Shown here piece by piece: positions 1-64,000 of a stretch of DNA of 64,000 nucleotides. The notes beneath the pieces are model-generated. The model had not been told where the DNA came from, ran no database searches, and was given only the letters and a program-made list of their open reading frames with translations. The stretch is taken from the NCBI GenBank assembly GCA_025449735.1, contig JANWIV010000003.1:124001-188000 (forward strand), written 5' to 3'. The stretch comes from Candidatus Microgenomates bacterium. GTDB lineage: Bacteria > Patescibacteriota > Microgenomatia > UBA1406 > HO2-37-13b. The translations under genes were made by a program, and so were the position numbers. Numbering within the stretch: position 1 is the stretch's first letter; each line of letters begins with the position of its first letter.

Positions 1-279
1 TCAATGCCAGGAGGACTCCTCTTGGAAGCAGGAGCTGGAAGCAAGCTTTATATATATGAGCGCGGACCATCGCACGCTGAGCATACCCAAGCAGGATTTA
101 ATGTGGATAATATTGAATCTATTGTTGATGAAATGACGACGGCTGGCGTCAAATTTGAGCATTATGACAGCTCGCCAATAAAAACCAATGAAAAAGGCAT
201 CGCTGAGCTTGATGGGGTGAAATCAGCTTGGTTCAAGGATCCGGATGGCAATATTTTGGCGATTAATCAAATGGCCTGA
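1..279 (+). CDS. VOC/glyoxalase-like domain protein, 5' end outside window (partial)
   Basis: Frame open from base 1; C-terminal motif AWFKDPDGNILAINQ is typical of the VOC family. Confidence 0.75.
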   Translation, partial: SMPGGLLLEAGAGSKLYIYERGPSHAEHTQAGFNVDNIESIVDEMTTAGVKFEHYDSSPIKTNEKGIAELDGVKSAWFKDPDGNILAINQMA

Positions 280-338
280 AGTAGCAAAGTAGCGGAACTC
301 ACTTGATTTAAGTATCTCGCTATCGGTAAACTATTGCT

Positions 339-1529
339 ATGGGGGAGTTTAAAATACCCAAACTATCAAATAACCGTCAAGCTATTGCTGGCCTCGTCAT
401 TGTTGGCACCCTTGTTTTGACGGTTATTCTTTCTTCACAACTTTTAGGATTGCAATCGACTAATAAAGCGCTCCATGCGCAAGAGCAAAATACCAAAAAA
501 TCTTTAGATCAAGTAAAAGAAGAGTTAGAAACACTTAAAAAAGAAGATCAACTGGTCATCAATAAGGCATTGAAGGCAGAAATAGATAATATCCAAAAAG
601 TCTATAAAAAAGCCGTCGCTACTTATGAAAAACTGTTGGTTTTAAAAGAAAAGACTGATAAAACTGGCTCCTTGGATGACAAATTTGCTGAGGTTTTGTC
701 GCTTCTTGCGGAGCGAAAATATTCATCGGCAGAGGGAATGCTCACGCTACTAAGCGAAGCTATCGACACTGAATCAGCCAAATATGCTGCCGCTTTTGCG
801 ATCCCCGCTCAGGTTGCTAGTTCTAACGCCCCGCCTGCTTCAGGTTATAGCAGGCAGAAAGTTGATACTTCAGTGGGATCTTATCTGGTGGACATTGTCG
901 CCGCCGATCTCAATAGCACCCGAGTGATTGTCGACACGGCCTCCGATGGCACATGTGGAAACGATTGTCCAGTGGCATCTTTAGGCGACTATGCGGGGAG
1001 AAGTGGCGCTTTTGCGGCCATCAATGGCCCTTATTTTTGCCCCGCGAGCTACCCTAGTTGCGCTGGCAAAACCAACTCATTTGATACTCTGCTGATGAAT
1101 AAAAACAAAATCTATTTTAATTCTGATAATAACGTCTACAGCAATGTACCGGTGGTAATTTTCTCAGGAAACTCGGCTCGTTTTATTGGTGCCAGCTCTG
1201 GTTGGGGCAGGGACACTGGCGTTGACTCAGTGATAGCGGCTCAGCCGATGCTGATGAGTGGGGGCGCGAGGGTCTTTGGTGGCGATGGTGAGGTAAAACG
1301 AGAAGGCAAGGGAAGTCGAAGCTTTATCGGTGCCTCGGGCAGTACGGTATATATTGGTGTTGTTCATAATGCTAGTGTCGCAGAAGTCGCCCATGTGCTG
1401 GAGACTTTAGGCGTGCAGAATGCCCTTAATCTCGATAGCGGGGGATCAACCGCGATGATGTGGCAGGGAAAGTATTTGGTAGGTCCGGGCCGAGCTACGC
1501 CTTTTGGAATTCTAGTCACAGGTAAATAA
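339..1529 (+). CDS. Phosphodiester glycosidase (NAGPA-like) domain protein with N-terminal TM and coiled coil
   Basis: INGPYF, SFIGASGSTVYIGVV and NLDSGGSTAMMWQGKYL motifs of the phosphodiester glycosidase family. Confidence 0.8.
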   Translation: MGEFKIPKLSNNRQAIAGLVIVGTLVLTVILSSQLLGLQSTNKALHAQEQNTKKSLDQVKEELETLKKEDQLVINKALKAEIDNIQKVYKKAVATYEKLLVLKEKTDKTGSLDDKFAEVLSLLAERKYSSAEGMLTLLSEAIDTESAKYAAAFAIPAQVASSNAPPASGYSRQKVDTSVGSYLVDIVAADLNSTRVIVDTASDGTCGNDCPVASLGDYAGRSGAFAAINGPYFCPASYPSCAGKTNSFDTLLMNKNKIYFNSDNNVYSNVPVVIFSGNSARFIGASSGWGRDTGVDSVIAAQPMLMSGGARVFGGDGEVKREGKGSRSFIGASGSTVYIGVVHNASVAEVAHVLETLGVQNALNLDSGGSTAMMWQGKYLVGPGRATPFGILVTGK

Positions 1530-1551
1530 TCCCCGTGGTAAAATATGCTTT

Positions 1552-2637
1552 ATGAAAAAGGCGATTCTTTTAGTGGTGATTTTGCTTTCATTTGCTTTTC
1601 CATCATTTGCTCAGGAAAACGATTACTCTGCTCCAACGAAACAAGAGCAATTTGAAGCCGAAGTGATCAAAATTGACGTCCAAGAAAAACGTCGTTCGTT
1701 AGGTATAGAGCACACATTTCAAAAATTATCTATCGAAGTGATTACTGGTAAATACAAAGGAGAAAAGATGAAGGCCAGTGCTAACGAATTGCCCACTACA
1801 AACATGCACCTTTATCGCGTTGGTGATAAGGTTTTAGTCGCCAAAATTTCCGGAGTGGCTGGGGAACAAATTATGATTTTAGATTACCAACGTCGGGATG
1901 GCATTATGATGTTGACTCTCATTTTTATAATTTTGACACTGCTTATTGGTCGACTTCGCGGTTTAGCTTCTCTGATTGGTCTTGTTTACACATTCTTAAT
2001 TATTTTCTATTTTCTACTTCCCAGAATTTTAGCTGGCGACAGTCCGGTTTTAACCGCCCTTGTATCAGGAGCGCTTATCGTTCCAGTAACATTCTATCTT
2101 TCTCATGGCATAAACCGAAAAACTCATATGGCAATAGTTAGCACAATTATTGCCCTAATTCTCACCGGTGTCGTCTCGATTTTTTTTGTCGATGCCGCCC
2201 ACCTCACCGGCATGGCCGATGAAAATGTCGGTTTTCTACAACTCAGTGCCGATAAAATTTTAAATGCTAAAGGTCTTCTTTATGCCGGTATAATTATTGC
2301 TTTACTTGGTATTCTAGATGATATTACCGTAAGTCAAGCGGCAATTGTCGAAAAATTGCAAAAGAATTCTCCTTCTGCCAGCAGAGCCAAAATATTTTCC
2401 GAGGCGATGGATGTTGGACGCGATCATATTGCTAGTTTGGTCAACACATTAATTCTGGTCTATGCTGGAGCAGCACTACCTTTTTTACTACTATTTATAG
2501 TTACCGATCAATCAGTTGCGCAGGCGCTAAACTATGAAGTGGTCGCTGAAGAAATTGTTCGCACTTTAATTGCTTCAATAGGTCTTATTCTGGCGGTACC
2601 AATAACAACAATTCTCGCCTCTCTAAGTAAAAAATGA
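1552..2637 (+). CDS. YibE/F-like multi-pass membrane protein
   Basis: Signal peptide, multiple TM segments, LLGILDDITVSQAAIVEKL and EAMDVGRDHIASLVNTLILVYAGAALP motifs. Confidence 0.8.
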   Translation: MKKAILLVVILLSFAFPSFAQENDYSAPTKQEQFEAEVIKIDVQEKRRSLGIEHTFQKLSIEVITGKYKGEKMKASANELPTTNMHLYRVGDKVLVAKISGVAGEQIMILDYQRRDGIMMLTLIFIILTLLIGRLRGLASLIGLVYTFLIIFYFLLPRILAGDSPVLTALVSGALIVPVTFYLSHGINRKTHMAIVSTIIALILTGVVSIFFVDAAHLTGMADENVGFLQLSADKILNAKGLLYAGIIIALLGILDDITVSQAAIVEKLQKNSPSASRAKIFSEAMDVGRDHIASLVNTLILVYAGAALPFLLLFIVTDQSVAQALNYEVVAEEIVRTLIASIGLILAVPITTILASLSKK

Positions 2638-3365
2638 TGAAAAACATAACCGCTGACTTAAAAGCGGCTAGTGATCCAAATAAAATACCACTTTATCAAC
2701 GTTTTTTCAAAACGGGCAAGGGGCAATATGGTGAAGGAGATATTTTTATTGGTCTTACTGTTCCTCAACAGCGAACCATTGCCAAAAGATATTCTGCTTT
2801 GACTCTGCGTGACATTCAACAACTGCTTAAAAATCCGATTCATGAATTTAGATTAACGGCACTACTGATTCTTGTCAGTCAATTTCAAAGGACAGACATC
2901 GCAGGGCGCCAAAAAATCGTTGATTTTTATTTAAAAAATACAGAATATATTAACAACTGGGATTTGGTTGACCTATCGGCAGACAAAATCTTAGGTGAGT
3001 ATTTATTTAACCGATCTGAAATTAAAAAAACCCGGTATTTAGACTCAATTCAATACCGGGTTTTGACGCTGTTGAGTGAATCAGATAATTTATGGGTACG
3101 AAGAATCGCCATTATCTCAACCTTTGCCTTTATCAAAAAAGGTCAGTTTGAACCAACTTTAAGAATTGTTACTCTGTTGATTGAAGACAAACAAGACCTG
3201 ATTCATAAAGCCATCGGTTGGATGTTGCGAGAGATTGGCAAGCAGGATGAAAAAACTTTAACAGACTTTTTAGATAAAAATTATACACGCCTCCCTCGTA
3301 CCAGCCTACGTTATGCGATTGAAAGGTTGACATCAACAAAAAGAAATCACTATTTAGCTAAATAA
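2634..3365 (+). CDS. DNA alkylation repair (AlkD-like HEAT repeat) protein
   Basis: FFKTGKGQYGEGDIFIGLTVPQQR N-terminus and NNWDLVDLSADKILG; start overlaps upstream stop. Confidence 0.85.
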   Translation: MMKNITADLKAASDPNKIPLYQRFFKTGKGQYGEGDIFIGLTVPQQRTIAKRYSALTLRDIQQLLKNPIHEFRLTALLILVSQFQRTDIAGRQKIVDFYLKNTEYINNWDLVDLSADKILGEYLFNRSEIKKTRYLDSIQYRVLTLLSESDNLWVRRIAIISTFAFIKKGQFEPTLRIVTLLIEDKQDLIHKAIGWMLREIGKQDEKTLTDFLDKNYTRLPRTSLRYAIERLTSTKRNHYLAK

Positions 3366-3395
3366 GGTCCGTCCTTATTAAGGACGGACCTTATT
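3361..3395 (+). terminator. Strong intergenic hairpin, 16-bp perfect stem, 3-nt loop
   Basis: aataaggtccgtcctt / att / aaggacggaccttatt immediately after the AlkD-like stop; A/T-rich flanks. Confidence 0.8.
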
Positions 3396-3437
3396 ATTCC
3401 TCTTGCAAATTATCGTTTTTGAGATATACTAGTTTGT

Positions 3438-4010
3438 ATGAATCCTAAAATACTTCTTGGATTAGGAATCGCTGCTGCAATTCTGATTGGTTTACTACTC
3501 TTCATGACTCAAAAAAAAGGTAGCCTGCCAATCCCCAGTCGTAGCAATATCACTGAAAATACCATTTTCTCCGCAAAAGAAGCCCTCACCAAAGGAACTT
3601 CAGTCAAATGTGAATACACTGATCCTCAAGGAAGGAAGGGAATTATCTATGCCAATGCCGGTCGAGTTCGAGTCGAAGGATATGGCCAGGGAGAAGAGGC
3701 TTCCTACAGCATTTTTAATGGACTAAAATCTTATACCTGGTCTCCAACTACCAAAAAAGGCTATGTCTTCACCATTCCCGAAATCACCCCAGGAGTCACG
3801 GTCACTCCAGCTGACACAAGAGCTGATTTGAATGTAGCAGTTGACGCATTGGAAGGTTATGAGCAAAAATGTACTAATGAAAATGTCTTGGGAGAAATGT
3901 TTGAGCCACCGGCCGATGTCACCTTTGAGGATCTAAGCGCGATGATGGAACAAACGCAAGATCTTCAAAAGCAACTTCAAAATCAGGGGATAACCATTCC
4001 AAAATATTGA
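3438..4010 (+). CDS. Hypothetical membrane-anchored extracytoplasmic protein
   Basis: N-terminal TM helix then soluble domain with two Cys. Confidence 0.65.
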   Translation: MNPKILLGLGIAAAILIGLLLFMTQKKGSLPIPSRSNITENTIFSAKEALTKGTSVKCEYTDPQGRKGIIYANAGRVRVEGYGQGEEASYSIFNGLKSYTWSPTTKKGYVFTIPEITPGVTVTPADTRADLNVAVDALEGYEQKCTNENVLGEMFEPPADVTFEDLSAMMEQTQDLQKQLQNQGITIPKY

Positions 4011-4026
4011 TATATTTACGCTCGAA

Positions 4027-4425
4027 ATGATACCGATTGAAATAAATATTCTCGCTGTCTTTATTGCCGCTTTTGCTAGTATGGCAATTGGTTTTGTATG
4101 GTATGGCGTGCTATTTGGTAAAAAATGGGTCGCGTTATCCGGAATAAAAATGAACTCTAATGAAGATCCTAAGGCCGCTTATCTAGCCAGTTTTATCGCC
4201 ACATTAGTCATGGGATATGTACTCTCACATTTAATTCGATATTTAGCAATTGAGACGATTGCTCATATACTGCAGTTTTCTTTTTGGATTTGGCTTGGTT
4301 TTATCGCCGCCACGCAATTATCTGATGTATTATTTACCAAAAAACCGTATTCTCTTTATTTCATCAATATCGGCTATCAACTAGTCTCAATAACGGTAAT
4401 GACCCTTATAATCTCCTTAATTTAA
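4027..4425 (+). CDS. DUF1761-like small membrane protein
   Basis: GFVWYGVLFGKKWVALSG N-terminal pattern and 4 TM segments. Confidence 0.65.
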   Translation: MIPIEINILAVFIAAFASMAIGFVWYGVLFGKKWVALSGIKMNSNEDPKAAYLASFIATLVMGYVLSHLIRYLAIETIAHILQFSFWIWLGFIAATQLSDVLFTKKPYSLYFINIGYQLVSITVMTLIISLI

Positions 4426-4504
4426 GATGATCATATAAGTCCTTGACAGCTTATAAATCGACCATTACAATGATCTGTACTCGTTATTTATTTATTATCA
4501 AATT

Positions 4505-5233
4505 ATGAATATGGCTGACTTAAAAAAAACTCCTATTAACCCGATGCTCGTAATCTTAGTTATCGCCGCTTTTGCGATTGGTTTTCTTTTTTCCAAAGTG
4601 CAAAATCTTGAAAAGCAAATAAGCGGGGGAAATAATTCTGGGTCAAATGCTGCGGCCGACCCAGGCACTCAAGGCGAAGCGCCACAAGCTGGTGAGGTTG
4701 ACAAAGTGACTAGTAGCGACCATATTCGCGGTAATTTATCAAAAGCCAAGCTAGCACTTATTGAATATTCAGACTTTGAGTGTCCATTTTGTGGCCAGTT
4801 TCATCCCACCACCAAAAAAGTACTTGATGCCTATGGCGACGATGTCGTAATCGTCTATCGTCATTTTCCACTCTCTCAAATTCATCCCAAAGCTCAAAAA
4901 TTGGCGGAGGCTTCTGAATGCGTGACTGATCTAGGAGGAAAAGACACTTTTTGGCAATTTGCTGATAAGGTCTTTGCTGATCAATCAATCACCCTTGAGG
5001 GCCTGCCTGCATTAGCCTCTTCGCTTGGAGTCAATCAAGCCAAATTCAAGACCTGTCTTGATGGTGGCAAAATGGCTGGTGAAGTCGACAAAGATTATCA
5101 AAGCGGCACCAAAGCCGGAGTCACTGGTACTCCAGGCAACATCCTAGTTAATCTGAAGACCGGTGAAAAAAAGCTCATCCCAGGAGCCGTACCATTTGAA
5201 ACTATCAAAGCTGATATAGACGCAATGTTATAA
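4505..5233 (+). CDS. DsbA/thioredoxin-fold oxidoreductase, membrane anchored
   Basis: EYSDFECPFCGQFHPT (CPFC active site), YRHFPL, GVTGTPGNILVN (cis-Pro). Confidence 0.88.
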   Translation: MNMADLKKTPINPMLVILVIAAFAIGFLFSKVQNLEKQISGGNNSGSNAAADPGTQGEAPQAGEVDKVTSSDHIRGNLSKAKLALIEYSDFECPFCGQFHPTTKKVLDAYGDDVVIVYRHFPLSQIHPKAQKLAEASECVTDLGGKDTFWQFADKVFADQSITLEGLPALASSLGVNQAKFKTCLDGGKMAGEVDKDYQSGTKAGVTGTPGNILVNLKTGEKKLIPGAVPFETIKADIDAML

Positions 5234-5459
5234 TCTCTATATTTAGTCATAAAGTCTATTTTTCTACTACGGCTTTTTAATATTCCAAATTGGTCGAAAA
5301 CTTTATATCTAGCTTAATTTAAACCTATACTATCAAACAATAATGAAACATACTAGAAAACAGTCAATATTATCGGTTTATTATTTATATCAACATATAT
5401 CAACTACTACTTGAATTAACAAACTAAACATAGTATAATACTGAGCTCATAACCAAACT

Positions 5460-5684
5460 ATGAGCTATATTTCCAATAATAACTTTTACACCGTCAAAGA
5501 AGTTTCATCAATTTTGCGCCTTAGCGTATTGACTATTTACAAATATATCCGCGAAAGAAAGCTTTCTGTGGTCAAATTTGGCGGTCATTATCGAATCAGC
5601 CCTAACTCATTGAATGAGTTTATTGACACTCACCTTGTTATTAAAATTGATCCCCCAGATTATGAGGAGGAGCAATATGAATAA
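5460..5684 (+). CDS. Excisionase/MerR-like helix-turn-helix DNA-binding protein
   Basis: FYTVKEVSSILRLSVLTIYKYIRERKLSVVKFGGHYRIS; stop overlaps next start. Confidence 0.8.
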   Translation: MSYISNNNFYTVKEVSSILRLSVLTIYKYIRERKLSVVKFGGHYRISPNSLNEFIDTHLVIKIDPPDYEEEQYE

Positions 5685-8600
5685 CAAAATTAGTATCATT
5701 GTCCCTATTTTTAATGAAGCCGGTAGTATTGTCGAGCTTTTATCACGGATTAAAAAAGCGCTCTCCAAAGAGGATTATCAATATGAGGTTATCCTTATTG
5801 ATGACAACTCTACCGATAATACTGATGCCATTATCACCAATTTTAAAAACTCAAAAAACGTTCAATTCTTCAAAAAAAGGGGGCAACAAGGTAAGTCTTT
5901 TTCTCTAATTGAAGGATTTGAAAAAGCTAAGGGAGAGATTATTGTCATGATAGATGGCGATCTGCAATATCCACCAGAATCAATTCCTGAAATGATTAAG
6001 TCACTTGAAACGGCTGATATTATCATTGCCAAAAGAAAACAATATGAAGATCTTTTAATTAGAAAAGTTCTAAGTAATTCTTTTAGGTTGTTTTTTGGCA
6101 AAGCACTCTTTGGACTAGGGCATGATATTCAATCTGGACTAAAAGTGATGACTCGTGAAGTCATTGAAACGGTCAAATTTATTCCGAAGTCAGCCTGGAC
6201 TTTTGACCTAGAATTTCTTCATCGTGCTAAAAGTGGTGGGTTTACTATCACCGAAGTCGATACCGTTTTTGCCCGCCGTAAGAATGATTTATCAAAAGTA
6301 GCCTTTATTCAAACCACTTTAGAAATCGGCTTGCAAGCCTTGCGCTTGAGGACCAAAAAAATTGCGCCACTCTCAATTCAGCCCCAAAAAGCTGATTCAA
6401 TGATCGGTGCTGGAGTGGGTTATAAAAAAAATAAGTACATCACTCATACAACCATTGCCCATCAAAATACCGCCATCATCACCTTTAGCACCACACAAAA
6501 ATTGACAATTTTATTTTTGTTAGTTACGGTCATAGCCGGTCTCATAACCTCTCCCCTTTTGACCGCCCAGATAGTTGTGGCTTTATTGAGTGCAATTTAT
6601 TTTGTTGATGTTTTGTTCAATTTATATCTAATTATAAAAAGCTTAGCTTTTCCTCAAGAAATAGTCGCCACTGATCAAGAAATCACCGATATTGAGGAAC
6701 GACGACTACCTATCTATTCCATCCTTTGCCCACTTTACAGAGAAGCTCATATATTGCCGCAATTTCTTGATGCCATTGATAAAATTTCCTGGCCCAAAAA
6801 TAAACTTGATGTCCTACTCCTTCTTGAAGTGGATGATCAAACTACCATCGACAAAGTCAAATTGATGGATCTGCCTTCGTATGTCAGGGTTCTGGTCGTC
6901 CCTCATTCACTACCAAAGACCAAACCAAAAGCTTGCAACTACGGTCTGGCTCATGCTAGGGGAGAATATTTGGTCATCTATGATGCCGAAGATGTCCCTG
7001 ATCCGCTTCAACTTAAGAAAGCCTACTTGGGTTTTCAAAAAGTCAGCCCCAATACTGTTTGTCTTCAAGCAAAATTAAATTATTACAATCCGCATCAAAA
7101 TCTTTTGACTCGTTTTTTTACTGCTGAATATTCGCTTTGGTTTGATGTCACCTTGACAGGTTTGCAGTCTATCAATACTATTATCCCCCTTGGTGGCACC
7201 TCTAATCATTTTAAAACCAAAAGTCTAAAAGAGATTGAAGGTTGGGATCCATTTAATGTCACCGAAGATGCTGATCTTGGTATCCGACTTTTTAAATATG
7301 GCTACAAAACAGCCATTATTGATTCTGTGACTCTTGAGGAAGCCAATAGTCGAGTCGGTAACTGGCTAAGACAACGCTCTCGATGGATAAAAGGCTACAT
7401 GCAAACCTACCTGGTCCATGTCAGACAGGCTCTTGATAAGAGAAAAATCAACGGTCGACACAGTCTTTTATTCCAACTGACTATCGGAGGAAAAATTGCT
7501 TTCTTATTTATTAATCCATTTTTATGGGTAGCCACTATCGCTTATTTTACTCTTTATGCCTATGTGGGAGCTTCGATTGAAGCGCTTTATCCTTCGGTAA
7601 TTTTTTATATGGCACTTTCTTCTTTGGTCTTTGGCAATTTCTTATTCCTCTACTACTATATGATTGGAGTCGCCAAAAAAGGTCAATGGTCTTTGATGAA
7701 ATATATATTTCTTATTCCCATTTATTGGCTGATGATTAGTGTCGCCGCCGCCATTGCTCTTTTTCAACTTATATTTAAACCTCACTACTGGGAAAAAACC
7801 GTTCATGGTTTCCACTTTAACAAAAACGAAGATCATACGCTTCTTGCTGAAGAGATTATTGCCACCGATACAAAACGGACATTTCTACCAGCCAATATTT
7901 TAGGACTGATCAAATCACTACGACTTAAGAAAAATTATTTCCTAGGATTGGTCTTAATTGGATCAATGGGAGTGGGTAGTATTTTAAACTTTTTATTCAA
8001 TGCTTATCTTGGAAGAGTACTCAAATTTGAAGAGTTTGCTTTGATTAGTTTGATTGGTAGTTTCCTGGCAATCAGTAGCATGTTTTCTGGTGCTTTCAGT
8101 ACCACCATCAATTACAAATCGGGTTTTCTTATTGGTAAATATGGCGAAAATAGCGCCTATAATTTTTGGAAAAAAATCCGAGTCAGAGGACTATTGATGG
8201 GTGTCACTGCAATGATACTCTGGCTTCTATTGAGTCCAATTCTAGAAAACTTTTTCAAGGCATCAGACATTATCCCATTAATATTATTCTCGCCAATTTT
8301 ACTTATTGTCCTGACTACCGCGGCTGACAATGGCTATCTGGCAGGAAAGTTTCGCTTTGGATCAATCGCCATAATTAACATTGTCGAGCCTCTTGTCAAA
8401 CTCACTGCTGCAATCGTTTTAGTTAAGCTCGGACTCAGTCAACTGACCTACACTGCCATTCCACTTTCTATAATTGCCATCTTTTTACTCGGTTGGTATT
8501 TGGCTTTTGCCAAAAAACCAAATGGTGAAGAAGGCAAAAAGACACCCATCATAAACGATCGCTTCCCCCAAAAATTCTATCTCGTCTCTTTTTTGACTGG

Positions 8601-10494
8601 TTTTTCCATCATATTTTTTACTAATGTCGACGTCATTCTCGCCAATCATTATCTATCCTCATTTGAAGCAGGTCAATATGCTCTCGTTTCTCTTATTGGA
8701 AAAATGATCTATTTTTTCGGCTCTTTTGCCTCTACCTTTATCACTCCCCTGGTCAGTCGAAATGAGGGTCAAAACAAAAACTCAGATTCTATTTTGTATT
8801 ACACTCTCTTATCTACTGCCCTTTTAGTCTTGATTGGTTTTATTGTCCTGGGAGTGTTTGGTCATATTACCGCTCCTATTTTGTTTGGCAGTAAAGCAAA
8901 TTCGATAACGCGTTATCTGCTACTGGTCTGCTCAGCTCTGGCTTTGTTTACCATTTCAAAGGTTTTCACCAGTTTCTATCTGATCAAAAAACACTTCACT
9001 TTCTCTTTAACATCACTTTTGATAAGTATCGTCGCCACAATAGCTATTGCCTTTTTTCATCACTCATTGTCAGAATTTATTTTGGTCATGTCGATTGTAT
9101 GGGCTTCCCATTTGGCAGTAAATGTCACCTTACACCTCACAATAAATCAGATTAAAAAGTTTGAATCGGCAGTTCTAAAATGGCTCGACCACTCAACATT
9201 TAACAAGATTAATTTTGGCCACATTTCTCCCAAAACAATAATCTTAAATCAGCTCCAAAATTGGACAAGTACGTTTGTTAGCAAAGTCAACCAACAACAA
9301 TCTACATTCGATGATACTAGTTCCGATAAACTATCAATTCTTATCTTCAATTGGCGCGATACTAAACACGTTTGGGCAGGAGGAGCTGAGGTTTATGTGC
9401 ATGAATTGGCCAAGCGCTGGGTCACTCAAGGCAATCGGGTAACTCTTTTTTGTGGCAATGGGACCAAACAACCTCAGCATGAAACTATTGACGGTGTTGA
9501 AATTTTTAGACGAGGTAATTTTTATAGTGTATACATTTGGGGTTTCTTCTACTACATCTTTATGTTTAGGGGTAAGCATGACATCATCATCGACTCAGAA
9601 AATGGCATACCTTTTTTCACTCCTTTGTATGCCAAAGAAAAGATTTTTTTGCTGATTCATCATGTCCATCAAGAAGTATTTAGAAAAAGTCTCCGCTGGC
9701 CACTGGCACAATTGGCGCTCTTTTTGGAAGCCAAAATGATGCCAGTTGTATATCACAATATTCAGGTAATAACCGTTTCTCCTTCATCCAAAGCAGAAAT
9801 CATGCGCCATAAATTGACAGCAATTGAACCGATTATAATTTATAACGGCGTTGATTTGACCTCGTTTAAACCAGCCAAAAAAAGTGCCCAACCGATGATC
9901 TTATATCTTGGCAGGTTGCAATATTACAAAAGCTTGAATATCTTTATCAAAGCGGCCAAAATAGTCTTAGAAAAAATGCCCAATGCCAAGTTTATCATTG
10001 CCGGCGAAGGTGAAGAAAGGAAAAAATTACAACGATATGCGGTCAAGCTTGGCATCGCCGACAAAATTAAATTTTTGGGCAAAGTCAGTGAAGAAAAAAA
10101 GATTCGCTTGTTTCAAAAAGCTTGGGCTTTTGTCAATACTTCATATATGGAGGGATGGGGACTGACTACTATTGAGGCTAATGCTTGTGGCACACCAGCA
10201 GTGGCCTCCAACGTCCCAGGTCTTCGTGACTCTCTTAAAAATCCTCATACCGGATTTTTGGTTGACTATGGCGATTATGAGACCTTTGCCGAAAACATAA
10301 TTAAATTGATAAAAGATGAAAAGTTAAGAAAAGAAATGTCTGAAGAGTCAATTCGCTGGGCCAGCAATTTTTCATGGGAAAAAAGCGCCGACAAACTCTA
10401 TGAAACAATAAGCCACAACAAGTCGGCTAGCAACTCCCCTGCCCAAGAGAAAAAAATAAAGCAATTATTGAATAAATTAAGTTCATATTCATAA
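5677..10494 (+). CDS. Giant multidomain protein: GT2 + GT2 (QxxRW processive-type) + flippase-like MVF/Wzx module + GT4
   Basis: One uninterrupted frame; start corrected from 5614 to ATG 5677 with upstream gaggagg. SIIVPIFNEAG/MIDGDLQYPP; YDAEDVPDP, TEDADLG, QRSRW; many-TM segment; GGAEVYVHELAKRW and YMEGWGLTTIEANACGTP. Confidence 0.88.
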   Translation: MNNKISIIVPIFNEAGSIVELLSRIKKALSKEDYQYEVILIDDNSTDNTDAIITNFKNSKNVQFFKKRGQQGKSFSLIEGFEKAKGEIIVMIDGDLQYPPESIPEMIKSLETADIIIAKRKQYEDLLIRKVLSNSFRLFFGKALFGLGHDIQSGLKVMTREVIETVKFIPKSAWTFDLEFLHRAKSGGFTITEVDTVFARRKNDLSKVAFIQTTLEIGLQALRLRTKKIAPLSIQPQKADSMIGAGVGYKKNKYITHTTIAHQNTAIITFSTTQKLTILFLLVTVIAGLITSPLLTAQIVVALLSAIYFVDVLFNLYLIIKSLAFPQEIVATDQEITDIEERRLPIYSILCPLYREAHILPQFLDAIDKISWPKNKLDVLLLLEVDDQTTIDKVKLMDLPSYVRVLVVPHSLPKTKPKACNYGLAHARGEYLVIYDAEDVPDPLQLKKAYLGFQKVSPNTVCLQAKLNYYNPHQNLLTRFFTAEYSLWFDVTLTGLQSINTIIPLGGTSNHFKTKSLKEIEGWDPFNVTEDADLGIRLFKYGYKTAIIDSVTLEEANSRVGNWLRQRSRWIKGYMQTYLVHVRQALDKRKINGRHSLLFQLTIGGKIAFLFINPFLWVATIAYFTLYAYVGASIEALYPSVIFYMALSSLVFGNFLFLYYYMIGVAKKGQWSLMKYIFLIPIYWLMISVAAAIALFQLIFKPHYWEKTVHGFHFNKNEDHTLLAEEIIATDTKRTFLPANILGLIKSLRLKKNYFLGLVLIGSMGVGSILNFLFNAYLGRVLKFEEFALISLIGSFLAISSMFSGAFSTTINYKSGFLIGKYGENSAYNFWKKIRVRGLLMGVTAMILWLLLSPILENFFKASDIIPLILFSPILLIVLTTAADNGYLAGKFRFGSIAIINIVEPLVKLTAAIVLVKLGLSQLTYTAIPLSIIAIFLLGWYLAFAKKPNGEEGKKTPIINDRFPQKFYLVSFLTGFSIIFFTNVDVILANHYLSSFEAGQYALVSLIGKMIYFFGSFASTFITPLVSRNEGQNKNSDSILYYTLLSTALLVLIGFIVLGVFGHITAPILFGSKANSITRYLLLVCSALALFTISKVFTSFYLIKKHFTFSLTSLLISIVATIAIAFFHHSLSEFILVMSIVWASHLAVNVTLHLTINQIKKFESAVLKWLDHSTFNKINFGHISPKTIILNQLQNWTSTFVSKVNQQQSTFDDTSSDKLSILIFNWRDTKHVWAGGAEVYVHELAKRWVTQGNRVTLFCGNGTKQPQHETIDGVEIFRRGNFYSVYIWGFFYYIFMFRGKHDIIIDSENGIPFFTPLYAKEKIFLLIHHVHQEVFRKSLRWPLAQLALFLEAKMMPVVYHNIQVITVSPSSKAEIMRHKLTAIEPIIIYNGVDLTSFKPAKKSAQPMILYLGRLQYYKSLNIFIKAAKIVLEKMPNAKFIIAGEGEERKKLQRYAVKLGIADKIKFLGKVSEEKKIRLFQKAWAFVNTSYMEGWGLTTIEANACGTPAVASNVPGLRDSLKNPHTGFLVDYGDYETFAENIIKLIKDEKLRKEMSEESIRWASNFSWEKSADKLYETISHNKSASNSPAQEKKIKQLLNKLSSYS

Positions 10495-10495
10495 C

Positions 10496-11626
10496 ATGAA
10501 AACTAAAAAGAAACTATCAATAACATTTCTGGACTTTGACGACATAAAAAATCCATTGCTTGGTGCTGGTCAGGCGAGAGCAACAGTAGAAGTAGGAAAA
10601 AGATTGGTAAATAAAGGACACTCGGTAAATGTCATTTCTTCAAGATATCCAGGTTATAAGGATAGAATTGAAAATGGTATCGAATACAAACACATTGGTC
10701 TAGGATCAAGAAACATTAAACTTAACAATATTATTTACATCCTGACGCTACCTTTGGCTGTCAGAAAATTAAAAAATACCGATATTATCATCGAGTGTTT
10801 CACGGCACCTATTTCAACATTGTTTAGCCCTATATTTACAAAAATTCCCGTCATTGCCTTAACCACTTCTTTTGAAGCAGAAATGTTTGGCGAAGTTTAT
10901 CATCTACCATTTCTTAAATTAATTGAAAAATTTGGTCTTAGATTTTACAAATATTTCATGCCTTACACTGATCACTATGTGCGAAAAATCAAATCAAACA
11001 ATCCAAAAGCAATTGTAAAAATTATCCCTGAAGGAGTTGGGAAAGAATTTTTTGCTATCAAACGAAGAAGTCTCAAATATATTTTATTTCTTGGCAGGCT
11101 AGATATCGGTCAAAAAGGAATAGATTTGCTACTTGAAGCCTACGCTAGAATTCAAAGTAAAGTTAATTATCCACTTATAATAGCTGGCAATGGTCCTGAT
11201 GAGACAAGAATTAAAGAAATGATCCATGCATTAAAACTCAGCGAGAGAGTTAAAATGATTGGTGCCACTTTTGGAAAGAAAAAAAATCGTGTTCTGTCTG
11301 AGGCCTTTTTTGTTGCCTTTCCATCTCGTCATGAAGGATTTCCTCTTTTTTCACTTGAAGCTTTAGCGGCAGGACTACCTTTGGTTGCCTTTGATATTCC
11401 CGGCTTATCGTGGGCTAAACAAGACACAGTATTAAAAGCAAAACCTTTCGACATCAATCAATACTCATCGCTGCTTCTTGTTGCCAATAAAAACAATGAG
11501 ATAAAGAAAATGTCACAGAATGCACGTAAATTTGCCAAACAGTTTACATGGGAAAATGTCGTTAATCAATTTGAGTCATTCTTTTACGAAGTACTCGACA
11601 GAGAGGAAAAAAAACATGAAAATTAG
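10496..11626 (+). CDS. GT4-family glycosyltransferase
   Basis: GAGQARATVEVGKRL, LFLGRLDIGQKGIDLLLEAY, SRHEGFPLFSLEALAAGLPLVAFD. Confidence 0.88.
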   Translation: MKTKKKLSITFLDFDDIKNPLLGAGQARATVEVGKRLVNKGHSVNVISSRYPGYKDRIENGIEYKHIGLGSRNIKLNNIIYILTLPLAVRKLKNTDIIIECFTAPISTLFSPIFTKIPVIALTTSFEAEMFGEVYHLPFLKLIEKFGLRFYKYFMPYTDHYVRKIKSNNPKAIVKIIPEGVGKEFFAIKRRSLKYILFLGRLDIGQKGIDLLLEAYARIQSKVNYPLIIAGNGPDETRIKEMIHALKLSERVKMIGATFGKKKNRVLSEAFFVAFPSRHEGFPLFSLEALAAGLPLVAFDIPGLSWAKQDTVLKAKPFDINQYSSLLLVANKNNEIKKMSQNARKFAKQFTWENVVNQFESFFYEVLDREEKKHEN

Positions 11627-12767
11627 CAACTTTAAACCATATATAACTGGAAAAGAAATCGAATATATCAAAGATATTATCGATAAAGGCAGTGATATGT
11701 CTGGAGATGGTCCGTATACAAAAAAAGTCCACTCCTTTCTTGAAAAGAAATATAAAACCAACAAAGCACTACTAACGACCTCTGGCACCACAGCATTGGA
11801 ATTTGCTGTCAGACTGCTGAATCTTAAACCTGGCAGTGAAATAATAGTACCTTCTTTTACCTTTTCATCTACCGCCAACGCAGTTCTAGTTAGTTTTGGT
11901 TTAAAGGTAATCTTTGCAGATATCGATAAAAATACGTTGAATATAGACCCTGTTGAAATCGAAAATAAAATAACTGACAAAACTCGAGCCATTATTGTAG
12001 TTCATTATGCAGGAGTCGCTTGTGATATGGATAAGATTATGGCAATCGCAAAAAAGAATGAACTAAAGGTTATTGAAGATGCCGCCCAAGCAATCGAAGC
12101 AAAATATAAAGATAAATATCTTGGAACAATTGGTGACTTTGGCTGCATCAGTTTCCATGACACCAAAAATATCACCTCAGGTGAAGGTGGCGCTTTATTT
12201 ATCAATACCGATGATGAAGTCATTATCGAAAGAGCAGAAATCATTAGAGAAAAAGGCACCAACAGAACAAAATTTTTCCGTGGTGAGGTTGATAAATATA
12301 CCTGGGTCGACATTGGCTCAAGCTACTTACCTAGTGACATTCTGGCTGCTTTTTTGCTCGCTCAGCTTGAACAAGTAGAAAAGATTACCGCATTAAGACT
12401 GAAAGTTTATGATAGGTACAAAGAGAGATTGCTGCACCTGGAAAAGGCTGGTCGAATAAAACTCCCAACAATTCCGGAATATGCCTCACATAATGCTCAT
12501 ATTTTCTACGTTCTATTCAAAACCGAAACTGAAAGAGATTATGTACTAAATTATCTCAGGGAAAAAGGCATATCGGCACCATTTCACTATGTTCCTCTTC
12601 ATTCTTCTCCTATTGGTAAAAGACTTGGGTATAAATCTGAAGATATGCCTGTGTCAGAAAATTTTAGCCGAAGTCTAATTAGATTACCAATGTTTGCAGA
12701 AATGAGCAAAGTGGAGATTCGCTATGTGGTGACAAATTTAGAAGAAGCATTAAATACTTATGAATAA
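11616..12767 (+). CDS. wecE: DegT/DnrJ/EryC1/StrS aminotransferase, WecE-like (dTDP-4-amino-4,6-dideoxyhexose transaminase)
   Basis: Start corrected to ATG 11616; VHYAGVACDMD, EDAAQAIEAKY, SFHDTKNITSGEGGALFIN, REKGTNRTKFFRGEVDKYTWVDIGSSYLPSD closely resemble WecE/RffA from memory. Confidence 0.85.
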   Translation: MKISNFKPYITGKEIEYIKDIIDKGSDMSGDGPYTKKVHSFLEKKYKTNKALLTTSGTTALEFAVRLLNLKPGSEIIVPSFTFSSTANAVLVSFGLKVIFADIDKNTLNIDPVEIENKITDKTRAIIVVHYAGVACDMDKIMAIAKKNELKVIEDAAQAIEAKYKDKYLGTIGDFGCISFHDTKNITSGEGGALFINTDDEVIIERAEIIREKGTNRTKFFRGEVDKYTWVDIGSSYLPSDILAAFLLAQLEQVEKITALRLKVYDRYKERLLHLEKAGRIKLPTIPEYASHNAHIFYVLFKTETERDYVLNYLREKGISAPFHYVPLHSSPIGKRLGYKSEDMPVSENFSRSLIRLPMFAEMSKVEIRYVVTNLEEALNTYE

Positions 12768-13668
12768 CAAAGTTTTCACTGTTACCGTTGGAATTCCTGC
12801 ATTTAACGAAGAGAATAATATCACTAGCTTGCTTGCACAAGTCTTAAATCAAGAAGAAATAAATTGGAAATTAAAAGAAATAATAGTATCCTCCGATGGC
12901 AGTACCGATAATACCATTAATAATGTAAAAAAAGTTAAAAATGAAAAGATCGTTATCTTCGACAACAAAATTAGAAAGGGAAAATCTCACAGGATTAATC
13001 AGATTTTTAAGTTGGCAATAGGGGAAATTATTGTTCTTCTAGATGCGGATGTAAAATTAAAAAACAAGGAATCTATATCTTCATTGCTGAATGAATTCAT
13101 CAATGAACGCAGCTTGACTTTAGTCGGTGGAAATCCGCGACCATTCAAACCCAAGACTTTTTTTGAGAGTGCTGTATATTCAACGTTTTACGTTCTTGAC
13201 CAGTCTCGAAAATTTGTACGAAGTGGTAGTAATATTTATTGTTGTTCTTCGCAATGTCTCGCTATTAGGAGAGAGTTTGCTAAAACAATTTCGCTTCCTG
13301 AAAAAGTCATCGCCGATGACGATTTTATTTATTTCTCCTGCATAGCCAGGAATTTAACTTTTCGCTATTGTGATAAAGCAGTTGTTTATTATCAATTGCC
13401 AAAAAATGTTAAAGACTATTTTAAGCAAGTTTTTCGATCTGATCCGGACGCTGCATCAAGAAATGTAAAACAATACTTTGGACAAATAGTACATGACGAA
13501 TATAATCGACCACTTAAACTGTATGCTCAAGCTGTGATAAAAGCATTTTTTAAAAACCCCCCAGGTGTAAGTCTCATGATTATCATTAGACTTACTTCTA
13601 AACTACTAGGACCATTTATATCAAAAAATTACAAGCTCGATTGGTATACAGCGCGGTCAACAAAATAA
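12760..13668 (+). CDS. GT2-family glycosyltransferase
   Basis: VGIPAFNEENNI, SSDGSTDNT, LLDADVKL. Confidence 0.85.
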   Translation: MNNKVFTVTVGIPAFNEENNITSLLAQVLNQEEINWKLKEIIVSSDGSTDNTINNVKKVKNEKIVIFDNKIRKGKSHRINQIFKLAIGEIIVLLDADVKLKNKESISSLLNEFINERSLTLVGGNPRPFKPKTFFESAVYSTFYVLDQSRKFVRSGSNIYCCSSQCLAIRREFAKTISLPEKVIADDDFIYFSCIARNLTFRYCDKAVVYYQLPKNVKDYFKQVFRSDPDAASRNVKQYFGQIVHDEYNRPLKLYAQAVIKAFFKNPPGVSLMIIIRLTSKLLGPFISKNYKLDWYTARSTK

Positions 13669-13669
13669 A

Positions 13670-14584
13670 ATGAAAAAACCAACAGTAACAATTGGGATTC
13701 CTGCACACAATGCTGAGCTGACTATAGAACAAGTCTTAAAGGCAATTATTTCGCAGGATATGACGTCATACTATCTTAAAAAAATTTATGTGGCATGTGA
13801 TGGCTGTGTAGACAAAACTGAAGAAATAGTTGAAACCTTTTCAAAAGAACACTCAGTGGTTCAACTCATAGCTGACAACCGGAGGGTTGGAAAATCGGGA
13901 CGAATAAATGAATTTTATGATCTATCAAACACTGATTTCTTTGTGGGAATTGACGATGATTCAGTTTTAGCCGATCCAAAAACCTTAGAAGTAATTCTAA
14001 AAGCGTTTAATGATAAAAATGTGGCGTTAGCAGCTCCATTAAATATTCCCTTTAAGCCAAAAACACTTGTCGGTCGAGGCGTCGCCGCTTATGATTTTTT
14101 CTGGGCAAGAGCGACAGAAAATATTGACTTTGGAAATAATGTGCATAACCACATCTCTCGTGTTTCTGCGATACATCGAAAACTATACAAGAAAATAAAA
14201 CTTCCCTCAAATTGTCAAGCTGATGATCACTATTTATTTTTTATTTGTCTAAAAAAAGGTTATAAATTCAAATTTGTAAGAGAGACAAAAATTTACTTTC
14301 GAGTTGCAGAACAATTTATGGATCACATTAAGCAGCAAACCAGATGGATGGATTCGACCATTCCTTTACCATCGCAACTCGGTAAATGGATAGAGCCATT
14401 TTACATCGTGCCTCGCTCTGCTAAAATTCGAGCACTTGTCTATGTATATTATTATATGCCCGCTGAGATATCTATTGGCATATTAATGCAGCTCGCATTT
14501 AAGATTCTCAAGACCAGATATAAAAGCTACAGTATTTTTTGGACTCGAATTCGACTCAGAAATACAATTAAGAATAAATACTAA
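13670..14584 (+). CDS. GT2-family glycosyltransferase, paralog of the upstream gene
   Basis: IGIPAHNAELTIEQVLKAI, CDGCVDKTEEIV, GIDDDSVL. Confidence 0.82.
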   Translation: MKKPTVTIGIPAHNAELTIEQVLKAIISQDMTSYYLKKIYVACDGCVDKTEEIVETFSKEHSVVQLIADNRRVGKSGRINEFYDLSNTDFFVGIDDDSVLADPKTLEVILKAFNDKNVALAAPLNIPFKPKTLVGRGVAAYDFFWARATENIDFGNNVHNHISRVSAIHRKLYKKIKLPSNCQADDHYLFFICLKKGYKFKFVRETKIYFRVAEQFMDHIKQQTRWMDSTIPLPSQLGKWIEPFYIVPRSAKIRALVYVYYYMPAEISIGILMQLAFKILKTRYKSYSIFWTRIRLRNTIKNKY

Positions 14585-14603
14585 ACTGTTACTTACAGAT
14601 AAC

Positions 14604-15644
14604 ATGAAAACACATATCCTAACATTCAACAATTTAGTTGAGGCAAAAATAAACGGCATAATTAATAACTTATTTTTTAAAATTGCTCTCCCTGACAAAA
14701 AAACGCCAGGTTTTGAATTTCTAGGATCCGCAAAGGCTTCAAGTGTAAGAAAAGCCGGCTTCGTAAGTTTTTGTAGAAAAGATGGGAAGAAAGTGTTTAT
14801 GAAGAAACATCAGTATAAGTTTAAGGATATGGACTACTTATATATTCTCAATGAAGCGTCAATTCTATCAATGTTGAAGTCACATATCGGATGTAAATTT
14901 AATTCTGGACCGGGAACAATAGTCTGTATTGGAAACTTTTTAGAATCGAAAGATACAGGATCAACCATTTACATCGCAACTTCTTTCGCTGAGGGAAAAA
15001 TGTTAATAGAATTCTCTGAAGATGAAAAAATCTTAGTATTGCAAAGTTGTATAAAGGTCGTTGGTGAGCTCTTTGGAAAACTACCAAACCATGCCAAAAA
15101 AAACATATCTAAGAGAGGAACAATGTCATTTTTTCTTTCATTTCCAGTATTGGGATTGAAACTAACCTTGAGAGACCTAAAACTATTACCTATGTTTCTA
15201 AAGTGTTCATTGCTTTTCTATAAAAACTTCCTATCCTCATTAAATGAGAAATCAATGATGTCTCTAACCCATCGAGATCTAAATAAAGAAAATATTCTAT
15301 ATGATAAAAAAACTAAAACGGCTACCATAATTGACTGGGAAAACACGGTTATTACAGATAACTTATATGACCTAGCTACACTTCCATGGCTCTATGCAAA
15401 TTGGATATCTGAGGGAAAACTAATCTCGTTTCTCAGTGGGCATCTAAAAACAAATAGTTCAAAAAAGAGATTCATCGCATTAGCGATCTATCATGCAATC
15501 CAGTGTATATCTGTCTATAATAAAGGAAGCATCCATTATAGAGATGTTCTGTTACACACGACTAAATTTATAAATAGAACTGCCGGATTGATTCTTGCTC
15601 CAAATAGTAAAGTTAAATCTTTAAAACTGTCATCAAGTATATGA
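14604..15644 (+). CDS. APH/choline-kinase-like phosphotransferase
   Basis: LTHRDLNKENILYDKKTKTATIIDWENTVITDNLYDLATLPW kinase catalytic and metal motifs. Confidence 0.75.
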   Translation: MKTHILTFNNLVEAKINGIINNLFFKIALPDKKTPGFEFLGSAKASSVRKAGFVSFCRKDGKKVFMKKHQYKFKDMDYLYILNEASILSMLKSHIGCKFNSGPGTIVCIGNFLESKDTGSTIYIATSFAEGKMLIEFSEDEKILVLQSCIKVVGELFGKLPNHAKKNISKRGTMSFFLSFPVLGLKLTLRDLKLLPMFLKCSLLFYKNFLSSLNEKSMMSLTHRDLNKENILYDKKTKTATIIDWENTVITDNLYDLATLPWLYANWISEGKLISFLSGHLKTNSSKKRFIALAIYHAIQCISVYNKGSIHYRDVLLHTTKFINRTAGLILAPNSKVKSLKLSSSI

Positions 15645-16681
15645 AAAGTGGTCAAAAATTACTTATCACCGGTGGGGCAGGATATATTGGCAATGAGCTG
15701 ATTAAAATAGTGCCAAAAGGAATTGAAATTATAGTGATTGATAATTTTCATATTGACACAGAGCACAAAAGACACGTTAATGATAAGCTTCGAAAAAATC
15801 GAAAGCTCACATTAATCGACTCCAATGTTTCAGAAAGTCATAAATACAAAGAATTACTAGAAGATATTCGCATCGTAGTCTATATGGCTTCGCTCAACTC
15901 TTATAGGGAGTCAAACGCCGACCCGCTCATGTATTTGAAAGAGAACAGCACAAACCTTCAAATATTCCTAAATACTTTAGGACAATATTCTCCCAATATT
16001 GAGAAGTTTATTCTGACATCTACAAGAGGAGTTTATGGCGAGGGCTCGTATATATGTAATAGTTGTAATAATAGATTTTACCCACCGCTGGCTGAAGAAT
16101 TAAAATGCACAATATGTTCGAGCTTAAATGTATATCCCCAGAAAATAAAAGAGACAGATATGACAAACCCCTCTTCACTGTATGGAATTACAAAAAAGCT
16201 CCAAGAAGACTTGCTTAGTATGTATTGTTCTGAGAACGACATACAGCTTGATATTTTCCGTATTTTTAATGTATACGGTGAAGATCAGGGAAAATATTAT
16301 TCAAATATAGGCATAGTGCCCCAAATATATGAACAAATCATAAAGCAAGGGGAAATGTATTTAAGTGGTAATGGTAATATTACAAGAGATTTTGTTTATG
16401 TCGCAGATGTTAACAGCATAATTTTAAAGTCGATTTTTTTAAAAAATAAAAGAAGAAATAACAAAGAGATATATAATCTTGGCTCAGGTCAACCAATTAG
16501 TATTAATGACATAGCTAAAGTCTTTGAAACTTTAGGCTATTCATTCAAAAAAAACCGACTTAAAAACTATGAAGATATAAAATATTCTGTAGCTGATAAT
16601 TCAAAAGTCATTAAGGACTTTAATATAAAAGACTTTAAAAGTATGTTCGATTTCTTAGCCAATACCTACAAAAAAATATGA
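15641..16681 (+). CDS. NAD-dependent epimerase/dehydratase (extended SDR) with zinc-ribbon-like insertion
   Basis: GGAGYIGNELI; CNSCNNRFYPPLAEELKCTICSS insert before SSLYGITK (YxxxK). Confidence 0.85.
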   Translation: MKSGQKLLITGGAGYIGNELIKIVPKGIEIIVIDNFHIDTEHKRHVNDKLRKNRKLTLIDSNVSESHKYKELLEDIRIVVYMASLNSYRESNADPLMYLKENSTNLQIFLNTLGQYSPNIEKFILTSTRGVYGEGSYICNSCNNRFYPPLAEELKCTICSSLNVYPQKIKETDMTNPSSLYGITKKLQEDLLSMYCSENDIQLDIFRIFNVYGEDQGKYYSNIGIVPQIYEQIIKQGEMYLSGNGNITRDFVYVADVNSIILKSIFLKNKRRNNKEIYNLGSGQPISINDIAKVFETLGYSFKKNRLKNYEDIKYSVADNSKVIKDFNIKDFKSMFDFLANTYKKI

Positions 16682-18258
16682 TTAAACGATCCACCCACAA
16701 CAAGCTAACAGATTATTTCTTACTATTTGCAGCATTTGCATTCTCGGTAAGCATTCTTGCGCTAGCGCTACGAGGAATTTCTGGAAACCCCACCGCAACA
16801 TCTGGCCTTAATGACAATAAGTGGACAATAAACGGCCCTTTTGAACTTTCACCTGAACGAGGAAGATTTGCGCTTTTATATTCAATTGTTGAAAATCATT
16901 CATTTGAATTTTCTCCAGAACTGGGCAATTTCGCGCAACCCGATGTTGCTGTCAACAATGGAAAATATGTGTCGATATTTGCACCTCTTTTGTCATTTAT
17001 CGCTATCCCTGGGTATCTAATTGGGAGATATCTTGGCATTTCGCAAGTTGGTTCCTTTGCCACCATCTCAATTTTCGCCCTAATGAACCTATTGCTTATT
17101 CGTGCCATTTCTATACGTCTTGGCGCAAGCAAAATCGCCGCCACTGCCGCTGGCGCCATTTTCCTTTTTGCCACACCGGCTTTTGCATATGGCGTCAATC
17201 TTTATCAACATCATATTTCAACATTTTTTGTTCTTCTAAGTATATTTGCTTTACTAAAATCCAATAAGATATGGTCATTGTTTATTGTCTTTTTTCTTTG
17301 CGCCGCTTCTATTCCGCTCGACTATCCTAATTTATTTTTCATGTTTCCAATAGGTCTCTTTGCTCTGGGGCGAATTATTTCTTTTGATAAATTGCGTAGT
17401 CGAGTCTCAATAAAAATAGCTTTGCCCAAACTTTTGACTATCGTTATAATGATTATTCCCATATTATTTTTCCTTTGGTACAATCAAAACTCTTATGGCA
17501 ATCCTTTTCAACTTTCAGGTACTCTACATAACGCAGAGCAAATCTCCAATATAAACCCAAAAGATCTACAATCAATCCAGGAAAAAAAACTCCTAAAAAA
17601 GGAAGGTGGACAAAGATCAGCCGTTGGTTTTTTCCAAACAAGAAATATTCTTAACGGCTTTTATATCCATTTTGTCAGTCCGGATCGGGGTGTAATCTAC
17701 TATGCACCAATAGTTTTGTTTGGTATTATCGGTCTTATTTTGGCTCAAAAAAGACAGGTAAAAATGGTGACCCTTCTTGTCGCTATCATGGGGGCCAATA
17801 TATTGCTTTATTCGATGTGGGGTGATCCTTGGGGTGGTTGGGCTTTTGGCTCAAGATATCTGATCCCAAGCTACGCCATCCTGTCAATTTTTTTTGCGCT
17901 TCTTCTGACCTATTGGAACAAAAAAACCTGGTTATATATTTTAATACTGCCGATTTTATTCTATTCTATTGCCGTGAACACTCTGGGCGCTATCACCACC
18001 AGTGCCATTCCGCCGAAAGTAGAGGTTTTGGAACTGGAGACGCTTTCTGGCATAGTGCAACGATATACCTATCAAAGAAATTGGGAATTTTTGGTGGCCG
18101 GTCATTCAAAATCTTTTGTCTATCAAACTTATCTGACAAAATATATGACCCCGGTCCAGTTTTATGAAATTCTGACCCTGTCAATTTTTACTGTAATATC
18201 ATCAATGCTTATCTATCAAGGATCAGTTACTGAGAAGAAAGGAAGTCTCAATGTTTAA
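16678..18258 (+). CDS. Multi-pass membrane protein, possibly GT-C glycosyltransferase-like
   Basis: About 10 hydrophobic segments; ATG overlaps upstream stop. Confidence 0.6.
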   Translation: MIKRSTHNKLTDYFLLFAAFAFSVSILALALRGISGNPTATSGLNDNKWTINGPFELSPERGRFALLYSIVENHSFEFSPELGNFAQPDVAVNNGKYVSIFAPLLSFIAIPGYLIGRYLGISQVGSFATISIFALMNLLLIRAISIRLGASKIAATAAGAIFLFATPAFAYGVNLYQHHISTFFVLLSIFALLKSNKIWSLFIVFFLCAASIPLDYPNLFFMFPIGLFALGRIISFDKLRSRVSIKIALPKLLTIVIMIIPILFFLWYNQNSYGNPFQLSGTLHNAEQISNINPKDLQSIQEKKLLKKEGGQRSAVGFFQTRNILNGFYIHFVSPDRGVIYYAPIVLFGIIGLILAQKRQVKMVTLLVAIMGANILLYSMWGDPWGGWAFGSRYLIPSYAILSIFFALLLTYWNKKTWLYILILPILFYSIAVNTLGAITTSAIPPKVEVLELETLSGIVQRYTYQRNWEFLVAGHSKSFVYQTYLTKYMTPVQFYEILTLSIFTVISSMLIYQGSVTEKKGSLNV

Positions 18259-19891
18259 TTTCAAAAAAGGTGAACTCTCAATCACTATCCCACTTACAAA
18301 AAATCTGTTTTATAATGCAAAACTTTTTTTTAAAAAAAATGGTCTTTTTTTGATGATATTGATTCTGGTACTTTTATCCATCTGCAGTTTCATCGTTTAT
18401 TATCTTAATGGTTTGGGACTATCATACAACGATGCTCGCTCGCATCTTGACATTGGTCGTCGCGTCGTAGAAGGTCTTAAACCAGGTATTGCTCAGCTAG
18501 GAAGTGTCTGGCTACCGCTACCTCACATTCTAATGATTCCGACAATTTGGAATGATTTCATGTGGCATTCAGGTCTTTCGGGAGGGCTCATTTCTATGAT
18601 TTCATTTGTGATAACCGGTATTCTCATCTATTATTTTCTCAAAGAACTTGGCGCTGGCATGATCGGGCGTCTGGTAGGGGTCACCATCTTTGCCGCTAAT
18701 CTAAATGTCTTATATCTTCAATCAACCGCGATGACAGAGCTTTTGCTGATAGTCACCATGACCGCTGGTGTCTACGAACTCTTGCTTTGGTTTAAAAATG
18801 ATAATATTTTAAGACTAATCAGAGCGGCATTTTTTATTATGTTGGCTTCTTTGGTGCGCTATGATGGCTGGTTTCTTTTTGTCTTTGCCGCCGGTCTGAT
18901 TTCAATTGAGGTAATGCGCAAGAGAGGTTACAAGGTCGCTGAAGGCATTGTCGTCTTGTTTAGTACTCTGGCTGGTTTTGGAATTTTCTTGTGGTTTATG
19001 TGGAATTTGTTGATTTTCAAAGACGCGTTATATTTTATCTTTGGCCCCTATTCTGCTCACACCCAACAAGAACAACTAGCTATTGCTGGCAACTTAGCCA
19101 CCAAAGGCAATCTGCTTTTTGCCATTAAGGTCTATCTTTATTCAGTCGCCTATAACTGCAACACTTTCATAACGGTGCTTGCGGCAATCGGCGCGATGGT
19201 CTTGTGGTTAGATAAAAAAATAAAAACCTCAATTAAAATTGCTTCATTGACTCTATTGGCACCTTTGATTTTTAACATCTTATCGCTTTATCTTGGTCAA
19301 TCAGTTTTGTTCATCCAAGGGTTGTCTGGCAACACCTGGTTTAATGCCCGCTATGGTATCGTCATGATGCCCTCGGTGGCTATTTTCGTTGGCTATCTGA
19401 CGGACAAATCAGATAAACTCAAATATGTTCTTGTAGGACTGATGGCGTTTGTTTTATTTTTCTCCTTTATCAATGGTGATGCCGTAACAATTGATGATGC
19501 CCGAGTTGGCTCTAGCCAAAAAAACGTCTCTGAAGTCTCGGGTTGGTTGAATACTAATACCAAGGATAAAGATGGTTTTATTCTTATCGCCGCCGCCTCT
19601 CACGACGCGATCATCTTCTCATCGGGATTGCCAATGAGCAAATTTATTCATGAAGGCACCGGTGCCTATTGGGATTCTGCCACTATCTCACCCGATAGGT
19701 GGGCGCGTTGGATTGTAATGCGAACCAATGACCTCAATGACACGACTTTTAAATTAGTCAGTCAATCAAAATCTTTTAAAGAAGGTGACTATCGATTAGT
19801 AAATCATTATCCTTTTGCTGATATTTATGAAATCAAACCCGAACTTGTCAAAAATCTTAATACTAGACCAATTTTAGGCCGACAAAAATAG
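18251..19891 (+). CDS. GT39/PMT-like membrane glycosyltransferase
   Basis: LSYNDARSHLDIGRRVVEGLKPGIAQLGSVWLPLPH N-terminal loop and multi-TM architecture. Confidence 0.65.
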   Translation: MFNFKKGELSITIPLTKNLFYNAKLFFKKNGLFLMILILVLLSICSFIVYYLNGLGLSYNDARSHLDIGRRVVEGLKPGIAQLGSVWLPLPHILMIPTIWNDFMWHSGLSGGLISMISFVITGILIYYFLKELGAGMIGRLVGVTIFAANLNVLYLQSTAMTELLLIVTMTAGVYELLLWFKNDNILRLIRAAFFIMLASLVRYDGWFLFVFAAGLISIEVMRKRGYKVAEGIVVLFSTLAGFGIFLWFMWNLLIFKDALYFIFGPYSAHTQQEQLAIAGNLATKGNLLFAIKVYLYSVAYNCNTFITVLAAIGAMVLWLDKKIKTSIKIASLTLLAPLIFNILSLYLGQSVLFIQGLSGNTWFNARYGIVMMPSVAIFVGYLTDKSDKLKYVLVGLMAFVLFFSFINGDAVTIDDARVGSSQKNVSEVSGWLNTNTKDKDGFILIAAASHDAIIFSSGLPMSKFIHEGTGAYWDSATISPDRWARWIVMRTNDLNDTTFKLVSQSKSFKEGDYRLVNHYPFADIYEIKPELVKNLNTRPILGRQK

Positions 19892-19892
19892 T

Positions 19893-21131
19893 ATGCTAAA
19901 AAAAATTGCCATTATTTTCATTATTCTTATATTGCTATTTTTTCTACCTCACTCGTCAAAGATTAAAACAAGAGATATCTCCTCTACTTGGTGGCAATTT
20001 CAATCTATTGATACCATGAAATATTCAAGAGACCTCGCTCGAGAAAGACATAGTGATAGCTCCTTTGACAAAATTATTAATCAACAGGTCAAAGATATTG
20101 CCGACACTGGGGCCACTCATATTGCCATTGCCACTCCTTATGATGAAGAATTTTTTCCCATGCTTCAAAAATGGGTAGCCGCCGCCAGGCAAAATAATCT
20201 AAAAATCTGGTTTCGTGGTAATTTTTCTGGCTGGGAAGGTTGGTTTGATTATGACAAAATTAGTCGATCTAAACATTTAGAAATGACCAAAAAATTTATT
20301 GCGGATCATAAAGACATTTTTCAGGATGGTGATGTATTTACTGCTTGTCCGGAGTGTGAAAACGGTGGACCTGGTGATCCGAGACATAATGGCGACGCAG
20401 AGGGACATCGACAATTTTTAATTGATGAATATAAAATAACCAAACAAGAGTTTGATCGTATTGGTAAAAAAGTCGCTTCTAATTATAATTCGATGAATGG
20501 TGATGTTGCCAAGGTCGTCATGGATAAAAAAACGACTGCTGCGCTTGATGGGATTGTCACCATTGATCACTATGTCGCTACTCCTGAAAAGCTCATTGAT
20601 GATGTCAAAGCACTAGCTGAATCTTCTGGTGGAAAAATTGTCTTGGGTGAATTTGGTGTACCAATACCGGATCTCAATGGGCAAATGACTGAATACGAAC
20701 AAGCGCAATGGCTCAATAGGCTTTTTAGTTTACTCATAAATGAGCAGTCAATTTATGGCGTCAGTTATTGGACCAATGTCGGTAGCTCAACGGCACTTTG
20801 GGATGAATCTGGTGAAGCGGCTTTGGCCGTTAACACAATAAAATCCTTCTATAAGCCGACCATATTGAGTGGAATTATTAAAGATACATCTGGTTCTCCT
20901 ATCGCTTCTGCACGTATAAATCTGGGCAATAGAGTCTATTATAGTGATTCTAACGGTCACTTTCAGATTCCATCGAGCAATAATTCCGAGATGATAAATG
21001 TCAATGCTGCTAGTTATTTTGACCAATCAATCACATTGAGCACAGCCGAAGCTAAAATTGTTTTAGTTAAAAAAAGTGAGAACTATTGGTATAAAATTAG
21101 AAAAATCTTCAAAAATACACTATCTTTCTAG
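19893..21131 (+). CDS. Exported TIM-barrel glycoside-hydrolase-like protein with C-terminal carboxypeptidase-regulatory-like domain
   Basis: Signal/TM N-terminus, KIVLGEFGVPIPD and SYWTNVG; GIIKDTSGSPIASARINLGNRVYYSDSNGHFQI. Confidence 0.65.
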   Translation: MLKKIAIIFIILILLFFLPHSSKIKTRDISSTWWQFQSIDTMKYSRDLARERHSDSSFDKIINQQVKDIADTGATHIAIATPYDEEFFPMLQKWVAAARQNNLKIWFRGNFSGWEGWFDYDKISRSKHLEMTKKFIADHKDIFQDGDVFTACPECENGGPGDPRHNGDAEGHRQFLIDEYKITKQEFDRIGKKVASNYNSMNGDVAKVVMDKKTTAALDGIVTIDHYVATPEKLIDDVKALAESSGGKIVLGEFGVPIPDLNGQMTEYEQAQWLNRLFSLLINEQSIYGVSYWTNVGSSTALWDESGEAALAVNTIKSFYKPTILSGIIKDTSGSPIASARINLGNRVYYSDSNGHFQIPSSNNSEMINVNAASYFDQSITLSTAEAKIVLVKKSENYWYKIRKIFKNTLSF

Positions 21132-21228
21132 GATATATTTCCTATAAGCCTTACTCTTGATTTCTGCTCAATATATGATATAATCTTATAATATTATTGG
21201 TATTATTGATTTAGCTCAAGACAGTAGT

Positions 21229-21846
21229 ATGAAAAATAAAAAACTGGTTTATATAGTAGCCTTATATCTTATATTATTAACAAATCTAAATAGCGTCTAT
21301 GCCATTTCTGAGCCAACTTTCCCTAGTTGTTTAAATCCACAAGGTGAGGTTAGAGTTTCTTATGACAGTGGCACTCATGGCGTGGTTGGTAATGGCAATA
21401 CATTCACCGGTAAAGACACTGTTTATAATCTCTCACAAACCGCGCACATGCAATGCTTATGTGCTGATAATGGTCAAGGCATACAAACAAATTGGATTAA
21501 TGCCTCAGGATATTCTCAAGAAGAAATAAGCATCCTTACATCACAAGGATGGGTACTTATTCCAGATGGTTCAGCTTGGGGGCTATCAAACGACCCCTAT
21601 TTGGCCGCCAACTCCAATTATTCTTGTCACGGTAACAGTAATGGTGGTGGTACCGGAGGTAGTTCAACAAGCTCAAGCAATTCTAACGTCGGTGGCGCCG
21701 TATTAGGCGGTATATCTACCGGACAAGTTCTCGGTCTTGCCTCAACTGGAAATGCTCCATTTATTGTCTCAGTTTTATCTTTAGGCACAATAATGCTTTT
21801 TTTGGGAATGTTTTCGCGCAATAAGAAAACTTATCAAAATCAATAA
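21229..21846 (+). CDS. Secreted surface protein with LASTG sorting-like signal
   Basis: N-terminal signal peptide, Gly/Ser/Asn linker, C-terminal LASTGN + hydrophobic stretch + SRNKK tail. Confidence 0.7.
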   Translation: MKNKKLVYIVALYLILLTNLNSVYAISEPTFPSCLNPQGEVRVSYDSGTHGVVGNGNTFTGKDTVYNLSQTAHMQCLCADNGQGIQTNWINASGYSQEEISILTSQGWVLIPDGSAWGLSNDPYLAANSNYSCHGNSNGGGTGGSSTSSSNSNVGGAVLGGISTGQVLGLASTGNAPFIVSVLSLGTIMLFLGMFSRNKKTYQNQ

Positions 21847-21851
21847 TCTTC

Positions 21852-22388
21852 ATGAATTTCAGTGCAAAAATCTTAACGTTAATTGGTTTATTACTGCTAA
21901 TTTTTGGCGGTTGTCTTTTATATGAAAGATACAATCCGAATCGTCTTACTTTTAACAATTTTGATGCGAAAGTTGAATATGACAAAGAAATTTATCCAGA
22001 AAGATTAATTATTGTTTCCCTTGATATTAACCTGCCTGTTTTTCCTTCAAAAATAACTAGCAATCGATGGGAAGCGACGACAGAAGGTGTCTCTTATTTG
22101 TCAACCTCGCCAACTCCCGGTACTAATGGCAACAGTATATTCTATGGTCATAACTGGTCTAGTCTCTTGGGAAAGCTACCAAAAATTAAGCCCGGTGAAC
22201 CAATCCAAATCGTGATGAATAATGGCGATAGACAGACATTTATCGTCAAATACACCTCAATTGTCAGTCCTAGTCAATCCAGCATCCTGAATCCTACCGA
22301 AGACTACCGAATAACTTTGTATACCTGTATCGGCTTTTTGGATAGCAAGCGATTTGTGGTCACGGCAATAGCCAATTCCAATTCATGA
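21852..22388 (+). CDS. Sortase (class D/E-like)
   Basis: N-terminal TM, IFYGHNW (catalytic His), TLYTCIGFLDSKRFVV (catalytic Cys and Arg). Confidence 0.85.
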   Translation: MNFSAKILTLIGLLLLIFGGCLLYERYNPNRLTFNNFDAKVEYDKEIYPERLIIVSLDINLPVFPSKITSNRWEATTEGVSYLSTSPTPGTNGNSIFYGHNWSSLLGKLPKIKPGEPIQIVMNNGDRQTFIVKYTSIVSPSQSSILNPTEDYRITLYTCIGFLDSKRFVVTAIANSNS

Positions 22389-22400
22389 TATAATAATAAT

Positions 22401-22538
22401 ATGTCTGCTGAAAAAAGCTTAACCCGATCCGTTGTCGAAACCGGTCTCAAAGTCGCTGGCTGGGCGATTGTACTTGCTGTCGGCTTCCTCGGTCTTAAAT
22501 GGTTAGGGGGCAAAGCCGCCGTCGCCGTCGCCGCATAG
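22401..22538 (+). CDS. 45-aa single-TM peptide MSAEKSLTRSVVETGLKVAGWAIVLAVGFLGLKWLGGKAAVAVAA
   Basis: Short ORF 12 nt after the sortase, absent from supplied ORF track; amphipathic/TM composition. Confidence 0.55.
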   Translation: MSAEKSLTRSVVETGLKVAGWAIVLAVGFLGLKWLGGKAAVAVAA

Positions 22539-22595
22539 TATACCCATTCTCCTTCAATTGATTAGTTCAATACTGAAAAAATAGGCTATTTTGCA

Positions 22596-22744
22596 TACTT
22601 TTGCAGTTTTTTGTGACTTGCGTAGGCAGCGTATGAGCTGTTTCTGATCAATAGCGGGTGATCCCGAATGGGATGGGTTCCCGCGTACATTGATCAGCTT
22701 ACAGATCATAGCCCCGCAGCTCGGAACAAAAAACTGTAAAAGTA
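22596..22744 (+). ncRNA. Unassigned structured RNA, copy A
   Basis: 19-bp closing stem 22596-22614/22726-22744 (one G.U), inner stem CTGATCAAT/ATTGATCAG, GCGGG/CCCGC apical hairpin; homologous to copy B at 38257-38410. Confidence 0.75.
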
Positions 22745-22818
22745 GAAAGTTTATTTGTGAATTTCTTTTTCAAATTTCATTTATTGAAAATTCCATTCCA
22801 GTTTGCTACTATATATAT

Positions 22819-23154
22819 ATGTCATTTGTAATCTCGCTACTTGTTAATGCTCTTTCTGTATATGTCGCTGCTTGGCTTTTGCCAGGGGTAAATGTGAGTG
22901 ACTTGATGACTGCTATAATTGTAGCGATTGCTCTTGGGCTGATCAATACTTTCTTAAAACCAATTTTACTTTTGCTTACTTTGCCGATTAATTTGCTGAC
23001 GCTCGGCCTATTTACTTTTGTAATCAATGCCCTTTTGATCTTATTGGTAGGCAATCTTGTCCCTGGATTTATTGTCGATGGCTTTGTCTCGGCGCTTCTC
23101 TTTGGCTTTGTCGTCTCGATTGTAGGCTCAATCTTCGGTAGTGTCGTCAAATAG
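22819..23154 (+). CDS. Phage-holin-IV-family / YvlD-like small membrane protein
   Basis: Start corrected to ATG 22819; LLVNALSVYVAAWLLPGV...NTFLKPILLLLTLPINLLTLGLFTFVINALLILL. Confidence 0.8.
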   Translation: MSFVISLLVNALSVYVAAWLLPGVNVSDLMTAIIVAIALGLINTFLKPILLLLTLPINLLTLGLFTFVINALLILLVGNLVPGFIVDGFVSALLFGFVVSIVGSIFGSVVK

Positions 23155-24307
23155 GAGTCATTCGGTAGACTGCTCCCGCTTTATCATCGGAGATATAAAG
23201 TGAACCATCAAGGCCAAATTCTAGGTCAACAGGTCGACCAATGACATTTTTTGAGCCTTCAACCGTAAAGCCAGTGATAAAATCTTCCATTTGAATATTA
23301 CTTAAATCTTTCAACTTCAATCTAACAACCTTATACCCGACCGGTACGGTGCTATTCCAACTACCATGAAGCGCTACCAAAAGATCACCTTCAAAAAAAT
23401 TTAAACCTAGTGGCGCTACATGAGCGGGAAGTTTGAATATAGGGCTTTTTGTATTACTACAATAATTACTGTCTCTTTGGCCAAATTTTGCATCATAGTC
23501 CTGATCTCCATAACAAACCGGCCAACCGTAGTCCCCGCCATCTTCAATTATATTGATTTCATCCGGTGGCAAATTGTCGCCTAAGAAATCTCGCCCCATC
23601 TCGGTCCCCCAAAGAGAGCCTTTATCGTCAAATTTGATAAAAACCGCATTGCGAAGCCCTTTAGCATAGACGCGAGGACGTGTACCCTCGACGTCAGAGG
23701 CAATTACTGCCGCAATAAAGGGATGTTTTTCAAAACAGGTGTCACAGCTTGAACCAAGAGAAACCAATAATTGACCCGATTTTGAAATGGCGATGGTCCG
23801 ACTGGTATGTCTGCCACCACTAGGCAGATCAAAAAGTTTTTTTTCAAAAGTGGCACTTTGATTATTTTCATCCCAAAGATAGCGACTGACTTGATTTTCT
23901 TCAGCAACAAATAATTTATCTTGGAAAAAGGCGAGCCCATGAGGTTTGCGTAAAAATTGGGCGATTATGCGCACCTCATCGGCTACGCCATTTTTATCAT
24001 GATCAGGCAAAGCGACGATTTTACCCTCTCCCGGCATCGAGACGAGCATAATCCCACCAGGACTAAGCTGAAGATCTCGAGCTCCAGGTGTTGAGTCAGA
24101 AAAATAATTTATGACAAATCCAGGTGGCACGGTAAGCGGTGCCCCGCTTTCTGTGGGAGAATTGAGAATTGCTTCTTTTTTGATCGCCGGTAGTAGTGCT
24201 GGCCGGACGTCCCCAATTTTTTGCGGCAATACCCAAATTCCTACAATTATAATAAGAAAAAGTGTTAGCAGGATAGAGAGGATTATTTTGAGATTTATTT
24301 TCTTCAT
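23147..24307 (-). CDS. PQQ-dependent sugar dehydrogenase (sorbosone dehydrogenase-like)
   Basis: ARDLQLSPGGIMLVSMPGEGKIVALPD, GLRNAVFIKFD, PPDEINIIEDGGDYGWPVCYG; start trimmed to MKKINLK because the upstream ORF lies in a palindromic repeat. Confidence 0.82.
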   Translation of the reverse strand: MKKINLKIILSILLTLFLIIIVGIWVLPQKIGDVRPALLPAIKKEAILNSPTESGAPLTVPPGFVINYFSDSTPGARDLQLSPGGIMLVSMPGEGKIVALPDHDKNGVADEVRIIAQFLRKPHGLAFFQDKLFVAEENQVSRYLWDENNQSATFEKKLFDLPSGGRHTSRTIAISKSGQLLVSLGSSCDTCFEKHPFIAAVIASDVEGTRPRVYAKGLRNAVFIKFDDKGSLWGTEMGRDFLGDNLPPDEINIIEDGGDYGWPVCYGDQDYDAKFGQRDSNYCSNTKSPIFKLPAHVAPLGLNFFEGDLLVALHGSWNSTVPVGYKVVRLKLKDLSNIQMEDFITGFTVEGSKNVIGRPVDLEFGLDGSLYISDDKAGAVYRMTPI

Positions 24308-24316
24308 ATCGACTTT

Positions 24317-24377
24317 GTCATTGCGAGCCCGATGCTTCAATCAGATCGTGAGATTGCCGCGCTTCGCTCGCAATGAC
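24317..24377. repeat. GTCATTGCGAGC...GCTCGCAATGAC palindromic intergenic element
   Basis: 12-bp perfect terminal inverted repeat, 61 bp total. Confidence 0.85.
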
Positions 24378-24406
24378 ATGATGAGTCTAGTTCTACATTC
24401 TACATT

Positions 24407-24856
24407 CTACATTCCTTCTATCTTCTTCATATATTCGCCGCTATCACACTCTTCTTGGGTGAAGTCTACCTGCTCATCTTTGAGCTCCGGATCATAAGGT
24501 GGGTCAGGATAGTTGATAAGCCAGGCTTCTTCATCGCCAATATTCTCGAGACCCGTCGGGACATTTTTGGGGATAAAAAGTCGAGTCGGGTTTTTCGCAT
24601 CGAGCAAATGCTCCTCACGCTTGCCGTCAACATAAAGAATAATTTTCATCACTCCCTTAATACAAATGTATCGGCTGGCACGCACTCGATGCAAATGATA
24701 GCCTTTGAAAGCACCAGGGGCGGCGGCAGTGAGATAGGCTTCGGTGGTACTGCCATCATCTCCTTTGAATAGCTCAATTAAAAAACCATTTTCTTGTTTT
24801 TCTAAGTCGTAGGTCGCGACGCGCTTGGCTGGTTCTAGTATTACCTGATCAATCAT
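24407..24856 (-). CDS. RmlC-like cupin (dTDP-sugar 3,5-epimerase/isomerase-like)
   Basis: GAFKGYHLHRVRASRYICIKGVMKIILYV and LFIPKNVPTGLENIGDEEAWLINYPDPPY. Confidence 0.65.
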   Translation of the reverse strand: MIDQVILEPAKRVATYDLEKQENGFLIELFKGDDGSTTEAYLTAAAPGAFKGYHLHRVRASRYICIKGVMKIILYVDGKREEHLLDAKNPTRLFIPKNVPTGLENIGDEEAWLINYPDPPYDPELKDEQVDFTQEECDSGEYMKKIEGM

Positions 24857-24874
24857 AATATGAAAAAAATTATA

Positions 24875-25969
24875 TCACTGCTTTGCAGTTTCCTCAAGCA
24901 TAGACTTGCTACCACTATCTAATTTTATTTTCTCCACTACCCTCGTCAACTGTTTGGTCCTGGTGGACTCGACACGAGAATAGGTATCAGTGACGGTGCG
25001 GATCTGACTACCGAGCTTATCAAATTCTTCATTATAAAGCTCAAATTGTTTGTCAAATTGATGAATAAGCCCGACAATCTCACCAATATTTTCTTGATAG
25101 CGAAAATTGTCATAGGCTTGGCGCACCATACGCAAAATCGCCGTGAACGAAAATGGCCCAGCCATCACTACCTTTTTTTCCATCGCTTCCTGCCAGACCG
25201 GATTCATCTTTTCATAAATATAGGAAAAAATCATCTCATTAGGCACAAAAAGAATCACAAAATCAACGGTTTTATCACTGGTATTGATATAGTCGCGAGT
25301 CGAAATTTGTTTAATTTTTTCCCGCACATCAAGAGCAAATTGTTTCAGTAGTAGTTTTTTGCTTTCTTTGTCCTCGGTCTCAGTCGCCTTTTGAAGGCTA
25401 GCATATGGGAATTTGACATCGACATTGATCTTGGTTTTATCCGGCATGAAGATGGTAAAGTCGGGACGACTACTACCCGGGCCGGTCGCCTTGTTGAATT
25501 CAAAGTCAACGCCTTTGACAAAGCCGGCCATCTTGAGCAAATCCTCAGCCACCTGCTCGCCAAATTGACCTCGAAGTTGATTATTGGTTAGCACTTTGCG
25601 CAAACCCTCAGTCGTCACCCTCAGCTCAGCGGTGAGATCGGCATGATCTTTCATTTGTTGCTTGATCGATTGAGCGGTGCGCCCCGCATCTCGCAAATCC
25701 AGGCTAACTTGAGCCACCATCTTTTCTATCGCCGCTCTTTTATTTTCCAGGTCGACTCTAATTTCTTGCTTTTCAGCGCCTAATTTGAGCTTGGCAAGCT
25801 CCACTAATTGCTCACGAGCATCTTGCATCTGGCGAGGAATAATGTCAGCGAGATGTTTCTCTAGTCTTTCGCCTAATCCTTCTTGCTCTCGTTTGCGAGC
25901 AATATAAAGAAAAACTGCAATCGAAAAAGCAGCGCCAATTATAACACCAATAATCATCTGGTCATTCAT
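24875..25969 (-). CDS. rmuC: DNA recombination protein RmuC
   Basis: RGQFGEQVAEDLLKMAG, RPDFTIFMPDKTKINVDVKFP, FVILFVPNEMIFSYI, FSFTAILRMVRQAYDNFR. Confidence 0.9.
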   Translation of the reverse strand: MNDQMIIGVIIGAAFSIAVFLYIARKREQEGLGERLEKHLADIIPRQMQDAREQLVELAKLKLGAEKQEIRVDLENKRAAIEKMVAQVSLDLRDAGRTAQSIKQQMKDHADLTAELRVTTEGLRKVLTNNQLRGQFGEQVAEDLLKMAGFVKGVDFEFNKATGPGSSRPDFTIFMPDKTKINVDVKFPYASLQKATETEDKESKKLLLKQFALDVREKIKQISTRDYINTSDKTVDFVILFVPNEMIFSYIYEKMNPVWQEAMEKKVVMAGPFSFTAILRMVRQAYDNFRYQENIGEIVGLIHQFDKQFELYNEEFDKLGSQIRTVTDTYSRVESTRTKQLTRVVEKIKLDSGSKSMLEETAKQ

Positions 25970-25998
25970 GTATGAGATATTATACGTTACGAAGTTTT

Positions 25999-27111
25999 TT
26001 ATACAAGGTTTCCAGTACCACCCTGATTTTTGAAGATGTTAGGCTTGAGAATGTTTTTCGCTTCATTCGCGGTATCATTGAGGTCTTCTTTTCTTTCAAT
26101 TGTCTCAATTGCTGGCGCCTCAGAAGCGGTCTTGTCGCTAGCAGACTCGGCATTTTCATCCAAGGCCTCCTCATAAGGCTCAAATTCTGCTGGCGCGGTT
26201 GGCATATTGCTGACCGGAGTATTTTGAGGAGCTGGCATTGGTGACTCTCCATAGAGTGCGGCCATGGTCAACTCGTCATTTCTGGGTTGTGTTTGTTGAG
26301 CCTGTGGCCGAGGAAAGTTATTGTTTACTCCTGGGAATCCACCTTGTCTTGGGATAAATTGCGAGGGTGCACTCGCGGCGGGTCGCACTCTGGCACCCGC
26401 TTTCATCAGTACGGCGGCGAGCTCAAAAGCTTGAGGGGAAACGGTATAAGCAGTAAAGTTTTTGGTGGCGAAAGTAAGCCCGACATATAAGTTCGTCGCA
26501 ATATCAGCGTCAATTGGCGCTTTTAAGACAGTCAACAAATCAAAAATAATTTGTGACAAACTCGATGCTTGCTTGTCAACAATGTTGACACTGCCAAAAT
26601 TGGCATTGGTGAAATGACGGTCAATATTAATGATATCAACCCCTGAAAATAAGGATTCATTATCAGAATGCAACTCGCCAAGAGACTTGAGTGAAGGCGA
26701 GTCCAATATGAACATGGCGTCTACCTTGCCACCTTTATATCGATATTTCACTTGAGTTGGATCAGGACTTTTATGTCCTTGCTGAGGATAGACATAGATA
26801 TTTAAGGAGCCGGCGCTGACATCACTGGTGATCTTGTCGATTTCGCCACTTTCATACGGGAAAGAAATAACTAAATTGTCACCTTTGGTTGAAATTTCAT
26901 TTTGGATCTTTTCTCCGCCAATGATCTCTTGCCCTGTCCACTCGCCGGCGCTCGCAATAGTGACTTCACGGCCAAGTTTGGAAAGACCAATATAGAGGGA
27001 GACGGCCGCGGCCACAGAATCGGCATTGAGCACTGTCGGCAAACAAATGCAAAAGGATTTGTTTTCAGCGACAATACGACTGACACGAGAATATTCTTGA
27101 TCGTTTCTCAT
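25999..27111 (-). CDS. DHH (NrnA-like) phosphoesterase-fold protein with degenerate active-site motifs and acidic Pro-rich tail
   Basis: INIDRHFTNANFGSVNIVDKQASSLSQIIFDLL and LYVGLTFATKNFTAYTVSPQAFELAAVLMKAGA align by eye to NrnA. Confidence 0.72.
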   Translation of the reverse strand: MRNDQEYSRVSRIVAENKSFCICLPTVLNADSVAAAVSLYIGLSKLGREVTIASAGEWTGQEIIGGEKIQNEISTKGDNLVISFPYESGEIDKITSDVSAGSLNIYVYPQQGHKSPDPTQVKYRYKGGKVDAMFILDSPSLKSLGELHSDNESLFSGVDIINIDRHFTNANFGSVNIVDKQASSLSQIIFDLLTVLKAPIDADIATNLYVGLTFATKNFTAYTVSPQAFELAAVLMKAGARVRPAASAPSQFIPRQGGFPGVNNNFPRPQAQQTQPRNDELTMAALYGESPMPAPQNTPVSNMPTAPAEFEPYEEALDENAESASDKTASEAPAIETIERKEDLNDTANEAKNILKPNIFKNQGGTGNLV

Positions 27112-28556
27112 ATACTATAAGATTTTATCACATCACCGGCCCGTATGTCAAGCGCCGTCTCAAGCCCTATACCGGCTTCTTCACCTCGTTTGACCTCTTT
27201 GGTCGCTTTAGCTTGTTGCTTAATTGAGCTTATTTTGCTGTCAGAGATCAACTTTCCCTCGCGATATAACTCGACCGCGTCTCCAATTGACAGCTTGCCG
27301 ACGGTGACCTCAACTCCAGCGATACTCGCTTCCGCAATAGTAAAAACAGCCTTGATTTTGGCTTCGCCCTTAAGACTCTTCTTTTTGGCTTCTTGAGTCT
27401 CAATCAAGGTCGAAACCTCCTCTAACTCATCAATTAATTCATAAATAATCTTATAGGTTTTGATAACTACTTTTTCTTGGTCAGCCAAAGTAATGGTCTC
27501 TTTGGATAAATTGGTTGAAAATCCAACGATTACTGCTTTGGCGACTTTGGCAAGTAAGATATCTGATTTGGTAATCTCGCCAATAGCCGAGCTGACAATA
27601 TTGATTCTTTCGTTTTTTTTGAGCCTGTCTTCAATCGCTTCAAGTGAACCTTGGCTTTCGACTTTAAGCACGATATTGAGAGTACGCTCTTGAGCGTCAA
27701 ACATAGTCTCTCTTGATCTGATATCCTCAGCCTTTGCTTTGGCCACATTTTCATGCGCGTCTTTTTTAGTAATTTTACTTCCCACTTCAGGAAGCTCTTT
27801 GAAACCCAAAATCACAAAGGGCTGGCTCGGTATGACCTTGTCCAATCTGGCTCCATTGTCACCAAGCAAGGCGCGCACTTTGCAACTCATCTCGCCGGCA
27901 AAAATATTTTCACCCGCATTTAAATGGCCATTTTTGATAATCGCCGATACGCTCGGTCCGGCTTTGGTGTGGTGCACCTCGAGCACATATATTTCCTCCT
28001 CAGCAGTCTCTGAATAGGAAAGCTTGCGTGAATGAGCCACAAATAAAATCGCCTCAAGCAAGTCTGGCACTCCGGTCCCTATTTTGGCTGATATCGGCAC
28101 GGCGGCGATTTTACCTCCAAAATCCTCCAGCTGCACATCTTCTTTGAGCAAATCTTTTTTGACTTTCTCAATATTGGCGCCTTCACGGTCAATTTTGTTG
28201 ATAGCGACGATATAGGGAATTCCCGCTTCTTTGATGACAGCAATTGCTTCTCTGGTCTGCGGCATAATTGAGTCATTAGCATCAATGACCAAAACGGCAA
28301 TATCAGCCAAACTCGCCCCTCGCGAGCGCAAGCGACTAAAGGCTTCATGACCGGGAGTGTCGATGAAGGTAATTTTGTCAGTATGAAAGCTTTCTCCCTC
28401 AATAGTTGCTTCATAGGCACCAATATCTTGTGTAATGCCGCCGATTTCTCGATTGGCCCGGGTGGTTTTACGAATGAAGTCTAGAAGGGTAGTTTTACCA
28501 TGGTCTACATGGCCAAGTACGACAACAACTGGTGGACGTGGTTTTGATTCTGCCAT
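27108..28556 (-). CDS. infB: Translation initiation factor IF-2, short form lacking N-terminal domain
   Basis: VVVLGHVDHGKTTLLDFIRK, DTPGHEAF, AINKID; 482 aa. Confidence 0.97.
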   Translation of the reverse strand: MAESKPRPPVVVVLGHVDHGKTTLLDFIRKTTRANREIGGITQDIGAYEATIEGESFHTDKITFIDTPGHEAFSRLRSRGASLADIAVLVIDANDSIMPQTREAIAVIKEAGIPYIVAINKIDREGANIEKVKKDLLKEDVQLEDFGGKIAAVPISAKIGTGVPDLLEAILFVAHSRKLSYSETAEEEIYVLEVHHTKAGPSVSAIIKNGHLNAGENIFAGEMSCKVRALLGDNGARLDKVIPSQPFVILGFKELPEVGSKITKKDAHENVAKAKAEDIRSRETMFDAQERTLNIVLKVESQGSLEAIEDRLKKNERINIVSSAIGEITKSDILLAKVAKAVIVGFSTNLSKETITLADQEKVVIKTYKIIYELIDELEEVSTLIETQEAKKKSLKGEAKIKAVFTIAEASIAGVEVTVGKLSIGDAVELYREGKLISDSKISSIKQQAKATKEVKRGEEAGIGLETALDIRAGDVIKSYSI

Positions 28557-28578
28557 TTTTTTGTATTATTAATACTTC

Positions 28579-29724
28579 TCATAAGCCGCTTTTATCTTCA
28601 TTCGCAGTTTTTTCTTCCTCTGCTGCGCTTGAACTTTCCGGCTCATCTGACCCCGATTCAATCGGGGCTGACTTTTCCGATGTATCTGATTCCTCTAACC
28701 CCGATTCAATCGGGGCTGGTTTATCCGATTTTTCTGGCTTCTCTGATTCTTCCGATGGGGCCGGCCTTATCTGTACAATATCAAGCTCGTAACCGGTGAG
28801 TCTTGAGGCAAGATTGACATTAACGCCACCTTTACCAATAGCGAGTGGCGCTTGATCTGAAGTGACGGTGACAGCGGCTCGTTTGCCCTCGCGGTCGAGC
28901 TCAACTGACTCAACTTTGGCTGGAGATAATGCTTCACGGATAAATGTCACCTCATCGGCACTATATTGAATGATATCGATTTTTTCGTCGCCTCCAAGCT
29001 CATCAGTGACTGATTTAACCCGAATTCCTTTTTGCCCCACACAAGCACCAACCGGGTCGACGCCTTGGGTGTCAGAAAAAACGGCAATTTTGGACCTTTC
29101 TCCTGGTTCACGGACCACCTCTTGAATTTTGACAGTGCCGGCGACAATTTCCGGTACCTCTTTTTTGAAAAGCTCCGATACCAGTGATGGGTCGGTGCGA
29201 GACACTACAATGTGAGAATTACCAAATTGATCTTCGGTGATTTCTTTGATATAGACAATATAACTATCATTGGGATGATAGGATTCGGTGCGGATTTGCT
29301 CAGATTTTGGTAGTACCCCTTCGGCTTTTCCAATGTCTAGCCGCACACTGCGATCATCAAAACGAATTACCCGACCGCGCATAGTTGTGCCGACTTGGCT
29401 GGTGTATTGGGTGATGATGGTCTTTTTTTCGGCTTCTCTGATACTCTGCAAAATGACTTGTCTAGCCGTCTGGGCGGCGATTCTTCCAAAACCAGGTGGG
29501 GTAATGTCGGCCCCTTCAAACATAATATGCATCTCGCCACTATCGGTATCGAGCTTCACTTCAGCCGAATCAAGCTCAGTTTCTTCTTTGTCTTGACCAT
29601 AATCTTTTTTATATGCGGCGAGTACGGCTGATTTTATGGAGCTTACCACATCATCTACCGGAATGCCTCGCTCGGTCGCGACTTGGTTAAGTGCTAAGAA
29701 AAATTCGCTTTTTATTACTGTCAT
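28579..29724 (-). CDS. nusA: Transcription termination/antitermination factor NusA
   Basis: S1 and KH domain sequence including VGACVGQKGIRVKSVTDELGGDEKIDIIQY and IGKGGVNVNLASRLTGYELDI. Confidence 0.96.
   Translation of the reverse strand: MTVIKSEFFLALNQVATERGIPVDDVVSSIKSAVLAAYKKDYGQDKEETELDSAEVKLDTDSGEMHIMFEGADITPPGFGRIAAQTARQVILQSIREAEKKTIITQYTSQVGTTMRGRVIRFDDRSVRLDIGKAEGVLPKSEQIRTESYHPNDSYIVYIKEITEDQFGNSHIVVSRTDPSLVSELFKKEVPEIVAGTVKIQEVVREPGERSKIAVFSDTQGVDPVGACVGQKGIRVKSVTDELGGDEKIDIIQYSADEVTFIREALSPAKVESVELDREGKRAAVTVTSDQAPLAIGKGGVNVNLASRLTGYELDIVQIRPAPSEESEKPEKSDKPAPIESGLEESDTSEKSAPIESGSDEPESSSAAEEEKTANEDKSGL
28651..28746. repeat. Two tandem 48-bp units each starting with CCCCGATTCAATCGGGG, inside nusA 3' end
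   Basis: Palindromes at 28651-28667 and 28699-28715, exactly 48 bp apart, in frame. Confidence 0.9.
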
Positions 29725-29782
29725 AGTGGGCTCATTTTATCACAGATGTCAGTAAAAGACAATGGAAGGATACCTTGTTTTT

Positions 29783-30784
29783 TTAAGTAACAAGATTTTG
29801 TGGAGATTTTTTAAGAAATTGATTGATATTTTCAAAGGTGGTCTCAAGGATTCGCAATCGCGCCTCGGTGCTATTGAAAGCATTGTGAGGAGTAATTATG
29901 ACACGGTCATGATGCATTAATACGTGATCAATTACTAGATCTTTATAGTTAATTTTTTGTCTGATGTGGTGAGACAAAAGATCGGCTTCTTCGGAAAGCT
30001 CATATTCGCTTTCCAAGACATCAAGAGCCACTCCCGCCAAAATATTTTCCTCAAGACCAATAAGAATCGCATCGGTTTCAATCAGTCCACCGCGAGCGGT
30101 ATTGACAAGATAGCTGCCCTTTTTGAAGTTGTGAATATTCTTGCTGTTTATAATATGCTTGGTTTTTTCAGTCAATGGCAAGTGGATCGTCATAATATCT
30201 GATTTTTTAAGCAGCTCATCCAGAGAATCAGCATAGACAAAACCCAGCTCCTGAGATAAAGATTCATCCATGGTACGCGTATGGACCATTACTTCCATAC
30301 CAAACCCTTTGGCAATTTTTAGCACACTCAAACCAATTTCTCCCAAACCAATGATACCGATTGTCTTGCCAAACAAATCCTCTCCCTGAAGACCAATAAT
30401 ATTGTATTTACCATCGTGTTTGACTCTCTCTACCGACTCATAGAGCTTGCGGGTCAACATAAGTATGAGGCCAAATGTAAATTCAGCGACCGTTCGTCGG
30501 CCATAGGTTGGCACGTTGCTGACAATAATTTTTTTAGTTTGACAATAAGGAAGCTCAATATGATTGAATCCCGTCGAGCGAGTGGCGATAAATTTGAGCT
30601 GTGACAATTGACAAAGCACTTTGCCTGACAGATCACTGGTATGAAAAACTGAGATAATCTGACAATCGCGATATTTATCTACATTTTCTTCATTTAAACT
30701 GTCGGTAACCAACTCAGCATGAGGAAAAGCGGCGTTTATTTCGCTTCTTGACCAAGGATCAACGTCAAAAAAAACTGCCTTCAT
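29783..30784 (-). CDS. D-isomer-specific 2-hydroxyacid dehydrogenase (D-lactate dehydrogenase-like)
   Basis: GKTIGIIGLGEIGLSVLKIAKGFGM, NTARGGLIETDAIL, ITPHNAFNSTEA. Confidence 0.9.
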   Translation of the reverse strand: MKAVFFDVDPWSRSEINAAFPHAELVTDSLNEENVDKYRDCQIISVFHTSDLSGKVLCQLSQLKFIATRSTGFNHIELPYCQTKKIIVSNVPTYGRRTVAEFTFGLILMLTRKLYESVERVKHDGKYNIIGLQGEDLFGKTIGIIGLGEIGLSVLKIAKGFGMEVMVHTRTMDESLSQELGFVYADSLDELLKKSDIMTIHLPLTEKTKHIINSKNIHNFKKGSYLVNTARGGLIETDAILIGLEENILAGVALDVLESEYELSEEADLLSHHIRQKINYKDLVIDHVLMHHDRVIITPHNAFNSTEARLRILETTFENINQFLKKSPQNLVT

Positions 30785-30823
30785 ATAAATGAGTATAGCA
30801 AAACTTAAAGAGAAGAAGCTTCG

Positions 30824-31093
30824 TTAGTGAGTAAACTCAAGGCTAGAATTCCTCTGAGTATAATTTTGAAGCAAAGTGCTATACATTAGGGCAGTTTCTG
30901 AATCGATATCTTTGTTTAGTTTGTCGAGCAGTTTTTTAATATAAGGTGCCACACTTTGCAGTTCGACTTCATCTTTCCTTTTCAAAGCTTCGTCTAAAAA
31001 GCGCTCTGCCATTTGGTTAGATCCCCGATGCAATCCTAAAGCAACCCTCTTAAGATCACTCGCCATTGACTCGAGAATGTAATTATTATCCAT
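30824..31093 (-). CDS. Hypothetical protein
   Basis: Open frame, overlaps upstream gene by 8 nt. Confidence 0.55.
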   Translation of the reverse strand: MDNNYILESMASDLKRVALGLHRGSNQMAERFLDEALKRKDEVELQSVAPYIKKLLDKLNKDIDSETALMYSTLLQNYTQRNSSLEFTH

Positions 31094-31427
31094 AAATCTT
31101 GATGAAGAAAAATTTCGTTAATTTTTCAAATTCTTCTCTTATTTTAGCATCTTGGATCTCATTACTATTATTCTTCTGTTGGGGGCGGATATTAATCATT
31201 GAGTTAAAATCAATTGCTTTAGTCTCAAGATCAATACCGCCACCCCACAAATCATCCTGTTGCGAACCTTGCTCAAGTAACATCTTTTCTGAATCAGAAT
31301 GCCTGTCGCATCCGGCCGAACAAATTTTCTGTTTTACATCAATTACCGTTTTTATATAAACCTCAAATTGTTCTTTAAGTTGCTCTATTTCTTTTTTTGT
31401 ATAAGGATCGGTTTTAGTAATTGTCAC
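31086..31427 (-). CDS. Hypothetical protein
   Basis: Open frame, coupled with downstream ORF. Confidence 0.5.
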   Translation of the reverse strand: MTITKTDPYTKKEIEQLKEQFEVYIKTVIDVKQKICSAGCDRHSDSEKMLLEQGSQQDDLWGGGIDLETKAIDFNSMINIRPQQKNNSNEIQDAKIREEFEKLTKFFFIKIYG

Positions 31428-31503
31428 AAAGCAATTATAGCACTTACCTCGACTACCGACTCACACTCATGAACAAGATCAAATTATTTTTTATGTTGAT
31501 ACG

Positions 31504-31617
31504 GAGGATCGGCTATTTTTGCCTGGTGTAATTGCATCCTCTCAATAATAATTGAGATTTACCAGCGAATTAATAAGAACCCATCGATAATCGGTGGGTT
31601 GTTTTTTTATGCCCTAT
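31504..31617 (+). ncRNA. Candidate small RNA with three hairpins ending in an intrinsic terminator
   Basis: GAGGAT/ATCCTC, CTCAAT-aata-ATTGAG, AACCCATCGA-taa-TCGGTGGGTT then gTTTTTTT on the + strand between two minus-strand genes. Confidence 0.4.
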
Positions 31618-31622
31618 TGGGA

Positions 31623-32144
31623 TTAAACTTCGCTCATTGGGATTGGTGACAATACCGCCAGTAGTGACCTCTCAACTAAACTCGGATCAACAAACATATG
31701 CAATCCAAAATCGCCATTAGGAATTTCTATCAACCCTTGGGGCGCATAGATTAAATAAGCCCAATCTTGAGTTAAAATATTTTCTGAAATAATCCATGAT
31801 CTCCCCTCCTCAAGACTGATTCTTGATAGGTAGGTCAGCCAATTCGCATCGGTATAAATATTAAATCCTGCCTCTCGCATCGCCGAATCTGTCCCTGATG
31901 GATAATAAATTCTTGAAGAAGAATCTCGGTCAGTGCCAGTACGCATCGCTTGATGTAGGCGTCGGCTCAGAATTTGTCTTATTTTAAGCTCAGTATAATT
32001 GTAGCCATTTTCCTGCAACCAATCTCTAAGCATCTCGACAAGATTGGTCTCTTCAGGAATGTTAGCCAACTCAAAAAAAGCCGGGGATGAACCCACATGT
32101 CTCAAAACATCGCTCTGCCCTTCTTTCATGGTGGAATTATACAT
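31623..32144 (-). CDS. Hypothetical protein
   Basis: 173-aa open frame, no recognised family. Confidence 0.55.
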   Translation of the reverse strand: MYNSTMKEGQSDVLRHVGSSPAFFELANIPEETNLVEMLRDWLQENGYNYTELKIRQILSRRLHQAMRTGTDRDSSSRIYYPSGTDSAMREAGFNIYTDANWLTYLSRISLEEGRSWIISENILTQDWAYLIYAPQGLIEIPNGDFGLHMFVDPSLVERSLLAVLSPIPMSEV

Positions 32145-32225
32145 TAACTTGGCTTGTTAGCAGGCTATAACTTTAATAAAGCGCGTCCAAGTTTGTTTAA
32201 TAAGTGGAGAATTTTTTTACAAGAA

Positions 32226-32615
32226 TTATTTCTCAAATCCTAATTCGTTAAGCACTGCTTCAATTTGGCTTACTTGCGAGTCTTTGACAATGAGATAGTC
32301 TTTTGAGTAAGTAGATATTATTAGATTATTAAGTCCATTTTTTGCACACGCAGTATTGATTTCTGCAAAGGTGCCCGCCATATAAGGGGTATGTAGATTA
32401 AGCGAAACTAATCTCCAAAGATTTTCATTTTTTTCTATTAAGTCTAAAGAATTCAGGTTTTTTTCTTCCGTCACAACTGTTATTTCGTCCTTATCTTGAG
32501 AAACAAAGAAGTGGTCAGATAGTGAGGATATATTCTTTACTTTTGCGTAAATATATTTTTGATCTGATATGGCATAAGTGCTTTTACTGAACATTTCCAG
32601 TACGTGTTTATCCAT
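32226..32615 (-). CDS. ACT-domain-like small protein
   Basis: RLVSLNLHTPYMAGTFAEINTACAKNGLNNLIISTYSKDYLIVKDSQVSQIEAVLNELGF resembles ACT_7-type domains. Confidence 0.6.
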   Translation of the reverse strand: MDKHVLEMFSKSTYAISDQKYIYAKVKNISSLSDHFFVSQDKDEITVVTEEKNLNSLDLIEKNENLWRLVSLNLHTPYMAGTFAEINTACAKNGLNNLIISTYSKDYLIVKDSQVSQIEAVLNELGFEK

Positions 32616-32641
32616 GAGAAAAGTATATCAAAAGTCCAAAT

Positions 32642-33124
32642 CTATTCCTCAATCTTTTCTAATTTAATTGAGGCAAGCAGGGGCTTCATTTGTCCTTGTC
32701 GCAAAATTTGAGATGCTGCTTCATTTGCCCGCTGCTTATCGGAAAATGGCAATAGCCCGTTTTGTTGGAAGTATCCACAAGGCAGTGTTGATATGCTTGG
32801 TCTTCCTTCAACATATTTTCCAAAGATCTGCCACCCAAATGCATCTCTCGCCAAGACGATAAGTGCTTCTTCGCTCAGTGAATCAACTTCATTTAAATCT
32901 TCAGCAATGCTCATACGAATCGTTTCAATTATTACCTCTTGAAAAGTGTTTGTTTCTATAATTATTTTGAGTGCTGCTTGCGCTAAATCATGGGTTGGAA
33001 AGGGTGTGAAATCATTTGTAGTTAATGCTTGATATTGTTTATCTGCTTCCTCACTTGATGGACCATATAAGATTGTATGATCGTCGAGCTTCCCTATGCA
33101 TACATAGCCATCAACTTCTTTCAT
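32642..33124 (-). CDS. Hypothetical protein
   Basis: Start trimmed to MKEVDGYVCIGKL because the longer ORF runs antisense through tRNA-Tyr. Confidence 0.5.
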   Translation of the reverse strand: MKEVDGYVCIGKLDDHTILYGPSSEEADKQYQALTTNDFTPFPTHDLAQAALKIIIETNTFQEVIIETIRMSIAEDLNEVDSLSEEALIVLARDAFGWQIFGKYVEGRPSISTLPCGYFQQNGLLPFSDKQRANEAASQILRQGQMKPLLASIKLEKIEE

Positions 33125-33176
33125 GGCGAAATTATACATGAGCTCACCGAAAAGCAAATGGTATAATATAGCTATA

Positions 33177-33259
33177 CCAGGGGTGCCGGAGTGGACAATC
33201 GGAATAGACTGTAAATCTATCGGCGCAAGCCTGCGGGGGTTCGAATCCCTCCCCCTGGA
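33177..33259 (+). tRNA. tRNA-Tyr (anticodon GTA), class II with long variable arm, CCA not encoded
   Basis: Acceptor CCAGGGG/CCCCTGG, anticodon loop CTGTAAA, T arm GGGGG-TTCGAAT-CCCTC. Confidence 0.95.
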
Positions 33260-33273
33260 CACTTCTTGTTATA

Positions 33274-34698
33274 ATGCAAGGGATGAAGCGTAAAAATGTC
33301 TTTGGTGCTTTGCTCCTCGGACTTCTCACCTTTGCCCTCTATGTCTACAAAATTGAAACATCGCTTATTTTCCATTCCGATTTTGCCCGCGATCTTTATG
33401 AAATTATCAAAATTGCCAAAGGCAATCTTACATGGCTTGGACCCAAGCATTCTTTTGGCGGTCTTTATGCTGGTCCTTATTATTTCTATTTATTTGTCCC
33501 AATTTTTTGGCTGACTAATTTCTCAATTCTATCGCTTCCAATCTTCAATGCTTTTCTTTTTTCCAGCGCACTTAGCTATTTCGCTAAAAAATCAATCGAT
33601 AAATATTCAATTTGGAAAGGAATTGTCGCGACTCTTTGCCTCTCAATTATCACCCTTACCGTCTATACCGCCAGAAGCCCCGGCAATGCCAACACCTATA
33701 TTCCACTGCTACTCTTATTGCTGACCTATATTCATTTTGAGAGGATTGATACTCGATTGAAGATCATAATCTTAGGATTAATGTATGGAATAATTTTGAA
33801 TTTTACTCTGACCGCCATCATCCTTTTTTTGCCACTGACGATAATTATTATTTCAAAAATAAAACATAAAAAAGAAATTTTATTTTTTTTGTTTGCGATC
33901 TTGCTGACATTTTTACCAATTGCGATTTTTGATATCACTCATAATTTTGTCATTTTGCAAAATACCATCTCTCAACACTCTTATGCTTCATGGTTTAATA
34001 ATGAAAATATCATCAAAGGCGAAATCGGCAAAAAGAATTTGTTCGACAATTTCTTTTTTGTATCAAAAGAAATTCAAAGCGTCATCAACATCAGTCCGAT
34101 CCTGGCTTTTGTTACTTTAATCGGCCTTCAATTGATCGATAAAAAGAAAAAAAATAAAATCTTGCTGATTAGTGCCGCCGGGGCATTGCTATTATTGGTG
34201 ACAATTCTGCGCTATCAATTCGCCCTGCATTATGTATATCCGACTGCCTTCTATATATTTTTCACAATTATATATTTGCTCCTCGAGACAAAGTTTTCGA
34301 TTTTATTGCCAATGCTTTTTGCCTTATTACTAATTGCTTTTCCGACTCGCTTATATAAAGAGTCAACAGTACAATATTATGAATTTGAGAGAGCAGTCAA
34401 CTACAGCATTGAAAACAAACTCGTCGATAGTAACTCTCAATTTAATCTCGTTTATTTGGCTCATCCCAGCGCCATTCTTGGCTATGAATTTCGCTATTTT
34501 TTTCAAAAAAACAATCTGCCAGCGAAATCTGAATTTGATTATTCTTCGGCCCAAACTTTGCTCATATTTTCAAGAAGAAAAAATATCGATCTTACGACAT
34601 TGAATACTTGGGAGTTTGAGCAGTTTGGCAGGGAACATTTAAAAACATCTAAACAGTACAAAGTCGGCAATATCGATATCTATAAAGTGAAAAAATGA
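33274..34698 (+). CDS. Multi-pass membrane protein, GT39-like
   Basis: FHSDFARDLYEIIKIAKGNLTWLGPKHSFGGLYAGPYYFYLFVP N-terminal loop and many TM segments. Confidence 0.6.
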   Translation: MQGMKRKNVFGALLLGLLTFALYVYKIETSLIFHSDFARDLYEIIKIAKGNLTWLGPKHSFGGLYAGPYYFYLFVPIFWLTNFSILSLPIFNAFLFSSALSYFAKKSIDKYSIWKGIVATLCLSIITLTVYTARSPGNANTYIPLLLLLLTYIHFERIDTRLKIIILGLMYGIILNFTLTAIILFLPLTIIIISKIKHKKEILFFLFAILLTFLPIAIFDITHNFVILQNTISQHSYASWFNNENIIKGEIGKKNLFDNFFFVSKEIQSVINISPILAFVTLIGLQLIDKKKKNKILLISAAGALLLLVTILRYQFALHYVYPTAFYIFFTIIYLLLETKFSILLPMLFALLLIAFPTRLYKESTVQYYEFERAVNYSIENKLVDSNSQFNLVYLAHPSAILGYEFRYFFQKNNLPAKSEFDYSSAQTLLIFSRRKNIDLTTLNTWEFEQFGREHLKTSKQYKVGNIDIYKVKK

Positions 34699-34709
34699 AA
34701 TTAGATTAC

Positions 34710-35822
34710 TTAAACCTGACAAATCAACCTCGGTAGACGAATGGTAAAAAATTTAATTCTCACTTCAACAAAAGTTAAAGTGCATGAAACCCTAGGAAAA
34801 TGAGTAAGTAATCCATATGGTGGAAATCGCCAATTAAGAATTGGCACTGGTGTTAAAGTTGGTGTCAGTGATGGTTCAACTGTCAATGTCGGAGTCGGTG
34901 TCAACGTCGGAGTTGGGCTTTCAGTTAAAGTTGGTGTAGCTGTAGGAGTCAAAGTTGGCGATGGCGTTGGAGTAAAAGTCGGTGTAGGAGTCGGAGTCGG
35001 AGTTTCCGTCGGTGTCGGAGTTGGGGTTTCAGTCGGTGTCGGTGTTAGCGTCAAGGTTGGTGTTGGGCTTGGTTCTACAGTTGGCGACGGGGTCGGCGAG
35101 GGTTCAATAGTTGGGGTTGGGGTTTCGGTTGGTGTGGGCGTTGACGTCGGTGTTGGAGTTGTTGAAGGTGTGATCGTCGGCGTTGGTAGCGATTCGATGG
35201 TAGAAGCGCTATTTTGCGGATCAGGAATATTGCGCAATATAAAATCATTAGCATTATTGTCACTATCCTCTCCATTACCCAATAAAGCGTCGGCCCCAAT
35301 TGTCATCGATTCAATTGTTGAGTCAGTCGTTGCCTTTCTTTCAACACTCATTCCATCATTTCCAAGATCTACCGTCACTGCTGTTTCCGGAGAAGTAGCA
35401 CTGGGACCTATTCCTACCTTGTCGACAATAGTTAGAGAACTATCAAAAAGTATGACTGTTCCATTGGTGGGAATATGACTCACTGTTGAATAAGTTAGGT
35501 CACCAAGAGCACTTCCTGCATATTCTGGACTGGTAATTAAGAAAAACCCACCAGGAGAAATCGCTCCAGTCATACTAAAAACGAGATTAGCGGAGTTATT
35601 CGATGAGTCGAGTCGACTAAGACGCCAACTACTTAACGAAACAGAACTACTTGTTGGATTATATAATTCTACAAACTCATTATTAGCATTTGAAGGTGAT
35701 GACGACCCAATCTTAACTTCAGAAATAACCAAATGATTAGCAGCAGCGGAAAAAACTGGGATAGTAATAACACGCAGAATCAAAAGAATACCAAGAATAA
35801 AGATGAGACTTTTATTCTTCAT
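34710..35822 (-). CDS. Secreted lamin-tail-domain protein with long Pro/Thr linker and two-Cys C-terminal tail
   Basis: [39 protein letters not shown] (LTD); [12 protein letters not shown] low-complexity region; C-terminal [23 protein letters not shown]. Confidence 0.8.
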
Positions 35823-35911
35823 AACGACTAAGTCAATATATCAATTAATAGAAATATTGACAAGCTTTTTTTTGCGAAAGTTTAAATTCGAAAGTGATAC
35901 AATAAACTATT

Positions 35912-36664
35912 ATGACTCCACACAAATACTCTACCTTTGACCTAAAAGCCCATCTGGCTCAAGAGCATTCGCGCTCCCCTTTTTCAAAATTTCTAAAAGA
36001 AATTGTCTATGGCGGCACTGATGGCATTGTCACTACTTTTGCCGTCGTCGCGGGCTTTTCTGGTGCCCAGGCAGGAGCTGAGATAATGTCGATTCCAATT
36101 TTTGTGGTGCTTCTTTTTGGATTTGCTAATTTGCTCGCTGATGGCGCCAGCATGGGTATTGGCAATTTTTTAGGCGTTCAAGCGGGTCAAGATTTATATA
36201 AAAAAGAAGAAGAAAAAGAAAGACTCGAAGTGGAACGCAATTTAGAGCTAGAAAAGGCAGAGACAATAGCCATTCTGACGCAGAAGGGATTTGATGAAAA
36301 AGATGCCATTGAAATCACCAAGCTTTATGCCAAAAATGAACCTTATTGGGTCGAGTTTATGATGCGTGATGAGCTCGATATGCCGAATCCCAAAGGTGAA
36401 AGCCCTCTTCTTACCGGAATTGCCACCGCAATCTCTTTTGTTTGTTTTGGGATTATTCCACTGCTCCCCTTCTTAATTTTGCCTCAAATGGGCTCATATT
36501 TTCAAATGTCAATAATTTTCACCATGTCAGCCCTACTTTTGCTTGGTTTACTGAGATATAAAGTGACCGGAATGACAATCGTGAGATCAGTTGGTGAGAC
36601 GATAATTTTAGGAGGAATTTCTGCTTCTATTGCCTATTTTGTTGGTAGTTTATTTCGAATTTAA
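35912..36664 (+). CDS. VIT1/CCC1-family transporter
   Basis: EIVYGGTDGIVTTFAVVAGFSGA and LADGASMGIGNFLG. Confidence 0.88.
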   Translation: MTPHKYSTFDLKAHLAQEHSRSPFSKFLKEIVYGGTDGIVTTFAVVAGFSGAQAGAEIMSIPIFVVLLFGFANLLADGASMGIGNFLGVQAGQDLYKKEEEKERLEVERNLELEKAETIAILTQKGFDEKDAIEITKLYAKNEPYWVEFMMRDELDMPNPKGESPLLTGIATAISFVCFGIIPLLPFLILPQMGSYFQMSIIFTMSALLLLGLLRYKVTGMTIVRSVGETIILGGISASIAYFVGSLFRI

Positions 36665-36721
36665 GCGAGTAGAAAATTCAGGTATTGTATTTTTTCTTAA
36701 TTCTTTTTAAGATTAGGCTGT

Positions 36722-38176
36722 ATGGTCTATATTTATCTGTCTGAAAATTCGCTCAAATTGGTCAGTCTTAGCAAGACCATGCTTGGACAGTATAGTGTCA
36801 GTTTTTTTGAGAAAACTCATACCAGCAAATTGCTTGAAAAAGGCAGTGTCGTTGATGCGGATCTATTAGCTTCTGCTATCAAAGAAGCGCTAACTGGTGC
36901 TCAACCAAGCCCGGTGAGTGATCGCGATATTGTCCTTATTCTTCCGCAGGAATCATTTGATTTTGCCCGCTACAGCGTACCAACTGATATTTCTGACACC
37001 GCGGTTTTAGCTTTTGTCAAAGATAAACTAAGAAGCAATGTCCACTTCGATTTGGAAAACTCTCGATTCGACTATTCAATATCCCACAAAACCAAAGAAT
37101 CAACGGTGTTGCTCCTGGCGCAAAAAAACAATATTTTTGATGGCTTCACCCAAGTCTGTAAACTACTGCAACTATCAATCAAACATGTGGTCCCAGAAAC
37201 ACTCGCCTACTACAAACTTTTTGAAAAAGCATTGCGCGCTGATAAAAAAGAAACCTTGCTTTATGCTTTTCTAAATGGAGAGAATTCCTATGCTTATCTT
37301 TTTGACTATTTAGGGCTACTTTCTGAAAAGAAATACATTTTTGATGAAAAAGATGAAGAGGGCTTAAAAAAAATTGTTGAGGACCTGAAAGCTGAAAATA
37401 TAACTCTTAATCGACTGATTCTTTCCGGAGAGTCTAGTAGTAAGGTCCGTCAAGACCTTTTTACCAAGACCGTCGGCGTCTGGACTAATCCCTTGGAAAA
37501 AATCATCCAGAATTTTTATACCCAATATGTCAAGCTACTTCTCCCCGCCGGTGAGTCAAAATTCCCGATGCTTCATTTTGATGTTTGCTTGGGTGCTTTT
37601 ATCTTTACCCAAGAAAACACCAGCTTTTCCTTACTTAAAGAAGGCTCACGATTATCCAAAAGCTCAGGTGGTTCGCTTCCAAGCATATCTCTCCCTAGCA
37701 TTCCCTTTGGTAAAAAAGCGATTTTTCTTTTCCTATCAACTCTCATTTTGACCGCAATCGCAGTCTATGCAATTGTCACAATGGCGCCCAACTTTAAGGG
37801 AATGAAAAGTATTTCTTTGCCGATTGCAAAACCCACCGCCACCCCAGCCCCGACTGTTGAGCCGACAGCAATACCGGAATTGTCGCGTGAAGATGTCAAT
37901 ATTCAAATTCTCAACGGCACCGGAACCGCGGGAATTGCTGGTGAAATGCGCGATATTCTCATTGATCTTGGCTATACCGAGGTCTTGACCGACAATGCGG
38001 ACAGTTTTGATTTTGTTAGTACACAGATCGCCATCAAGGCGGATAAAAAAGAATATCTAGACCTCCTAGTTGATGACCTGAGCGATACCATCAAAATAAA
38101 AAAAGCCAACATCTCCACTCTTGATAAAAAAGAAGAAGCTGATATCGTCATCACCATCGGTTCTGATTTTGAATAA
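36722..38176 (+). CDS. PilM-like ATPase-fold domain fused via TM to LytR_C domain
   Basis: N-terminal actin-fold-like region, TM near 37720-37790, VNIQILNGTGTAGIAGEMRDILIDLGYTEVLTDNAD = LytR C-terminal domain signature. Confidence 0.65.
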   Translation: MVYIYLSENSLKLVSLSKTMLGQYSVSFFEKTHTSKLLEKGSVVDADLLASAIKEALTGAQPSPVSDRDIVLILPQESFDFARYSVPTDISDTAVLAFVKDKLRSNVHFDLENSRFDYSISHKTKESTVLLLAQKNNIFDGFTQVCKLLQLSIKHVVPETLAYYKLFEKALRADKKETLLYAFLNGENSYAYLFDYLGLLSEKKYIFDEKDEEGLKKIVEDLKAENITLNRLILSGESSSKVRQDLFTKTVGVWTNPLEKIIQNFYTQYVKLLLPAGESKFPMLHFDVCLGAFIFTQENTSFSLLKEGSRLSKSSGGSLPSISLPSIPFGKKAIFLFLSTLILTAIAVYAIVTMAPNFKGMKSISLPIAKPTATPAPTVEPTAIPELSREDVNIQILNGTGTAGIAGEMRDILIDLGYTEVLTDNADSFDFVSTQIAIKADKKEYLDLLVDDLSDTIKIKKANISTLDKKEEADIVITIGSDFE

Positions 38177-38256
38177 AAACCCCTTCATTAACAATTAATC
38201 CAAACTGACTATGCTCTTTACTTTTACAATTTTCAGAACATAAAAAAGGCTTTTTG

Positions 38257-38410
38257 CATACTTTTGTCTTTTTCATGACTTGTGGAGGCAGCGTAGAAAC
38301 TGTTTCAAAATGATGCCAGGAGACGGCCATTGCCCGAGGTGTTCCTCGCATGAATTTTGAATTACAGTTTCTAGACCCGTAACTCAGGCACTGAAAAAGA
38401 TAAAAGTATG
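38257..38410 (+). ncRNA. Unassigned structured RNA, copy B
   Basis: 19-bp closing stem 38257-38275/38392-38410 (one G.U), GAAACTGT/ACAGTTTC and TTCAAAAT/ATTTTGAA inner stems; shares AGGCAGCGTA and flanks with copy A. Confidence 0.75.
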
Positions 38411-38597
38411 AGGATTTATTTGAGTTTGCGGAGCCTGTCCCGAGTTTGACAGAGGGATCGCATTCCTCGCAATGACCAAAATAATTCGACCATGCAATTA
38501 GAAATTTTCTGTTGTTTCCCTTCTTCGCTCTTAGCTTCCCACTTCGTCCTTCGGACTTCGAGGGACGAGACGGCGGGCAGGCATGTTTCATACTTTG

Positions 38598-38641
38598 CGT
38601 TTCACGTTTCTCGTTTCATGTTTCACGTTTCACGTTTCACG
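38598..38641. repeat. Six tandem 7-bp units (CGTTTCA)n
   Basis: cgtttca cgtttct cgtttca tgtttca cgtttca cgtttca cg. Confidence 0.95.
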
Positions 38642-38664
38642 CTCAATGAGTTATACTATCCTTC

Positions 38665-39678
38665 ATGGAACCAACCAAAGAGCTACTTGAGAAGCGCGTC
38701 AAATCAATTATTGGTTTGATTAAGCCTGATGAGCTAAAAACTAAAATAATTGAAATGGAAACAAAAACCAGTGAGACTGGTTTTTGGGATAATCATCGCG
38801 AGGCCGGCGCTATAATGCAAGAAATTGCCGCTTTTAAACAAAAAATTGAGGATGCCGAACTGATGCAAATATTGCTTGAAGAAGATCATCTCAAAGATTT
38901 GAGCACGCTTCTTGATCGATATGAGATTACTTTATATCTTTCCGGACCTCATGATGAGGGAGCTGCCATTCTTTCAATACATTCCGGTGCTGGGGGAACG
39001 GAAGCGATGGATTGGACCTCAATGTTGCAACGAATGTATACTCGTTATTTTGAAAAAAAAGGTTTTGCCTATGAAATCCTTGACTTGGTCTCAGGTGAGG
39101 AAGCGGGGGTTAAAAGTGTCATTATGGAAGTACGGGGTAAATATGCCTATGGCTACCTAAAAGCTGAAGCGGGTGTTCATCGCTTAGTACGCAAATCTCC
39201 TTTCAATGCGGCGGGATTGCGGCAAACTTCCTTTGCTTTAGTTGAAGTCTTACCTAAAATTCCGGCAACTGAAATTGAAATTAGCGACAGCGACCTGGAA
39301 TGGCAATTTTTCCGCTCTGGTGGCGCGGGCGGACAAAATGTCAATAAAGTGAGTACTGCCGTACGGCTAATTCATAAGCCATCGGGAATTATGGTCACCT
39401 GCCAACAAGAACGTACTCAAGAGCAAAATCGTGAAATCGCACTCGCTCTTTTGCGTGCCAAACTATGGCTTAAAGAAGAGCTAGAACGCAATGAGAGCAT
39501 GGAAGAATTTAAAGGTCCAAAAAAAGCTTCTTGGGGTTTGCAAATTCGCTCCTATGTGCTTCATCCTTATAAACTAGTCAAGGATTTGCGCACTGATGTT
39601 GAAGATAATAATCCAGAAGCTGTGCTTGATGGTAATCTTGATCATTTCATCGAAGCATATTTAAAACTCCCCGTCTAA
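38665..39678 (+). CDS. prfB: Peptide chain release factor 2
   Basis: SPF anticodon-like motif ([16 protein letters not shown]), [19 protein letters not shown]; no frameshift site needed. Confidence 0.95.
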
Positions 39679-39726
39679 AAATAAATCGTTGCTATCAAAA
39701 ACAACATTTGTTATGCTTACTTTGAT

Positions 39727-40206
39727 ATGGATAATCAATCAACTAAAGAATCGCTAGTGCACCCTTTTCCCAAAGAGGCAGAGCATCATAATACAGAAGG
39801 CGAAATGCTGCCTTATAAAAAAGTGGCGATGATTTTTGTTATTACCATTGTCATCGGTATTCTTTCCGGATTTGTAGTCCAATATGTAGCCAGCGCCTTC
39901 GGTAGCAAGACCACAACCGCTCAAAAAACGACCGAAAAAAAATCGGTCAAAGAAGCGGTTGGAATTCCTGACAAGAAAACTTTTAAAGACTCAGCCGAAG
40001 GCGAGCTTGTTGAGGGTGGTTCTGAAGGTGAAGGCAGTTTCCACCTAGAGCGCCCAGGGGGAGAAAGTCAAAATGTCTATCTCACTAGCTCCACCGTCGA
40101 TATGAGTGAATATATTGGCTCCCAAGTCCGAGTCCATGGTGAGACCTTCGAATCAGATAAAGTCGGTTGGTTGATGGATGTGGGATATATTGAAATACTG
40201 GAATAA
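39727..40206 (+). CDS. Hypothetical membrane-anchored protein with C-terminal OB-like domain
   Basis: Single TM; VDMSEYIGSQVRVHGETFESDKVGWLMDVGYIEIL. Confidence 0.6.
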   Translation: MDNQSTKESLVHPFPKEAEHHNTEGEMLPYKKVAMIFVITIVIGILSGFVVQYVASAFGSKTTTAQKTTEKKSVKEAVGIPDKKTFKDSAEGELVEGGSEGEGSFHLERPGGESQNVYLTSSTVDMSEYIGSQVRVHGETFESDKVGWLMDVGYIEILE

Positions 40207-40322
40207 AAGTTACAAGTAACAACTAACAAGAAACAAACAAATCACAATATTCAATGACCAAAATTCTGAAGATTAATATTCTTTCAGTTTGTAACTTGGT
40301 TATTGTTTCTTGTTTCTTGCCT
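40206..40322. repeat. MITE-like palindromic heptad repeat, copy 1
   Basis: gttacaagtaacaactaacaagaaacaaacaaat ... agtttgtaacttggttattgtttcttgtttcttg. Confidence 0.7.
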
Positions 40323-40323
40323 C

Positions 40324-41007
40324 ATGGCTATGATAACATTTGATGCCGTTTCTAAAAAATATCCAACTGGCGTCGTCGCCCTTGACGATGTCTCATTTCA
40401 AATAGATGATAATGAATTCGTCTTTCTAGTTGGTGCCTCTGGTGCTGGCAAAACCACCATTCTTCGGTTATTGCTCAAACAAATGGAGCCGACTTCGGGC
40501 TCAATTTTCATCGATAAAGTCGATATCACCGCCAAAGGATTTAAAGATTCCACTTTGGTGAGGCGAAATATTGGGATTGTTTTTCAGGATTTTAAAATTC
40601 TCCACGACAAAGATATCTTTGAGAATGTTGCCCTATCGCTCCAGGTCACCGGCGCCAAAGAAGCGACGATTAAATCAAAAGTTGAAGAAGTGCTTGATTT
40701 GGTCGGTCTATCTGAAAAAAAGCGCATGTTTCCTTTGCAGTTGTCAGCTGGAGAATTGCAACGAGTCGCTATTGCTCGCGCCATCATTGGCGATCGCGGC
40801 ATAATTCTCGCTGATGAGCCGACCGGCAATCTCGACCCCAAGACTACCTGGGAGATCATGAAGATTTTCAAAAAACTCGATGGCCAAAAAACCTTGCTTA
40901 TCGCCACCCACAACGCTGACATTGTCAATAGTTTCAAAAAACGAGTGATTACGGTAAAAGATGGCAAAGTTCAATCTGACCGCAGAGGCGGTACCTACGA
41001 ATTATGA
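40324..41007 (+). CDS. ftsE: Cell division ATP-binding protein FtsE
   Basis: VGASGAGKTT, LSAGELQRVAIARAI, ILADEPTGNLDP; start trimmed to 40324; paired with ftsX. Confidence 0.95.
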   Translation: MAMITFDAVSKKYPTGVVALDDVSFQIDDNEFVFLVGASGAGKTTILRLLLKQMEPTSGSIFIDKVDITAKGFKDSTLVRRNIGIVFQDFKILHDKDIFENVALSLQVTGAKEATIKSKVEEVLDLVGLSEKKRMFPLQLSAGELQRVAIARAIIGDRGIILADEPTGNLDPKTTWEIMKIFKKLDGQKTLLIATHNADIVNSFKKRVITVKDGKVQSDRRGGTYEL

Positions 41008-41900
41008 AAGAAGTATTAAATTCAATTAGGCGAACTCCATATCAATCGCTAGCGTCATTTTTGATTTTGTTTTTTGCCCTTTTTTTGACCATTTTTGTAT
41101 TTTATCTGACCAGTTTTTTCAGCAGTATCCTCTCTTATGTGGAGACCCGACCGCAGGTAATTGCTTATTTTGATGTTGACGCCACTGAAAAAAATATTCT
41201 TGAGCTGAAAAAGAATATAGAAAAATCAGGAAAATCATCAGAGGTGGTCTATATCTCTCAAGACAAAGCACTAAAGATTTATAAAGAGCTCAATTCGGAT
41301 AATCCCCTGCTATTGGAGATGGTTTCAGCTAATATTTTGCCAGCCAGTCTTGAGGTATATGCCACCAAGCCCGAATATTTAGCAGAAATTTCTAAGTTCC
41401 TTGATGATGAACAAATAGTAGAGGAAGTCAGTTTCCAAGAAAACATTGTCGATCGTCTGCTCACCTTGACGACAATTTTACGCCGCGGAGCCCTTTTCCT
41501 TTCCGGATTCTTGGTGCTGATTTCAATTGTAGTGTTGATGACGACGACCGCTTTCAAAATCGCTCTTAAAAAAGACGAAATTGATCTAATGCAACTTTTG
41601 GGCGCCACCACTTTTTATGTCAGAAAGCCATTTCTTGTCGAAGGGATGATTTTTGGATTCGTCTCCGCAAGCGTCGCTTTTGGAGTATTTTACTTGCTTT
41701 ACGCTCTTATGTTTCCGTTTCTCTCTTCATATTTAACTGGCATTCCATCATTGTCATTTTACAGCCTTGACAGCTACGGACTAAGCGTCTTCCCACCGAG
41801 TATATTTTTTATTGTGCTCTCCTATTTGTTCACCGTTATTTTCGGTATAACCATCGGACTGATTGGAAATTATCTTTCAACGTCAAAATATATTAGATAG
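41004..41900 (+). CDS. ftsX: Cell division protein FtsX
   Basis: 4-TM topology, QENIVDRLLTLTTILR and DEIDLMQLLGATTFYVRKPFLVEGM. Confidence 0.93.
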   Translation: MKEVLNSIRRTPYQSLASFLILFFALFLTIFVFYLTSFFSSILSYVETRPQVIAYFDVDATEKNILELKKNIEKSGKSSEVVYISQDKALKIYKELNSDNPLLLEMVSANILPASLEVYATKPEYLAEISKFLDDEQIVEEVSFQENIVDRLLTLTTILRRGALFLSGFLVLISIVVLMTTTAFKIALKKDEIDLMQLLGATTFYVRKPFLVEGMIFGFVSASVAFGVFYLLYALMFPFLSSYLTGIPSLSFYSLDSYGLSVFPPSIFFIVLSYLFTVIFGITIGLIGNYLSTSKYIR

Positions 41901-41927
41901 GTAAAATCGGCTGAATCAACATAATTT

Positions 41928-43139
41928 ATGAGAATTGTGATGGTGCTTCTCATATTTCTACTAATTGCTCCAATTGCTTTATCTGATTTAAGAATTAATG
42001 AAATTTACCCAGCCCCTTCTGATGGTCAAGAAGAGTGGGTCGAGTTATTTAACAATTCCGATCAATCAATAGATATATCAACCTATAAACTGAAAGATAG
42101 TATTGGGACAAACATTCCTCTACAAAACACGTTAATTTCTCCACATGGATTTGTTCTTGGGATTGCAAATGGGGTACTAAACAATTCCGGTGACGACGTT
42201 TTGCTGTTGGATCCTGCGGGTGTTCAAATTGATTCGACAACATATCCATCAGGCTATAATTCAAGCCAGTCACATGGTCGGTGTCCTGATGGTGGCAGCT
42301 GGCTCAAACTAAATAGTCAATCCAAATCCAGTAGTAATGATGCTATTTGCGGCAGTCAAGCCGTCTCCCCAACAAACGCTCCGGGAGAAACGCCTAGTAA
42401 TATCTCGCCGACTGTGGCAAGTGTCGATTATGACAATATAATCATTTCAGAGGCGATGGTTTATCCAGACACTAATCAATCTGAGTGGGTCGAGCTTTAT
42501 AACAATAATGATTTTGCTGTAGTCCTTACCAATTGGTATTTGGATGACGGTGAAAACAGCGGCTCTACTCCCAAGACATTTAGTCTATCAATTGGTGCCA
42601 GGAATTTTGCTATTGTCGAGCTAACCACTTCAATTTATAACAACGATGCCGACGCGGTCCGACTCTTAAACGGTAATCAAGTCGAAAAAAATTCATTTTC
42701 TTACTCAAATGCAGAGCGCAATAAATCCTGGGGTAGGACTTTTCTGCCATCTGGCGGCATTTGTCTTCAGGAATCTTCACGCGCCGTCATCAATTCAAGC
42801 TGTATAAATAATAATAATTCAAGTAATAATACCGGCGCTGAAAAGAATGATCAAACACCGACTATTGCTTCAAATTCAACAACAAGCACATCAACCAATG
42901 ATGAAAATGAAATTGAAGATAATACAATCTATCGCGATCATATAAACCCCAATACTAACACTTTGAGTCAAAAAGGCTCTGTCAAAGGAGCGTCAACCGA
43001 AAGAAATAGCGATACTATTTCAAATTCCGAAAAAAACAATATACGCTCCGTAGTTTCTGCAATCTGGCTAGTGTCTACTTTTAACCTAGTTTATGCCGCT
43101 TCCAAAATTACCAAAAAACATCTAGAATTAATCTCGTGA
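41928..43139 (+). CDS. Secreted protein with two lamin-tail domains and C-terminal TM
   Basis: LRINEIYPAPSDGQEEWVELFNNSDQSIDISTYKL and IIISEAMVYPDTNQSEWVELYNNNDFAVVLTNWYL. Confidence 0.85.
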   Translation: MRIVMVLLIFLLIAPIALSDLRINEIYPAPSDGQEEWVELFNNSDQSIDISTYKLKDSIGTNIPLQNTLISPHGFVLGIANGVLNNSGDDVLLLDPAGVQIDSTTYPSGYNSSQSHGRCPDGGSWLKLNSQSKSSSNDAICGSQAVSPTNAPGETPSNISPTVASVDYDNIIISEAMVYPDTNQSEWVELYNNNDFAVVLTNWYLDDGENSGSTPKTFSLSIGARNFAIVELTTSIYNNDADAVRLLNGNQVEKNSFSYSNAERNKSWGRTFLPSGGICLQESSRAVINSSCINNNNSSNNTGAEKNDQTPTIASNSTTSTSTNDENEIEDNTIYRDHINPNTNTLSQKGSVKGASTERNSDTISNSEKNNIRSVVSAIWLVSTFNLVYAASKITKKHLELIS

Positions 43140-43513
43140 GTAAAAAGCAGTTTAAAAAAATAGTCTACTATTGGTTGCCACAAATTCTTTTAATGGTGCT
43201 CATTTTTTTTCTCTCTAGTCACCATCGCGTCAGCATAACGGAAGAGTCAACCATCGATTTTGTAATTTTCAAATCTCTCCATATGATTGAATACGGCGCC
43301 TTATTTTTCTTAACCACTCGCGCCATCCTTCATACCTCAACTCAATCAAAAAAACACGCCTTGCTTTATGCTTTTATTTTTTGTGTCTTATTTGCTTTTA
43401 GTGATGAAATTCATCAAACATTTGTCCCGACCCGCGAAGGAAAGTTGCGAGATGTGCTTATTGATACTGTAGGAATTAGTGTTGTATATTGGAAGTATGC
43501 AAAGTTTCTTTAA
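43136..43513 (+). CDS. VanZ-like family protein (GTG start)
   Basis: KSLHMIEYGALFFLTTRAI and FSDEIHQTFVPTREGKLRDVLIDTVG. Confidence 0.85.
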   Translation: MSKKQFKKIVYYWLPQILLMVLIFFLSSHHRVSITEESTIDFVIFKSLHMIEYGALFFLTTRAILHTSTQSKKHALLYAFIFCVLFAFSDEIHQTFVPTREGKLRDVLIDTVGISVVYWKYAKFL

Positions 43514-44420
43514 GCGGCTTCATCATTTATTTATTCCCTCTGATCGAAACAACTATCGAGCGCGTTTGCTTCATATTGATTTCTTGACAGGAATCATTGC
43601 AATCGTTGCGCTCGTCAATATCACCGTTCATACTCTTTCTGGCATTGGTGTCTTGGGACTAGCCACTGATATCACGGTGCAACGGCTATATGAACTGACC
43701 AATAGGCAACGAGTTGAACATGGGCTTTCGGCCCTTGACTATAATAGCGAACTGGCTCAGGCCGCACAGAAAAAAGCCGAAGATATGTTTGCAAAAAACT
43801 ATTGGGCACACTATTCTCCCACTGGTGGCACTCCTTGGGAGTTTATCGTTGGCGCTGGTTACAAGTATGAATTTGCGGGTGAAAATCTTGCTCATGGTTT
43901 TATGTTTTCTGATCAAGTGGTAGAAGCCTGGATGCAATCTGATTCTCACCGGGCAAATCTACTCAAATCCGAATATGAAGAGATTGGCTTTGCTGTCGTC
44001 AATGGCACCCTTCAAGGTGAACCAACCACGCTAGTAGTGCAAATGTTCGGTCGGCCATTAGTAAATGGCAGCGATAATACTGCTGATAATAGTCAAAATA
44101 TCGCCGTTGCCGCCGCCGAGCGGGAAGCAGAAAAACCAAAACCTACTTCACCCAAGGCGACTCCTGAGGCAGAATTTGTTAGCTCAAATGAACCAGTCGA
44201 AGGTCCTGGCGCATCTTCTAATGGCATTTCAATGCAATCTTTGACCTTCAACTCATCCATTTGGCTCATAGTGCTTTTAATATTGGCACTACTAATCGAT
44301 CTTATCTATGCCTCTCGACATCGCCTGCTTCGCATTACCGGGAAAAATCTGGCTCATTTGACATTTTTATTAGTTATTTTGGTAGCCGTTATAATGTTAG
44401 CTAAAGGAGTTATTCTTTAA
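43497..44420 (+). CDS. CAP/SCP-like domain protein
   Basis: LTNRQRVEHGLSALDYNSELAQAAQKKAEDM, YWAHYSPTGGTPWEF, HRANLLKSEYEEIGFAV. Confidence 0.9.
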   Translation: MQSFFKRLHHLFIPSDRNNYRARLLHIDFLTGIIAIVALVNITVHTLSGIGVLGLATDITVQRLYELTNRQRVEHGLSALDYNSELAQAAQKKAEDMFAKNYWAHYSPTGGTPWEFIVGAGYKYEFAGENLAHGFMFSDQVVEAWMQSDSHRANLLKSEYEEIGFAVVNGTLQGEPTTLVVQMFGRPLVNGSDNTADNSQNIAVAAAEREAEKPKPTSPKATPEAEFVSSNEPVEGPGASSNGISMQSLTFNSSIWLIVLLILALLIDLIYASRHRLLRITGKNLAHLTFLLVILVAVIMLAKGVIL

Positions 44421-44426
44421 ACAAAT

Positions 44427-44699
44427 ATGATTGATCACTTAACAAAAGAGTTAAAAAGTCATCTTCTGGAATATTTGTTGCTGATTACAGCTTCGGTATT
44501 TTTTTTGATTTTCATCTCGCTTTTTGCCGGAAGTCATCAAAAACAATTTATTATTTTGATTATTTTTGCCGCTTATTATGTGATTTGGGGGGCGGTCCAT
44601 CATGCCAAAGAACAAACATTGAGTTTGAAAATTATGTTAGAATATCTGGCGGTTGGAGGTATCGCCTTGACCGTTTTGTATTCAATTCTTATTAGTTAG
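44427..44699 (+). CDS. Small membrane protein
   Basis: Three hydrophobic segments. Confidence 0.55.
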   Translation: MIDHLTKELKSHLLEYLLLITASVFFLIFISLFAGSHQKQFIILIIFAAYYVIWGAVHHAKEQTLSLKIMLEYLAVGGIALTVLYSILIS

Positions 44700-44737
44700 A
44701 AACTAAACCGTCCGTTAATTAAAATAATTTAAATTGA

Positions 44738-44840
44738 GGGGTGGCTCCAAACGGGGAGCCCCGACAAGCGCGCAGGAACGAATAGATTTAAACCGTCTTG
44801 TAGATGAGCACTTGTTGGGGCTGTTAGGAGTCAGGACCCC
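44738..44840 (+). ncRNA. Unassigned structured leader RNA upstream of rmlA
   Basis: GGGGT/ACCCC, GGCTCC/GGAGTC or competing GGCTCC/GGAGCC, and CCCCGACAAG/CTTGTTGGGG; ends 10 nt before rmlA ATG. Confidence 0.65.
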
Positions 44841-44849
44841 TTACCATTT

Positions 44850-45605
44850 ATGAAAGGAGTCATACTAGCCGGAGGCATGGCCACTCGCTTGAGGCCACTG
44901 ACTGCGGTCACCAACAAACACTTGCTTCCAATCTATGATAAGCCAATGATTTATTATGCCTTGCTTGCCATGGCAGAAGCAGGAATTAAGGAAGTCATTA
45001 TCACCAGCTCCCCAGATCATGCCGAACACTTCAAAAATTTGCTCAAAGAAGGCGAAGAATTTGGCCTATCACTTTCATATGCCATCCAAGATCAGCCAGG
45101 CGGAATCAGCCAAGCAATTCTATTAGCTGAGGAGTTTGTGAGAGGTGACAAATTTGTAGTCCTTTTAGGTGATAATATTTTTAATCATTCGCTCAAAAAT
45201 GCCGTCGAGCGATTTGAGACAATGGAAGATGGCGCTTTTGTTTTTGCCAAAAGCATGCCCACGGAATCTGGTCAATATGGAGTGATTGAAATAGACAGTG
45301 AAGGGAGGGTGCTCTCAATTGAGGAAAAACCTGAACACCCAAAATCTGATCTAGCTCACACCGGTATTTATATGTATGACAAGCGCGCGTTTGAGTTTAT
45401 TAAGCATCTTTCTCCAAGCGCTCGGGGTGAGCTTGAAGTCACGGACCTAAATAATATCTACGCAAAAGAAGGTAGTCTTCATTGTGAGATAATGGAAGGA
45501 TGGTGGGTAGACGCTGGCACTAGTTTTGATGAGCTCTTGCGTGCCAACATCCGCGTCGCGATTGAAAGAGGCAAATTAAATACAAAAATGATTGATGATA
45601 TGTAA
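44850..45605 (+). CDS. rmlA: Glucose-1-phosphate thymidylyltransferase (sugar nucleotidyltransferase)
   Basis: MKGVILAGGMATRLRPLTAVTNKHLLPIYDKPMIYY, GDNIF, EEKPEHPKSDLAHTGIYMYD. Confidence 0.9.
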   Translation: MKGVILAGGMATRLRPLTAVTNKHLLPIYDKPMIYYALLAMAEAGIKEVIITSSPDHAEHFKNLLKEGEEFGLSLSYAIQDQPGGISQAILLAEEFVRGDKFVVLLGDNIFNHSLKNAVERFETMEDGAFVFAKSMPTESGQYGVIEIDSEGRVLSIEEKPEHPKSDLAHTGIYMYDKRAFEFIKHLSPSARGELEVTDLNNIYAKEGSLHCEIMEGWWVDAGTSFDELLRANIRVAIERGKLNTKMIDDM

Positions 45606-45623
45606 GTTTTTGCATAAAGTATC

Positions 45624-45771
45624 CAAGATACAAGAAACAAGATACAAACAAATTAAAATGTTCAATAACCAACTCACAATCCGCGAATAGTTTGTTAATT
45701 GTTAGTTGGAGCTTGTTTGCCTGCCTGTCGGCAGACAGGTTCCTTGTGAGTTGTTTCTTGTTACTTGAAAA
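45624..45771. repeat. MITE-like palindromic heptad repeat, copy 2
   Basis: CAAGATA CAAGAAA CAAGATA CAAACAA ... CCTGTCggcaGACAGG ... TTGTGAG TTGTTTC TTGTTAC TTGAAAA. Confidence 0.85.
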
Positions 45772-45775
45772 GCTT

Positions 45776-47038
45776 ATGAATAATCAAATGCTCAAAAAAG
45801 TAATTCCTTTTATCGCTATTTTTGTCTTAAGCCTTGGCGTTGCTGTCACTACTTTCATTCAAGAAAATACCCGTCAGGCCGAAGCGGCAGTTGACGGCAT
45901 TAATATCGAGCTTACCAACCAATCAGCCAGTTTGGATGCAAAATCAAATTGGAGTTGGCGGGCTGACCTTTTAGCAGAAAACCATATTGGTGAAAAAGTA
46001 GACACCGAGTCTGTAGTCAGCTGGTGTCGGGAGACTTTTGGCAAGAAAGGTGAGTCAGAAGGTAGAATCTGTAATAGCGATCTCACCCCTGCAGAATTCA
46101 TCTCGGTACTCAAGCGAGAAAAAAAATCAATCACTATTCAAAACAGCAATTTTGAAGTAGTCCATCCAGGGGTCAAGTGCGGTCGCGTTTATCTTGAGAT
46201 TTATGGACTTGATGGCGTGCTCGGCACTGAAGTCTATGACACTGGTATTGAATGTAAAGATTCTGACATCCCAACTCCCACTCTCACCGGCGAGCCTCAA
46301 TATGGCCTACTCGATGAAAACGGCAATGAACTCTCCTTTTCTGAATTGATCAAAGACATTTTTTCAATTTTTGGTAGCTTTAATAAAAATGCTGAAACTT
46401 CGCCTACAGAGCCTTCGCCAGGAGCGGGTAATAACCCACTCACCCCTTTTCCAACAACACCTCCTAATGACCCCGGCGTCGCTTGTAGTGGGAGCTCTGT
46501 CGTCTCTTGGGCCGGTTGCATTAGTGAAAAATTAGAGCTCGGGATTGAGCATCGATTCAATAAAATGTTAGGTAATATAGCAAATGGTGGCTATACGGCG
46601 ACCAAGCGCAGTGCTCAAAATGAAGGGACTAGCCCAACAGGAATTTATTGGTGCACAAATATCGTTATTGATTCATATAATTTGTTTTACCCTGGGGCCG
46701 GCAATAACCCCAGCGCTGCTCACCAGTCAGTGCTTAATATGAGGCGCTTCTTTGCTTCGACCTCAGGATATCGCTACCTTGATTTTAGAAATGTCGCCAC
46801 TAGGCGGGATGCACTTGAAAAAACCAGAGCCGGCGATGTACTTATTATGCAGTCTGTCTTTGATCGTCATACCAGTCAGCATGTCGGTATCATCAGTTCA
46901 ATTGAAATCGATAGTCATTGCAATGGTAAAATTCGCACTCTAGAATCAAATTCAGCCAGAAAGGATCATGCTTATGTGGTTCGCGCTTGTGATATTATCA
47001 ATACCTCCTATCCGGTGGTTGCCATTGTCGGTAAATAA
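45776..47038 (+). CDS. Exported CHAP/NlpC-P60-like peptidase candidate
   Basis: Start trimmed to 45776; signal peptide; IYWCTNIVIDSYN and TRAGDVLIMQSVFDRHTSQHVGIISSIE (Cys/His). Confidence 0.6.
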   Translation: MNNQMLKKVIPFIAIFVLSLGVAVTTFIQENTRQAEAAVDGINIELTNQSASLDAKSNWSWRADLLAENHIGEKVDTESVVSWCRETFGKKGESEGRICNSDLTPAEFISVLKREKKSITIQNSNFEVVHPGVKCGRVYLEIYGLDGVLGTEVYDTGIECKDSDIPTPTLTGEPQYGLLDENGNELSFSELIKDIFSIFGSFNKNAETSPTEPSPGAGNNPLTPFPTTPPNDPGVACSGSSVVSWAGCISEKLELGIEHRFNKMLGNIANGGYTATKRSAQNEGTSPTGIYWCTNIVIDSYNLFYPGAGNNPSAAHQSVLNMRRFFASTSGYRYLDFRNVATRRDALEKTRAGDVLIMQSVFDRHTSQHVGIISSIEIDSHCNGKIRTLESNSARKDHAYVVRACDIINTSYPVVAIVGK

Positions 47039-47039
47039 T

Positions 47040-47543
47040 ATGGAAGAACAAACGATGACTAGGTATAAAAAAATTGCTCTTATAACTGGGGGTGTTATTA
47101 TTCTTGCAATCGCTATCTATTTTGTGATGAAAAGTCGATTCATTCCGACAGCCGAGAAATCTTTTGACGCCCAACCGACTCAAGGCGCGACTCAAGTAGA
47201 ATCTCCATCAATAAACATTGATTTTGAAGAAGTGGCCCGTCGAAACCCAGATGAGGTCTCGGAAGAAGAAGCCCAAGCAGTGCAGTCTGAATCAGATCGA
47301 GAGTTTAGTCAATGGCAAGAAGAAATCTATAGCAATTATCCTTGGTACTCCTCACTGCCACTTCAAACGAGTGAGTATTTTGTCTATCTAGATTTAGAAA
47401 AGAAGGCAATATTTGCCATTCTATATCAAGATCAAATCCCCGCTGACCAGATTGACACTACCAAGGTAAGCATTATCAATCAATTGAGCAGTCTTGGCAT
47501 CAATCAAATTCTTCTCGACAGCATTATCTTCGAAACTGAATAA
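47040..47543 (+). CDS. Hypothetical single-TM protein
   Basis: Start trimmed to ATG 47040 directly after the upstream stop. Confidence 0.6.
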   Translation: MEEQTMTRYKKIALITGGVIILAIAIYFVMKSRFIPTAEKSFDAQPTQGATQVESPSINIDFEEVARRNPDEVSEEEAQAVQSESDREFSQWQEEIYSNYPWYSSLPLQTSEYFVYLDLEKKAIFAILYQDQIPADQIDTTKVSIINQLSSLGINQILLDSIIFETE

Positions 47544-47561
47544 ACTGAACTGAATATACTG

Positions 47562-47667
47562 ACCCGCTTTGCGGGACTGACCCTGAATCAACAGGGGCTG
47601 ATTTAAACTGAAATGCTTGCATTTCATACGCTAGATACTCCATACTAAATACTGTATATTCATACTA
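47562..47667. repeat. Intergenic cluster of three short hairpins followed by a 7-bp-period array
   Basis: CCCGC-ttt-GCGGG, CCCTG-aatcaa-CAGGG, TGAAATGC-tt-GCATTTCA, then AGATACT CCATACT AAATACT GTATATT CATACTA. Confidence 0.75.
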
Positions 47668-49445
47668 TGCTAGCCAAACAATTGTTGGTTTATATTAACC
47701 GTGGTCTGCGAATGTTTTCTCGTGGCATCCTTGTCATTGCCGTCTTTTTTACGGTTATTAATGCTTTTGTATATTTCACCCACGAAGATAAATCAGGCTT
47801 ACCAACGATTGAAGATAAAATCGCCGAAAACAGCAAGAAAATTGAAAACTATTTTAAGGATCCCGCGATCAATACTCCAGAAAAAAAGGCGGTCGCCTCA
47901 CTACTACAATTATCAGTTTGTAATACTTTTGGGGAAGCTTGTTTTAATAAAAAGACCGCTGATGAAAATTTTGATGGTAGTTATATGGGATCATTTGCAA
48001 GCACTTTCGCAATCCCATTTGAAAATCCCCCCGCTTCTGGAGTTTATTACACTTTAAACAAACTTGAAAATGCCGGTCTTGTCCCCCAAGCTTATGCAGT
48101 TGAGGGAATCGGTTTCGCTGGACTAAAACCGCTTCTTGAAGTTTGGGAAGCCTTCCGCAATCTTGCCTTCCTTGTACTTGTCATGATTCTCATTGCTATT
48201 GGCTTCATGATTATGTTTCGAATGAAACTTGATGCCCAAACGGTCGTTGGAATCGAGAGCGCACTACCGAGAATTATTGTTACCTTAATTCTAATTACCT
48301 TTTCTTTTGCCATTGCCGGATTTTTGATCGACCTCGCCTATATAACTATGGCGATTATTATCGTTGCTTTATCAAATGTTGTCGGTGGATTAAGCTCGAC
48401 TGACTTGCTAGGAAAATACCTTCAAGCCGGGCCTGATGATCTAATTGGATTTGTATCGGGTGTTAGAAAGACAGGCGGCCATCCAACTCTTTTAAATGCC
48501 CCCGATATCCTTTATCATTTACCAAATGCAGTCCTTGGTATTTTTGGACCTCGTATCCGAGCCACTTTCCAATTTATAAGTGGAAGTGCGGCGGCTTATT
48601 TTCTTGGACCTAAAATTTTTGATGCTTGGTCAAAAACAATTGGGCCGATTTTCCGTTTTGGGGGAGAGGCAGAAGCGGGTGTAGTTGCCGCACAAGGTCA
48701 TTTTGGTAACTGGGATCTATTTGAAGGAGTGGCTAATGGAGTTGGCCTTCCTGTAACCTACGCAGTCGTATTCTTGCTCGCTTTTTTCTTTCTACCATTT
48801 CTTCTCGGAATTGTTATTTTTATTACCGTAATTTTTATTGCTTTCCGTCTTCTCTTTGCGCTACTTTTTGCTTATTTGAAAATATTGTTGTTAGTTCTTT
48901 TGTCTCCAATAATACTGATGTTTGGTGCCATTCCCGGCCGATCTGTCTTTGGGTCATGGATCAAAGGACTAGTTGCTGAGCTGATGACTTTCCCACTAAT
49001 GATGGCGATTTTCTTGATTGGACTAATTATATTTGAAGTGTCCGCTTCTGGCACTCTTATCCGATTTCCATTCACTCATCGTATCGATGCTGGTGCTTGG
49101 AGTTTGATTGTTGGAATGACATTTCTTTTTATGACACCTGACATTTTAAAAAGCATCAAAAAACAAATTGCTCCTCAAAGTATTTTGCCTGAAGGTGGCA
49201 TTGGAGTGCTGTTTGCTGGTGGCGCTGCCTTGTTTGGAGCTGGTAAGGGAATTGCTCTTGGAGCGCCATCAATTGTCAGATCTTTGCCGAAGAGTATTCG
49301 TGATTCAATTAATAGAGGAGGTGGCCCAGTTGGCAAATGGCTTACCGGTGCAGAAGATGCTAAAGAGTCAGCAGAGAATTTGGCTGAAGCAATTACCAGG
49401 GCCAATCGCGGTTTCGGTTCCGCTCAAGATGATGATGGTAGATAA
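47667..49445 (+). CDS. Large multi-pass membrane protein, VirB6/TrbL-like
   Basis: At least 6 TM helices; position next to a VirB2-like pilin protein; typical topology rather than clear motif. Confidence 0.55.
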   Translation: MLAKQLLVYINRGLRMFSRGILVIAVFFTVINAFVYFTHEDKSGLPTIEDKIAENSKKIENYFKDPAINTPEKKAVASLLQLSVCNTFGEACFNKKTADENFDGSYMGSFASTFAIPFENPPASGVYYTLNKLENAGLVPQAYAVEGIGFAGLKPLLEVWEAFRNLAFLVLVMILIAIGFMIMFRMKLDAQTVVGIESALPRIIVTLILITFSFAIAGFLIDLAYITMAIIIVALSNVVGGLSSTDLLGKYLQAGPDDLIGFVSGVRKTGGHPTLLNAPDILYHLPNAVLGIFGPRIRATFQFISGSAAAYFLGPKIFDAWSKTIGPIFRFGGEAEAGVVAAQGHFGNWDLFEGVANGVGLPVTYAVVFLLAFFFLPFLLGIVIFITVIFIAFRLLFALLFAYLKILLLVLLSPIILMFGAIPGRSVFGSWIKGLVAELMTFPLMMAIFLIGLIIFEVSASGTLIRFPFTHRIDAGAWSLIVGMTFLFMTPDILKSIKKQIAPQSILPEGGIGVLFAGGAALFGAGKGIALGAPSIVRSLPKSIRDSINRGGGPVGKWLTGAEDAKESAENLAEAITRANRGFGSAQDDDGR

Positions 49446-49448
49446 GTG

Positions 49449-50207
49449 TCACGAAAATGGTATTCCTAAAATATCCACTCCTACGAGCTCCAGAATAAAT
49501 ACCGAGAAAATAATTAGGAGTAGTCCAATGATGCAAGATGTCAAATTCTCTCTGGCTTTTTGGATTGCTTCTGCTTCGCCACGAGAAATCTGCAACCTGA
49601 TTGTTGAATAAAATATACAAAGCAAAGCAAAAAACCCTGCCAGTCCAATCCCAAATTTCAACACATAATCGGTAATAAAACTTTGCGCATTTAGCGGCAC
49701 ACAACCAAGTCCGCTCCAATATCCCCCGCCAGTTGCACAATTAAGACAAGCTTTATGCTCTTTTTCATTAGACTTTAAATAATCATTACACATTTTTGCT
49801 ACCTGCGGAATTGCTGGCGCATCTTCAGATAGTTTGCAAGTACAGGCGCCAGGTATTGAGGGGTCTGCACCTTCCGGATCAGGAGAGCCGTAAACACAAG
49901 CATTGAGTCGAGCGTATTTCTCCTCAAAATTATTAAGATTATCTTGAGTCGTTTCAACTCTATCAGGAAGTTCTCTTAGTGCATCATCAAAATCAGTACC
50001 AGGTATATGGGCAAAACGAAGTAGTCCTAATCCAGGGAAAGTTGGCAATTCTGTTGGCTTATTACTACAACATTGATCCGCTCCACCCTCGGCTCCTGCC
50101 ATTCCACAGGTGACTCCTTGAATTTCTTGATCTTGAGCCCGCACAATTGAAGAACTAATACCTAAAAAAAGAATTAGACCGAAAATTATAATAAGAATCT
50201 GCTTCAT
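49449..50207 (-). CDS. TrbC/VirB2-like pilin protein with Cys-rich extracellular region
   Basis: Signal peptide, multiple Cys, two C-terminal TM helices (YVLKFGIGLAGFFALLCIFYSTIRLQISRG...NLTSCIIGLLLIIFSVFILELVGVDILGIP). Confidence 0.6.
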   Translation of the reverse strand: MKQILIIIFGLILFLGISSSIVRAQDQEIQGVTCGMAGAEGGADQCCSNKPTELPTFPGLGLLRFAHIPGTDFDDALRELPDRVETTQDNLNNFEEKYARLNACVYGSPDPEGADPSIPGACTCKLSEDAPAIPQVAKMCNDYLKSNEKEHKACLNCATGGGYWSGLGCVPLNAQSFITDYVLKFGIGLAGFFALLCIFYSTIRLQISRGEAEAIQKARENLTSCIIGLLLIIFSVFILELVGVDILGIPFS

Positions 50208-50236
50208 AAACTAACTATACCAAAAAAACGCAGGTG

Positions 50237-53200
50237 TCAATCTTCTTTCTCTTCTTCCATGGCTTTTTTGGCTAACTGGAGTAGCAGTATTGTAAGTGCC
50301 AGAAATGCTATCGATGGCCCAGCTTCTAACAAACCATATTTAAAGCTGTCTGCCCCTACCGCTTTTTCTATTCTTTCGTTATTCCATTTTTGATGTCTTT
50401 CTTCCGAACCCAAGAATCCCATTTCCATCGCATGATGAAGATGTTGCCTGATTTTTTCTGTCTTCCAAGTCATCGCATCATTACCAACATACATTTGTGA
50501 TAGCGATATTTTTGATCCTAATCCTCTACCCGTAATAAAATTGAAAGGGAATGGAAAACGCGCTTTATAATTCTCTTGAAAAAAACGGGTTACAACAGTA
50601 GCTAAAAAGGAGTTCAACTTATACATTTCATCTTCGCCAATAATATCTTTAAGCTTTACCACTTCGGCATAAAGCTCAAATATGCCATCTTCCTTGCCAC
50701 TTGCTGCCGCCGCCTTAAGTACCTCGGGTAAAGTGCCAACTTTGTCAATCACTTCATTCCAGTGGGCGCTATCGCCAAGAACTCTTTTCAATACATCCGG
50801 CCCCAACTCGTCGAGATTGCTTAGGAAAGGCAGAAGGGCCATTTCATTTGTTGATGGTATGAATTTATTTTGCTCATAATTTGACCACCTGTTGGCAGCT
50901 GTGTAGAAGAATTTCTTGTCTCCGAGCCGATTGCGATCTGTCTCACCATTATCTGCAAAATTTTCATTTAAACCCTCGAAATGAGTGTTAAGACCGCTAC
51001 TTCCAAAAAATAACTCTCGTATTTTTTGACCATGTTCATCTGTATCAAGAATGTCACTAGCGGTCATTTTAGATCGGTCACTACCATCGGGTTTGTTTCT
51101 CACTCTAGTGAAAGCATTACCTAATGTAATATTAAGCGAATGCAAAGCCGCCTCTCTATCAATTGCGCCTTCGATTTTGCGATCGGTTCTGGCAACTTCC
51201 TTGTCAAATTGAGGCTGTTTAAATAAATTGTGATAGGTTTCTGCAATTTTCTTAAGATGCGGGACATTTGATTCTCCCCAATTTTTAGCAAGTTCTCCTC
51301 GATATTTATCTTTATTAATCTTCCAACCCTTTACTTCATCAGCATGAAGATTTGGTATCTTATCGGAAAAATAATATTCATAAGCTGTTAATTCCTGATA
51401 TCTTTCGACTTTAGGTTTTGATCTATCGACTGGATCAACATCAGTCAACCGAACTCTCACTACGCTACTAAGCTCAGGTTCGAGGCCAGAAAATACACTT
51501 AAAAATTCAAGCGGCGAGCGATCAAGGAGGGCTTTAAAATGCATTCCTTTGAATACTATCTCCTTTTCCTCTTTAAATTCCTCTTTTGGGATCGAATGTC
51601 CACTGTCATCATAAAATATTGGATCTTTATTGCTCTTTGAATATTTTTTGACTTCCTCTTTTATACGTTCATGATCAAAATACCATCGAGACATAACTCC
51701 AATTTCCTGAGATAAATTTTCATATGTGTCGGCCCAATTTTCGTCGACACCGGAGTTAAATTTCTCTTTATACCAATTCTTCAACGAATCAATGCGCCAA
51801 CCACCTCGAGAAAAAAAGCCACCGAGTGAAAATTCCCGTAGCAATTCTCGAAATGTATTTTCACCTTCGGCAAAATAGACGTCAGTGACTTCCTTTTGCC
51901 ACTTTGCCCGTACTTCATCGTCTTTTTCGTGGACGGCTTGATATAGTTTTTCTGGAACCCAACCTTTTCTTATTCTTTTTCTTAAGGTTCCTTTTTCTTT
52001 TTCTAGTTTTATTGGTATCCCAAAAATTGTCGGCGTTCGGGTAGTGCCAATTTCGCCTCCCCTTCCCAATCCCCATTTATGCCGAGCACTAGTATATTGC
52101 GCATAACCAGGTTGACCCTTGTAGTGTTCAGCTGCATCAGAACTACCTAAAACCTCACCGAAACGAAGCGTCGCCATTTGTATTCCCATACCAATCGTCA
52201 TTGCTCGATTAATTTCCCATGAATCAACACTGCTATAAAGTTTTCTCATCTCCTCAGGAGTATTGGGATCTTCAGCCAGCACTTTCAGTCTTGCTCTAAC
52301 AACATCTTTAAGTCTTTCGTAATCCTTATTGAGCAGTCTTTTGCCAGTTTCAGGATCAAATTTAACCATAAAAAGGTCGGGTGGCAATTTGTTGCCTTCC
52401 ATGTTCTTCCTGATGTCGACATTGCGAATAAATTCTGCCATTACAATCTCGATTAGTTCTTTTTGATACCCCTGGGCCACCATACCGATTTTAAACGCGG
52501 GGAATTTCATCATATATTCCGCCAGTTTATCTGGCGGTACTTGTCCCAAAAGAATCGCTTTTCTCATTTCATGAAACATTTGACGCATATCAATCTCATT
52601 ATCCATTTCCGGCACAATGTCTCTCGTAAAAAATTCTCTAAAATCATCTAGAGTGCTCTTAGGATCGACCGCATTTTCAAACGCTCTTCTTTCAATTTCA
52701 AGTTTAAGTCGACCACTCATACCCAACTTTAAGATTTTATTTCGAATATGTCTTTCAATTTGTCCTTCAAAATATGAATTATATGCCGATTGCCAATCGA
52801 CATCTGGGTTGGAACTAGCGCTCTGAAGTAGTTTATTTACTGCACTATACATCGCTTTTGTCATTTCATCTTTTGCTCCTTGCCTCAGACTACCGTCAGA
52901 ATCGAAATACTGATCCATATTTTCAATCAAATACTCATCATTAAAAATTTTTAGATCCCCTGGCAAAATCCCATATTCCTCTAGATCCCTAGCGATTCGA
53001 GCATCAGCATCAGTACCAAATTTAGCCTGATGAGCAAATATTAAAGTTTCAACTTTTTGCCTATCCCACCCTAGTACATCAATAAGTCCATTGGCATTTT
53101 GATCCCAAAGCAATTGAGAAGTTAGTTCTCTAAATTTATCTCCCTCATCTTCTTTTTTGCTACTAGTAATAAGTTCTAATTCATCTTTAAAAAGAGCATA

Positions 53201-53872
53201 TAATTTATCTACATCTATTTCTTTTGCAGTTTTACCCTTTACAAGTTTTTTATATGCTTCCTCTTCCTCATCTTCTCCTTCAGCTCCATTTTCGGGAGTG
53301 TCTGCTGGAGGGGGGCTTTCTGGTGGGCGGCCACCGCCTGCATCATCGCCGGTTGGTGGTTCATCAACTGTTTGACCGCCGTTTTCCGGTAGACTGGCGA
53401 TTACCTCATCTATGGCGCTTGCCGCCTCGGCTTTACCTTGATCTCTAAGATGATCTTTTAATTGAGAAAGTGACTGTTTAAGATTGTCTGCAGTTTGGCT
53501 CTCGGTTTGAGAGCGTGAAATTTCATAAACCAATGGCGCGACAAGTGCCGCTACTTCTGGATCCATTACCTCTGTCGCAATAAGAAGACTTTTTAAGACA
53601 TGTTGACTCGCCTCGGGATGTCTGTCATAAGCTTCATGTTTGGCCGCAGTTAACACTCTTATTGCCGCATCAGCAAGTTCTTCAGGTTTTGTGGCTGCCC
53701 GTTTTAAGGTATTGCCAAGATCGAGCACCAGCATATTACCAAAGGCTCGCTTGCGTTGCAACTTTACCGGCTCCGATCCGGCTTGGCCTTCAATGCGACC
53801 AAAATTGATATCGACTTCAGATCGAACCTGCGAGTATCGAGATGGTGATGGTCCTTCGCCAATCTCAGCCAT
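50237..53872 (-). CDS. 1211-aa uncharacterised protein with C-terminal TM
   Basis: Single long frame; only TM is near C-terminus (IAFLALTILLLQLA). Confidence 0.8.
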   Translation of the reverse strand: MAEIGEGPSPSRYSQVRSEVDINFGRIEGQAGSEPVKLQRKRAFGNMLVLDLGNTLKRAATKPEELADAAIRVLTAAKHEAYDRHPEASQHVLKSLLIATEVMDPEVAALVAPLVYEISRSQTESQTADNLKQSLSQLKDHLRDQGKAEAASAIDEVIASLPENGGQTVDEPPTGDDAGGGRPPESPPPADTPENGAEGEDEEEEAYKKLVKGKTAKEIDVDKLYALFKDELELITSSKKEDEGDKFRELTSQLLWDQNANGLIDVLGWDRQKVETLIFAHQAKFGTDADARIARDLEEYGILPGDLKIFNDEYLIENMDQYFDSDGSLRQGAKDEMTKAMYSAVNKLLQSASSNPDVDWQSAYNSYFEGQIERHIRNKILKLGMSGRLKLEIERRAFENAVDPKSTLDDFREFFTRDIVPEMDNEIDMRQMFHEMRKAILLGQVPPDKLAEYMMKFPAFKIGMVAQGYQKELIEIVMAEFIRNVDIRKNMEGNKLPPDLFMVKFDPETGKRLLNKDYERLKDVVRARLKVLAEDPNTPEEMRKLYSSVDSWEINRAMTIGMGIQMATLRFGEVLGSSDAAEHYKGQPGYAQYTSARHKWGLGRGGEIGTTRTPTIFGIPIKLEKEKGTLRKRIRKGWVPEKLYQAVHEKDDEVRAKWQKEVTDVYFAEGENTFRELLREFSLGGFFSRGGWRIDSLKNWYKEKFNSGVDENWADTYENLSQEIGVMSRWYFDHERIKEEVKKYSKSNKDPIFYDDSGHSIPKEEFKEEKEIVFKGMHFKALLDRSPLEFLSVFSGLEPELSSVVRVRLTDVDPVDRSKPKVERYQELTAYEYYFSDKIPNLHADEVKGWKINKDKYRGELAKNWGESNVPHLKKIAETYHNLFKQPQFDKEVARTDRKIEGAIDREAALHSLNITLGNAFTRVRNKPDGSDRSKMTASDILDTDEHGQKIRELFFGSSGLNTHFEGLNENFADNGETDRNRLGDKKFFYTAANRWSNYEQNKFIPSTNEMALLPFLSNLDELGPDVLKRVLGDSAHWNEVIDKVGTLPEVLKAAAASGKEDGIFELYAEVVKLKDIIGEDEMYKLNSFLATVVTRFFQENYKARFPFPFNFITGRGLGSKISLSQMYVGNDAMTWKTEKIRQHLHHAMEMGFLGSEERHQKWNNERIEKAVGADSFKYGLLEAGPSIAFLALTILLLQLAKKAMEEEKED

Positions 53873-53873
53873 G

Positions 53874-54089
53874 TTATTTGCGAGTCTTCAACTGATAACC
53901 CAAAGTCGTCATAAATAAGCTTGCGGTAAGGCTACCATTGCGCAGGAAACCAACTAAATCGGTGCAGTTGAGACAGCTGGGGCGGGTCAAAAAATAAACC
54001 AAGGAATCGAAGGCGGCTAAAAAGGGGAGAGTTAGGATTAGCGCCGCTAAGGCGAGTACTCTGCCGTAATGGGTTTTTATAAAACTCAT
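53874..54089 (-). CDS. Small two-TM protein with CxxC
   Basis: Start trimmed to MSFIKTHYGRV; RPSCLNCTDLVGFL. Confidence 0.5.
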   Translation of the reverse strand: MSFIKTHYGRVLALAALILTLPFLAAFDSLVYFLTRPSCLNCTDLVGFLRNGSLTASLFMTTLGYQLKTRK

Positions 54090-54158
54090 ATAAGCATTGT
54101 AACTTAAGGGATTATACCATACAAGACTACATTTGTAAAGAACTATAGGATAAATAAT

Positions 54159-54294
54159 CAAGATACAAGAAGCAAGATACAAACAAATTCCAATAAACAA
54201 TAACCAATTAATTTTTGAGATTTGTAAGTTGAAGATTGTTTGCCTGCCTGTCGGCAGACAGGTTTCTTGTGAGTTGTTACTTGTTACTTGAAGA
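54159..54294. repeat. MITE-like palindromic heptad repeat, copy 3
   Basis: CAAGATA CAAGAAG CAAGATA CAAACAA ... CCTGTCggcaGACAGG ... TTGTGAG TTGTTAC TTGTTAC TTGAAGA. Confidence 0.85.
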
Positions 54295-54308
54295 AGGTCT
54301 CTATTGGG

Positions 54309-54773
54309 TTATTTTTTATTCTCCTTCTTCTCAATGACTAGTGTTCTGTCGGCTCCTTCTCCTTCAGAATAGGAGGTTAGCTCGGAGAAATTGGTGGCAA
54401 TATATTCATGAATGACGCGACGCTCAAATGGAGAGAATGATTTTAAAGTCGCCGCTCTTGATTCTTCCATGACGCGCTTCCCGACATTGTCAGCGATCCC
54501 CTCAAGTCGTGTCTTCTGGGTTGAGCGATAATCATTGATATCAACCAAGACATCTATTTTGCGCTCCAATTGTCGATAGAGAATAACGGAAATAAGTCGC
54601 TGGATTGAAGACAAAGTCATCGCGTGATGACCAATCAAAATCGCTGGGTCCTCTTCGGTTGTCAACTTAATAAGATAAAGCTCGTCTTGCTTTTCAATCT
54701 CGACATTAACGCCAAAATCAAGTTTTTCAAAAAACTCCAATATTATTTTTTTGACTTCATTTTGATCGCTCAT
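54309..54773 (-). CDS. jag: Jag/KhpB-like KH-R3H RNA-binding protein
   Basis: DPAILIGHHAMTLSSIQRLISVILYRQ (KH) and SFSPFERRVIHEYIA (R3H); adjacent to yidC. Confidence 0.9.
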   Translation of the reverse strand: MSDQNEVKKIILEFFEKLDFGVNVEIEKQDELYLIKLTTEEDPAILIGHHAMTLSSIQRLISVILYRQLERKIDVLVDINDYRSTQKTRLEGIADNVGKRVMEESRAATLKSFSPFERRVIHEYIATNFSELTSYSEGEGADRTLVIEKKENKK

Positions 54774-55545
54774 GCTGTTTTTGTTGAATAATGCTGATAA
54801 CGGAGAAGGTATTCCAATAAAGAGACAAACCAACTGGCAAAATGTAGGCGAAGTATCCGATCATTAGGGGGAAAAGATAACGCATTTGAGTTGCCATCGC
54901 TGTCTGCATGTCGGATTGATTTTTTTTATCCCCTTCAACCTTCTTGGTTTTTGGCAAAGTCGCTTGCGCCTGAAAATATTGCAATACTCCAGTAATCACT
55001 GGAATCGCTAAATAAATAGTCCCATATTGACTGAAATGACTTGGCGCCACCGCTAGATTAATCCCAAAAAACATCGGATCAATTGTCGTCACTTTAAGAA
55101 AATCAGCATAGACGATTTTATTAACCCGATCAGCAATTGTAGCCAAACTCTTACCTTTACTACTATCAAGGAAAAATAAAAGCACTCGATAAAGAGCAAT
55201 AAATACTGGGATTTGAACTATCGCAAATAGGCACCCTGCCGCGGGATTAATTCCGGTTTCTTGGTAAAGTTTTAATTGCTCTTTCTGAAGCGTCGCTTTA
55301 TCATCTTTGTGTTTTGTCGTCAGCTCATCAAGCCTGGGTCTGAGTTCCTCCATTTTTTTGGCGAGAAGCATTTGCCTGCTATAAAAAGGGTTGAGCAGCG
55401 CTCGAATGACGATGGTTAGGATGATAATTGATAAACCAAACGCCCCAGGGATACCAAGATTTAATAATCCTTGATAAAAAAATAACAAAATATTGATAAT
55501 TGGATGAAGGAGCACGGTATCAAAAATTTGAATGATGGGTCCCAT
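54757..55545 (-). CDS. yidC: YidC/Oxa1 membrane insertase
   Basis: GAFGLSIIILTIVIRALLNPFYSRQM, YQETGINPAAGCLFAIVQIPVFIALYRVL. Confidence 0.95.
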   Translation of the reverse strand: MGPIIQIFDTVLLHPIINILLFFYQGLLNLGIPGAFGLSIIILTIVIRALLNPFYSRQMLLAKKMEELRPRLDELTTKHKDDKATLQKEQLKLYQETGINPAAGCLFAIVQIPVFIALYRVLLFFLDSSKGKSLATIADRVNKIVYADFLKVTTIDPMFFGINLAVAPSHFSQYGTIYLAIPVITGVLQYFQAQATLPKTKKVEGDKKNQSDMQTAMATQMRYLFPLMIGYFAYILPVGLSLYWNTFSVISIIQQKQHERSK

Positions 55546-55551
55546 ATATTT

Positions 55552-55689
55552 TTAGGCAGTAAGTACATGACGAGAGCGAGCTCGACGACGTTTTAATACG
55601 AGTCTTCCGGTGGCAGAGGAGATGCGTGCTCGAAAACCATGAGTTTTCGCTCGTTTACCTTTTTTTGGTTGAAATGTTCTTTTTGTCAT
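55552..55689 (-). CDS. rpmH: 50S ribosomal protein L34 (45 aa; absent from supplied ORF track)
   Basis: Minus-strand translation [45 protein letters not shown]. Confidence 0.96.
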
Positions 55690-55693
55690 ATTT

Positions 55694-57892
55694 TTATATT
55701 CTTTCATTTAATATTGAACTCTCTTCTCCCTTAATTTCTTTCCAAACTGCTTCAGTTACAAAAGGCATAAATGGATGAAATAGTATCAGTAAATTCAAAT
55801 ATACCGATTCAAGCTCTCGATAAGCCTCTATATTACCAGATATAACCGCATCTTTCAACTCTTCTATGTAATAATCAGCGAAACGATGCCAAATAAATTC
55901 ATAAAGTCGATCAAAAGCAGTTGAGAATCGATATTGCTCCATATCAGTCATATATTGCTTTTTTACCTCGTTATATTCTTTTTGCAGGCTCTCAATTGTC
56001 ATCCTGGCCGAGTCTAACTCGGCTTTGCTTGCCTGCCACGTTTGACGTGGACCAGGATCTTTTTTGTTTAAGATTCTGGAGTCGCTACTCTCCCCAGAAT
56101 GACGCGAAGGTGCAGAATCTCGGTTTGTTAACAAAAACCGACCCACATTCCAAATTTTATTAGCAAAGTTTCGCATGGCGCGCACCTTATCTTCTGCAAG
56201 GTTGACAATACCACCTTGACCAACCCCAAATAATAAAGAAGCACGAAAGGCATCGGCACCATACTTATCAATAAGCTCGACTGGATTGACAACATTGCCG
56301 CGGCTTTTGCTCATTTTCTTTCCCTTTGAGTCCGCCACCATCGACCATAAATAGACATCTTTGAAAGGTACTTTATCATATCGATACAGCGAGAAAAGAA
56401 TCATACGAGATATCCAAAATTTGAGAATATCAGAAAGCGTCCCCATAAAATCTGTGGGAAAATGAGTCTTAAACTCTTGTTCTTTTAAAGTAAATAGGGG
56501 CCATTGACCAGAAGAAAACCAGGTATCAAAAGTATCAGTATCTTGAGTTATATCAGGATTCTTTAATAATTCCTTTTGTTTTTCTTCATCTATTTCGATT
56601 GTCCATTTATTTTCCTTTTTATGATAAAAGGCAGGAATTCGAATCCCCCAAACAATTTGTCTGCTGATTGGCCAATCATGCATCACCTCAAGCCAATCGA
56701 GCATTTGTTTTTTATATTTCTTAGGCGTAAACTTTACTTCATCTTTTTTTACCGCTTCAATAACTGATTTTTTTAAAGTTTCGACTTTTATATACCAATT
56801 AGGTATTGTCAAAGGTTCAAGGTCACGACCACATTTATAACAAGTAGCCACTGAGTGAACATATTCCTTGTCAATTTTTACCATCAGTCCTTTATCTTGA
56901 AGATCGTGCGCTACTTTTTCGCGCGCCACTCTAACTTTAAGTCCTGCATAAGGACCAGCAATCTCTGTTAGTCGACCGTCTCTACCAATTACTTGCTTTA
57001 TTTCAAGACTGTGCCGCCTCCCCATTTCAAAGTCATTTGGATCATGAGCTGGAGTTACTTTTACAACCCCAGTGCCAAAATCGGGATTAACATATTCATC
57101 AGCAATTACTTTTAGCTTAAATTTATCAAGCAAACCATCCACTTCTACCTCTTTGCCGACCCACTGCTTATATCTTGAATCTTTTGGGTTTACAGCGATC
57201 GCGGTATCGCCAAATTTCGTCTCTGGTCTAACGGTCGCCAATGTAAAGGGACCGTATTTTATGTAATAAAGAGGATCCTTTCTCTCAACATACTTTATTT
57301 CAAGCTCCGCCAATGAAGTACCATCATGGGTACAATAATTGACGATATATTCGTCGCGATATACAAACCCATCCTCAACTAATTTTTTAAATGTCTCTTG
57401 TACGAAAAGGACCACACGATCATCAAGGGTAAATACGCTCCGTTCCCAATCCGCTAAAAATCCCAATTTTTTAAATTGTTCAAAAATAAGACCTGAATTT
57501 TCTTTTACAAATTTAAAAATGTCTTTGTACAAAGCGTCTCGTTCAAAATCAAATCGAGATTTACCTTGTTTTGCAAGATGTTTTTCATAGACATACTGAG
57601 TCTCAAATCCAGCATGATCGAGTCCTGGAATCCATAAACTTGCCATTCCATTAAGTCTTTTGAAGCGAATCATAATATCGTCAATGGTATACATACCATG
57701 ACCAGCATGAAGTGAGGCGTTGGCATTTGGTGGTGGCATTAATATTGTATATGGCTCGCCACTAGTTGGTCTTAGGTAGCCATTACTCTCCCAAAAATCA
57801 TAGATTTTTTTTTCATGATCGCTTGGGACAAATTTTGTATCCATATCAAGCTCAATACTATCACCTCCACCTTGATTTTTCAATCTAAACAT
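55694..57892 (-). CDS. valS: Valyl-tRNA synthetase (start may be internal, e.g. 57844)
   Basis: [51 protein letters not shown]. Confidence 0.93.
55998..56103. repeat. GTCATCCTGG...CCAGAATGAC palindromic element inserted in frame within valS
   Basis: Imperfect terminal inverted repeats plus internal CCGAGTctaACTCGG and CCACGTttgACGTGG hairpins; encodes [37 protein letters not shown]. Confidence 0.85.
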
Positions 57893-57907
57893 ATTACTCT
57901 GTATAAC

Positions 57908-60112
57908 ATGTCTTGGATTTCAACAACGATCTATTGGTATGCAATTATATTTATGGTCGGCGCCGCCGCGCTACCGATCACCAGAAAAATATTTTCCTCT
58001 TTCCTTGATTATGGCTATCCATTTGCCAAAACAGTTGGGATATTGTTGACGAGTTATTTAGTCCTGACATTATCAACTGCACACATATTGCCTTTTACGT
58101 CAACCAGCGTTTTCTCAATGCTACTAATTATCTTTGGCGCCGGTATTTTATTATGGCGACGGTCTAAGGTATCAAGAAAAATAAATAGCACTCAAATCGC
58201 CATGATTATATTTGAAGAAATGCTTTTTTTTGTTTCTCTTATATTTTGGACTTATGTCCGAGGCCAAGAACCATCAATCAGGGGATTGGAGAAATTCATG
58301 GATTATGGCTTTATCAATACGGCGCTGAATGCTCAATATTTCCCACCGGCTGATATGTGGCTCGCAGGCCACTCGATAAATTATTATTTCTTTGGTCATG
58401 TAGTTGGCGCGGTATTGACCAAACTATCAGGAATCGCCTCTTCACAAACATATAATTTAATCCTAGCGACAATTTTTGCTCTTGGCATCACCACAACTTT
58501 TTCACTTACATTCAATCTTCTCTATCATACCTTTGGGAAACGGCTTTGGAATGCGATTGGTGGTGGTATATTAGGCACTTTTATCGTCAACTTTGGTGGC
58601 AACCTTCATACGATATATGCTTTTACCACTGGCTATCAAAATGAAGAGCCAATTCCATTTTGGAAAATAATGTCTGGCTTTAATCCAGAAAAATATTGGT
58701 ATCCTAATGCAACTCGATTTATTCCTTTCACCATTCATGAATTTCCAATGTATTCCTATGTGGTTGCCGACTTGCATGGTCATGTATTTGATATTCCTTT
58801 TGTCCTATTAACGATGGCTCTTATCATTGTCTTTGTGGTCAATATAATTCAAAAAAATAGTAGTGAAGCGAAACTTTTTGATTTTTTGTCAATTGACAAA
58901 AAAAAACTCCCCTCGACTACCAAAATAATTAATTTCATCAATCTAAAAACTAATTATTTTGTTTTTGCCATAGGTATTGGTTTTATGCTTGCAGTACACT
59001 ACATGACCAATGCTTTTGATGCAGGGGTCTATTTATTGCTCGCCGGGTTTGTCCTCTGGCACTTTTTAGGTTTTTCAAAAACGATAATTTTGTCGCTTGT
59101 CATGGTCGCTGCTTTCTTATTGTTTAGTTTGCCTTTTTCCTTGCACTTCACTCCATTTGCCTCAGGAATTGGTGTTAATTGTGCCCCCACATTTTTGACC
59201 AATTTGAAGACTCTCGGTCCATTTCTATTTGAAGCGGGGAATTGTCAATTATCCCCCTTTTGGATGATACTTATTTTGTGGGGCTTTTTCTGGTTCAATG
59301 GCTTATTCCTTACTTATATTGTCCTTACAAAAAGTAGTCTCATAGATAAAAAAGTTTTACCATTATTTCAACTTGTCACGATTATGTTCGCTCTCTCCAC
59401 TTTACTTATTTTTTTTCCCGAAGCATTGTATTTAAAAGATATTTATCCTAGCCACTTTAGAGCCAATACCATGTTTAAACTTGGTTATCAGGCTTTTATG
59501 ATGATGGGAATAGGATCAGCTTTTGCTTTTGTCGCTTTAAAAAGAATTATTTCCAAATTGCCTTTTTTCGTAATAAGTTACTTATTTGGCTTTGTAATTT
59601 TATTCTTCTTTATCGCAATTTACCCAATTTTTGCCACCAGATCCTACTATGGAAGACTTAATAAAACACCTACGCTTGATGGTACCACCTGGATAAATAC
59701 CGTCTACCCAGAATATTTAGAAATTATCAGTTATCTTGAGAGTTCAACCGCAAAAGGGACAATAATACTTGAAGCACAAGGAGATTCTTATACTGATTTT
59801 AATGTCGTCTCTTCATATAGCGGTCGAGCCACAGTAGCCGGCTGGTGGGTCCATCAATGGCTATGGAGAGGTAGTTCTGATGTCGTAGGTAAGCTTATCC
59901 CTGAAATTGAAGCAATGTATCAAAGTCAAAGTCTACCTGAGACTAAGCGTCTACTAAATAAGTACCGGGTTGAGTATGTGATTATCGGAACCAACGAAAG
60001 ACAAAAGTATAAAGAATTAAATGAAAAGAAGTTTGAGGCTTTGGGACAGGCTGTTTTTAGATCGAATAATGGCATTGGAATTATATATAAAATTCCCCTT
60101 GACAGCAATTGA
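57908..60112 (+). CDS. DUF2298 / YYY-type multi-pass membrane protein
   Basis: Start trimmed to ATG 57908; LEKFMDYGFINTALNAQYFPPADMWLAGHSINYYFFGHVVGAVLTKLSG and EFPMYSYVVADLHGHV. Confidence 0.85.
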   Translation: MSWISTTIYWYAIIFMVGAAALPITRKIFSSFLDYGYPFAKTVGILLTSYLVLTLSTAHILPFTSTSVFSMLLIIFGAGILLWRRSKVSRKINSTQIAMIIFEEMLFFVSLIFWTYVRGQEPSIRGLEKFMDYGFINTALNAQYFPPADMWLAGHSINYYFFGHVVGAVLTKLSGIASSQTYNLILATIFALGITTTFSLTFNLLYHTFGKRLWNAIGGGILGTFIVNFGGNLHTIYAFTTGYQNEEPIPFWKIMSGFNPEKYWYPNATRFIPFTIHEFPMYSYVVADLHGHVFDIPFVLLTMALIIVFVVNIIQKNSSEAKLFDFLSIDKKKLPSTTKIINFINLKTNYFVFAIGIGFMLAVHYMTNAFDAGVYLLLAGFVLWHFLGFSKTIILSLVMVAAFLLFSLPFSLHFTPFASGIGVNCAPTFLTNLKTLGPFLFEAGNCQLSPFWMILILWGFFWFNGLFLTYIVLTKSSLIDKKVLPLFQLVTIMFALSTLLIFFPEALYLKDIYPSHFRANTMFKLGYQAFMMMGIGSAFAFVALKRIISKLPFFVISYLFGFVILFFFIAIYPIFATRSYYGRLNKTPTLDGTTWINTVYPEYLEIISYLESSTAKGTIILEAQGDSYTDFNVVSSYSGRATVAGWWVHQWLWRGSSDVVGKLIPEIEAMYQSQSLPETKRLLNKYRVEYVIIGTNERQKYKELNEKKFEALGQAVFRSNNGIGIIYKIPLDSN

Positions 60113-60127
60113 TAGATTTGTTACTGT
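60099..60127 (+). promoter_or_regulatory. Sigma70-like promoter TTGACA-N17-TACTGT
   Basis: TTGACA 60099-60104, 17-nt spacer, TACTGT 60122-60127, straddling the end of the upstream CDS. Confidence 0.5.
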
Positions 60128-60132
60128 AGATG

Positions 60133-60212
60133 ATAGCTCCGATTCGTCGGAGACCCACGAAGGGCATTACTATTCGTCGTAGGCAGCGAACGGTAGTAAT
60201 GCTCTTTTTTTT
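60133..60212 (+). ncRNA. Candidate small RNA of about 80 nt
   Basis: CTCCGA-TTCG-TCGGAG hairpin, then GGGCATTACTATTCG/CGAA(cgg)TAGTAATGCTC stem followed by T8. Confidence 0.5.
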
Positions 60213-60220
60213 ATCTAGCC

Positions 60221-60352
60221 TTAAAGTTGATAGAGCGTAAATGGTACCTGCAGCTTTTTTTTGACCATTTCGGCAAACTGCTTTTTTACAAACTCTTCAA
60301 ACTCCTTTCCCATTTTCCCACGAGGTGCGTATTCGTCTTTTATTTTTTTCAT
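60221..60352 (-). CDS. 43-aa small basic protein MKKIKDEYAPRGKMGKEFEEFVKKQFAEMVKKKLQVPFTLYQL
   Basis: Complete ATG-TAA frame in an otherwise empty gap, not in supplied ORF track. Confidence 0.45.
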   Translation of the reverse strand: MKKIKDEYAPRGKMGKEFEEFVKKQFAEMVKKKLQVPFTLYQL

Positions 60353-60516
60353 GGCAGCGAATTAATATGATTATACGCATGCTCACATTCTTGTCAAGTC
60401 TTATAGCAAAATACCCTTCTATTATAAGACAACTTATAGTTTATATTGTTGGTTTTAGATTATCAAATCAACCTGAAAGAAAAAAAGAGAATCATGTGGA
60501 CAAACTGTGGAAAGGT

Positions 60517-61287
60517 TTAGTGAAGCTGATTTAGTATTGTCGTATCCTCAATTTTGATCCCATCAACACCATAGGTGATTATTTTTTTTATCGTTGCTAC
60601 CTCATCGGTACCATAGACAAATACCTTAAGGCCTAGGTTTTTTAGGTGACGGACAAATTGCGGACCAGCAAAACGATAATGGACCGAAATTCCATCGACT
60701 TTGATTTTTTTGACACGACGTTTTAGCAAAAAAGTCGCGGCACGACTCAAAAAAACCGTCGTAAAGATCCAAAGCATTCGGGCAAAAAAATGTCGTGACA
60801 GATCACGAGAATCCTTAAAAGTGAGTGATAGACAATAATTACCACCAACTAACTTTTCCTCAAGCGTTAGGAGGACATTAAGGTCGTAACAGTCAAAATA
60901 AAGATTGCCATTATATTTTTTGTTACTTAAAAATTCCCCTAGGCTTTCAACTACTGATTCTTCTTTGAGGTCAATATTGAGTATTTTGCCTGAATTAACA
61001 ACAGAAGCAAAAATTTGCTCAAATTTTGGGATATCTAGGTGTTTTATTTCATTGTAGGAAAGCTCATCAATCCAAACTCGATGTCCATTAAGATATACTC
61101 CCCGATCATGATGGGCAACGAGTATTTTGTCTTTTGTTTGCCTAAGATCAATCTCCACTCCATCAATTTCAGGGATATCAAGAGATTTATTAATGGCGTC
61201 AATTCGATTTTCAAGCACACCATTAGCCCCACCACGATGGGCAATCATTAAAGTTTTGGTTACCTTTTTATGTCCGTTTTTTTTCAT
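60517..61287 (-). CDS. Glycerophosphodiester phosphodiesterase
   Basis: MIAHRGGANGVLENRIDAI, DGVEIDLRQTKD, LVAHHD. Confidence 0.9.
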   Translation of the reverse strand: MKKNGHKKVTKTLMIAHRGGANGVLENRIDAINKSLDIPEIDGVEIDLRQTKDKILVAHHDRGVYLNGHRVWIDELSYNEIKHLDIPKFEQIFASVVNSGKILNIDLKEESVVESLGEFLSNKKYNGNLYFDCYDLNVLLTLEEKLVGGNYCLSLTFKDSRDLSRHFFARMLWIFTTVFLSRAATFLLKRRVKKIKVDGISVHYRFAGPQFVRHLKNLGLKVFVYGTDEVATIKKIITYGVDGIKIEDTTILNQLH

Positions 61288-61326
61288 TATTACCTTTTTG
61301 ATTGTTCTGTATAGATAGTATAATAT

Positions 61327-62088
61327 ATGTTTGCCCTTATGAAAAGTAAACTTAAGCTTGCTATCTCAGTTATTGTCCCTGCCTACAACGAAGAAAAAAC
61401 CGTCGGTCGAGTGCTTAACCAACTTAAGAAAAGCCCTTCGATCAGTGAAATCATAGCGATCAATGACGGTTCTACCGATAATACTCTCCTTCAGATGCAA
61501 CGCGTGCCGGGGGTGATTTTGCTTGATTTTAAGAAAAACCGTGGCAAGGCACATGCGGTTGCTGCTGGCATCACCAAAGCTCATGGCGAGATAATTATGC
61601 TTATTGACGCCGATGCCATGACTATCGACGATTTGATGATTAGTCGGATGATTAAGCCGTTGCTGGAAAAGGTAGCTGATGGCGTAATTGGTTATCCAGA
61701 TACAATTATCGATAAGTTTTTTATTCCTCTCTGTGGGCAACGTGCCTATTTTAGAGCCGACCTTTTACCTCACCTCGACTCATTTGAGAAGAAAGGTTAT
61801 GGACTTGAACTATATTTGAATTATATCTATCATGGAAAAAAAATCGAACACGTAGTCTTGTCTGGGCTTCAACTACCACAAAAACATAAAAAACAATCGC
61901 TTGATATGGCCACAAAAATGTATTTAGTTGAGTTGCTCGAGATTATGCACGAAATTGCAAAATCTGATAAACCAGCCGATTTTTTTAATAAAGCTTATTT
62001 GCAGCCATTTAAAAAATTAAACAGCGGCAACGATGATTTTAGCGCCAGAAACCTACTGAAGAAACTCAAAAATCGCGTCAATCAATAA
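61327..62088 (+). CDS. GT2-family glycosyltransferase
   Basis: SVIVPAYNEEKTVGRVL, INDGSTDNT, LIDADAM. Confidence 0.88.
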   Translation: MFALMKSKLKLAISVIVPAYNEEKTVGRVLNQLKKSPSISEIIAINDGSTDNTLLQMQRVPGVILLDFKKNRGKAHAVAAGITKAHGEIIMLIDADAMTIDDLMISRMIKPLLEKVADGVIGYPDTIIDKFFIPLCGQRAYFRADLLPHLDSFEKKGYGLELYLNYIYHGKKIEHVVLSGLQLPQKHKKQSLDMATKMYLVELLEIMHEIAKSDKPADFFNKAYLQPFKKLNSGNDDFSARNLLKKLKNRVNQ

Positions 62089-63788
62089 ACACCTTCTAGT
62101 TGATAGACAACAAATTCATCATTTTGATAGGCAATATGTAAACCTAAGTGATTCGGTCTTTCAAGGACAATAAAGCTAACTCCTTGTTGCTGCGCAATAT
62201 TTATTATTTGGTCTTGAGATAAACTGTAGTAGCGATCCTTAATTATCAAGCGATTTTTAAAAAAATCCCCTTTGAACTGATTTATTGCACCAGGAGACAC
62301 GAGTTCAAACCGATATTTAAAGTCACTCATATAATTTGGTTCAAAAATAAGCTCCAACATTTCTGAATAAGTAGCCAGGCTTTGTCGCTCAGAGATGACA
62401 CGCCAATCGGTAATATTAAGTGACCATTGCTGTGGTGGGGTAATAAAACGAGCGTCAAGCGCCGTATTATCGCGTGCCCAAAGCGCCACTTCTTTCCAAT
62501 TGTCATTCTTACCATTAATATAAATGCCAGGGCGCCACAGTTCAGCAAAATAAAGACTATAAATTGAAATGCCAATCAAAAACAAGCTCAAGAACCCAAT
62601 CGCATATTCTTTTATTCTTATTTTTATTTTAATAAAGGTAATTAAAATTATTGGCAAGAGCAGTAGCGGCAGCGGTAAAATTATCCCCGCGATAAGGATA
62701 AGAATGGTTTGGGCCGCCAACTCAGAATGAACCTCTAATTGATCGGCTAAATAATTAGCCAAAAATAAATAGGCAAAAAATAAGATAAAAATACCTGCTC
62801 GCACTAGCTGGAGTTGTATCAAAAATACTGCCGGATAAAGATAGGAGATGATATAAGAGACGATGACAAAAACTCCTGAAATCAATACGAAATTGTTTAT
62901 TGATGGAAAATATTTATTATCCTTCTCTTTTTTACTGAATAAGAAGTATATAGCGCCAATTGAGAGCCCGCTAAGAAAAAGTAATAATACAAATAAACTA
63001 CCTCCGATTGGAAAAAATAAATGATACAAAAGCCCATCACTGACGAGTTTAAACCAAGCTGGCTGAATCGATAGATCAAGCCCACCGCTGCCAAAACGCC
63101 AGATAAGCAGCGGCAGCGCTCCAATTATAAAAACGACTGCTGCGGGAATAAGCTTTTTAAAACTCGCTAGTCGATATCTAATCAATAAATCAAAAGAAAA
63201 CAAAGCCAGGACAAAGTGAACCGATATAGCATGAATGTTGTAGGCAAGACCTAGAAAGATGAAGGATAGAATGATTTTTTTATTCAAATATTGATCGATT
63301 GCCAATAGCAAAATCGGCAGGACAAATGTTCGGTTGAGTAGGCTGAATTCTAAAATCGAAAGGCCACCAAATCCCAAGTGAGGTAACATGAAAAGAAGTA
63401 CCGCAAATATAGCCGTCAAAGGCTTTTTAAAAATTGTCATTGAAAGTCTCCATATCATGCTTAGAGTCAGATAGGTTGAGATTAAGTGAACAATAAACAT
63501 TGATAGTTCAAGTATTCCTAATTTTTCAAAAGGGACAAAAAACTGCCAAAAAAAAGAATAGTGCACTGAAGACAATTTCAGAAATGGGTCAGAGGGATAA
63601 AGGCTTTGATCAGCGAAATGTTTGACAAAGGGAATATGAGCCGCTTGATCAAAAGTGCCATAATGATAACCCGAGACTACGACACTTATCAGTGTACAAA
63701 TTAAGAAAAAAAGTTGCCGGTGAAAAAATGATTGATTAATTTTGTTAGCAAAGTTAACAAAATATGATTTTATTTTTGATGTCGTCAT
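62082..63788 (-). CDS. Multi-pass membrane protein, GT-C-like
   Basis: HYGTFDQAAHIPFVKHFADQSLYPSDPFLKLSSVHYSFFWQFFVP first loop and many TM segments. Confidence 0.6.
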   Translation of the reverse strand: MTTSKIKSYFVNFANKINQSFFHRQLFFLICTLISVVVSGYHYGTFDQAAHIPFVKHFADQSLYPSDPFLKLSSVHYSFFWQFFVPFEKLGILELSMFIVHLISTYLTLSMIWRLSMTIFKKPLTAIFAVLLFMLPHLGFGGLSILEFSLLNRTFVLPILLLAIDQYLNKKIILSFIFLGLAYNIHAISVHFVLALFSFDLLIRYRLASFKKLIPAAVVFIIGALPLLIWRFGSGGLDLSIQPAWFKLVSDGLLYHLFFPIGGSLFVLLLFLSGLSIGAIYFLFSKKEKDNKYFPSINNFVLISGVFVIVSYIISYLYPAVFLIQLQLVRAGIFILFFAYLFLANYLADQLEVHSELAAQTILILIAGIILPLPLLLLPIILITFIKIKIRIKEYAIGFLSLFLIGISIYSLYFAELWRPGIYINGKNDNWKEVALWARDNTALDARFITPPQQWSLNITDWRVISERQSLATYSEMLELIFEPNYMSDFKYRFELVSPGAINQFKGDFFKNRLIIKDRYYSLSQDQIINIAQQQGVSFIVLERPNHLGLHIAYQNDEFVVYQLEGVY

Positions 63789-63833
63789 AATTGTATATTT
63801 TATTATAGTCTGATAAGCTATATTCTAACAATC

Positions 63834-63901
63834 GTCATTCTGATCCCGATTCGATCGGGAGAAGAAACTCAAAAAAGATCCTTCACTATGCTCAGGATGA
63901 C
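63834..63901. repeat. GTCATTCTGA...TCAGGATGAC palindromic element
   Basis: 10-nt imperfect terminal inverted repeats with internal TCCCGATtcgATCGGGA hairpin. Confidence 0.85.
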
Positions 63902-63913
63902 ATTTAAACAATA

Positions 63914-64000
63914 ATGAAAATTAATAACAAATTTTTGATTGCCGCAATTAAAACGATATTACTAGGAGCCAGTCTCCATCTTTTTCTCCTGACAATATAT
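63914..64000 (+). CDS. Start of a membrane protein truncated by window end
   Basis: ATG then MKINNKFLIAAIKTILLGASLHLFLLTIY open to base 64000. Confidence 0.5.
   Translation, partial: MKINNKFLIAAIKTILLGASLHLFLLTIY

Follow-up and report, generated by a model that had tools for sequence, protein, structure and literature searches.

Two hairpins in the window (the whole 64,000-nt stretch of DNA analysed) belong to a family whose hairpin is maintained through sequence change. The family is an unnamed repeat, absent from Rfam, and the two hairpins – copies A and B – may well be members of a small intergenic palindromic repeat that has spread in the genome and resembles in its behavior non-autonomous hairpin repeats known from other bacteria: ERIC, NEMIS/Correia and RUP. 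The original prediction was of a structured RNA family, against which a known repeat or transposon identity was held to count: the copies resemble such repeats in kind, but match no known family.

Copies A and B and the anatomy of the hairpin

Both hairpins can be read directly in the window sequence. In each, two arms of 19 nt, 95% complementary and with one G.T, close a core that spans 22596-22744 (149 nt) in copy A and 38257-38410 in copy B. The folding energy of A (-72.9 kcal/mol over 191 nt) lies far below that of dinucleotide shuffles (-44.6 +/- 4.2; z -6.8, 0/200), and the same is true of B (-61.7 over 186 nt vs -40.5 +/- 4.1; z -5.2, 0/200). Given these arms, the length of the A segment and folds that beat shuffled sequence, both copies are genuine, as first described. 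Their features are as follows.

22590..22755, + strand: copy A, whole element by covariance model (match of 151.4 bits; fold z -6.8)
22596..22614, + strand: copy A, 5' arm of outer helix P1 (inverted-repeat search; fold)
22615..22633, + strand: copy A, conserved 5' bulged strand GACTTGCGTAGGCAGCGTA (pattern search; 93% mean conservation, n=8 copies)
22726..22744, + strand: copy A, 3' arm of outer helix P1 (inverted-repeat search; fold)
38253..38419, + strand: copy B, whole element by covariance model (match of 172.1 bits; fold z -5.2)
38257..38275, + strand: copy B, 5' arm of outer helix P1 (inverted-repeat search)
38277..38295, + strand: copy B, conserved 5' bulged strand GACTTGTGGAGGCAGCGTA (pattern search)
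38392..38410, + strand: copy B, 3' arm of outer helix P1 (inverted-repeat search)

The strand GACTTGnGnAGGCAGCGTA, with up to three mismatches allowed, is expected 0.05 times in the window and was found twice; TAGnCCCGnAnCTC and TTTATTTG are likewise common to A and B. What had been called unpaired is partly weakly paired, GUG-a-CUU-gng-GAG lying opposite CUC-AGG-CAC.

The outer helix P1 comprises 17-19 bp and is A/T-rich, with a nearly invariant outermost CUUUU/AAAAG and a variable middle. Inward of P1 lies the short bulged stretch just given (GUG-a-CUU-gng-GAG / CUC-AGG-CAC), followed by P2 and then by P3, the sequence of which varies freely among copies. The apical stem carries a purine-rich (also described as G-rich) internal loop on one side only and comes in two types: type I, GGGURA-NNN-CGAAUG-NNN-UGGGWUCCC, and type II, AGGAGA-CGG-CCAUUG-CCG-AGGUNNUCCU. 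In copies A and H pairing extends beyond P1, in A through AAAUAGGCU / AGUUUAUUU, and the TTTATTTG flank that had been noticed beside the hairpin is explained by this extension; in the other copies it is not clear. The core measures ~150 bp, and the element with its flanks up to ~200 bp. The same rod is obtained when each of eleven sequences is folded independently, and both the consensus and the individual folds (n=eleven) contain several small bulges or internal loops and no one large bubble.

Copies, distribution and genomic setting

The copies were found with a pattern taken from the conserved strand and then with a covariance model built on six of them. In the assembly to which the window belongs (0.82 Mb in four contigs, 89% complete) this search, of the kind that the original prediction had proposed, returned eight intact copies: A, B and six beyond the window (C to H). 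It also returned three diverged copies (R1, R2 and R3) in Candidatus Roizmanbacteria RIFCSPHIGHO2_02_FULL_37_13b, a genome of another genus in the same family. Scores of the sequences on which the model was built are circular; matches of the six-sequence model to G, H and the three copies of the second genus are not. A ninth locus at home (G000:C4, about 27998) is a truncated relic between cytidylate kinase-like and prolyl-tRNA synthetase-like genes (identified from translations): the right half alone is retained, palindromic repeats of other kinds stand where the left half would be, and the covariance model no longer matches. Copy C is a mosaic, with arms that resemble those of E and F and an interior that resembles that of D.

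Among 85 genomes searched with the covariance model, the element is present in 2/9 of the family and in 0/76 others of the order. Samples of the class (385 genomes) and phylum (389 genomes), searched through a coarser filter with seven candidates scored per genome, gave nothing beyond the family except one doubtful two-copy case, G123. The exact 27-base apical pattern, which covers type I only, has no other match in 85,488 GTDB species genomes, nor any match in viral contigs, and phage, plasmid and E. coli collections gave no match. Candidates from two sources were rejected: 26 viral-contig matches to a 16-base left pattern, with no covariance-model match at those loci, and one-mismatch pattern matches in two genomes (G003 and G022), where the partner strand is missing nearby and the model matches nowhere in either genome.

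The doubtful case, from the same class but another family, consists of two hairpins of similar shape, X1 and X2 (L065 1501-1674 and L066 1501-1678, both on the - strand); X2 sits between two convergent genes. They score 37-41 bits, but the same model gives 35-49 bits to true copies read on the reverse strand, and a sequence-only nhmmer search gives 14.7 bits. They were therefore rejected as proven homologues, and are taken here for an analogue or a possible distant relative of the Roizmanbacteria family.

Copy number and distribution bear on the family to which A and B were first compared. It had been proposed that the hairpin might be a 6S-like mimic for RNA polymerase, and with 6S RNA (RF00013) it does share a rod-like fold and a similar length: the hairpin is closed by a long stem, pairs weakly in its middle and ends in an apical stem, with 150-200 nt in total. 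However, 6S RNA has a large single-stranded central bubble between its closing and terminal stems (PMC4064990), and a single large bubble appears in none of the eleven folds. Nor is the distribution that of a housekeeping RNA with one or few copies: there are eight copies in this genome, one further copy is truncated, presence is sporadic, and the element is lacking from 7/9 family genomes. The proposed check against Rfam (version 15) yielded no matching family at gathering or lax thresholds, and RF00013 was matched by no copy (E<=5 for copy A, E<=3 across 13 loci). A 6S-like function is thus scarcely credible.

In their own genome the intact copies and the relic are all intergenic. A co-oriented gene lies downstream at 9/13 loci and upstream at 8/13 (the 13 including X1 and X2). 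In view of the downstream count, a cis-regulatory leader of the downstream gene, riboswitch-like or a thermometer, has also to be weighed. Copy F ends near the start codon of uppP, and R3 ends one base before the start of pyrE (names from translations). Yet a co-oriented downstream gene is missing at D, R1, X1 and X2, and the downstream genes are functionally unrelated: a phage-holin-like membrane protein and release factor 2 follow A and B, and glycosyltransferases, uppP and pyrE (again named from translations) follow other copies. We regard a leader as very unlikely, and a riboswitch was rejected outright because orientation and neighbours vary between copies. Beside copy F, four tRNA genes are clustered downstream of the uppP-like gene (L017 2442-2811).

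Pairs of copies with near-identical interiors (E-F, B-G and A-H) stand in unrelated flanks. Copies D and R2, from different genera, occupy the same site, which follows a GH18-like gene and precedes one that encodes a small membrane-anchored protein (from translations), in opposite orientations relative to these shared neighbours: either there were two insertions, or the interior was inverted in place. In a further genome (G004) the same two genes are 23 nt apart and the element is absent; the genus of G004 is so distant that the join is not defined to the base, and with one genome per species no base-exact empty site was shown. Behind the GH18-like gene, the spacer holds an unrelated hairpin of ~90 nt in one genome (G008) and a palindrome of ~190 nt in another (G022; loci L068, L070, L072 and L073), and is possibly a hotspot for hairpin repeats. 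Copies A, B, D, G, H and R1 have TA...TA ends, the TA lying within the helix; C, E, F, R2 and R3 do not. No target-site duplication was seen in the flanks of copies.

A source of mobility was sought among known enzymes. No DDE_3 (IS630-type) transposase gene occurs in ten genomes including this one, and an IS630 parent was therefore rejected. Y1 (RAYT-like) genes do not track the presence of the element: the genome of A and B has a single one, G123 has none, and such genes are common in genomes that lack the element. The single Y1 gene is flanked by a palindrome (AAAGGGTTCGAGTAACAATTAACCC/GGGTTAGAAGTTACTCGAACCCTTT; L104, G000:C1 about 66556-66798) that is unrelated to the element, and the covariance model has no match at this locus. 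Within ~1.5 kb of the copies there is no obvious partner gene for a retron- or HEARO-like RNA. Insertion into a pre-existing palindrome was rejected, as arm-only hairpins were not found in the genome. Taken together, identical interiors in unrelated flanks, the relic, mixed orientation, the site shared by D and R2 and sporadic presence fit a small mobile repeat.

Other palindromes occur nearby. A second kind of palindromic repeat, ending AATGACA/ATGACC (for example TGAGATTCTCACGTCGTC...CCTCAGAATGACA), abuts the 3' side of 4/8 copies (window 38420-38480 and the flanks of D, E and H; L018, L021, L024) and also flanks the relic (L111). At 45608-45783, just 5' of a probable start codon, a long palindrome with 40-nt arms (73% complementary) and a 96-nt spacer carries a repeated A-rich motif, AAGATACAAGAAACAAG, and has no match to the model of the element. 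A 27-nt inverted repeat (16417-16645; 81% complementary, 175-nt spacer) lies within a predicted coding ORF (15641-16681).

Covariation and its possible causes

In an alignment of the eleven sequences – made with the covariance model, and hence biased toward structure – 95.6% of cells are standard pairs, and two-sided changes occur at 27/42 pairs (76 cells). Any covariation measure was matched by 0/500 shuffles, and shifting the partner by 1-3 columns abolishes the signal. When each copy's 5' arm was paired with the 3' arm of every other copy, own-copy pairing proved the stronger both for P1 (-16.3 vs -8.5 kcal/mol) and for P3 (-9.1 vs -3.7 kcal/mol), with 0/5000 permutations in either case. 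On these grounds, and with eight copies at home and three abroad, the predicted family with a maintained hairpin is borne out.

The further claim, which took compensatory change at this scale as strong evidence that an RNA fold is under selection, is not supported. Between close copies (A-H, B-G, C-D and R2-R3) standard pairs show 18 two-sided vs 2 one-sided changes, some of the former at adjacent pairs, and G-U accounts for 14/434 standard pairs. Under ordinary point mutation with selection, one-sided intermediates would be expected to be more frequent; where DNA synthesis switches template within an inverted repeat, two-sided changes of several bases are predicted (PMC8794818), and likewise inversion of the spacer (PMC8604942). 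With mostly two-sided changes and few G-U intermediates, the covariation shows a maintained palindrome and not, by itself, a selected RNA: errors in the copying of DNA, and not selection on an RNA, may account for part of the paired changes. At the same time the unpaired strands are conserved within the genome (93% for the 5' strand, 84% for the 3' strand), which argues for some selection on shape. Template switching would tend to erase bulges, and this counts against a purely mutational cause. On the named strand G-U exceeds A-C (14 vs 4, from cells that are not independent), which weakly favors an RNA of that strand.

Two readings other than a mobile repeat draw on these data. The first is a dedicated family of small RNAs, encoded in several copies and active in trans; a protein might, for instance, bind the conserved bulges and the G-rich apical loop, while gene conversion would homogenise the interiors and the outer helices would drift compensatorily. 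Strong covariation, conserved unpaired strands, the G-U excess and mosaic copies such as C are what such a family would display; but most family genomes do without the element, a truncated copy persists, orientation is reversed at the orthologous site of D and R2, and no consistent promoter or terminator was found at A and B. We consider it possible, though doubtful. The second is a structural element at the level of DNA, a single-stranded or cruciform hairpin that some recombinase, transposase or nucleoid protein would recognise, the RNA being incidental. G-U pairs are indeed rare, swaps are mainly from Watson-Crick to Watson-Crick, an interior may have been inverted at one orthologous site and a promoter signature was not seen at A and B; on the other side stand the excess of G-U over A-C on one strand, weak evidence for RNA as it is, and the failure to find an associated recombinase. 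This second reading appears unlikely.

The outer helix may have a history of its own. The interiors of X1 and X2 are identical over ~125 bases, and their outer arms are unrelated to each other but complementary within each copy (GGATCTTCCCA/TGGGAAGATCC and AGTTTTCTA/TAGAAAACT); a milder form of this pattern is seen in B and G. The X1/X2 pattern suggests that the outer stem is regenerated locally. In the full form of this reading the interior would be copied unchanged and the arms would be inverted copies of local flank, made by template switching or in some way on insertion, and the closing stem of a mobile hairpin would thus be built afresh at every locus: this we rate as rather improbable.

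Comparison with known hairpin repeats

Bacterial MITEs such as ERIC, NEMIS and RUP measure ~100-200 bp, and their transcripts form long stem-loops (PMC2229807); individual sizes are ~127 bp for ERIC, 107 and 155 bp for NEMIS/Correia and 107 bp for RUP (PMC2229807, PMC10969869). RNase III cuts Correia/NEMIS transcripts, and ERIC affects mRNA stability (PMC10969869). Like these repeats, the element is 100-200 bp long, non-coding, repeated and intergenic; it has terminal inverted repeats (the 19-bp arms), its whole transcript is predicted to form one long stem-loop, and it is patchy among related genomes and mixed in orientation. The TA...TA ends of many copies, though they lie within the helix, may be a further resemblance. 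Unlike them, it has helices that diverge strongly between copies and yet remain paired, and it contains conserved bulged strands. By sequence it is not ERIC: E. coli carries ERIC, and among 5,426 genomes of that species blastn gives no match to copy A (E<=0.1). A second comparison is with REP/REPIN sequences and their RAYT (Y1) transposases (PMC3116915). These too are dispersed extragenic palindromes, and the genome has one Y1 gene, but the element is at least five times longer and the palindrome beside that gene is unrelated to it.

Several points count against a MITE: copy number is low, the flanks show no target-site duplication, no empty site was shown to the base, no mobilising gene was found among DDE_3 and Y1/RAYT genes, and the genome has no arm-only hairpins. 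Conservation of the bulged strands across two genera suggests a function beyond mobility. If the element is nevertheless a mobile repeat, it would spread as DNA, the enzyme being supplied in trans. A read-through transcript from a neighboring gene would fold at the element into a long rod, and either RNase III would cut this rod or the rod would protect mRNA ends or leave them open to attack, as in NEMIS and ERIC. Complementarity of the arms would be kept partly by DNA polymerase switching template between them, and the bulges and G-rich apical loop would be kept by selection.

Heavy two-sided covariation is usually taken as proof of a selected RNA, but can come from palindromic DNA through template switching. 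A set of eleven copies in which bulges are conserved helps to tell these causes apart: conservation of unpaired strands points to selection, and two-sided helix changes without intermediates point to a mechanism of mutation. Present as eight intact copies in a reduced bacterium with a genome of 0.82 Mb, the family provides a natural test case for RNA searches.
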